Source of the DNA: an uncultured Neomegalonema sp.
Lineage (GTDB): Bacteria > Pseudomonadota > Alphaproteobacteria > Rhodobacterales > Rhodobacteraceae
Reading direction: 5' to 3'
NCBI GenBank assembly: GCA_937995735.1
Contig: CALKIZ010000111.1
Span: forward strand, 1-33,286
Length of the DNA stretch: 33,286 bases
The first letter of the stretch is position 1; every line of letters begins with the position of its first letter. This document shows, piece after piece, positions 1-33,286 of this stretch. The notes under the pieces are model-generated. The model was not told the DNA's origin, did no database searches, and worked only from the letters and a program-made list of their open reading frames with translations. Both the position numbers and the translations under genes were made by a program.

Positions 1-1
1 C

Positions 2-124
2 CTGATCGAAAACTTCTTCGGGAAGATCAAGGAAAACAGAGGTATCGCCATGCGCTCCTGTAAAACCGATACCAGTTACACTGCCTTCGTTGCTTATGCA
101 GCAACCCTGATTCTTCTCGCTTGA
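2..124 (+). mobile_element. 3' end of an IS5-family (IS427-like) transposase, cut by the window edge
   Basis: The open frame from base 2 to the TGA at 122-124 encodes a 40-residue tail beginning LIENFFGKIKENRGIAMRS and ending LILLA. The LIENFFGKIK segment followed by a small-residue, hydrophobic end is the usual C-terminus of IS5-family transposases of the IS427 type, where the Glu belongs to the DDE triad. Just after the stop, 125-138 reads ACGTCAACAGACCC and is followed by TAA, which fits a right terminal inverted repeat plus a short TA-type target duplication. The left part of the element lies outside the window, so neither the other repeat nor the duplication can be confirmed. Confidence 0.8.
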
Positions 125-141
125 ACGTCAACAGACCCTAA
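125..141. repeat. Putative right inverted repeat and target duplication of the IS5-type element
   Basis: Immediately after the transposase stop the sequence reads ACGTCAACAGACCC (125-138) and then TAA (139-141). Read from the other strand this starts GGGTCTGTTGACG, which resembles the tips I know for IS427-like elements, and these duplicate a short TA-containing target. The partner repeat is outside the window, so this is an inference. Confidence 0.45.
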
Positions 142-204
142 GTGAGTTTCGACAATAAGTATCGCGGTCCGTAATCTTCGGAATGAATAAGATGGAGAAA
201 CGTA

Positions 205-1404
205 TTGAAAAAAGCAGTTTTCATTGTTGGTGCAGGAGCTTCATTGGATTTTGGAGCGCCATCTACCGCAGGTATGGATCAAGTCATTGTCGATTTCTTA
301 AAGACCGAACAATATGCAAGGAGCCACGATCTTGAAAGTTTATACGGCCACATTAAAGATGAGCTCCAGCGATACTTTGGACAGCATGGTACACCTAATT
401 TCGAGCAAATCTATCATGTCGCACACGAGTTATCCGGAATGAAGCGACCAGGGGATCGCCATGTATTAGAATATCGCCCAGTACTTCAGCCATTTCTAGG
501 TGTTAGCAATTTAATAGATTTTCAAAAAGTACGATTATTAGCAAAATACATTATTAAAGCGATTTACACAGGAACAGCACAAGCAAGTCAAATACCAGAT
601 AGAAGATTAGAATTTTTAAAGTATTTCTTTGAAGAGATAAAAGAAAACTATATATGCCGCATATATACGACGAATTACGATAATTTTTTAGACCGTTCTT
701 GTAAAAATTTTTACAATGGATTTTCCGAATACGCATCTGATGGCATACGAAAATTTGACATTAACAATTTTTTCTCAAATAAAAATCGTCATTCTCTGTT
801 TCATTTACATGGTTCAATCCATTTTGGATACCCTCATAACATTAATGAAGAAATTGGCGAACTTTTTTGGTTCGACAATAATATTAGCGCACTAGATCAT
901 AGTGACTTTAATGGAAGTGATGTATCCCGAATGGATGGAACGCAAATCGTGCGAACACCTATTGTTACGGGACTCGATAAACTTGGCCGATTACAGGAAA
1001 AACCATTATCATTTTACCATTCTCAATTACCAGAAGATATAATGTCTGCAGATATTATTTACGTAATTGGATCTGGCCTGAGTGATCTTCATATAAATTC
1101 ATGGATAAAACAGGCGCGGTGCAAGCCTTGCCCAACACCAATAGTTATTGTGGATTATTGGCATAATGGATTACAAGAATCAATATTCCAAAATGGACAT
1201 AATCGCAAAGAACTTACTATGGGACATGAATTTAAAATATTTTATTCAAATGAATATATTACAAATAAAGATTATTACAATCACACAAGTCACGGCTGGA
1301 CAGTAAATACAAAATATAAATTCGCTATTTACGATAATGGTTTTAAAACATTCTTAGAAGACCCAGTAAATACCAAAACCGCAATCGATTCAATTACATG
1401 TTGA
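205..1404 (+). CDS. SIR2-like domain protein, probable stand-alone anti-phage NADase
   Basis: A 399-residue protein with a SIR2-like Rossmann fold. The N-terminus carries FIVGAGASLDFGAPS (residues 6-20), the nucleotide-binding GAG motif; TTNYDN sits at 155-160, LHGS with the presumed catalytic His at 201-204, and VIGSGLSD at 287-294. In bacteria this set is typical of SIR2-like NAD+-cleaving effectors of phage defence rather than of classic deacetylases, and the Cys zinc cluster of true sirtuins is not apparent. Translation probably starts at TTG 205 with GGAG at 194-197; nearby ATG codons at 183 and 192 are out of frame. The gene is visibly AT-rich compared with everything downstream and lies next to an IS remnant, so horizontal acquisition is likely. 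No partner (HerA, TIR, Argonaute) is adjacent. Anti-phage activity is inferred from family membership. Confidence 0.82.
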   Translation: MKKAVFIVGAGASLDFGAPSTAGMDQVIVDFLKTEQYARSHDLESLYGHIKDELQRYFGQHGTPNFEQIYHVAHELSGMKRPGDRHVLEYRPVLQPFLGVSNLIDFQKVRLLAKYIIKAIYTGTAQASQIPDRRLEFLKYFFEEIKENYICRIYTTNYDNFLDRSCKNFYNGFSEYASDGIRKFDINNFFSNKNRHSLFHLHGSIHFGYPHNINEEIGELFWFDNNISALDHSDFNGSDVSRMDGTQIVRTPIVTGLDKLGRLQEKPLSFYHSQLPEDIMSADIIYVIGSGLSDLHINSWIKQARCKPCPTPIVIVDYWHNGLQESIFQNGHNRKELTMGHEFKIFYSNEYITNKDYYNHTSHGWTVNTKYKFAIYDNGFKTFLEDPVNTKTAIDSITC

Positions 1405-1466
1405 TATATATATTATACACCAAGACCAAGGATCACGCCATCAATTATTTCGGTCAATGTGGCCAA

Positions 1467-2216
1467 CTAAAGCCGCGCTTCAAACCGCAAGCGCATATAA
1501 TCAGCGGTCCAGTTTCCATCACTATCACACAATGCTGAGCGCAAGAGTTCTTGAGCCTCGTCGCGGATCGTTGGGCGCAAATTCTCATCGACCGATGCAA
1601 GGACCGGAGCGGCAAGCGTTTCCATCCAAGCCCCCATCTCACTCGGGATCGGTGTCGGTCGGGGGATTAAGGCAATGCGCTCAACAGTAAACCCCGCCGC
1701 TTCCAACCGCGCCTGATGTTCGGAGGCTGAAGGGAAATACCAGATCGCATCTGGGGCATTTTTAATGCCCGCACGCGCCTCAATCACAGAGGAAAGTGCC
1801 GTCCGAATAGCAGCAACATTGCCATGCCCTCCGAATTCCGCAACGAAGCGCCCACCCGGTTTCAACGCCTTCGCAACCCCTGCAATCACAGCATCGGGCT
1901 TCGTCATCCAATGAAGTGCAGCATTAGAAAAAACCGCGTCAAACTCTGCATCAAACGTGAGCGCATGGCCATCGACAACATGCGCTTCGATCCCACGCGC
2001 CTTGGCCCCTGCAATCATATCAGGGCTGGCATCAACACCGAGCACATCCGCACCAACAGTGATCAGTTTTTCCGTTAAAGCACCGTCACCACAGCCTAAA
2101 TCAAGAATACGCTCTCCGGCCTGCGGCGCAAGCCAATCAAGGACGCCCTGCCCCAAATCAGAGACAAACCGTGCATTTTTCTCGTATCTGTCGGCATTCC
2201 ACTGATCTTGAGTCAT
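1467..2216 (-). CDS. Class I SAM-dependent methyltransferase, trans-aconitate methyltransferase-like
   Basis: A 249-residue cytosolic methyltransferase. The SAM-binding motif I is LDLGCGDG at residues 38-45, motif II ends in the acidic loop VDASPDM, and a SNAALHWM segment follows, as in the Tam/BioC-type Methyltransf_11 fold. An EFGGHGNV stretch and a long C-terminal cap match trans-aconitate 2-methyltransferase relatives, but the substrate cannot be read from the sequence. The ATG at 2216 is preceded on the minus strand by a GAGG stretch. It is the last gene of a same-strand group with ndufA12 and mlaD, 38 bases after mlaD, so co-transcription is likely. Confidence 0.85.
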   Translation of the reverse strand: MTQDQWNADRYEKNARFVSDLGQGVLDWLAPQAGERILDLGCGDGALTEKLITVGADVLGVDASPDMIAGAKARGIEAHVVDGHALTFDAEFDAVFSNAALHWMTKPDAVIAGVAKALKPGGRFVAEFGGHGNVAAIRTALSSVIEARAGIKNAPDAIWYFPSASEHQARLEAAGFTVERIALIPRPTPIPSEMGAWMETLAAPVLASVDENLRPTIRDEAQELLRSALCDSDGNWTADYMRLRFEARL

Positions 2217-2254
2217 GGTTGCCCCTCATACAGCCCGGTATCCTAAACCAGACT

Positions 2255-2698
2255 TTATTGTGTCGCGCTGTGCACAGCCTTACCGAGCAAATCAATCAAA
2301 CTGACGGACCCTTGGGTACGCTCAATTTCTTCACCCGGTTCCAACGGGTATTCCGACCCACCCGGTTCCAACGAAATATATGATCCGCCGAGCAACCCAT
2401 CGCTCGCAATTTTAGCCGAGGTATCGCTTGGCACTTCAACATTTTTATCAACGCTCAGGGAGACCACGGCTTCGTAGGTCTGAGGATCGAGTGTCAAATC
2501 GCCCACCGTGCCGACCTTAACGCCAGACATCCGAACATCAATGCCCGGTGCAACGCCATTCGCTGAAAAGAACTTCGCTTTCAGATCGTAATTGCTGCTG
2601 CTACCCAGATCGGCATGTTGCGAAGCATACGCGAGAAATCCACCTGCAACGATAAGGACCGCTGCGCCTATAATTGTTTCAGCTATGTTATTGGCCAT
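2255..2698 (-). CDS. mlaD: MlaD-type MCE-domain lipid transport protein
   Basis: A 147-residue protein starting MANNIAETIIGAAVL, with one N-terminal membrane helix (about residues 6-25, ending in GGFLAYAS) and a single MCE domain: YDLKAKFFSANGVAPGIDV, then VRMSGVKVGTV, and a C-terminal GGSYISLEPGG segment. MlaD is the periplasmic, inner-membrane-anchored hexameric ring of the MlaFEDB transporter that moves phospholipids to keep the outer membrane asymmetric. The ATG at 2698 has a GGAG site six bases upstream; an in-frame TTG at 2713 would overlap that site and is less likely. mlaE, mlaF and mlaB are not here. Placement next to ndufA12 is familiar in alphaproteobacteria. Confidence 0.92.
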   Translation of the reverse strand: MANNIAETIIGAAVLIVAGGFLAYASQHADLGSSSNYDLKAKFFSANGVAPGIDVRMSGVKVGTVGDLTLDPQTYEAVVSLSVDKNVEVPSDTSAKIASDGLLGGSYISLEPGGSEYPLEPGEEIERTQGSVSLIDLLGKAVHSATQ

Positions 2699-2739
2699 CT
2701 TGAACTCCGGCAATCGAACTATTCATAAACGCGGGAAGC

Positions 2740-3126
2740 CTATTGCGGCGTCCAAGCGTTATAAGACTTTGTTTTGGGCGCGGTTGCGGCAGGTGTCGGA
2801 TTAAGCAGACTTCCCGGCGGGTGATACGCTTCATCCGTTCCTGTCATATTCATCTTTGCTTCGGCTTCCCATTCCCAACGCTTCAGCGGCTCTTTTGTGG
2901 GCGGTGCGGGAAATGTGTGATGCAGCCAACCATGCCAATCCGGTGTCACCGATGAAGATTCGGCCAGATCGCGATAGATTACCCAACGGCGGCTATCATC
3001 AGCGTTGCGATAGTACACATTGCCAAACGTATCTTCACCGACGCGCTCACCATGCCGCCGCGTAAAGAAACGTGTGCCCATTGTGGAGCCGTTCCACCAG
3101 GTAAAAATATTCGATAGAAGTCCCAT
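2740..3126 (-). CDS. NDUFA12/B17.2-type accessory subunit of NADH:ubiquinone oxidoreductase
   Basis: A 128-residue homologue of mitochondrial NDUFA12 (B17.2), a supernumerary subunit of respiratory complex I shared by alphaproteobacteria and mitochondria. The diagnostic core is visible: MGTRFFTRRHGERVGEDTFG, then NVYYRN, RRWVIYR, and VTPDWHGWLHHTFPAPPTKE, with a Pro/Thr-rich tail ending TPQ. The ATG at 3126 is preceded by GAGG with good spacing. It is the first gene of a minus-strand trio followed 41 bases later by mlaD. It is encoded away from the main nuo operon, which is usual for this subunit. Confidence 0.93.
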   Translation of the reverse strand: MGLLSNIFTWWNGSTMGTRFFTRRHGERVGEDTFGNVYYRNADDSRRWVIYRDLAESSSVTPDWHGWLHHTFPAPPTKEPLKRWEWEAEAKMNMTGTDEAYHPPGSLLNPTPAATAPKTKSYNAWTPQ

Positions 3127-3298
3127 TGGGTTCCTCGCCTTATATGATCGGGATTATGGAACAACTGGTCGCGCGCGTCCAGTGGCCTGATTATCAATTC
3201 TAACGCAGCGAGATGGTACCGAAAACCCGTCGCACCGCTTTTGATGGAAAATCCCGGAACACTTTAAGATTTGTAATAACAGGGCTTCCGCACAAATC

Positions 3299-3313
3299 TG
3301 TTATAATGTTACA
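3299..3313. promoter_or_regulatory. Putative Zur box overlapping the zur -10 element
   Basis: TGTTATAATGTTACA at 3299-3313 is an imperfect palindrome (outer TGT/ACA plus inner matches; five of seven pairs) of the length and A/T pattern of Zur operators. It contains a perfect TATAAT (3302-3307) placed about 15 bases upstream of the zur start, so Zur-zinc binding would block polymerase. A second partial site, TGTAATAACA at 3272-3281, lies upstream. No good -35 hexamer is seen. Function is inferred from position and similarity. Confidence 0.6.
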
Positions 3314-3321
3314 CTCTCACT

Positions 3322-3795
3322 ATGGAAAAATCTGAACCTCTGGCCTTCCTTGACCATGATCACAGCCAATGCCGCCGAACCGCATTGAAATGTGCGAATA
3401 ATCAAGGATTACGCCTGACAAAGTGGCGACAGCTTGTCTTAGATTTGCTTTTAGAAGACCACCGTTCGATGGGCGCATATGAGATTTTGAATCGACTGGA
3501 ATGCAACGGTGTCAAACCTCAGCCACCAACAGCATACCGGGCGCTGGATTTTCTCGTCGAACATGGCCTTGCCCACCGGATCGAGAAATTAAACGCTTAC
3601 GTTGCCTGCGCACGGCCCGATGCCTGCCAAAGCGCCGGATTTATTATCTGCAAAGAATGTAACATTGTTGCTGAAGTAGAATGCAGCCCCTCTAACCCCG
3701 AATTGCTCCGGGTCGCGGCAAATGTTGGTTTCGATGCAGAATCGACTGTTATGGAAGTCGAGGGCATCTGCTCCAACTGTCAAAACAACGATTAA
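3322..3795 (+). CDS. zur: Zinc-responsive Fur-family repressor Zur
   Basis: A 157-residue Fur-family regulator. The winged-helix DNA-binding domain covers roughly residues 25-85, with GLRLTKWRQLVLDLLL and the recognition helix PPTAYRALDFLVEHGLAHRI; the dimerisation domain holds two CxxC pairs, C110/C113 and C150/C153, that form the structural zinc site. The His/Cys-rich N-terminus and the link to znuB identify it as Zur rather than Fur or PerR. The ATG at 3322 lies only about 8-15 bases past a TATAAT and has no clear ribosome site, so the mRNA may be almost leaderless. Its stop overlaps the znuB start by one base (TAATG). A candidate Zur box over the -10 suggests autorepression. Confidence 0.92.
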   Translation: MEKSEPLAFLDHDHSQCRRTALKCANNQGLRLTKWRQLVLDLLLEDHRSMGAYEILNRLECNGVKPQPPTAYRALDFLVEHGLAHRIEKLNAYVACARPDACQSAGFIICKECNIVAEVECSPSNPELLRVAANVGFDAESTVMEVEGICSNCQNND

Positions 3796-4580
3796 TGTTT
3801 GAGCCGTTCATTCTGATCGCCCTCGCCGCAGGGATCGGGATTGCCCTTGCTGCCGGACCACTTGGGTGCTTCGTCGTTTGGCGGCGAATGGCGTATTTCG
3901 GCGATGCAACGTCACACGCCGCAATCCTCGGTGTCGCCTTAGCCTTATTGATGGACACCCCTATTATACTCGGCATCCTCATAACGGCTGTTGGAATGGC
4001 ACTCGCCGTCGCGGTTCAGCGTGAAGCTGTCCTAGCGATAGACACGTTGCTCGGCGTCGCCGCCCATGCAGCTTTGGCGCTAGGTTTATTCGTTATTTCT
4101 CTCGTACCGGGCAGACCACTCGATCTCGAATCTTATCTTTTCGGGGACATTCTTTCTCTTGGTCCCACGGACCTTGTTATTATTTGGATCGGCGTCGGGA
4201 TCGTCTTTGGCATTCTCTACTGGCATTGGAATGCATGGCTACTCAGCACGCTAGATTTTGACCTAGCGAGCGCAGAGGGGCTAAAACCGGATCTCGAAAG
4301 GCTCGTACTCGCTTTAACAATCGCAGTTCTCGTCGCGATTTCGATAAAAGTTGTAGGAGCACTTCTTATCACCGCGATGTTGATCATCCCTGCGGCGACC
4401 GCCCGCATCATAAGCCAAACACCCGAACGAATGGCCTTAATATCCGCAGGTTTTGGGGCATTCGCAGTCTACGCTGGCCTCTATTTATCCGTATGGCTAG
4501 ACACCCCAGCAGGCCCAAGCATCGTAACCGTTGCAGCCATAACCTTTGCCGCGACGCAAACCCTTCGATTGCTGAGGTAA
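3795..4580 (+). CDS. znuB: Zinc ABC transporter membrane permease ZnuB
   Basis: A 261-residue ABC-3 family permease with about seven or eight hydrophobic segments. The family signature LGCFVVWRRMAYFGDATSHAAI appears as LGCFVVWRRM and GDATSHAAILGVALAL at residues 24-50, and VVGALLITAMLIIPAATAR is near residues 186-204. ZnuB forms the inner-membrane channel that takes Zn2+ from periplasmic ZnuA, driven by the ATPase ZnuC. It is translationally coupled to zur through a TAATG overlap. The usual znuC is absent between zur and znuB and neither znuA nor znuC is in this window, so the partners must be encoded elsewhere. Confidence 0.92.
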   Translation: MFEPFILIALAAGIGIALAAGPLGCFVVWRRMAYFGDATSHAAILGVALALLMDTPIILGILITAVGMALAVAVQREAVLAIDTLLGVAAHAALALGLFVISLVPGRPLDLESYLFGDILSLGPTDLVIIWIGVGIVFGILYWHWNAWLLSTLDFDLASAEGLKPDLERLVLALTIAVLVAISIKVVGALLITAMLIIPAATARIISQTPERMALISAGFGAFAVYAGLYLSVWLDTPAGPSIVTVAAITFAATQTLRLLR

Positions 4581-4636
4581 AAAAAGCGATTTCCATATAG
4601 ACAAGCCCGCCGCGCTGGGCTAACCAACGCCTCGTT

Positions 4637-4712
4637 GCCCGGATAGCTCAGTTGGTAGAGCAGCGGATTGAAAATCCGCGTGTCGGCAGTTCAAGTCTGT
4701 CTCCGGGCACCA
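4637..4712 (+). tRNA. tRNA-Phe (anticodon GAA), CCA encoded
   Basis: A full cloverleaf can be folded by eye: acceptor GCCCGGA/TCCGGGC pairs perfectly, D arm GCTC/GAGC, anticodon arm GCGGA/TCCGC around loop TTGAAAA with anticodon GAA, variable GTGTC, T arm GGCAG/CTGTC with loop TTCAAGT, discriminator A and encoded CCA. The last 45 bases are repeated exactly at 5629-5673, showing that this gene served as an integration site. Confidence 0.97.
4668..4712 (+). repeat. attL-like copy of a 45-bp direct repeat (3' half of tRNA-Phe)
   Basis: This 45-base segment begins TTGAAAATCCGCGTGTCGGC and ends GGGCACCA. It covers the anticodon loop to the CCA of tRNA-Phe and is identical to 5629-5673; identity stops directly after CCA on the right and before TTGAAAA on the left. 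A perfect repeat of a tRNA 3' half is the standard mark left by tyrosine-recombinase integration. Confidence 0.9.
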
Positions 4713-4936
4713 CATTTTCAAACACTTAACTGACATAGTACTTTTCTAGTCTCTAATTAATCCCTCTAAAAAAGTTCAAACAGGCACTTGTACGCCGGAA
4801 AATGATCCCCACATAAGCCTAGTAATAGCAGCGTGTCTCGGCGACCATATGCTTAATAGAACTGCCGGGAACTGGCTTAATGGTGGTGGCTGCTACAGTA
4901 AGAGTCGCCCACCAAGAGAGTGAAGGAGCGCGCATC

Positions 4937-5050
4937 ATGCGGGCAGTTTTCATTTTCGAAGCCAGCAGGTCTGACGGTGCGAGTTATCGAATGCAGACCT
5001 CCTTAGACGTTAGCGTCTTTGGATGGCTGTCGAGGTGGCTCGGGCTTTAG
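4937..5050 (+). CDS. 37-residue small protein inside the tRNA-Phe element, unrecognised
   Basis: An ATG at 4937 opens a 37-codon frame ending at TAG 5048-5050. The product starts MRAVFIFEASRSDGASYR and ends in a Trp/Leu-rich tail, VFGWLSRWLGL. It looks like a real gene: a Shine-Dalgarno GAAGGAG ends eight bases before the ATG, and a strong GC-rich hairpin with T-run starts 11 bases after the stop. Upstream, TGGTGG (4881-4886) could pair with CCACCA (4909-4914) in the leader. I recognise no family. The C-terminal segment could be amphipathic and membrane-interacting, which is a guess. Its 3' end overlaps that of the opposing ORF at 5010-5519. Confidence 0.5.
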   Translation: MRAVFIFEASRSDGASYRMQTSLDVSVFGWLSRWLGL

Positions 5051-5519
5051 GGCTTGCTAATGAGGTCGTCCTTCGGGGCGGCCTCTTTCTATTCACCCAG
5101 AATTTCTTTGTTCTGGAGAAGCCATTTGTATACATTCGCGTAACCAATATTGAAGCCTTGATCATTCCCAAATCGGCTAACATGCGCCTTGCTAACCTTC
5201 CAAAGCCCAGCAAGGAAGAAGCCTTTACGTGAAGCGTCTCTCCGGACACGGAGGGGTGCCGATAAAGATGAATTTCCCCCTCTCTACTAGAAAAACAGAT
5301 ATCCAGTAGGAGGAAACTTTTATGACCTCTAACAAAATCGTAAATTGGACAGTCGTCCCAACAACTCTCGACCGCCACGGGGTAGCCTACTCGCTTTATG
5401 ATATTTTCGATTTTTCTTTCATACAAATTCATGATCTCACAGATCAAAAGTTCGTCTAGCCAGACCCGTGGATAAGTGTTCAGGTTTAGTCTCTTTTCAC
5501 TCTCTAAAATCGCGATCAT
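5010..5519 (-). CDS. Hypothetical protein of the tRNA-Phe element, about 169 residues
   Basis: A minus-strand open frame from ATG 5519 (in-frame GTG 5528 and TTG 5531 are alternatives) to the stop at 5010. The first 140 residues look protein-like, with segments such as WLDELLICEIMNLYERKIEN, YPVAVESCWDDCPIYDF, KSFLLLDICFSSREGEIHLY and FGRLARRMLADLGMI. The last 30 are Arg/Thr/Ser/Ala-rich and lie across the plus-strand terminator of the small ORF, so the tail may not be under selection. No family is recognised and no good ribosome site is visible. An open frame of this length by chance is unlikely but possible. A plus-strand 45-codon ORF (5322-5459) lies opposite to it. Confidence 0.42.
   Translation of the reverse strand: MIAILESEKRLNLNTYPRVWLDELLICEIMNLYERKIENIIKRVGYPVAVESCWDDCPIYDFVRGHKSFLLLDICFSSREGEIHLYRHPSVSGETLHVKASSLLGFGRLARRMLADLGMIKASILVTRMYTNGFSRTKKFWVNRKRPPRRTTSLASPKARATSTAIQRR
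5062..5090 (+). terminator. Rho-independent terminator after the 37-residue ORF
   Basis: GAGGTCGTCC (from 5063) pairs with GGGCGGCCTC through ten pairs including G-U wobbles around a TTCG tetraloop, followed by TTTCT. It is oriented to end plus-strand transcripts and begins 11 bases after the stop at 5050. Confidence 0.8.
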
Positions 5520-5580
5520 CGGAGACACCAAAAACTCAGCGGGTATTTCAGGTGGTTACAGCGAGAGACACGCGGACTCG

Positions 5581-5599
5581 TTATCCTCGTGTCGGATAA
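5581..5599. repeat. Small hairpin near the right attachment repeat
   Basis: TTATCC (5581-5586) and GGATAA (5594-5599) form a perfect six-base stem with a seven-base loop, 30 bases inside the right 45-bp repeat. It could be an arm-type or excisionase site of the element, or chance; there is no T-run. Confidence 0.3.
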
Positions 5600-5628
5600 A
5601 CCCTTGATCTTTAGCGGGAAAAAATAGT

Positions 5629-5673
5629 TTGAAAATCCGCGTGTCGGCAGTTCAAGTCTGTCTCCGGGCACCA
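5629..5673 (+). repeat. attR-like copy of the 45-bp tRNA-Phe repeat
   Basis: Identical over 45 bases to 4668-4712, from TTGAAAA to the final CCA, but without the 5' half of a tRNA, so it cannot fold into a functional tRNA. It marks the right boundary of the integrated element. Confidence 0.9.
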
Positions 5674-5790
5674 TTTATTTATGCCTGCATAAGCTGAACG
5701 ATGTGAGACACACATCATTGGCAAGCATCGTATGATATAGTAAAATTAATGTTTGAAGTGCTTCTCAAATACAAAGCACACGAAGCGGAA

Positions 5791-6570
5791 TCAAAGCACT
5801 CCCCATACCGACGAGTCCAACTCATTCAGATGTGCAGCGACGCCTTTTTCGAGATACGTTTCGTCAATTCCAATCGAGATCATGTCTGCCCCTAAAGTTG
5901 CCAGCATATTGGCGTGTTCAGGCGTCAAAGCGAAGGCTGTCGCGCGCTTCCCGGCTGATTTCGCCGCTGAAATAATTGTTTTCACTGCATCAAGCGAGTC
6001 TGGCCCGTAAGCATCGGGAATACGATTTTGGCGGATAGAAATCGACAGATCACCGGGACCAATCAAAACACCATCAATCCCATCAACGGCGAGGATTTCA
6101 TCCACAGCGTTAAGGGCTTCGCGGGTTTCGATCATCGCCAATGCGAGTGATGCCTCGTCAATACCATTCAGGTAATCCTGGACGTTCACGCCATACGTCG
6201 CAGCGGCATGTCTTGGTCCGAATGAACGCTCTCCACGCGGCACATACTTCATAGAATTGGCGAAAGCCTCGGCATCCTCCGCGTTATTAATCATCGGAGC
6301 GATAACGCCCAACGCACCGAAATCCATGACTCGCGACGCAGTATCCCAGCGTCCGACCGGTATCCGCACCAACGGCGCCTTGCCTCTGGCGGCAATTGCC
6401 GCAATGCCGTGCTGGACACTCGTTTCATCAAAAAATCCGTGCTGCATATCCAACAACACAGCATCGAAGGCATATCCGGCAATCATGTCCAGATAGCGCG
6501 GATCGGTTAACCCGCACCATGCGAATGGAACAGGCTCTGCTGCGGATAATCGGTTAAGGAGCCGCTTCAT
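5791..6570 (-). CDS. HpcH/HpaI family class II pyruvate-type aldolase
   Basis: A 259-residue protein of the HpcH/HpaI aldolase/citrate lyase beta family (TIM barrel). Key elements: LLDMQHGFFD with the active-site His at 44, VRIP at 68-71, MIETREAL with metal-ligand Glu 148, and IGPGDLSISI with metal-ligand Asp 174. Such enzymes make or cleave 2-keto-3-deoxy or 4-hydroxy-2-oxo acids with a divalent metal, releasing pyruvate or a related oxoacid; the real substrate cannot be told. The ATG at 6570 has GAGG upstream. It starts 28 bases after the Sel1-repeat gene and ends the gap-pgk cluster. A different fold from fructose-bisphosphate aldolase, so it should not be called fba. Confidence 0.9.
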   Translation of the reverse strand: MKRLLNRLSAAEPVPFAWCGLTDPRYLDMIAGYAFDAVLLDMQHGFFDETSVQHGIAAIAARGKAPLVRIPVGRWDTASRVMDFGALGVIAPMINNAEDAEAFANSMKYVPRGERSFGPRHAAATYGVNVQDYLNGIDEASLALAMIETREALNAVDEILAVDGIDGVLIGPGDLSISIRQNRIPDAYGPDSLDAVKTIISAAKSAGKRATAFALTPEHANMLATLGADMISIGIDETYLEKGVAAHLNELDSSVWGVL

Positions 6571-6598
6571 TTTCTATGCCTCATTCATATCAGCACAA

Positions 6599-8131
6599 CT
6601 ATTCAGTGCCGAACCCATCGCCAAACCCTTCGATCCAGAGAGTCAAAGCCTTTTCAGCTTGAGCAGCTTTTAGCTCATCCCAGATAGCAGCATTCTCGTC
6701 TTCATCGAAACGTGAAGAAAGACGTTCGGCAAGCAATCGCGAACTATGATCACCTCCCGCAGCGGCAAGCGTTGCCAACAGCAAAGCATGACCATAATTG
6801 CGCGAGGCTCCGCGACCATTCGCATATTGCCGAGCACTATTGCGAAGCGATGCAACATCCGCCGCCGGTTCGATTACATCACCCGCCTCGCCCGCTTGCA
6901 GATCCAGGATTGTCTCCAAATCCAGATCCGACTCAATACGGTCGAGAATATTGCGTGCCCCGGCCTCGCCCGCCTTACCCGCTGCAAGCGCATAGATATA
7001 GGCCACATTCAGGTCATCGCCTTGCCCATGTAGAAGGCTCGCATAATTCAGAGCCGCTTCAGAGTTACCGCCTTCAGCCAGCGGCTCCAGCAGTGCAGCG
7101 GCCTTGCCAGCCGAGCGCGGAACGCCTTCACCGGATGCCAATGCCATAGCTACTCTGAGTTGGTCCTTTGTGCTTAAGTCTTCCGGAGCGGCCAGCGCCA
7201 TCTTCAACTGTTCAGACGAAATCAAGTTGTCTGCCCCAACAAGTGCCGAAGAGAAGACAGGTTGTAGCAGTTCGATTAAATCCTCCGGTCCATTGCTTTC
7301 CGACAGTTCCTTAAAAGAAACCGCAACGCCCCGCCCAGAGCGCAGAGTCACCGCGCCGCCGTCTTCTACGACGCGAGCAAGTTCCGTATTAGCCGAGTCT
7401 ATTAAAGCCTCTTCTGCGTCGGAAATGCCCCCTTCAGATAAAACGCCGCCCATCGCGCCCGTTGCCATCGCGACAGGATCAGCTTCCAGTCCAAGAATTG
7501 GTAACATAGCACGTAAGGCTTCTGTATCTTGCAGCGTAACTTCAACCCGTGTGACATCACCGGCTGGTAATGGCTCACCGCGATTGTCAAATTCGAAATG
7601 TAGACCGTCCAACTGCGTATTGATTGAAATTGAGCCAGCGGCGGCGGTTTCAATCAGCATAGAATGATCAAGTGAGGATTGCCCGATGTGATAACTTGTT
7701 GTCGCCGAATAATGCGTCACATTCATCGCGTCCGGTCCAAGGATAGACTGGATAATGGCGCTTTGCTCACCTGCACATGCCGGGTTGACTTCAATTCCAT
7801 CGCCTTCGGAGGCAAATGACAGGTTGTCAGGGCGATCAAGTCCCACGACCGTCATTGCATCAACTTTCACTGTGCAGCCGGTAATGCCAGACGCTTCTGG
7901 TAAAGTGATCTCAATGCCACGGATACTGAAATCGCCCGTGCGATCATCCAGAACCAAATCATCATACGTCACATCCATGACTGAACGCATACTCATGATG
8001 CTTATCTGAGCCGCACCGCGCGCGATGCGTTCACTGTCTAAATCGCCGCCCGCCGCGAACAACGCAACAGGCGCTACCGAACTCATCATGAATGACATCA
8101 TCATCGGTGCGATAAATAATGCAGATTCCAT
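6599..8131 (-). CDS. Exported protein with C-terminal Sel1-like repeats
   Basis: A 510-residue protein. Residues 1-28 (MESALFIAPMMMSFMMSSVA and following) form a hydrophobic, Met-rich signal or anchor. The middle (about 30-310) is an acidic, beta-rich domain I do not recognise, with motifs such as DVTYDDLVLDDRTGDFSIRG. The C-terminal part has Sel1-like helical repeats at about 325-396 (ALASGEGVPRSAGKAAALLE, then the next helix pair) and 429-475 (ARQYANGRGASRNYGHALLL). Sel1 repeats mediate protein contacts. The ATG at 8131 has GGGAGAG upstream; a longer in-frame extension lacks a ribosome site and would run into pgk. Located 34 bases after pgk, so probably co-transcribed; function unknown. Confidence 0.8.
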   Translation of the reverse strand: MESALFIAPMMMSFMMSSVAPVALFAAGGDLDSERIARGAAQISIMSMRSVMDVTYDDLVLDDRTGDFSIRGIEITLPEASGITGCTVKVDAMTVVGLDRPDNLSFASEGDGIEVNPACAGEQSAIIQSILGPDAMNVTHYSATTSYHIGQSSLDHSMLIETAAAGSISINTQLDGLHFEFDNRGEPLPAGDVTRVEVTLQDTEALRAMLPILGLEADPVAMATGAMGGVLSEGGISDAEEALIDSANTELARVVEDGGAVTLRSGRGVAVSFKELSESNGPEDLIELLQPVFSSALVGADNLISSEQLKMALAAPEDLSTKDQLRVAMALASGEGVPRSAGKAAALLEPLAEGGNSEAALNYASLLHGQGDDLNVAYIYALAAGKAGEAGARNILDRIESDLDLETILDLQAGEAGDVIEPAADVASLRNSARQYANGRGASRNYGHALLLATLAAAGGDHSSRLLAERLSSRFDEDENAAIWDELKAAQAEKALTLWIEGFGDGFGTE

Positions 8132-8165
8132 TTTAACTCTCCCACACACTCTACAGAGCAGGAGG

Positions 8166-9356
8166 CTATCCCCCCAGCACAGCAACACCGGGTAGTGTTT
8201 TCCCTTCGAGCCATTCGAGGAAAGCACCACCAGCAGTAGAAACATAACTGAATCGATCTCCTGATCCAGAAGCATTTAATGCTGCGACAGTATCTCCCCC
8301 TCCGGCGACAGAAAGGAGAGCACCGGATTCTGTTAAATCAGCCGCAGCCTTGGCCGCCGCATTGGTCGCCATATCAAACGGTTCAATTTCAAAAGCACCG
8401 AGAGGGCCATTCCAAACAAGGGTTTTCGACGCCTTAAATCTTTCAATAATAGTGGCAACACTCGCGGGGCCAGCATCGAGGATCATCATATCTTCAGGGC
8501 AAGCACTGGCGGGAACAGTTTTATTCGGCGCGTTCGCCGCAAATGCTTCGGCAACAACGACATCAGTTGGCAAAATAAGGTCACATTTCGCCGCTTCAGC
8601 CCGTCCCATGATCTCACGGGCTGTATCGAGCATGTCATGCTCACAAAGAGATTTGCCAACCGAATGGCCCTGAGCCGCAAGGAAAGTGTTCGCCATACCG
8701 CCGCCGATCACAACAGCATCGACTTTCTCCAGCAAGTTGCCGATCAAATCGAGTTTCGTCGAAACTTTCGCGCCGCCAACAACCGCAACAACCGGACACT
8801 CTGGAGTCGAAAGTGCATTCTCTAAAGCGGTCAATTCAGCAGCCATCCCCAGCCCGGCAACTGTTGGCAGATGATCAGCAAGCCCAACCGTCGACGCATG
8901 TGCGCGGTGTGCAGCAGAAAAAGCATCACTGACGAAAACATCACCATTCGCCGCCAATTGTTTGGCAAACGTAGGATCATTTTTCTCATCGCCCGCATGG
9001 TAGCGGGTATTTTCAAGGAGTAAGATTTCGCCTTTGCCCAGAGCCGCGACCGCAGCTGACGCCGCTTCACCAATGCAATCTCCGGCAAATTTTACAGGTC
9101 GGCCAGAAGCATTTGCGAGGGCATCTACGACAACTGCTAAAGACATTTCCGCCACGCGCTGTCCTTTTGGGCGGCCAAAATGTGCCAACAGAATTGGCTT
9201 TCCATCTGCCGCAATCACGGCCTCTACAGTAGGTAGAATACGGCGAATGCGCGTATCATCCGTCACACGGCTCCCATCGACAGGGACATTCAGATCAACG
9301 CGGATCAAGACGCGCTTTTGGGAGAGGTCAACATCGGCAAGGCTGCGGTGTGTCAT
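8166..9356 (-). CDS. pgk: Phosphoglycerate kinase
   Basis: A 396-residue enzyme moving phosphate between 1,3-bisphosphoglycerate and ADP in glycolysis and gluconeogenesis (cytosol). Seen: [20 protein letters not shown] near the N-terminus, [72 protein letters not shown] and the C-terminal ATP loop [13 protein letters not shown] chose the ATG at 9356 because the family starts about nine residues before the KRVLIRVD segment; an in-frame GTG at 9386 adds ten unusual residues. It follows gap in the same direction, with a small exported-protein gene in between. Length is normal. Confidence 0.98.
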
Positions 9357-9505
9357 AGGATTTCCGGTATTTGCATTAAGTTGCACTGCCTTACCGGATA
9401 CTCATTGCCATGCCAAGAGATCGGCTAGGCGGCTTCATGCAAATCCCAAACTCGCTATTTCATTCAGCGAAACCAGTCTAAAACTTCATTTTGTCGCGTT
9501 TCGGC

Positions 9506-9805
9506 TTAATCGGTCACGACTTGAATATCTGTGACAGCGGGAGTGGCCCAGCGTTCGAGGATCTGTTTTGCTTCGGCACGAGCAACCGCATCTGATTGTT
9601 CGAGGCAAGCGAGATACTGGTTCATCCTAGCGATATAAGCATCTATTTGAGCAGTTACGGCATTACGTGTCGCCGCATCGAGGTTGCTTTTGTCAGGCAC
9701 TCCCGGTGGAGCCGGTTTTAAACACCCTTGGGCTGCAACCGATGACGAAATCAATGCGGCAGTCAGCGCAAAAGGTGCGCCTCGGCTTAATCGGTTAAAC
9801 ATCAT
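9506..9805 (-). CDS. Small exported protein of unknown function between gap and pgk
   Basis: A 99-residue protein with a signal peptide: basic MMFNRLSRGAP start, hydrophobic core FALTAALISSSVAA and a cut probably after AAQG. The mature part has Pro-rich CLKPAPPGVPDK and then one long helix (DAATRNAVTAQIDAYIARMN and on), with two Cys, at QGCLKP and YLACLEQ, that could form a disulfide. The first Cys could instead be a lipid site, but the residues before it (AAQGC) are a poor lipobox. GGGAG precedes the ATG. No family is recognised. It lies inside the glycolytic cluster and is probably co-transcribed with gap. Confidence 0.75.
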   Translation of the reverse strand: MMFNRLSRGAPFALTAALISSSVAAQGCLKPAPPGVPDKSNLDAATRNAVTAQIDAYIARMNQYLACLEQSDAVARAEAKQILERWATPAVTDIQVVTD

Positions 9806-9839
9806 CGTCTAAGCTCCCACGATCACAGTGCGATAACAC

Positions 9840-9877
9840 TGCCGCTGGAGAAAGCGAACGGCTCTTCTCCAGCGGCA
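9840..9877. terminator. Strong hairpin downstream of gap, no T-run
   Basis: TGCCGCTGGAGAA (9840-9852) and TTCTCCAGCGGCA (9865-9877) are perfect 13-base inverted arms around a 12-base loop, 35 bases beyond the gap stop on the minus strand. There is no T-run, so it may stabilise the gap mRNA 3' end or attenuate reading into the downstream genes rather than terminate fully. Confidence 0.55.
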
Positions 9878-9912
9878 ATATGCAAAGCTTCTGCGAAAGA
9901 TTTCGGGCAAAT

Positions 9913-10920
9913 TTACGACAATTTACCCATCGCAACAGCGGTATCGCTCATGCGGTTAGAGAAACCCCATTCATTGTCGTACCAAGACAGCACCCGAACA
10001 AGGCGGCCATCTAGCACTTTCGTTTGCGGCAGTGCGAACGAAGACGAATGTGGATCATGATTAAAATCAATGCTGACAAGTGGCTCGTCATTGACTTGAA
10101 GAATGCCTTTCATCGCGCCGTTCGAGGCCGCGATCATAGCTTGATTGATTTCTTCAACCGTCGTTTCACGTGATGCAATGATTTTGAGATCAACGACCGA
10201 CACGTTCGGGGTCGGAATGCGAATCGCTGTTCCGTCGAGCTTTCCGTCCAGTTCAGGCAACACCAAACCAACAGCTTTCGCCGCACCAGTTGATGTTGGG
10301 ATCATCGAAACAGCGGCTGCTCTGCCCCGATAAGAGTCTGAGTGCATGGTATCCAATGTCGGTTGATCGCCCGTGTAAGCATGGATAGTCGTCATAAAGC
10401 CGCTTTCGATACCCACAGTATCATTAAGCACTTTGGCGACTGGTGCGAGGCAGTTTGTTGTGCAGGAAGCGTTAGAGACGATTAAATCATCGTCAGCGAG
10501 TGTCTCATGGTTCACACCGTAAACAATTGTTTTAGATGCGCCTTTGGCAGGTGCAGAAACCAAAACACGGCGCGCACCGGCTTTGAGATGCATTGATGCC
10601 TTCTCGGCATCGGTAAAGATACCAGTACACTCCATTGCAATATCAACGCCTTGCTCTTTCCAAGGCAACTCTTCGGGATTACGCACAGCGGTCACTTTGA
10701 TCGCATTACGCCCCAAATTGATTGAATCGCCATCGACTTTTATCGAACCGGGGAATTTCCCGTGGACCGAGTCGTAACGCAATAAATGTGCGTTCGTATC
10801 GACCGGACCGAGATCGTTTATCGCGACCACCTCGATATCCGTGCGCCCGCTCTCGTAAATTGCACGGAGGACGTTTCGGCCAATCCGCCCAAAACCATTG
10901 ATTGCAACACGCACCGTCAT
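9913..10920 (-). CDS. gap: Type I glyceraldehyde-3-phosphate dehydrogenase
   Basis: A 335-residue cytosolic enzyme forming 1,3-bisphosphoglycerate from glyceraldehyde-3-phosphate. Seen: NAD-binding [19 protein letters not shown] at the N-terminus, AINDLG at 34-39 (a pattern fitting NAD preference), the active site SNASCTTNC with Cys153, His180 in [29 protein letters not shown], and [13 protein letters not shown] near the end. The ATG at 10920 has an AGGAG site; a GTG one codon earlier is possible. It is the first gene of the minus-strand gap-pgk cluster and is divergent from the DUF4164-zapA operon across 228 bases. Confidence 0.98.
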
Positions 10921-11102
10921 CACTGTCTCCTAAAGTTCATAAAGAAAATCCGAGCACCGCCCGATGGCGCTGCCGTTAGCATGAGAATACCGATGTGCAT
11001 AGGGTCTGCTAATTTCCCTCACCGGATGACCCAAGCTGTCGCATGATAAAAGTAAAAGACGTATTTATAAAGTGACCTTCAAGTGGCATAAGACCATTCT
11101 GC

Positions 11103-11118
11103 TGTGCTACTTAGCACA
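11103..11118. promoter_or_regulatory. Perfect palindrome upstream of the DUF4164-zapA operon
   Basis: TGTGCTA and TAGCACA (11103-11109 and 11112-11118) are perfect seven-base inverted arms separated by two bases, 30 bases before the DUF4164 start, in the intergenic region shared with gap. Size and placement suit an operator for a dimeric regulator; no regulator can be named. Confidence 0.35.
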
Positions 11119-11148
11119 AAGTGACGAATCGTATGCGGGGATCGGATT

Positions 11149-11352
11149 ATGTCGGCAAGCAAGCTTGAATTGTCTGTGGAACGCTTCAATGCTGCGTTGG
11201 CATCGTTGAGGGAATCAGCCGAAAAGGTCAAAAAAGCACAGCCTTTGACAGAACAAGAAAGGTCACTTGCGGTCGCACGAATTGATCAAGCAATCGGTGC
11301 TTTGCAGCGCGTTCTAGGTGATGGAGGTGCAAATGCCGCAAGTCAACGTTGA
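11149..11352 (+). CDS. DUF4164-type small coiled-coil protein
   Basis: A 67-residue, highly charged helical protein: KLELSVERFNAALASLRESA, EKVKKAQPLTEQERSLAVAR, then IDQAIGALQRVLGDGG. The heptad-like pattern, size and position just upstream of zapA match the alphaproteobacterial DUF4164 family. The function is unknown, but the conserved pairing with zapA suggests a link to cell division. The end overlaps the zapA start by 20 bases in another frame, which suggests coupled translation. Confidence 0.8.
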   Translation: MSASKLELSVERFNAALASLRESAEKVKKAQPLTEQERSLAVARIDQAIGALQRVLGDGGANAASQR

Positions 11353-11701
11353 AATCAACGGGAGAGCGTACCGCTTAAGCTGTGGCCCAGGCGAAGAAGA
11401 GCATGTTATCGCTTTATCTCGTCGCATCGACGCGCACGCAGTAAAAGTTGGCAAAGCGTCTACACCTGCGGCGGAAGCACAAATGCTTGTTATGTCTGCG
11501 TTAATGCTCGCTGATGAATTACAGGAATCTGAGGCAAAAATTATAGAACTAACAGCCGAAATTACCAATCTTAAAGGTTCAGGTATCGGCGGCGCACCAG
11601 ACGAGCGGATCGCTGAAATGGAACACGCAGTATCGGATATGTTAGATAAGGCAGCTGCAGAAATTGAGGCGGTGGCTGTCGATCTTGAAAAAGCAGTATA
11701 A
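11333..11701 (+). CDS. zapA: Cell division protein ZapA
   Basis: A 122-residue FtsZ-ring-associated protein. The N-terminal domain starts MPQVNVEINGRAYRLSCGPG, followed by EEEHVIALSRRIDAHAVKV, the typical ZapA beta-hairpin and helix; the rest is a long coiled coil (LVMSALMLADELQESEAKII). ZapA cross-links FtsZ filaments. I chose the ATG at 11333 because the family begins right at this motif and GGAGG lies five bases upstream; an earlier ATG at 11321 falls within the ribosome-site region. It overlaps the DUF4164 gene. The coiled coil is longer than in E. coli ZapA, as is common in alphaproteobacteria. Confidence 0.92.
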   Translation: MPQVNVEINGRAYRLSCGPGEEEHVIALSRRIDAHAVKVGKASTPAAEAQMLVMSALMLADELQESEAKIIELTAEITNLKGSGIGGAPDERIAEMEHAVSDMLDKAAAEIEAVAVDLEKAV

Positions 11702-11725
11702 GCTAACTTTCTCACTATAAGCGTC

Positions 11726-11863
11726 GGTACATATGCTTTTCTGAGCAAAGCCAGTCAAATTTGACACATTAAGCGATTTCAATATGTACCTTTATGTGCC
11801 GTACTTCGGTGCATGGTTTAATCATTAATTTTTTGCATGATTATTTTTAGGGAAAAATAATCA
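11726..11863 (+). ncRNA. Candidate structured RNA downstream of zapA
   Basis: GGTACATAT (11726-11734) pairs perfectly with ATATGTACC (11782-11790). Inside is a GCTTT/AAAGC hairpin starting at 11735; beyond it TGTGCCG and CGGTGCA can pair around TACTT, and the stretch ends in an 11-base AT-rich hairpin (11838-11863). A TATAAG at 11716-11721 would place a start near 11726. In many proteobacteria 6S RNA follows zapA, so position makes 6S RNA one candidate, but I cannot recognise a 6S consensus. No open frame of note crosses this stretch. Confidence 0.3.
11838..11863. repeat. Perfect AT-rich inverted repeat before tamA
   Basis: TGATTATTTTT and AAAAATAATCA are perfect 11-base arms around a four-base loop. 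The T-rich left arm could act as the U-tract of a terminator for minus-strand transcripts; on the plus strand no T-run follows. It could also be a binding site for a dimeric regulator or a nucleoid protein. Confidence 0.5.
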
Positions 11864-11966
11864 AAACTTCATCGAGCAATAACAGAGGAAACTTTATTCA
11901 GTTTGCCTATGTCGCAGCAAACGGTATTATCCCGGTAAAAGATAATATAATGAGGCGGATCGGATT

Positions 11967-13991
11967 TTGACGGTCAATCAAGCCCTAGTAGTAAATGCGC
12001 AAAGAGTATCACGCGCCGCAGTAGTTTGTATGACACTACTGGTGGGTGGATGTACTTCAATCTCTGACACCCCCGGTTTCTCGGGGCTATTTGGTCCAGA
12101 AAACCCTGTTTTGGCTGGTGATCCAACTGCGCAAGCAGGTGTTGAATATAAAATCTCCGTGCGGGGCTTAGGCGTTGGGGATAGCCCAGAAGAGACCGCA
12201 GAAAACCAGCGAATGCTTGAGATCATCAAATCACAGGCACGGGTTTATAAACTTCAGGATACTCCCCCTCCCTCTGTTGCTTTGCTAAAACGGCGTGCAA
12301 CCTCCGATGTTGCATTGGTTGAGCGCGCCCTAAAATCTGAGGGTTATTACGAGGGGATGGCGGTGATCACCGTCGATGAGTTCGATAAAAGTGCCCCCCG
12401 GTCGGAAGCGGTACGTGACGCCGAGGCTTTCGCCAATACGGCAGAAAAAAATGAGAACGATAAACCCGTTTTTGCTGACATTGCTGATCCAGACGCGCCT
12501 CCTGTCGTCAATATTTTTGTCCGTAAAGGCCCTCGATACTCATTGGCTCAGCAAGGGGTGATCATCGAACCACCAGTCGCCTCGGACGTGGCAGAACGGG
12601 TTCAAGAGGCAGCGGCGATAAATGTTGGAGGGCCAGCTCAAGGCCGCGCCGTTGTCGATGCAGAGCAAGCAGCACTCGGAGCACTAAACCGCGTCGGTCG
12701 CCCCTATGCCAAGAAAGGCAAACGCAGAGCCGAAGCGAACTTCGATTTTGATACTCTCGATGTCATTACAAAACTCGATGCCGGTCCACTCACTGTCTAC
12801 GGTGATACAAAAATTGTTGGCTTGCGCGATGTTGAAGAAAAGTATGTACGCGACTTCATAACCTGGAAAAAAGGCGATCCGGTATCGCGCGGAACCTTGC
12901 GCGATGCTCAACGCGCGCTTTCCGGCACGCAATTATTCGACTCTCTTACAGTCGAAATCCCGTCTGCGCCACCTGAAGACCATCCAGAAAGCGAGCCTTA
13001 TGTCGCGCCAATCCTGATCACAGCTGAAGAGGGTAAACACCGCACCATCTCTGGCGGCGTCAGCTTTTCAACATCCGATGGTGCCGGAGTTACCGCAAAG
13101 TGGCAGCATCGCAACTTACTAGGCCAGAACGAACAACTGACCTTAGAGGCAGAAATCGATCAAGGCCGACAAAGTGCCGAAATTGATTACGTCAAACCAA
13201 GGTTTGGAAAACCTACCCGCGATCTCGTTGGTAATCTCGAAGTATTTCGCGAACAAGATGAAGCCTTCGATGTCTTGGGAACAACTGGCACGATTGGCAT
13301 CGAAGAACAAATCAATGAACACCTCAAAGGATCAATCGGACTTGGTTTAGAAGCCGCTCAAACAAGAGAGAATGGTCAGACCCTTGACAGTTACCTTTTC
13401 GGATTGCCGCTTACACTCGCTTACGACAACACGGATGATTTATTAGATCCTACTGAAGGGCTACGCGGGTCGGCACTTATCGCGCCTTGGGCAGGGCTGT
13501 TTGACGAGCAGGAAGCCGGTTTTGTCATCGTCGATCTTAGTGGTTCAACATATATCCCTTTTGATCGCAGAAGAAATTATGTATTGGCGACACGCGCCCG
13601 CACCGCAGCAGTCTTCGCTGAAAGTCGTGATCGCGTACCCGCGAACAGACGGCTTTTCGCTGGCGGTGGCGGCTCAGTTCGCGCATTTGAAAACCGCTTT
13701 GCCGGCCCGCTAGATGATGAAGATGATCCAACCGGAGGCCTGACAGCTGCGGAATTGAGTGTAGAATTACGCGCCCGCTTCGGGTCCTTCGGCGTTGTGC
13801 CGTTTGTTGATGCCGGGATCGTCAGTGAAGAACTCTTCAGCGAATACGATCAAATTCGCTATGGTGCTGGCCTCGGATTACGCTATTTCAGCCCAGTCGG
13901 ACCAATCAGGGTCGATGTAGCGGTTCCAATCAACCGCAGAGACGCAGATCGATCCTTTCAGTTTTATATCGGCATTGGGCAGGCTTTTTGA
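11967..13991 (+). CDS. tamA: TamA, Omp85-family outer-membrane assembly protein
   Basis: A 674-residue Omp85 protein. N-terminal export signal (RVSRAAVVCMTLLVGGC, Cys29 in a lipobox-like VGGC context), POTRA domains roughly 50-350 (KSEGYYEGMAVITVDEFD; LDAGPLTVYGDTKIVGL; DAQRALSGTQLFDSLTVEIP), then a 16-strand surface-antigen barrel from about 355, starting RTISGGVSFSTSDG, with the lid-loop motif GGGGSVRAFENRF (the VRGF counterpart) and the terminal Phe of QFYIGIGQAF. With TamB it builds the outer-membrane end of a pathway for barrel-protein insertion and lipid movement. The start appears to be TTG 11967 after GAGG; TATAAT at 11946-11951 may be its -10. It overlaps tamB by one base. Confidence 0.92.
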   Translation: MTVNQALVVNAQRVSRAAVVCMTLLVGGCTSISDTPGFSGLFGPENPVLAGDPTAQAGVEYKISVRGLGVGDSPEETAENQRMLEIIKSQARVYKLQDTPPPSVALLKRRATSDVALVERALKSEGYYEGMAVITVDEFDKSAPRSEAVRDAEAFANTAEKNENDKPVFADIADPDAPPVVNIFVRKGPRYSLAQQGVIIEPPVASDVAERVQEAAAINVGGPAQGRAVVDAEQAALGALNRVGRPYAKKGKRRAEANFDFDTLDVITKLDAGPLTVYGDTKIVGLRDVEEKYVRDFITWKKGDPVSRGTLRDAQRALSGTQLFDSLTVEIPSAPPEDHPESEPYVAPILITAEEGKHRTISGGVSFSTSDGAGVTAKWQHRNLLGQNEQLTLEAEIDQGRQSAEIDYVKPRFGKPTRDLVGNLEVFREQDEAFDVLGTTGTIGIEEQINEHLKGSIGLGLEAAQTRENGQTLDSYLFGLPLTLAYDNTDDLLDPTEGLRGSALIAPWAGLFDEQEAGFVIVDLSGSTYIPFDRRRNYVLATRARTAAVFAESRDRVPANRRLFAGGGGSVRAFENRFAGPLDDEDDPTGGLTAAELSVELRARFGSFGVVPFVDAGIVSEELFSEYDQIRYGAGLGLRYFSPVGPIRVDVAVPINRRDADRSFQFYIGIGQAF

Positions 13992-16900
13992 TGATAGGTT
14001 CCATGGCCAATTGGTGCAAAAAGACCCTGCTGGCAAGCACTCTAGCGCTTGGCTTGGGCAGTGTAACAACACCAGCTCATGCTTTTTTGGATTCTGAAAA
14101 AGCGTGGAACGATCTTCTTCAATTCGCCGTCCGGCAGATCAATGCACCGGGTGAGTTTGAAATCGAACTCGGCAAAGTGACCAAGCCAAAAGATGGTTTT
14201 GCATTGATCTCATCGCTAAGAATTCGCGATGCTGACGGGATTTGGCTCGATGCCAACGGATTGTTGGTGGATTGGAATCCTACATCATTGCTGCGAGGCA
14301 GATTTGTTTTTGAAACGCTTTCAGCAGATGAAATCAATGTATTACGCGCTCCGATTGGACGCGGTGATCCTCCGGGTGAAGAAGCACAAATCGACTTCGC
14401 ATGGCCTCGGCCTCCAGTAACAATGATCGTTGAAACCATGTTGATAAAGCGCATGATCATTGCTGGCGGCTTACTCCCGCAAGACTTCGAAGCCCGCATC
14501 GAAGGCCGCTTTTCGGATAGAGGCGACATTCAGGAAACAACGCTTGGCGTCAAGCGTCTCGACCGCCCCGGAGATTCGATTGATCTGGGTACGCGCATTG
14601 ACTTTGACGATCTCGATATTTCGTTCTCACTCGAAGCAGCCGAAGCTCCGGGCGGATTGGTTTCAGAAATTGCGGGGCTACCCGAAACTGAAGCGCTTGA
14701 AATTACAGCAGCAGCGTCCGGTAACCCTGACTCGCTTCCCTTCTCAATTTACGCCGATATCGGACAAATCGGCATTGCTGATGGTGAAGGCGTCGCGCAA
14801 TGGAAAGACAGCATCGCTGTCACTTTCAATGGCGAAGTCAGTCCCGGAGATAAAACGGCTGGGCGTTGGCGTAATGCGTTGGGCGATGCGGCTCGATTGA
14901 AGCTCGATGCTGAACAAACGGACTCGGGGGGCTATCTCCTCAATCAGTTTCAAATCGACAGCGAAGCCTTCGGATTTCAAGGTAAAGGCGCTGTTGATAC
15001 CACTGCAAACACGATTGATCTCGCATTCGATTGGTCAGCTAAGAAAATTGATGCACTCAACGCTGTTATTGCGCCAGCTCGGGTCGGTGCGCTTACCGGC
15101 AAAGCAACCGCCATTGGCGCGCTAAATGCACCAAAAGTCGATGTTGATGCCGTTGTCCGTGATCTAACCGCAGGTTTCGGCTCTATAGACGCGATGGATT
15201 TGCGGATTAATTCACAGCCGCAAAGCGATACATCCTCGCAAACACAACGGTTTTCATTTGCGGCCAAGACCGATGGTCTCGCTCTTAAAGACGACGCTTT
15301 GCAACAGGCACTTGGCGAGACGCCTTCATTTTCCGGCAACGGGGCGTTTTTTGGAGCAGAGAACCGTGTTGCACTTGAGACGGTGCAAATTGCAGCAAAG
15401 ACTGTCGATCTCGAAGGCAACGCCGATTATGACTTATCGGATGGATCTCTCAACGCTGAACTGACAGGCGCAGCAACGAACCTAGGCCCATTTATGCGCG
15501 CTGCTGGCCTGCCTGTAGATGGTGCTGCAGACCTCGCTTTGAAAATCAAAAACCTGACCAACGAGAGTGTCGAGCGGCTGTTCTTAAATGCACAACTTTC
15601 GCAGCTTTCATCTGAAGACCGTAACTATGCGGCAATTATCGGCGAGACGGCGGTTTTAGAAGCTCTATTGGTAGAAGCCGATCCCGGCATTGTGAAAGTC
15701 GAACGCGGATTTTTCGAAAGCGCGACGCTCCGCACTGAAGCCAAAGGACAGTTCTCCATTCCTTCAGACTCTGTAGATTTAGAGTTAGATTGGCGGTTGA
15801 AAGATGCCGAACGAATCGCGCCGGTAATCGAGCCAACTACGCTGGGAGGAGCCGAGGGCAAAGCGATCCTTGAAGGCAAATTGTCCGAACCGAAAGTCGA
15901 CATCGAAGCAGTGGTAACGGATATTGACTCTGAAGGTTATGGCGCATCCAGTGCAGAAGTGACCTCCAGCCTGCAAATGCGTAAAGATTTGCGCGCACCA
16001 TTTTCGATGACAACAAAGCTGGAAGGTTTCCGCGCTCCTGATCCTACATTAGCCGCACTTGTTGGCCCAGAAGCTGAAATCAAAGCAACCGGAATATACG
16101 ACACCGCAACGTCACTCCTGACCCTATCAGATTCCGCAGCAGCAATCGCTGCAGGGGATTTCACTCTGAAGGGCGATGTTCACCTCCGCAAACAAACATT
16201 GGACGCGGCCTACACTCTCAAATCGCGCGACCTTGCCGCGCTGGGTGAAGCAGCCGACGTTGAAATGAACGGCATCATTAATGCAGAAGGTACGGCGACC
16301 GGCCCCTTCACCGCACCGTTGGTTTCTACCCGTGCCGACATCCGAAATCTTGATCTTTATGGATACTCAGTCGATGCAATGGACCTCGACCTGACGACAG
16401 AACCTGCGAACGAAGACGGCGATGTACCGTTCCAGATAGATATGACTGCAAGCAACCCGTCATTGGGAGATGCAGATCTTGATGCTTTGATCGGAACCGC
16501 CCCGAAAATTGTCGGCTCGGGCACGTTTAACCCGGTCAAAAAACGTGCGTCCATTGAGTCTTTTTCTGCAGAACTAAGCACGATCAACGCAACAGCAAGT
16601 GGCGATGTTGATGTCCAGAACAGTAACCTTGATCTGAATTTCGATCTCGATGCGAGCGATCTCAGCGGATTGAGTGGTTTAATCGGCACAGAAATGACGG
16701 GCGCTATAAAAGCGGGCGGAAGCGCGAAAGGCTCATTTTTCTCGCCGGAAATTGATATTGATCTAGACGGCAATCAGCTTCGTTATGGCGATTATCGTGT
16801 TGGTGAAATTGCTGGCCGCCTTGATGTCAAACAAGCGCTCATCGGTTATGCCCCATTCGACGTTGATGTAATTGCGCGCGATGTTGATCTTGGTGATCCA

Positions 16901-19900
16901 TCCCTCAATGATTTGATCGGCCCCCGTGCCGAAATTAAAGCAAAAGGTGAGTTCAACCAGCTTGCGAAAGCGCTGCGCTTGGAAAGCGCCCGCTTTGATG
17001 TCGCGGCGGCTAAAGGAACCGCCTCTGGGTCTGTCGATCTCTCGAACGAAAACCTCGATCTCACCTATGATATCGACGTGGACAAGCTGCAGCCTATTGG
17101 TGACGTCGCCGGACTGGACCTCGCGGGTTCAGTCGCCGCAAAGGGTAGCGCAAAGGGCAGTTTCACCGCGCCACAAGTCGATACGACGATCCAAGGTAAA
17201 AACCTGCGCTACGAAAATTACGCGGTTGATGCCGTCAATGGCACGATTGATATCAAGCAATCCCCCACCGGATTTGCGCCATTCAATATTGACGTTGAAG
17301 CAACGGGCGTTGATCTTGGTGATCCATCGTTGAACGCCCTCATCGGACCGCGCGCCGAAGTGACGGCCAAGGGTGCGTTCAATCAATCTGAAAAAGCTCT
17401 GCGCCTTGAGAGTGCTTGGTTTGATATCGCTGCGGGCAATGGAACTGCTTCCGGCTCTGTCAATTTGGCAAAGCAAACGATGGATATGGTCTACGACGTT
17501 GATGTCAGCGAATTGGAACCGATTGGGGATATTGCCGGGGTTAATCTAGCCGGTGCAATTGCTGCAAAGGGTAGTGCAAAAGGCACGTTCACTGCGCCTG
17601 AAATCGATACAACACTGCAAGGTCGTGGTCTTCGCTACGAAAATTACGCGGTTGATGCCGTCAATGGCACAATCGATATAAAGCAATCTCCCACCGGATT
17701 TGCGCCGTTCAACATCGACGTTGAAGCAACGGGCGTTGATCTCGGCGATCCATCGTTGAACGCTCTCATTGGACCCCGCGCCGAAGTAACGGCCAAGGGC
17801 GCGTTCAATCAATCGGAAAAAGCCCTACGCCTTGAGAGTGCTCGTTTTGATATTGCTGCGGGCAATGGAACCGCTTCCGGCTCTGTCAATTTGGCAGAGC
17901 AAACGATGGATATGGTCTACGACGTTGATGTCAGCGAATTGGAACCGATTGGGGATATCGCCGGGGTCAATTTAGCCGGTGCGATTGCCGCAAAGGGAAG
18001 CGCAAAAGGCACGTTCACTGCGCCTGAAGTCGATACAACACTGCAAGGTCGTGGCTTGCGGTATGAGAACTACGCAGTTGATGCCATCAAAGGCACAATT
18101 GATATAATGCAATCTCCCACTGGATTTGCGCCGTTCAACATCGACGTTGAGGCAACGGGCGTTGATCTTGGTGATCCGTCTCTGAATGCCCTCATCGGAC
18201 CCCGCGCTGAAGTGACGGCCAAGGGTGCGTTCAATCAATCAGAAAAAGCTCTGCGTCTCGATAAGGCTCGTTTTGATATTGCTGCGGGCAATGGAACCGC
18301 TTCCGGCTCTGTCAATTTGGCAGAGCAAACGATGGATATGGTCTACGACGTTGATGTCAGCGAATTGGAACCGATTGGGGATATTGCTGGGGTGGATTTA
18401 GCCGGTGCGATTGCCGCAAAGGGCAGTGCAAAAGGCACGTTCACCGCACCTGAAGTCGACACAACACTTCAAGGCCGTGGCCTTCGCTACGAAAATTATG
18501 CGGTCGATGCCATTAATGGCGCGATTGATATAAAGCAATCACCTACTGGATTTGCACCGTTCAATATTGATGTTGAAGCAACAGGCGTTGATCTTGGTGA
18601 TCCATCCCTGAATGCTCTTATAGGCCCCCGAGCAGAAGTCACAGCCAACGGCGCGTTCAATCAATCGGAAAAAGCTCTCCGACTTGAGGGCGCTCGTTTT
18701 GATATCGCTGCGGGCAATGGAACCGCTTCCGGCTCTGTCAATTTAGCAGAGCAAACGATGGATATGGTCTACGATGTTGATGTCAGTGAATTAAAACCGA
18801 TTGGGGATATTGCCGGGGTCAATCTATCCGGTGCGATTGCCGCAAAGGGCAGCGCAAAAGGCACGTTCACTGCGCCTGAAATCGACACAACGCTTCAAGG
18901 CCGAGGCTTACGGTATGAAAATTACGCGGTTGATGCCGTCAATGGCACAATCGATATAAAGCAATCCCCCACCGGATTTGCGCCGTTCAATATTGACGTT
19001 GAAGCAACGGGCTTCGATCTTGGCGATCCTGCACTGACCGATTTGATTGGTGATAAAGCGACAATCAAGTCCTCAGGAGCGTATAACCAAGCCGATCAAA
19101 TTTTGCGAATTGATAGAGCCGGTGTCACCTCTGCCGCCGCGACTGCAAATGCAAACGGGTCAATCAACATAGGCAAGCAAACCCTAGACGTTGATTTCGC
19201 GCTGGACGCGGCAACGCTTTCGCCGCTCAGACCAATCCTTAAAACAGAGATCGCGGGCGCTCTATCCGCAACAGGGTCTATCGGCGGATCATTTGCCGAA
19301 CCTGCCTTGAGAACAAAACTCAACGGCACTGGATTGCGTTATGACAAATATCGAATTGCCGATGTGAATGGTTCTTTTGATGTTACTAAAAAATCAAACG
19401 GCGCATCTCCTTTTGATATTGATGTCACCGCAAGTGGACTGGACTCAGGTGATCCGAACCTAAACAATGCCTTGGGCAGCACCGCTTCAATCGCAGCGAC
19501 AGGCGATTATAATCTGGCATCGCAAGCACTCGGCCTTGATAGTGCGCGGGTTATTACGGATGCCGCTCAAATTGCGGCATCAGGAAAAGTAAACCCAGAC
19601 AAGCAAACACTCGACATCGCTTATGACATCGATGCGAAAGATCTAACGCTCTTCTCTGCAATCGCAGGAAACGGGTTGGGCGGCGCGTTAAAAAGTTCTG
19701 GTCGCGCATCCGGGTCATTTACCGCACCTCAAATCAATGCAAACCTAAACGGCCAAAGCCTGCGTTATGGCCCCTATTCCATCGCACAAATCAACGGACG
19801 GATAGACGTTGCACAAGGCGTAAACGGACCCGCTCCGTTCGACATAGATGTGACCGCCAGTGGTATAGACCTTGGTGATCCAAATCTGACCAACGCTGTC

Positions 19901-22900
19901 GGGTCAACAGCCGCGATTGTTGCCAAAGGTTCATTCGATCAGAGCGCACAAATTTTAACACTGGCAAGCGCGAGCGCGACTACGAATGCTGCACGGGCCA
20001 GCGCCTCGGGAACGGTAAATCTTAAAGCGCAAACGCTTGATGTCAGCTATGATGTGGATGCAGGTAATCTTGGTGCTTTTGCACAAATCGCTGGCGCTGA
20101 TATTGGCGGATCACTTAGCGCAAAAGGACGAGCCGTTGGGCCATTTGTCACCCCAGCAGTCAACACGACTTTATCGGGGCGCGAATTACGATATGGGATC
20201 TATAGCGTAGGTAGCGTCGATGGACAGATCGAAGTTCCTCAATCAAGCGCTGGCCTCGCGCCGTTCAATGTAGACGTCAGAGCGAGTGCCATCAGCACAG
20301 GCGACGCCGCCCTCGACGCGCTGATCGGCGACACCGCGCTTATCCGTGCAAATGGACGGATCGACCAACAAGCACAAATCTTAGAATTAACCGACGCCGT
20401 AGCCTCTACGCGCACAATGACAGCAGGAGCACGTGGACGGGTTGACCTCGGCAATCAACAACTCGATGTAGCGTTCGAGGTTGATGCCGCCGATATCGCG
20501 CCAGCGACTGGCCTTGTTGGAAAATCGGTCGGTGGCAAGCTGCAAGCAACTGGCACTGCAAAAGGGCCTTTCACCGCACCAATTCTAAACTTAGATGCTG
20601 TTGGATCAGGTCTCTTTTACGATAAATACAGTGTCGGGCAGCTTAGTTTAAATCTGACCATGGACAGTACGAACGGCAATGTCACGCCGTTCACACTCGC
20701 CACAAATGCCTTCGCGCCGCGCATCGGCAACCCTCAGATCGAAGCATTGCTGGGCGAGACCGTTACAGTTGATGCGCGCGGAACACTAGATCAAAAAGCA
20801 CTGTTGCTAAGATTGGATGACGCGACAGTAAGAGCCTCCGCCGGAGCCGCTCGCGTCGCCGGACTTGTTGATATTCCTGGCAAGCAACTTGATGTAGGTT
20901 ATTCCGCACATCTGCCAGCTCTCGGTGCGCTTCAACCTCTCGTCGGCCAGACAATTTCAGGAGACTTGCGTGTCGATGGCCGTGCTCTTGGTGGTTTCGA
21001 TGATCTTGATACGAGCGGTATCCTGGTGGGGTCAGGTGTCGTTTTTCAGACTTATGAATTCTCTAGCGTTGTCGCCAGTTACGACCTGAAAAACTTGCTC
21101 ACTGGACCGCGCGGCGGTGTTTCACTGGATGGTCAAACACCATTTGGGCCAGTCACAGCTAATGCAGGCTTTGATCTCAGTGGGGGCTCACTTCGAATTG
21201 ATCGCTTGATGGTCAATGGACTGGGCATCGATCTGGATGGTACATTCGAGACACTACCGGGCGGTCTTTACGCCGGTGACGCGCGTTTAAACGCCACTGA
21301 TCTTAGCGCGCTTGGTCAGTTCGTGGGGCAAGATATCGCGGGAAGTGTGAATGGGACCGTCAGCCTCAATGGTCAAGATCACAGGCAAAATGCGGTCTTT
21401 GATCTGAATGCAAACAATGTCCGCTATGCTCAACTTGCAACGATTGGAACCGTGGCTCTTAAAGGGTCTGTTATTGATGCTTTGAACCGCGACCCATATT
21501 TGAACGCAGAAATGTCAGCGACATCCGCTGTCGTATCAGGCTTTGCGGTCAACCAAATCGCTGTCAATGCAATCGGTAATTTATCCGCCCTCCGAGCAAC
21601 CGTCAACGCTTCCGGCGGCGAGACGGGATCGGATAAACTCCAGACAACAGGGATATTCAACCTCATCAATGTACCGCGAGGAGCACAGATTTATACCCTT
21701 GGCGCAAGTTTCAAAGGCGTTCAAATCGCCTCTGCTTCACAATTCAATATTCAGGAAATTCCTGTCGGCGGTGTCCGAGCGACTGGTTTGAATCTGCGAA
21801 TAGATGACGGAGAAGTCGTCGGGGATGCTGAATATACGCCCAATGGCCTCGTAGCAAAACTACGAGTCCGAAACGTCCCAATGAAACTGACGCAGCTCGC
21901 TGGTATCGATTTAATCCAGAGTGGCCGTCTTTTTGGCGACATGGACATAGATACGCGCGGCGCTCCGCGTGGTTCGTTTATGTTCAATGCTAATGTTGTT
22001 CGTCTAAAAGGCGCACAATTAAATGATCCGTTTGATTTTTCGGCGAGCGGAACACTTGATGGGCAAGCAATGGACATTGTGGCTACGGCCAGCAGTGGCA
22101 TCATCAATCAACCCTTTAAGGCCATCGCGCGTATCCCGTTGAAGCAATTACCGGGCGTTCCGGTTCCCGTCCCTGATCAATTCGCTCCTTTCTCAGCGAG
22201 TATGGACTGGCAAGGTGATGTTGCAGAATTTTGGGCCTTCGTTCCCGCACCGGATCACGTCTTATCTGGCCCAGTCGTAATTAACGGACGCGCCGATGGT
22301 ACGTTGAGCGCACCTCGATTGGAAGGCGGTGCAGTCCTTACGGGTGGCCGCTATCAAAACCTCGAGTTTGGAACACTTCTCGATCAGATCAATATGACTG
22401 GTAACTTTACGCAAGACGGTCGTGTCGTGTTTGACCTCACTGCAACCGATGGCGTGCGAGGCACTGTCGCAGCCAAAGGCTCGTATGTCGTTGCGAATGG
22501 GACGATTGATGCTGGTATCAATCTCAATCAAGCCGCTCTCGTCAGGCGGGATGATGCTACAGCAGTGCTTTCCGGTGAAGCAACCGCGAGAAGCGAAGGA
22601 CAGGATATTGCCGTTCGCGGTGCTTTCCGGACTGACTTTGTTGAACTCCGGCTTATCGGTGGCTTTGGCGGATCAGTGATTGTCGTTGATGCCATTCCCG
22701 TTGGTGAAACAGCACCGCGCTTTAACCCGCCAAGCGAAAGTGGCCCTACACAACGAATCTCGCTTGATGTCTCACTCGATTTTCCACAACAGGTCTTCGT
22801 GCGTGGTCGGGGTTTAGACTCTGAATGGGGCGGGCGTATTCGAGCGACAGGCTTCGCAAGCGATCCTCAAATTAACGGTCTGATTGAACGCCGTCGCGGA

Positions 22901-23446
22901 TGGCTTGATCTCCTCGGTCGCCAATTCGAACTCGCAATTGGAGAAGTTCGGTTTACTGGCCCGCTTGATCCATTCATTCGCGTTCGCTTGCAGCGCGCGT
23001 CAAACGATATAACAGGCTGGCTCGATGTTACGGGTCCAGCGTCGGATATTGAACTCGAGTTCGGCTCTATCCCTGCTCTTCCACCAGATGAAGTTTTACC
23101 ACGTCTCTTGTTTGGTCGCTCAAAACAATCTTTGAGTGCGATTGAAGCTGCGCAACTGGCCGCAGGTGTCGCTACGCTGTTGTCTGGTAAAGCTGGCGCG
23201 CTCGACGCGGTACGCGGTGCGCTCGGCGTTGATGTCTTGCGCGTTGAAGGTGGTGACGGCGACGGGGCCACCATTGCCACCGGAAAATATCTTACTGAAG
23301 ATATATTCGTAGGGGGCAAACAAAACCTCGAAACAGGTGGCACGTCCGCGTTCGTAGAAATCGAAGTCTTCGAAAACTTCGAAATCGAAGGTGAATTTGG
23401 TGAAGACGAAGCCGAAGGCAGTGCGAGCTGGAAACTTGACTATTAA
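13991..23446 (+). CDS. tamB: Giant TamB (AsmA-like/DUF490 superfamily), 3151 residues with 142-residue repeats
   Basis: An inner-membrane-anchored periplasmic protein partnering TamA. An N-terminal anchor or signal (KKTLLASTLALGLGSVTTP) is followed by a long beta-rich region and ends in the TamB C-terminal domain (about 2900-3151), with QVFVRGRGLDSEWGGRI, GEVRFTGPLDPFIRV and LPRLLFGRSKQSLS. E. coli TamB is about 1259 residues; this one is 2.5 times longer. The excess is largely tandem repeats: residues about 790-2352 hold eleven units of exactly 142 codons, each carrying LRY.xY, APF.IDV.A.G.DLGDP.L, LIG, A.G.xNQ and G.F.AP elements; four are nearly identical. The family forms a hydrophobic beta-taco groove carrying phospholipids across the periplasm. 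The ATG at 13991 overlaps the tamA stop (TGATG), so the genes are translationally coupled; ATG 14003 is an alternative. Confidence 0.93.
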   Translation: MIGSMANWCKKTLLASTLALGLGSVTTPAHAFLDSEKAWNDLLQFAVRQINAPGEFEIELGKVTKPKDGFALISSLRIRDADGIWLDANGLLVDWNPTSLLRGRFVFETLSADEINVLRAPIGRGDPPGEEAQIDFAWPRPPVTMIVETMLIKRMIIAGGLLPQDFEARIEGRFSDRGDIQETTLGVKRLDRPGDSIDLGTRIDFDDLDISFSLEAAEAPGGLVSEIAGLPETEALEITAAASGNPDSLPFSIYADIGQIGIADGEGVAQWKDSIAVTFNGEVSPGDKTAGRWRNALGDAARLKLDAEQTDSGGYLLNQFQIDSEAFGFQGKGAVDTTANTIDLAFDWSAKKIDALNAVIAPARVGALTGKATAIGALNAPKVDVDAVVRDLTAGFGSIDAMDLRINSQPQSDTSSQTQRFSFAAKTDGLALKDDALQQALGETPSFSGNGAFFGAENRVALETVQIAAKTVDLEGNADYDLSDGSLNAELTGAATNLGPFMRAAGLPVDGAADLALKIKNLTNESVERLFLNAQLSQLSSEDRNYAAIIGETAVLEALLVEADPGIVKVERGFFESATLRTEAKGQFSIPSDSVDLELDWRLKDAERIAPVIEPTTLGGAEGKAILEGKLSEPKVDIEAVVTDIDSEGYGASSAEVTSSLQMRKDLRAPFSMTTKLEGFRAPDPTLAALVGPEAEIKATGIYDTATSLLTLSDSAAAIAAGDFTLKGDVHLRKQTLDAAYTLKSRDLAALGEAADVEMNGIINAEGTATGPFTAPLVSTRADIRNLDLYGYSVDAMDLDLTTEPANEDGDVPFQIDMTASNPSLGDADLDALIGTAPKIVGSGTFNPVKKRASIESFSAELSTINATASGDVDVQNSNLDLNFDLDASDLSGLSGLIGTEMTGAIKAGGSAKGSFFSPEIDIDLDGNQLRYGDYRVGEIAGRLDVKQALIGYAPFDVDVIARDVDLGDPSLNDLIGPRAEIKAKGEFNQLAKALRLESARFDVAAAKGTASGSVDLSNENLDLTYDIDVDKLQPIGDVAGLDLAGSVAAKGSAKGSFTAPQVDTTIQGKNLRYENYAVDAVNGTIDIKQSPTGFAPFNIDVEATGVDLGDPSLNALIGPRAEVTAKGAFNQSEKALRLESAWFDIAAGNGTASGSVNLAKQTMDMVYDVDVSELEPIGDIAGVNLAGAIAAKGSAKGTFTAPEIDTTLQGRGLRYENYAVDAVNGTIDIKQSPTGFAPFNIDVEATGVDLGDPSLNALIGPRAEVTAKGAFNQSEKALRLESARFDIAAGNGTASGSVNLAEQTMDMVYDVDVSELEPIGDIAGVNLAGAIAAKGSAKGTFTAPEVDTTLQGRGLRYENYAVDAIKGTIDIMQSPTGFAPFNIDVEATGVDLGDPSLNALIGPRAEVTAKGAFNQSEKALRLDKARFDIAAGNGTASGSVNLAEQTMDMVYDVDVSELEPIGDIAGVDLAGAIAAKGSAKGTFTAPEVDTTLQGRGLRYENYAVDAINGAIDIKQSPTGFAPFNIDVEATGVDLGDPSLNALIGPRAEVTANGAFNQSEKALRLEGARFDIAAGNGTASGSVNLAEQTMDMVYDVDVSELKPIGDIAGVNLSGAIAAKGSAKGTFTAPEIDTTLQGRGLRYENYAVDAVNGTIDIKQSPTGFAPFNIDVEATGFDLGDPALTDLIGDKATIKSSGAYNQADQILRIDRAGVTSAAATANANGSINIGKQTLDVDFALDAATLSPLRPILKTEIAGALSATGSIGGSFAEPALRTKLNGTGLRYDKYRIADVNGSFDVTKKSNGASPFDIDVTASGLDSGDPNLNNALGSTASIAATGDYNLASQALGLDSARVITDAAQIAASGKVNPDKQTLDIAYDIDAKDLTLFSAIAGNGLGGALKSSGRASGSFTAPQINANLNGQSLRYGPYSIAQINGRIDVAQGVNGPAPFDIDVTASGIDLGDPNLTNAVGSTAAIVAKGSFDQSAQILTLASASATTNAARASASGTVNLKAQTLDVSYDVDAGNLGAFAQIAGADIGGSLSAKGRAVGPFVTPAVNTTLSGRELRYGIYSVGSVDGQIEVPQSSAGLAPFNVDVRASAISTGDAALDALIGDTALIRANGRIDQQAQILELTDAVASTRTMTAGARGRVDLGNQQLDVAFEVDAADIAPATGLVGKSVGGKLQATGTAKGPFTAPILNLDAVGSGLFYDKYSVGQLSLNLTMDSTNGNVTPFTLATNAFAPRIGNPQIEALLGETVTVDARGTLDQKALLLRLDDATVRASAGAARVAGLVDIPGKQLDVGYSAHLPALGALQPLVGQTISGDLRVDGRALGGFDDLDTSGILVGSGVVFQTYEFSSVVASYDLKNLLTGPRGGVSLDGQTPFGPVTANAGFDLSGGSLRIDRLMVNGLGIDLDGTFETLPGGLYAGDARLNATDLSALGQFVGQDIAGSVNGTVSLNGQDHRQNAVFDLNANNVRYAQLATIGTVALKGSVIDALNRDPYLNAEMSATSAVVSGFAVNQIAVNAIGNLSALRATVNASGGETGSDKLQTTGIFNLINVPRGAQIYTLGASFKGVQIASASQFNIQEIPVGGVRATGLNLRIDDGEVVGDAEYTPNGLVAKLRVRNVPMKLTQLAGIDLIQSGRLFGDMDIDTRGAPRGSFMFNANVVRLKGAQLNDPFDFSASGTLDGQAMDIVATASSGIINQPFKAIARIPLKQLPGVPVPVPDQFAPFSASMDWQGDVAEFWAFVPAPDHVLSGPVVINGRADGTLSAPRLEGGAVLTGGRYQNLEFGTLLDQINMTGNFTQDGRVVFDLTATDGVRGTVAAKGSYVVANGTIDAGINLNQAALVRRDDATAVLSGEATARSEGQDIAVRGAFRTDFVELRLIGGFGGSVIVVDAIPVGETAPRFNPPSESGPTQRISLDVSLDFPQQVFVRGRGLDSEWGGRIRATGFASDPQINGLIERRRGWLDLLGRQFELAIGEVRFTGPLDPFIRVRLQRASNDITGWLDVTGPASDIELEFGSIPALPPDEVLPRLLFGRSKQSLSAIEAAQLAAGVATLLSGKAGALDAVRGALGVDVLRVEGGDGDGATIATGKYLTEDIFVGGKQNLETGGTSAFVEIEVFENFEIEGEFGEDEAEGSASWKLDY
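16358..21043 (+). repeat. Eleven tandem 426-bp units inside tamB
   Basis: A Tyr codon (a Phe at the last boundary) that follows LR or a similar pair recurs with exact 426-base spacing; its middle base falls at 16359, 16785, 17211, 17637, 18063, 18489, 18915, 19341, 19767, 20193, 20619 and 21045. The units at 17210-18913 (four copies) and the first about 100 bases of the next one are nearly identical; outer units are diverged but keep the length to the codon. Upstream of 16358 the pattern continues with a unit of 420 bases, so the register is lost there. Confidence 0.93.
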
Positions 23447-23544
23447 ACGTTGTGCGTAAACTGTGTACTAGGTGGTAAGTCGACAGACTGTTATCTGATA
23501 CTGATCGAACGGTTATAACACATTGAATGCCGCACGCATCTTGA

Positions 23545-23648
23545 CAAAGACCTCTGCATAACTCTTTTGTTCACGTTGCATAACGTGAATAGAACGAGTC
23601 CATATCGGAATCATCAGGGTGCCTGCTCGCATTATGCAGAGGTCTTTG
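23545..23648. repeat. 17-bp inverted repeat enclosing a second palindrome, downstream of tamB
   Basis: CAAAGACCTCTGCATAA (23545-23561) is exactly complementary to TTATGCAGAGGTCTTTG (23632-23648). Between them TTCACGTT (23570-23577) and AACGTGAA (23582-23589) form a perfect eight-base hairpin with loop GCAT. The 104-base block lies in the 339-base gap between the convergent tamB and sdhA genes; small open frames there do not look protein-like. It may be a MITE-like or REP-like element, or a structured 3' RNA. No target duplication is evident. Confidence 0.7.
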
Positions 23649-23700
23649 GCATAAAATACTACCCTCAAGTTAGGTTCCGTCAGACCCTTGCCGAAAGCCC

Positions 23701-23741
23701 TAAACAAAACCGCTGCAGCCCACTCTCCAGTAGGCCGCAGC
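23701..23741 (-). terminator. Terminator of the sdh operon
   Basis: On the minus strand GCTGCGGCC (23741-23733) pairs with GGCTGCAGC (23720-23712) through nine pairs, one a G-U wobble, around a 12-base loop, followed by a GGTTTTGTTT tract. It lies about 45 bases after the sdhA stop and shows that the operon ends without sdhB. Confidence 0.75.
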
Positions 23742-23785
23742 GATCTTAGATAAGAATAGTATAAATAGCGAAGACCCGCGTTGTC

Positions 23786-25594
23786 TCAATAAACCCGTGC
23801 TTTCGGAGCGATCTTCGCAGGCTCGATACCACCTTCACTTGCTGAGGTCAGTGGGTCAATATGAACGGGACGATCACCCAACGTGACCCCGCCTGTCTCG
23901 GAGACCCATGAAAGCGAGTGAACGCGCCAATCATTGTCATCGCGTTCGCTGTAATCTTCACGGGCATGTGCACCGCGACTCTCTTTGCGGTTTTCCGCCG
24001 AGTAAACCGTGGTGATTGAGTTCACCATCAGATTTTCAAGTTCCAGCGTCTCCATCAAATCTGTGTTCCAGATCAAGGAGCGGTCTGTCACCTTGATATC
24101 CGCCATATTCTGCCAAATAGCAGAAATACGCTGGCAGCCTGATTGCAATGTTTCCTCCGTGCGGAACACGGCTGCATCTTCCTGCATAGCACGTTGCATA
24201 TCATCACGAAGATTCGCTGTTGGCGTACTTCCGTCAGCATTACGGAGGCGATCAAACCGATCCATTACTTTATCGACAGCCGCCTTAGGCATGTCTTTGG
24301 TCGACGAATTGCGATCAACCACTTCAGCAGCTTTGATACCCGCCGCACGGCCAAAGACTACGAGGTCAATTAGCGAGTTCGAGCCAAGACGGTTCGCACC
24401 ATGAACACTGGCACAGCCCGCTTCACCAATCGCCATCAAGCCGGGAACAATCGCATCGGGATCACCATCTTTCGGCGCAACCACTTCACCCCAATAGTTG
24501 GTCGGGATGCCACCCATGTTATAGTGAACCGTCGGCAGCACAGGTATAGGCGCCTTATTGAGATCAACACCGGCAAAGATACGCGCACTTTCCGAAATCC
24601 CCGGCAAACGCTGGTGCAAGGTTTCAGGAGGAAGATGGTCGAGATGCAGGAAGATGTGATCTTTCTTCGGTCCGACACCGCGCCCTTCCCGAATTTCCAT
24701 CGTCATGCAACGCGAAACAACATCACGAGATGCCAGATCTTTATAGGTCGGCGCATAACGCTCCATAAAGCGTTCGCCTTCGGAATTCACGAGATAACCA
24801 CCCTCGCCACGCGCGCCCTCCGTGATCAAACATCCAGCACCATAAATACCGGTCGGGTGGAACTGAACGAATTCCATATCTTGGAGTGGCAAGCCCGCAC
24901 GGGCAATCATTCCGCCGCCATCGCCGGTACATGTATGCGCCGAGGTCGCTGAGAAATACGAACGACCGTATCCGCCAGTCGCCAATATTACCATCTTTGC
25001 GCGGAAACGGTGCAAAGTGCCGTCATCGAGTTTCCATGCAATGATCCCGGTGCATGTGCCTTCGTCGTCCATGATTAGATCGAGCGCGAAATACTCGATG
25101 AAAAATTCCGCGTTGTTCTTGACTGATTGACCATAGAGCGTGTGTAGAATCGCATGGCCTGTACGATCAGCAGCGGCACATGTTCGTTGCACCGGCGGCC
25201 CTTCACCAAACTCAGTTGTATGACCACCGAAAGGACGCTGATAAATCTCACCCTTTTCGGTGCGTGAGAAAGGCACGCCGTAATGCTCGAGTTCATAAAC
25301 AGCTTTAGGAGCTTCGCGCGACAGGTATTCCATCGCATCCATATCGCCGAGCCAGTCCGATCCCTTAATGGTATCGTACATATGCCATTGCCAATGGTCA
25401 GGCCCCATATTCCCCAAGGACGCGGCGATACCACCTTGAGCAGCGACCGTGTGCGAACGGGTCGGAAAGACTTTCGTAACGCAAGCGGTTCTTAAACCGG
25501 CTTCCGAAGCCCCAAGCGTCGCACGCAATCCTGCACCGCCAGCGCCGACAACAACCACATCATAGTCATGGTCTACAAATTCGTAAGTTGACAT
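23786..25594 (-). CDS. sdhA: Succinate dehydrogenase flavoprotein subunit
   Basis: A 602-residue catalytic subunit of complex II, oxidising succinate to fumarate at the cytoplasmic face of the inner membrane. Seen: FAD-binding [19 protein letters not shown] (12-30), [13 protein letters not shown] with the His48 that covalently holds [36 protein letters not shown], and [21 protein letters not shown] chose the ATG at 25594 ([12 protein letters not shown]) because an in-frame TTG at 25624 would extend ten atypical residues into the sdhD region. It starts 13 bases after sdhD. The iron-sulfur gene sdhB, normally next, is absent; a terminator and convergent tamB follow. Confidence 0.98.
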
Positions 25595-25607
25595 CTTTAC
25601 TATTCTT

Positions 25608-25994
25608 TCAAACCGAAAATGCAATCATTGCGACGGAAAACGCGGCAGCAAAGCCGAGGCCGGTGGCAAGCAAATTTACAGTAAGCAGGCTGAATGTCCG
25701 CAAAGCCGGAGCATGAACATAATCTTCGATCACGACCTGCAAGCCCAATTTCAAGTGATGGAATACCGCAAGAAGAAACAGCGCTGCGATAATTGCATTC
25801 ATTGGAGATTTATACATTGAGATCACATCGCCCCATGGTTTTCCCAGGGAAACGACAAAAGGAACAATAAAAAAAGGAGTTAGGAAAACAAGGCCAATTG
25901 CGGAAACCCGTTGTGAGATAAAGTGTCCGGTACCCGATTTTGCCGAGCCAAGGCCACGTACTTTCGCGCGGGACGTTCTCATATCTGTACTCAT
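25608..25994 (-). CDS. sdhD: Succinate dehydrogenase membrane anchor subunit D
   Basis: A 128-residue protein with three membrane helices (about 30-50, 62-84, 98-125). The [20 protein letters not shown] segment (about 80-97) matches the haem- and quinone-side region of SdhD, including the Asp-Tyr pair lining the ubiquinone site. [20 protein letters not shown] upstream is typical of the alphaproteobacterial family. With SdhC it anchors SdhA/SdhB and passes electrons to ubiquinone. Its start overlaps the sdhC stop by four bases (ATGA). Confidence 0.95.
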
Positions 25995-26401
25995 GAAAAC
26001 GCTCCAATAAGGATTAACGACACCGCTAGAATGCCTGCGGCGATAATCATAATGTAACCGGACATTTCAGCTTCATCGAGTTCAAATCCATAGCCAGCAT
26101 CCCACAGAAGGTGACGAATACCGTTGCAAAGATGATAGCACAGGCTGAAAGCAAACCCGATCAGGATGAGATGTCCTATCCATGAAGTGAGGATACCATC
26201 TATCAATTTAAATGCTTCGCGACCAGTCGCCGCAGCGATAAACCACCACGCTACCAGAACTGCGCCTATACTGTTCCCAACGCCAGTCACACGGTGAAAG
26301 ATTGACAGGACAGAAGTGATTTGAGGTCTGTATACCTGAAGATGCGGCGACAACGGCCTGTTCCCCCGGTCTACCGCAGCACCATGCTCGCTCTTTGACA
26401 T
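25991..26401 (-). CDS. sdhC: Succinate dehydrogenase cytochrome b556 subunit
   Basis: A 136-residue subunit with three membrane helices. The signature RPLSPHLQVYRPQITSVLS followed by IFHRVTGVGNSIG marks the quinone-site loop, and LCYHLCNGIRHLLWD around His90 corresponds to the haem b ligand region. It is the first gene of sdhCDA and overlaps sdhD by four bases. On the minus strand GAGAGAG lies upstream of the ATG. A possible promoter is at 26418-26446. Confidence 0.96.
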   Translation of the reverse strand: MSKSEHGAAVDRGNRPLSPHLQVYRPQITSVLSIFHRVTGVGNSIGAVLVAWWFIAAATGREAFKLIDGILTSWIGHLILIGFAFSLCYHLCNGIRHLLWDAGYGFELDEAEMSGYIMIIAAGILAVSLILIGAFS

Positions 26402-26417
26402 TCGAACTCTCTCAAAG

Positions 26418-26446
26418 ATTTAGATTCGTGTAGACACTACGCGCAA
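26418..26446 (-). promoter_or_regulatory. Possible sdh promoter
   Basis: On the minus strand TTGCGC (26446-26441) and CTAAAT (26423-26418) are separated by 17 bases, matching the sigma-70 layout with four or five of six consensus bases each. The start would be near 26411, giving a very short leader before sdhC at 26401. Inference from pattern only. Confidence 0.35.
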
Positions 26447-26673
26447 CTGTGCAGTGCGGCAAACATTTAGGCGCACATGATTAACGATAAGTCGCCAAAA
26501 TACAGGCACATGAAGGCTTACCGTATTTCTACCTCTGCCAAGACAATCAGAGCATTGTTAGTTTCTGCTTTTCCCTGAACGCGGAAACCTATTTCGCGCA
26601 CCATTGACAGACACAACCAGCGCCTTACCGGAGAAGCTAATCAAAATTATTTCTCAAGCTGAGAGGCGTGAAA

Positions 26674-27555
26674 TCATTCTTCGCCGGGCCACGGATAACG
26701 TTTGGCGACTCTTATCATGCTCGCAACAGCAGGAGAATGTTGGCGTCCCGCAACCGAAACTAACGAGATTGTCCTCGACACTTTCGGCTCTCGCAAAGGC
26801 CGTGTTCCAATCCCATCCAACATGGGCAGATGTTCCGGCATAATTGAGCATCCTAATCCGGCTACAATCATTGCCTGCACCCAGTCTTCACGTTCCGAGC
26901 TGTATCGGACATTGACGCCGAGCGGCTGTGCATCGCCCATAACTTCATAATGTTCAACGAATTCACAATGGACACGTTGCAAGTATTCCAACCCTTTTAA
27001 GTCAGATATGTTGACTGCGTTTTGCCGTTGAAATGTATGGCCGGTGGGAAACGCGATCATATACCTCTCGGAATAAAGCGGCAGAGACTTTAGATTATCA
27101 GGCAGCGTAGGCATTGCCATCAATGCAACATCCAGTTCGCCGTTGCTCATAGCTTTTATCAATTCCTTGCCGGAAGCGCCGAGCAAATCCATCTCCAAAC
27201 CGTGGATTTCATTTCTGAGCCGGGCAAGAAATCCGATCATCCGGGTTGGCGCTATGGTAGCCATGACGCCAAGTCGAATTTTTATTGTTTCATCATTGAA
27301 AAACCCGGAAGCATCTTGTCGCGCTGCAGAAGCGGCGTCGGCCACGATTTCTATGTGTGGCTTTACCCGCCGACCAAGTTCGGTAAGAATAGTTCGATTC
27401 CGCTCACGGTGGAATAACACTCCTCCAAATTCTTCTTCGAGCTTTTTTATTGCCTTCGTCAGCGATGGTTGAGCGACGTTACAACTTTCTGCCGCACGGG
27501 TGAAGTTTTGCGCCTCACATACCGCCAGAAAATAGCGGACTTGGTGCATTTCCAT
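26674..27555 (-). CDS. LysR-family transcriptional regulator
   Basis: A 293-residue LysR regulator: winged helix-turn-helix at 1-62 (VRYFLAVCEAQNFTRAAESC, VAQPSLTKAIKKLEEEFG, LFHRERN), then a linker helix and a periplasmic-binding-like effector domain (about 92-290) with IRLGVMATIAPTRMIGFLA and LDVALMAMPTLP. The effector cannot be told. The ATG at 27555 has AAGGA upstream. It diverges from the exported-protein gene at 27787, and LysR regulators often control the divergent neighbour; the 231-base gap has several inverted repeats. It is 272 bases from sdhC, on the same strand and upstream of it. Confidence 0.93.
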   Translation of the reverse strand: MEMHQVRYFLAVCEAQNFTRAAESCNVAQPSLTKAIKKLEEEFGGVLFHRERNRTILTELGRRVKPHIEIVADAASAARQDASGFFNDETIKIRLGVMATIAPTRMIGFLARLRNEIHGLEMDLLGASGKELIKAMSNGELDVALMAMPTLPDNLKSLPLYSERYMIAFPTGHTFQRQNAVNISDLKGLEYLQRVHCEFVEHYEVMGDAQPLGVNVRYSSEREDWVQAMIVAGLGCSIMPEHLPMLDGIGTRPLREPKVSRTISLVSVAGRQHSPAVASMIRVAKRYPWPGEE

Positions 27556-27591
27556 CTAGTTTTCCTTCTGCCCAAAAGGAATGTTTCAGCA

Positions 27592-27727
27592 TCATTTCAA
27601 TAGATAACAGCTACTCAAATCGATGTGAAATGAGGTTTCAACGCTTGTTTTCAGAGGTTAGACACCTCTTTAATAGCTCATGGCTATGGAAGTGTAAATG
27701 CCTTTCATTTTTGAAATTGAATTTCAA
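27592..27727. promoter_or_regulatory. Cluster of inverted repeats in the lysR divergent gap
   Basis: Three perfect inverted repeats lie here: TCATTTCA (27592-27599) with TGAAATGA (27626-27633); AGAGGT (27653-27658) with ACCTCT (27664-27669); and TTGAAAT (27711-27717) with ATTTCAA (27721-27727). The first and third share the TTTCA/TGAAA core and could be sites for one regulator, plausibly the divergent LysR protein. The middle one resembles a short hairpin followed by TTT. Confidence 0.4.
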
Positions 27728-27786
27728 ACCGGCCAAGACACTTTTCGAGACTAATCCGTAAATACTGAGCCAGAAGGAACAGACAC

Positions 27787-28095
27787 ATGAAGAATTTCGG
27801 TTTAAAGAGCATCTTCGTTGCAGGGTTTGCATTCGCCTTAGCCGGTATTAATGCGACACCTTCAGAGGCCATGTCTTTTAACGATTACGATGGTTCGGCT
27901 GAAAAACTCGGTAATCGCGCGACGACGAGCGAATTGTTTTCAGGGCGCCTAAATTCTTCTGGGAACCGGCGCGCACAGCAAGCTGAAGCGCTTCAAGAGG
28001 TTCGTGAAGGCCGCAGTATTCTGCCCGCCTTTGCAACAACTATTGAGACTCCGAAAAAAGAGCAGCGCCCTATCTCGTTGACGCTCCCTTTCTAA
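27787..28095 (+). CDS. Small exported protein of unknown function
   Basis: A 102-residue protein with a clear signal peptide: MKNFGLKSIFVAGFAFALAG and a likely cut after the Ala of SEA. The mature part is short and polar (SFNDYDGSAEKLGNRATTSE, then an Arg/Gln/Glu-rich helix RRAQQAEALQEVREG) and ends in Pro-rich PISLTLPF. No family is recognised. AAGGA precedes the ATG. It lies 46 bases upstream of the DM13 gene in the same direction, so the two may be co-transcribed. Confidence 0.7.
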   Translation: MKNFGLKSIFVAGFAFALAGINATPSEAMSFNDYDGSAEKLGNRATTSELFSGRLNSSGNRRAQQAEALQEVREGRSILPAFATTIETPKKEQRPISLTLPF

Positions 28096-28141
28096 GATTT
28101 AACAAACTGACTTAAATCTAATCTTCCCAAGGAGACTACTC

Positions 28142-28525
28142 ATGATCCGCAAGACCCTCGCTACGGTTGCTTTCATTGCGTCTATTGCTGCCAGTTCAAT
28201 TTCTGCCCAAGCAGGTGATCGTTCCGGTTCCTTCTATGGAGTAAGCGGCAAAAGCACGAATGGTGGTGTAACCGTATCAAGAGATGCTCAAGGCTACATT
28301 GTCACCCTCGGCTCGAACTTTTCGTTCAGTGGCGCACCTGATCCAAAAATCGGATTTGGTATCAATGGCAACTACGTTCCCGGCACGCTGATCGGTTTGC
28401 TAAGATCAAATAATGGTACACAGAGCTTCCGCGTTCCTGCCGGACTGGATGTCAAACAATTCACCGAAGTTCACCTCTGGTGCGAGAAGTTTTCGGTTGG
28501 TCTCGGAGTTGCTCCGCTAAACTAA
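28142..28525 (+). CDS. Exported DM13-domain protein
   Basis: A 127-residue protein with a signal peptide (MIRKTLATVAFIASIAASSI, cut near AQA). The mature chain is one DM13-type domain: GSFYGVSGKSTNGGVTVSRD, YIVTLGSNFSFSGAPDPKIG, GTLIGLL, and the C-terminal HLWCEKFSVGLGVAPL, whose WC..F.V..G.A.L pattern is the DM13 hallmark with its single conserved Cys. DM13 is related to cytochrome-like domains and was proposed to have a redox role; its actual function is not established. AAGGAG lies eight bases before the ATG. A bidirectional terminator follows at 28589-28640. A paralogue lies at 29757. Confidence 0.85.
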   Translation: MIRKTLATVAFIASIAASSISAQAGDRSGSFYGVSGKSTNGGVTVSRDAQGYIVTLGSNFSFSGAPDPKIGFGINGNYVPGTLIGLLRSNNGTQSFRVPAGLDVKQFTEVHLWCEKFSVGLGVAPLN

Positions 28526-28588
28526 TTTGCTGAAATAAAGCGTCTTGAGTTAATGCCTTGTGTTAATATCGAAGTGCTTTCGTAGCGT

Positions 28589-28640
28589 AAAAAATTTGAT
28601 GCGTCGAAGGGTCTCGAATAGACGCTTCGGCGCATTTTTT
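28589..28640. terminator. Bidirectional terminator between the DM13 gene and the SDR gene
   Basis: ATGCGTCGAAG (28599-28609) pairs with CTTCGGCGCAT (28625-28635) through 11 pairs with one wobble; an A-run lies before (28589-28594) and a T-run after (28635-28640). It can stop transcripts from both convergent neighbours. Confidence 0.85.
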
Positions 28641-28696
28641 ACAGTTTGTGGCATCCCTGCACACCGCCAGAAGCAATTTCTTTGCCGATATTCGAG

Positions 28697-29584
28697 TTAT
28701 CCGAGTTTGAGTTCTGGTTCTCTCCAACCAACAGAGCCGCCAGCTTCTCCAGGGGGAACGGCTGTCTCGGGAACAAAGAAATCCGGTTGCAGTTTTGCAC
28801 CCGGTGTTACCGAGTAGCTGTCAAAGTCAGTGACGCCGTGCGCAGCAAGCACCAAATCGTCCAAGCAAAACCATCCGCTAAAATCAACGGGCTTCGTCAG
28901 GATTGAAAGCGCGGCATCGCCCATAATCTCTGGTGTGCGGCTTGCGGACGCCATTTTCTCTCCACCGAGCAAATTACGCACGGCTGCAGTATCAATCGTC
29001 GTGCGGGGCCACAGGCAGTTGACGGCAATCTTACCTTTGAACTCTCCCGCCCATCCCAAAGACAACAGGCTCATCCCATATTTTGCGAGCGAGTAAGGTG
29101 GATGATTTTGAAACCACATCGTCCTGAAGTCGAGTGGAGGAGATAAAGTCAAGATATGTGCGCTATCAGATTTCAAAAGATGCGGCAGACAGGTCTTCGT
29201 GACCAGGAAAGTACCGCGCGAATTCACGTCAGCCATCAGATCATAGCGCTTCAACTCCGTCTGTGCCGTCGGCGTTAGGCTGATCGCACTCGCATTATTT
29301 ACGACAGCATCAATGCCGCCAAACTCTGCAACCGCTTGATCCACTGCCGATTGTACCTGAAATTCGTCGCGTATGTCGCACAAGACGCCAAGCGCTTTGC
29401 CGCCAACAGCTCTGATTTCATCAGCTGCGGTATGAATCGTACCGGGCAGCTTGGGGTGCGGTTGATCTGTTTTTGCGGCGATAACGACGTTGGCTCCTGC
29501 ACGCCCGCAAGCGGTCGCAATAGCGAGGCCGATGCCTCTGCTCCCGCCAGAAATAAAGATGGTTTTGCCCGCAAGATCACTCAT
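28697..29584 (-). CDS. Short-chain dehydrogenase/reductase, HSDL2-like
   Basis: A 295-residue NAD(P)-dependent oxidoreductase with a Rossmann fold: cofactor loop SGGSRGIG at 12-19, CDIRD, VNNASAISL (the NNAG counterpart, with Ser after Ala), and the active-site PPYSLAKYG carrying the Tyr-x-x-x-Lys pair. The long insertion after the cofactor loop (AAKTDQPHPKLPGTIHTAAD) and the WPRTTIDTAAV and SGWFCLDD segments resemble the N-terminal domain of HSDL2; no SCP2 domain is attached. The substrate is unknown. The ATG is at 29584. It converges on the first DM13 gene and diverges from the second. Confidence 0.88.
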   Translation of the reverse strand: MSDLAGKTIFISGGSRGIGLAIATACGRAGANVVIAAKTDQPHPKLPGTIHTAADEIRAVGGKALGVLCDIRDEFQVQSAVDQAVAEFGGIDAVVNNASAISLTPTAQTELKRYDLMADVNSRGTFLVTKTCLPHLLKSDSAHILTLSPPLDFRTMWFQNHPPYSLAKYGMSLLSLGWAGEFKGKIAVNCLWPRTTIDTAAVRNLLGGEKMASASRTPEIMGDAALSILTKPVDFSGWFCLDDLVLAAHGVTDFDSYSVTPGAKLQPDFFVPETAVPPGEAGGSVGWREPELKLG

Positions 29585-29756
29585 CGCATCACTCCAAAGG
29601 GTTCAGTATGTCGAGAGTAACGCATTGAAACCGGTGTCGCCATCGTACCGTTGCGTAATCTTTAGAAAAATTTTGAAACAATTCGTCGCGGAGGCGTTAT
29701 TGGACGTAGGCGCAATCACAGACAAAGGTGCGTACGTTCATAAAAGGGAGCTAAAA

Positions 29757-30194
29757 ATGAAATCACTTGTTGTCGCAGCTGTTGCTGCACTGACCCTCGC
29801 CAGCTGCACAGGCCAAGGTGGCAGTTCATCCGTTACTCCAGTAGCGGCTCCAGCTGCATCGAGCGAAGTGTTGGTAACAGCACGCGGAGGCTTCGTTGGC
29901 ACTAAAAAATTCAAAGTTACCGGAACGACTGAAGTCTTCCGTCGTAACAAGCAGTGGTTCATCCGCCTCGGTCCTAATTTCTCCGAAAGCGGCGCACCTG
30001 ATCCCAAAGTGGCTCTGGGCAACAAGGCCGCCGGCGGATACCAGCCAGGTACGATCCTTGGTCTCATAGAAGCAAACGGCGAATCAATTTATGCTCTAAC
30101 TCCGGGCCTCGACATCGGCGACTACGATCAGGTCTGGATTTGGTGTGAGAAGTTCAACGTACCAATCGGTCATGCTGACCTGACAATTCTCTGA
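29757..30194 (+). CDS. DM13-domain lipoprotein
   Basis: A 145-residue paralogue of the exported protein at 28142. It has a lipoprotein signal (MKSLVVAAVAALTLASC, lipobox LASC with Cys17), a Ser/Pro/Ala linker, then a DM13-type domain: GGFVGTKKFKVTGTTEVFRR, FIRLGPNFSESGAPDPKVAL, GTILGLI and QVWIWCEKFNVPIGHADL. The start at ATG 29757 is chosen for its GGGAG site and the signal; the frame is open further upstream without a ribosome site. Its terminator at 30205-30241 lies inside the 3' end of the convergent hydrolase gene, six bases away. Confidence 0.87.
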   Translation: MKSLVVAAVAALTLASCTGQGGSSSVTPVAAPAASSEVLVTARGGFVGTKKFKVTGTTEVFRRNKQWFIRLGPNFSESGAPDPKVALGNKAAGGYQPGTILGLIEANGESIYALTPGLDIGDYDQVWIWCEKFNVPIGHADLTIL

Positions 30195-30200
30195 TTAATT

Positions 30201-31262
30201 TCAAAGGCGGGTGTATGTATAAACGCCCGCCTCTTCTTTTCTGACAGCTCGTCTCGCATCGACAAGATAATTCAAGTGAGCCACAGCTTCCACAGTCGCA
30301 AAACCTTGAAGCTGCTCTGTTATCTTCCGATCAAACAACGTTCCAAAACACTCAATGGTCGTTCTTGGTTCGGAAAGAAGTTCTTCCAACGCTTTCAAAG
30401 TCTCCTCATGGTGATCGATCAACTGCATTAATCTGATCTCAACACCCGTGAAAGGTTCATTGTGCCCCGGTAACGCAAGCAACCCTGCGGGCAGCAAACT
30501 GCTCAGCCTTTCGCAACTCTCAAGCCATTCTCCCAAAGGGTTTCCATCCGGCTCCGTCGGGTAGACGCCGATATTTGATGTGATGCGCGGCAACACCTGA
30601 TCGCCGGAAATCAGCAACCCATCTTCTTCGCATAGCAACATCGCATGTTCAGCAGCGTGTCCATGCCCGACAACGACTTTCCAGTCCCGCCCACCGATCT
30701 GCATTTCCTGGCCTTCAACAATGCGCTGAAACCCCAGAGGCAAAGGCGCACAAACTTTCGAGAACCCAAATGCCGCCCGATTCTGAACGCGCTGCATCTC
30801 GTTTGGGCCAAAGCCTGCACGTTTATAATACTTCACGGCATCCGGCGGCAGTTCGTCCCAAGCATCCAGTTGAAGCATTTTTGCGTATAGAAACGACGTT
30901 CGGGTTGTCACTAAGGGCGCATCGACTTTCTCACACAGCCAACCTGCAAGCCCAATATGATCGGGGTGATTGTGCGTGACAATTACTTGCTTGATTGGTT
31001 TCCCGGCAAGCGAACCTTCGAGCAAAGCCTCCCATGCCGCGCGCCCATCGCGCGTTTTCATGCCGGTGTCGACAATTGTCCAACCATCATCACCATCAAG
31101 AAAATAGATATTTACGTGATCCAAAGCCATGGGCAAGGGAAGACGCGCCCAGAGAATACCAAGCGCGACCTCAATCGTTTCGCCTGCTCTCGGTGGTTCG
31201 GGATTTGGAAAAGTCATACCCGCAGCTTCGGCATCCGCAATTTTCTCGGCGCGGGTTTTCAT
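30201..31262 (-). CDS. Metallo-beta-lactamase-fold hydrolase
   Basis: A 353-residue binuclear-metal hydrolase. The zinc motif THNHPDHIG is at 96-104 (His97, His99, Asp101, His102); further ligands are in VVGHGHAAEHAMLL, ISGDQVLPRI and LPGHNEPF. The N-terminal LDHVNIYFLDGDDGWTIVDT is typical of glyoxalase II/LACTB2-like members, and a C-terminal helical winged domain follows. It probably hydrolyses a thioester or ester. The start overlaps the acyl-CoA dehydrogenase stop by four bases (ATGA), so the two are translationally coupled; an acyl-CoA or related thioester substrate is a reasonable guess, not shown. Confidence 0.88.
   Translation of the reverse strand: MKTRAEKIADAEAAGMTFPNPEPPRAGETIEVALGILWARLPLPMALDHVNIYFLDGDDGWTIVDTGMKTRDGRAAWEALLEGSLAGKPIKQVIVTHNHPDHIGLAGWLCEKVDAPLVTTRTSFLYAKMLQLDAWDELPPDAVKYYKRAGFGPNEMQRVQNRAAFGFSKVCAPLPLGFQRIVEGQEMQIGGRDWKVVVGHGHAAEHAMLLCEEDGLLISGDQVLPRITSNIGVYPTEPDGNPLGEWLESCERLSSLLPAGLLALPGHNEPFTGVEIRLMQLIDHHEETLKALEELLSEPRTTIECFGTLFDRKITEQLQGFATVEAVAHLNYLVDARRAVRKEEAGVYTYTRL
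30205..30241 (+). terminator. Terminator of the DM13 lipoprotein gene, inside the hydrolase 3' end
   Basis: AGGCGGGTGT (30205-30214) pairs with ACGCCCGCCT (30223-30232), ten pairs with one wobble, followed by CTTCTTTTC. It works on the plus strand while the same bases encode the last residues of the minus-strand hydrolase. Confidence 0.75.
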
Positions 31263-32992
31263 AAAGCCATCTGTTTAGCGGTCAGAGCATAATGGAGTGT
31301 TGAGCCTTGCTTTGCACTTATCGCGTAGCCGATTGCTTCAGGCGCAATATGTGAGAGGTAGTATGAAGCGATGGCAATTTTTGCGAGATAGAAATCCGGA
31401 TCCTCGGGCATTTTCGCTTCGGCGGCGCGAATTCCGCGATGCAGCAATGTTGCTGCGCGCAGCGTGGACATCACCATGAGATAGGCATTCGATCCCGCAA
31501 GGCGTTCTGCCATATCATTTTGGGCCAACATCCACATCGTCGTTTCTTCCGCTGCCGTGTGAACCGCAACCAGTGATCCCGTAATCTCACTCGTCGCAAC
31601 ATGCATCTCTGATTCCGCGTCGTCCAAAATGCTTCGCGCTGTTTCACCCCCATCCATGGAGAGTTTACGGCCCACAAGATCAGCGGCTTGGATGCCGTTG
31701 GTCCCTTCATAAATCGCGGTAACGCGAACATCACGATAGAACTGCGCGGCTCCTGTCTCTTCAATGAACCCCATGCCGCCATAGACCTGGACACCCATTT
31801 CGGCCACTTTCATGCCGGTGAGTGTTCCGTATGCTTTCGCAAGCGGCGTCAGGAAAGCGCCGCGCCGCTCCCACATATCCCGATCAGCTTCAGGCGCTGC
31901 ACGGGCCATATCAAGGGCTTTCGCAGTATCATAACAGATTGCACGCGCCGCTTCGGTACGTGCCTTCATCTCCATCATCATCCGTCTGACATCTGGATGC
32001 TCAATGATCGCGTTGCTTAATTCTTGACCTTCACGCGGCGCAACTTTTCCCTGAACGCGGTCAGTCGCATACGACAGCGCGTGTTGGGTTGCGGCCTCTG
32101 CCGTGCCAAGCCCCTCAACGCCAACACCCAACCTTGCGTTGTTCATCATTGTGAACATGCAGGCGAGGCCTTTATTCTCCTCACCAATCAGCCAACCTTT
32201 TGCATTCTCGTATGCCAGGACACAAGTCGGCGACCCATGAAGTCCCATCTTATGTTCAAGTGATACCGTCGTCACACCGTTTTCGGAACCATCATCAAGA
32301 TATTTCGGCACTACAAAAAGACTTATACCCTTCGACCCCGACGGCGCATCCGATAAACGCGCGAGGACGAGATGGACGATATTTTCAACCAAGTCGTGAT
32401 CGCCCCACGAGATATAGATTTTTTGCCCGCTGATCCGATAATAATCGCCTTCAGGTTCGGCTTTCGTCTTTAGCGCGCCGACATCTGACCCGGCTTGCGG
32501 CTCGGTCAGATTCATTGTGCCGGACCATTCGCCGGAAATCATCTTACCGAGATATTTCTCTTTCAGCTCATCACTTGCATGTTCAGTGAACGCCTCGATG
32601 GACCCTTGGGTCATAAGCGGACAAAGTGACAACGATAAACATGCACTTGCTTGCATTTCATTGACGGCGGTCTGAACCGAAAGGGGCAAGCCCATCCCGC
32701 CAAGCTCCGCCTCTGCCGCAAGGCCCATCCAACCACCTTCCGCAAGCGCAGCGTAACCCGCTTTGTATCCTTCAGGTGTTTCAACCTTACCGTTGATAAG
32801 TTTTGATCCCGCATCTCCGGGGCGTTGCAGAGGCGCAAGTGTCTCTGTCGCGAGTTTGCCCATTTCCTCAATAATCGCATCGACGGTATCCTGCGTTGCT
32901 TCCGCAAACAGGGCGGTATCAGAAAGCCCTTGCGCCTCGACGACATGTTGAAGACAGAAGCGAATATCTTTTAGCGGAGCGGTATAGGGCAT
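31259..32992 (-). CDS. Long-type acyl-CoA dehydrogenase (DmdC-like)
   Basis: A 577-residue flavoprotein. It starts MPYTAPLKDIRFCLQHVVEA, has NLTEPQAGSDVG at 161-172 and ISGQKIYISWGDHD for FAD and substrate binding, GMGFIEETGAAQFYRDVRVT, and the catalytic Glu429 in AIYEGTNGIQAADLVGRKL; a C-terminal helical extension of about 130 residues follows. This long form includes 3-methylmercaptopropionyl-CoA dehydrogenase (DmdC) of DMSP breakdown, but also other acyl-CoA oxidising enzymes, so DmdC is only a possibility. The ATG at 32992 has GGAGG six bases upstream; an in-frame extension to 33055 is unlikely. The downstream hydrolase overlaps it by four bases. Confidence 0.92.
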   Translation of the reverse strand: MPYTAPLKDIRFCLQHVVEAQGLSDTALFAEATQDTVDAIIEEMGKLATETLAPLQRPGDAGSKLINGKVETPEGYKAGYAALAEGGWMGLAAEAELGGMGLPLSVQTAVNEMQASACLSLSLCPLMTQGSIEAFTEHASDELKEKYLGKMISGEWSGTMNLTEPQAGSDVGALKTKAEPEGDYYRISGQKIYISWGDHDLVENIVHLVLARLSDAPSGSKGISLFVVPKYLDDGSENGVTTVSLEHKMGLHGSPTCVLAYENAKGWLIGEENKGLACMFTMMNNARLGVGVEGLGTAEAATQHALSYATDRVQGKVAPREGQELSNAIIEHPDVRRMMMEMKARTEAARAICYDTAKALDMARAAPEADRDMWERRGAFLTPLAKAYGTLTGMKVAEMGVQVYGGMGFIEETGAAQFYRDVRVTAIYEGTNGIQAADLVGRKLSMDGGETARSILDDAESEMHVATSEITGSLVAVHTAAEETTMWMLAQNDMAERLAGSNAYLMVMSTLRAATLLHRGIRAAEAKMPEDPDFYLAKIAIASYYLSHIAPEAIGYAISAKQGSTLHYALTAKQMAL

Positions 32993-33128
32993 GGCAGCCT
33001 CCAAAACGTCGTTCATACCCAAAATGCAGTTCCAGCTCATATCTGCAACTGTCACGTCAGGTCATGTGGTCGCGTATTATCTTAAAATGCCTGATACAGC
33101 TATTTTTGTAGGGCAAAATCATAAATTG

Positions 33129-33286
33129 TTAACGGGCGATAATGTTGTCGCGGAACTGTGGGTTAATGAGTGCCTTGAGACGTTTTCTCTTTATGGATAG
33201 CTTTTCAGGGTTTTTACGCAGCATGTTGAGAGCAGCGCGTCGGATTGAGGCGAGATTTCGGGCAGAATGATCCTGTCTCGAGCGGC
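33129..33286 (-). mobile_element. 3' end of an ISAs1-family transposase, cut by the window edge
   Basis: On the minus strand the frame entering at 33286 and ending at TAA 33131-33129 encodes a 51-residue tail with DHSARNLASIRRAALNMLRK, then SIKRKRLKA and a final NIIAR. A DHSA-NLA-IRR-ALN-L segment followed by K-RLKA is the standard C-terminus of ISAs1 (IS4-like) transposases. The IS end probably falls around 33097, where CAGCTATTTTTGTAGGGC starts, about 105 bases upstream of the acyl-CoA dehydrogenase; without the other end this border is uncertain. Confidence 0.78.

Follow-up and report, generated by a model that had tools for sequence, protein, structure and literature searches.

The window, i.e. 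the whole stretch of 33,286 nucleotides from an uncultured Neomegalonema species (Alphaproteobacteria) that was analysed here, encodes a giant TamB protein, about double the usual length, carrying twelve tandem units of about 142 residues. Neomegalonema marks the extreme of a tendency found across its family, in which TamB and the needle of PqiB both often grow by tandem units. Across the family the lengths of these two proteins rise together; of all the results this co-variation is the strongest and the most open to testing, and it hints that both lengths follow the width of the gap between the membranes.

Identification of TamB and its genomic surroundings

The tamB gene (13991..23446, +; 3151 aa) begins at an ATG that overlaps the stop codon of tamA and ends with its stop at 23446; the mechanical ORF call begins at the TTG at 13988. 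The C-terminus of its product corresponds to the Pfam TamB domain (PF04357, residues 2817-3152, 136.8 bits against a gathering cut-off of 22.4, E 1.5e-39). No reliable Pfam match was obtained for the middle of the protein, where a POX match stayed under the cut-off. With the NCBIfam model NF047952 (autotransporter assembly TamB, equivalog) a score of 279.5 bits was reached, and since the cut-off is 825 bits the protein was not assigned to this equivalog. Only a single TamB match is present in the genome of the window. By eye, the N-terminus resembles a cleavable signal peptide ending in AHA.

The gene directly upstream encodes an Omp85-family TamA (11967..13991, +; 674 aa listed; PF01103, E 2.3e-49, 169.1 bits). 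Its listed start is a TTG and the real start possibly lies further downstream. The product scored 128.8 bits with the NCBIfam TamA model and 145.4 bits with the BamA model, each under its cut-off. Together, the PF04357 C-terminus and the upstream TamA gene mark the product of 13991-23446, as judged from sequence, as a genuine TamB, and the identity proposed in the earlier note was thus confirmed.

A lipobox-like cysteine (VGGC and variants) is found near the TamA N-terminus in the window, at six further loci (L031, L033, L035, L036, L039 and L045) and also in genome G017; it is missing from the TamA starts of L046, L047, L048 and L050. Neomegalonema TamA is possibly lipidated, comparable to TamL of Bacteroidota. 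The contig that carries tamA and tamB also encodes an MlaD-type protein with a single MCE domain (2255-2713, −). A 558-residue frame with no Pfam match (6599-8275, −) adjoins phosphoglycerate kinase, and the A+T-rich contig end (1-1404, 38% G+C), which encodes a SIR2-like protein (PF13289), differs from the remaining window.

The array of 142-residue units

Self-comparison of the TamB sequence gave peaks at offsets of 142, 284 and 426 residues (32, 29 and 25% identity), compared to 9.9% for the best offset that is no multiple of 142, and the signal at offset 142 lies 52 s.d. above chance. Eleven blocks of 142 residues occupy residues 767-2328 in the numbering of the listed ORF. With a repeat HMM, 12 full-length units were detected at 15857-20971, together with weaker traces ahead of them. 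Unit 1 (15857..16282, +) is strongly diverged (67 bits) and sits where ordinary TamB has its single recognisable unit, the eleven others being easily seen. Of the steps between unit starts in the window, one out of 11 is 143 residues and the rest are 142, the second unit (16283..16711, +), which has 143 codons in the HMM register, being ambiguous by one codon. The eleven blocks are in line with the landmarks on which the earlier note had based eleven units of exactly 142 codons, given there as recurring every 426 bases from 16359 to 21045 (16359 + 11 x 426 = 21045), but the count is 12 and not every step is exact. The repeat HMM further placed unit 3 at 16712..17137 (+), units 8-11 at 18842..20545 (+) and unit 12 at 20546..20971 (+). 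The array is framed by an N-terminal flank (13991..15856, +), homologous to ordinary TamB, and by a C-terminal flank with the PF04357 domain (20972..23446, +).

Of 98 unit-to-unit steps counted over the genus, 90 have a length of exactly 142 residues, six of 143 and two of 144. In two genomes of the N. perideroedes type, steps of 141 residues predominate (12 of 18), the others being four of 142 and two of 143. Units 4-7 (17138..18841, +) are 94-95% identical to their neighbours at the amino acid level, whereas all other units share 23-61% with theirs. Nucleotide identity among units 4-7 is 85-91%, and the longest stretch repeated exactly within tamB measures 119 bp. For these four units dN is 0.022-0.058 and dS 0.378-0.727 (dN/dS 0.04-0.12). 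The low dN at such dS indicates purifying selection, the copies having been apart for some time while constrained to one protein sequence.

Predicted fold of the unit

Structure prediction with AlphaFold2 was performed on units 8-11, four of the 12, using an alignment of 18 rows from the window and related loci (mean pLDDT 91.8, pTM 0.77). In the model the structural elements recur every 142 residues, and each unit consists of eight amphipathic strands and two short helices in strict register, arranged as two half-modules of four strands and a helix. Hydrophobic residues occupy 122 of 182 positions on the richer strand face and 42 of 186 on the other, an excess over 500 shuffles, and the strand-type hydrophobic moment at 160 degrees is 10.66 compared to 7.87 +- 0.24. 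The model thus agrees with the earlier proposal that the strict length reflects a structural rule, one unit being one set of rungs.

Among solved chains, the unit profile matched residues 566-645 of E. coli TamB best, though weakly (E 0.0049). Foldseek with VIA-align of the model returned long amphipathic beta sheets, with ApoB100 first but poorly superposed and solved TamB in 45th place; no clear match to a groove protein was listed. For the four modelled units, a long amphipathic beta groove is supported by prediction. E. coli TamB, of 1259 residues, is given as 17.8 nm long as modelled and 24.6 nm when stretched (PMC11014939), and the E. coli periplasm as 21-27 nm wide (PMC10897342). If length scales by residues from E. 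coli TamB, the window protein would be about 45-62 nm long.

Distribution of the array and origin of the extra units

A repeat HMM run over related genomes, a check suggested with the earlier note, recovered arrays of 8-13 units in the genus. All seven complete TamB sequences have the array, including that of the cultured type strain N. perideroedes DSM 15528 (L062). There are 12 units in the window, eight in G001, 12 in G003, nine in G005 and 13 in G009, while a metagenome-assembled genome (L057) and the type strain each have ten units above 60 bits and one at 51-53 bits. Over 3040 residues the TamB sequences of these last two, one from a MAG and one from an isolate, show 95% identity, and they end at matching positions. 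The TamB of G011 shows eight units in a frame cut at the C-terminus, and the remaining ones of the genus end at contig ends. As described in its genome report, the type strain forms non-motile filaments of irregular disc-shaped cells 1.5-2 um wide with lipid inclusions, and its genome was sequenced with Illumina technology (PMC4511698). The G+C content is 51% for the loci of the window genome (L080 and the window) and 60-68% for the other Neomegalonema loci L031, L033, L036 and L039.

When the unit profile was searched against 289 genomes of the class, 28 matched beyond that of the window, 27 with one match and one with two. Ten of those 28 were taken, and in all ten the TamB frame (1403-1866 residues) also matched the C-terminal flank of the window protein. 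Among the genomes sampled, the array is restricted to Neomegalonema; ordinary TamB shares the flanks and shows one or two recognisable copies at most. Relatives whose TamB is ordinary and lacks such units, named in the earlier note as an objection to its reading, were found only outside the genus.

In the TamB of G017, both flanks of the window protein align end to end, with the joint at frame residues 1253/1254 (by blastp, window residues 9-765 correspond to frame residues 474-1253). The only recognisable unit (29.6 bits) lies directly before this joint. Since the flanks meet next to one unit, the array represents extra length at one joint beside an ancestral copy. In a tree of units (142 columns, 90 rows, many of its forks weak), units 1-3 and 8-12 of the window group with the eight units of G001 and G011, while units 4-7 group beside unit 3. 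By this tree and by nucleotide identity, the window array is best described as the eight units common to G001 and G011 plus four whole units, 4-7, inserted inside. Two units of the same type as units 4-7 precede the contig end at L051, in a sister species. Whole-unit gain in the tree and the insertion joint in G017 agree with the earlier suggestion that the extra length arose by modular amplification.

PqiB, a second bridge built from units

The PqiB of the genus (L080, contig C3 of G000) contains three MlaD domains, and its residues 48-442 align in one stretch to residues 14-406 of solved PqiB. In the main clade the needle consists of tandem helical units of exactly 93 residues (loci L080, L112 and L113, examined along with the N. 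perideroedes variant). Four full units are present in G000, G001, G011 and G012, five in G003, G004, G008, G009 and G010, and six in G002, G005 being irregular. The needle of N. perideroedes is instead built of about five 30-residue units, so that within the genus the needle was lengthened by two unrelated units, of 93 and 30 residues.

PqiB frames are 951-1164 residues long in 11 genomes of the genus. A search of 37 genomes had suggested that long PqiB is special to Neomegalonema; this idea was dropped after 296 family genomes had been searched, frames of at least 951 residues being found in 22 of the 109 other genera listed. In the 54 other genera measured as described below, needle lengths tend to fall on a ladder that starts at 252 residues and climbs in steps of 93: 17 of 54 lie exactly on a step and nine lie 7 residues above one.

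Co-variation of TamB and PqiB lengths

Stop-to-stop frames may come out overlong where G+C is high. TamB length was therefore counted from a conserved N-terminal motif as far as the stop codon, while needle length began where the third MCE domain ends and likewise ran to the stop. The TamB frame list comprised 150 rows from outside the genus, taken from the best-scoring of 248 matching genomes, and 68 genera occurred in both length lists. For the measurement 61 were entered and 49 drawn randomly, to which seven with loci wholly or partly in hand were added. Two of the resulting 56 were dropped (G179, with TamB cut by a contig end, and G018, for which no TamB sequence was retrieved), leaving 54.

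Stop-to-stop frame lengths of TamB and PqiB correlate in the 68 genera listed outside Neomegalonema (Spearman 0.57). For TamB and needle in the 54 genera the Spearman coefficient is 0.58 (p 4e-6, bootstrap 95% 0.33-0.77) and the Pearson coefficient 0.66. Independent contrasts, on a tree built from the TamB C-terminus, the MCE part and TamA, gave r 0.52 (permutation p 1e-4). TamB length is itself correlated with G+C (Spearman 0.53), and allowing for G+C left partial correlations of 0.51 for ranks and 0.47 for contrasts. The TamA frame length, taken as a control, was correlated neither with the needle (-0.04) nor with TamB (-0.08). After removal of the two, five or eight longest TamB the correlation was 0.53, 0.45 and 0.41, respectively. 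Ten of 11 scorable independent close pairs changed in the same direction and one in the opposite, 16 being too small to score.

The slope is about 1.0 (OLS) to 1.5 (RMA) TamB residues per needle residue. A helix rises by 0.15 nm per residue. With this rise and the scale of E. coli TamB, straight geometry expects about 8-11 TamB residues per needle residue. The needle may therefore not be one straight helix, or TamB and PqiB may not share one distance. The longest other TamB proteins are those of G189 (2049 residues, period 169, needle 620) and G031 (2036 residues, period 167, needle 659). Off the trend are N. perideroedes, with a TamB of 2959 residues and a needle of 351, and G017, with 1554 and 136. 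Between the window and G001 the number of TamB units is 12 versus eight at PqiB lengths of 976 versus 981 residues, which rules out a tight ruler in which TamB is matched unit by unit to PqiB.

Internal periodicity of more than 5 s.d. was found in 32 TamB and 28 needles of the 54 other genera, the TamB periods lying near 60, 100, 109, 137, 167-172, 196 and other values; none was found in 54 locally shuffled TamB, 54 TamA or 54 MCE parts. Individual array periods are 169 at L156 (G189), 167 at L044 (G031), 109 at L124 (G083), 100 at L046 (G036) and 61 at L050 (G020).

Other envelope-spanning proteins

YhdP-like frames were obtained for six members of the genus, with 1302-1315 residues in G000, G003 and G005, 1356 in G002 and 1540-1549 in G004 and G009. 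Elsewhere they have 1112-1175 residues (G014, G017, G019) or 1316 (G018), where about 200 residues precede the homologous stretch. TolC frames are of ordinary length (475-550). For AsmA (PF05170) none of the 14 genus genomes gave a match over the cut-off, and a single weak match fell short of it. TonB and TolA, considered as additional yardsticks, could not serve as such, since TonB_C (PF03544) and TonB_2 (PF13103) gave no match in the same 14 (G000-G013).

Possible explanations of the long bridge

The main reading of these results is that a duplicated groove module lengthens the TamB lipid bridge, probably because the gap between the membranes is wider; to the wider gap as the reason an even chance is given. 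One 142-residue module was duplicated in frame, repeatedly, at one joint of an ordinary TamB. The beta-groove would stay continuous, so that phospholipid tails could still travel along it between the inner membrane and TamA. Behind the lengthening would be a membrane gap wider than usual, for which bridges must be longer, and PqiB would answer this demand by adding helical units of its own. Units in surplus of the gap width may be absorbed by supercoiling or tilting, so that the copy number could drift from 8 to 13.

This reading is favoured by the TamB-needle co-variation and by YhdP-like frames longer in the genus than in three other genera. Against it stand the slope, far from geometry, the eight versus 12 units at constant needle, and the fact that the PqiB of the genus is no outlier. 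Moreover, YhdP is only modestly longer, TolC is ordinary, and the correlation falls to 0.41 without the eight longest TamB. The wide periplasm that the earlier note considered is made likelier by the PqiB co-variation but no further than that, and for the adhesion-like or lipid-storage role considered alongside, nothing was found in support.

The main rival is a mutational ratchet, in which repeat-prone genes undergo tandem duplication that a flexible groove tolerates, and co-variation arises as some genomes duplicate more than others. It would account for the four-unit difference between close relatives at constant PqiB length, for the periodicity in so many other TamB and needles, for a slope that misfits geometry, and for the tracking of G+C by TamB length. 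However, the copies are under purifying selection, the correlation outlasts the corrections for G+C and phylogeny, TamA and MCE parts are free of periodicity, and the needle of N. perideroedes grew by a different, 30-residue unit; a ratchet is considered rather unlikely. Assembly could also produce a false expansion of repeats, as these are short-read assemblies and six of 13 genus contigs break inside the array. A longest exact repeat of 119 bp, a dS of 0.38-0.73 between units, the extra copies in the sister species L051 and the agreement of isolate L062 and MAG L057 over 3040 residues led to its rejection; the chance of such an artefact is minimal, and the misassembly that the earlier note saw as a danger to its reading very probably does not explain the array.

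Two further alternatives accept the longer groove. The gap could be wide only locally, with long bridges at the septa of disc-cell filaments, where the outer membrane leaves the inner one, and YhdP and TolC at an ordinary side wall. Both the filaments of irregular discs described for the type strain (PMC4511698) and the failure of YhdP and TolC to lengthen in proportion suit this idea, but long TamB and long needles occur in other genera as well, and it is considered distinctly improbable. Still less probability is given to a role in capacity or cargo instead of distance, by which the added groove length serves to hold more lipid or some special cargo, or the extra units bind peptidoglycan or other partners. 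Without an AsmA match over the cut-off in the genus, TamB may carry more load, and lipid inclusions are reported for the type strain (PMC4511698). Yet co-variation with the PqiB needle would not be expected from capacity, and G014, G015, G017 and G020 likewise have no AsmA match and nevertheless an ordinary TamB (1561 residues for the frame of G014).

The reading of a longer bridge across a wider gap can be extended to the family, where lipid bridges might be length-matched to the periplasm via whole units, which measure 142, 167-172, 60 and other numbers of residues in TamB and 93 in the needle. Neomegalonema, as the extreme case, might in some part of the cell or more have its membranes about 40-60 nm apart, double the E. 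coli distance. This extension is tentative and somewhat doubtful. If it is true, gene length would predict periplasm width from sequence. It touches on the way in which AsmA-like bridges cross the periplasm and on whether the periplasm sets their length, questions for which a length series is now available, with 8-13 modules of the same length in one genus, graded across the family, and a second, unrelated bridge moving along. Bridge length against gap width becomes a question for electron tomography, for which a type strain is in culture, and the regular module offers itself for structural work on lipid grooves.

Comparison with known systems

In the literature search, from which subscription journals and preprints were outside coverage, no description of TamB unit arrays or of TamB-PqiB length co-variation was recognised, nor, among 15 of 35 titles listed, any publication on the envelope ultrastructure of Neomegalonema. 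The window TamB shares with E. coli TamB (TAM complex, 1259 residues) the PF04357 C-terminus, the upstream TamA and a predicted groove of amphipathic strands; unlike it, the window protein is 2.5 times longer, has 12 tandem units and has a signal-like N-terminus (AHA). In VPS13 and other bridge-like lipid transfer proteins with a repeating beta-groove, length is set by the number of groove modules. TamB is classed with these bridge-like lipid transfer, or AsmA-like, proteins (PMC11014939). The window module, 2 x (4 strands + helix), differs from theirs in that its regularity extends to the single residue and its copy number varies within one genus.

E. coli PqiB is described as three MCE rings and a helical needle of about 230 A (PMC10897342). 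It resembles TamB as a trans-envelope lipid conduit that is lengthened by tandem units in the bacteria studied here, while its fold is unrelated. The long MlaD of Veillonella parvula is another protein, for which no tandem unit array is described in the parts of its report drawn on here (PMC10665443). As an unusually long lipid bridge it sets a precedent, in that its length has been compared with the periplasm, about 23.5 nm as modelled against a measured periplasm of 24.2 nm (PMC10665443).
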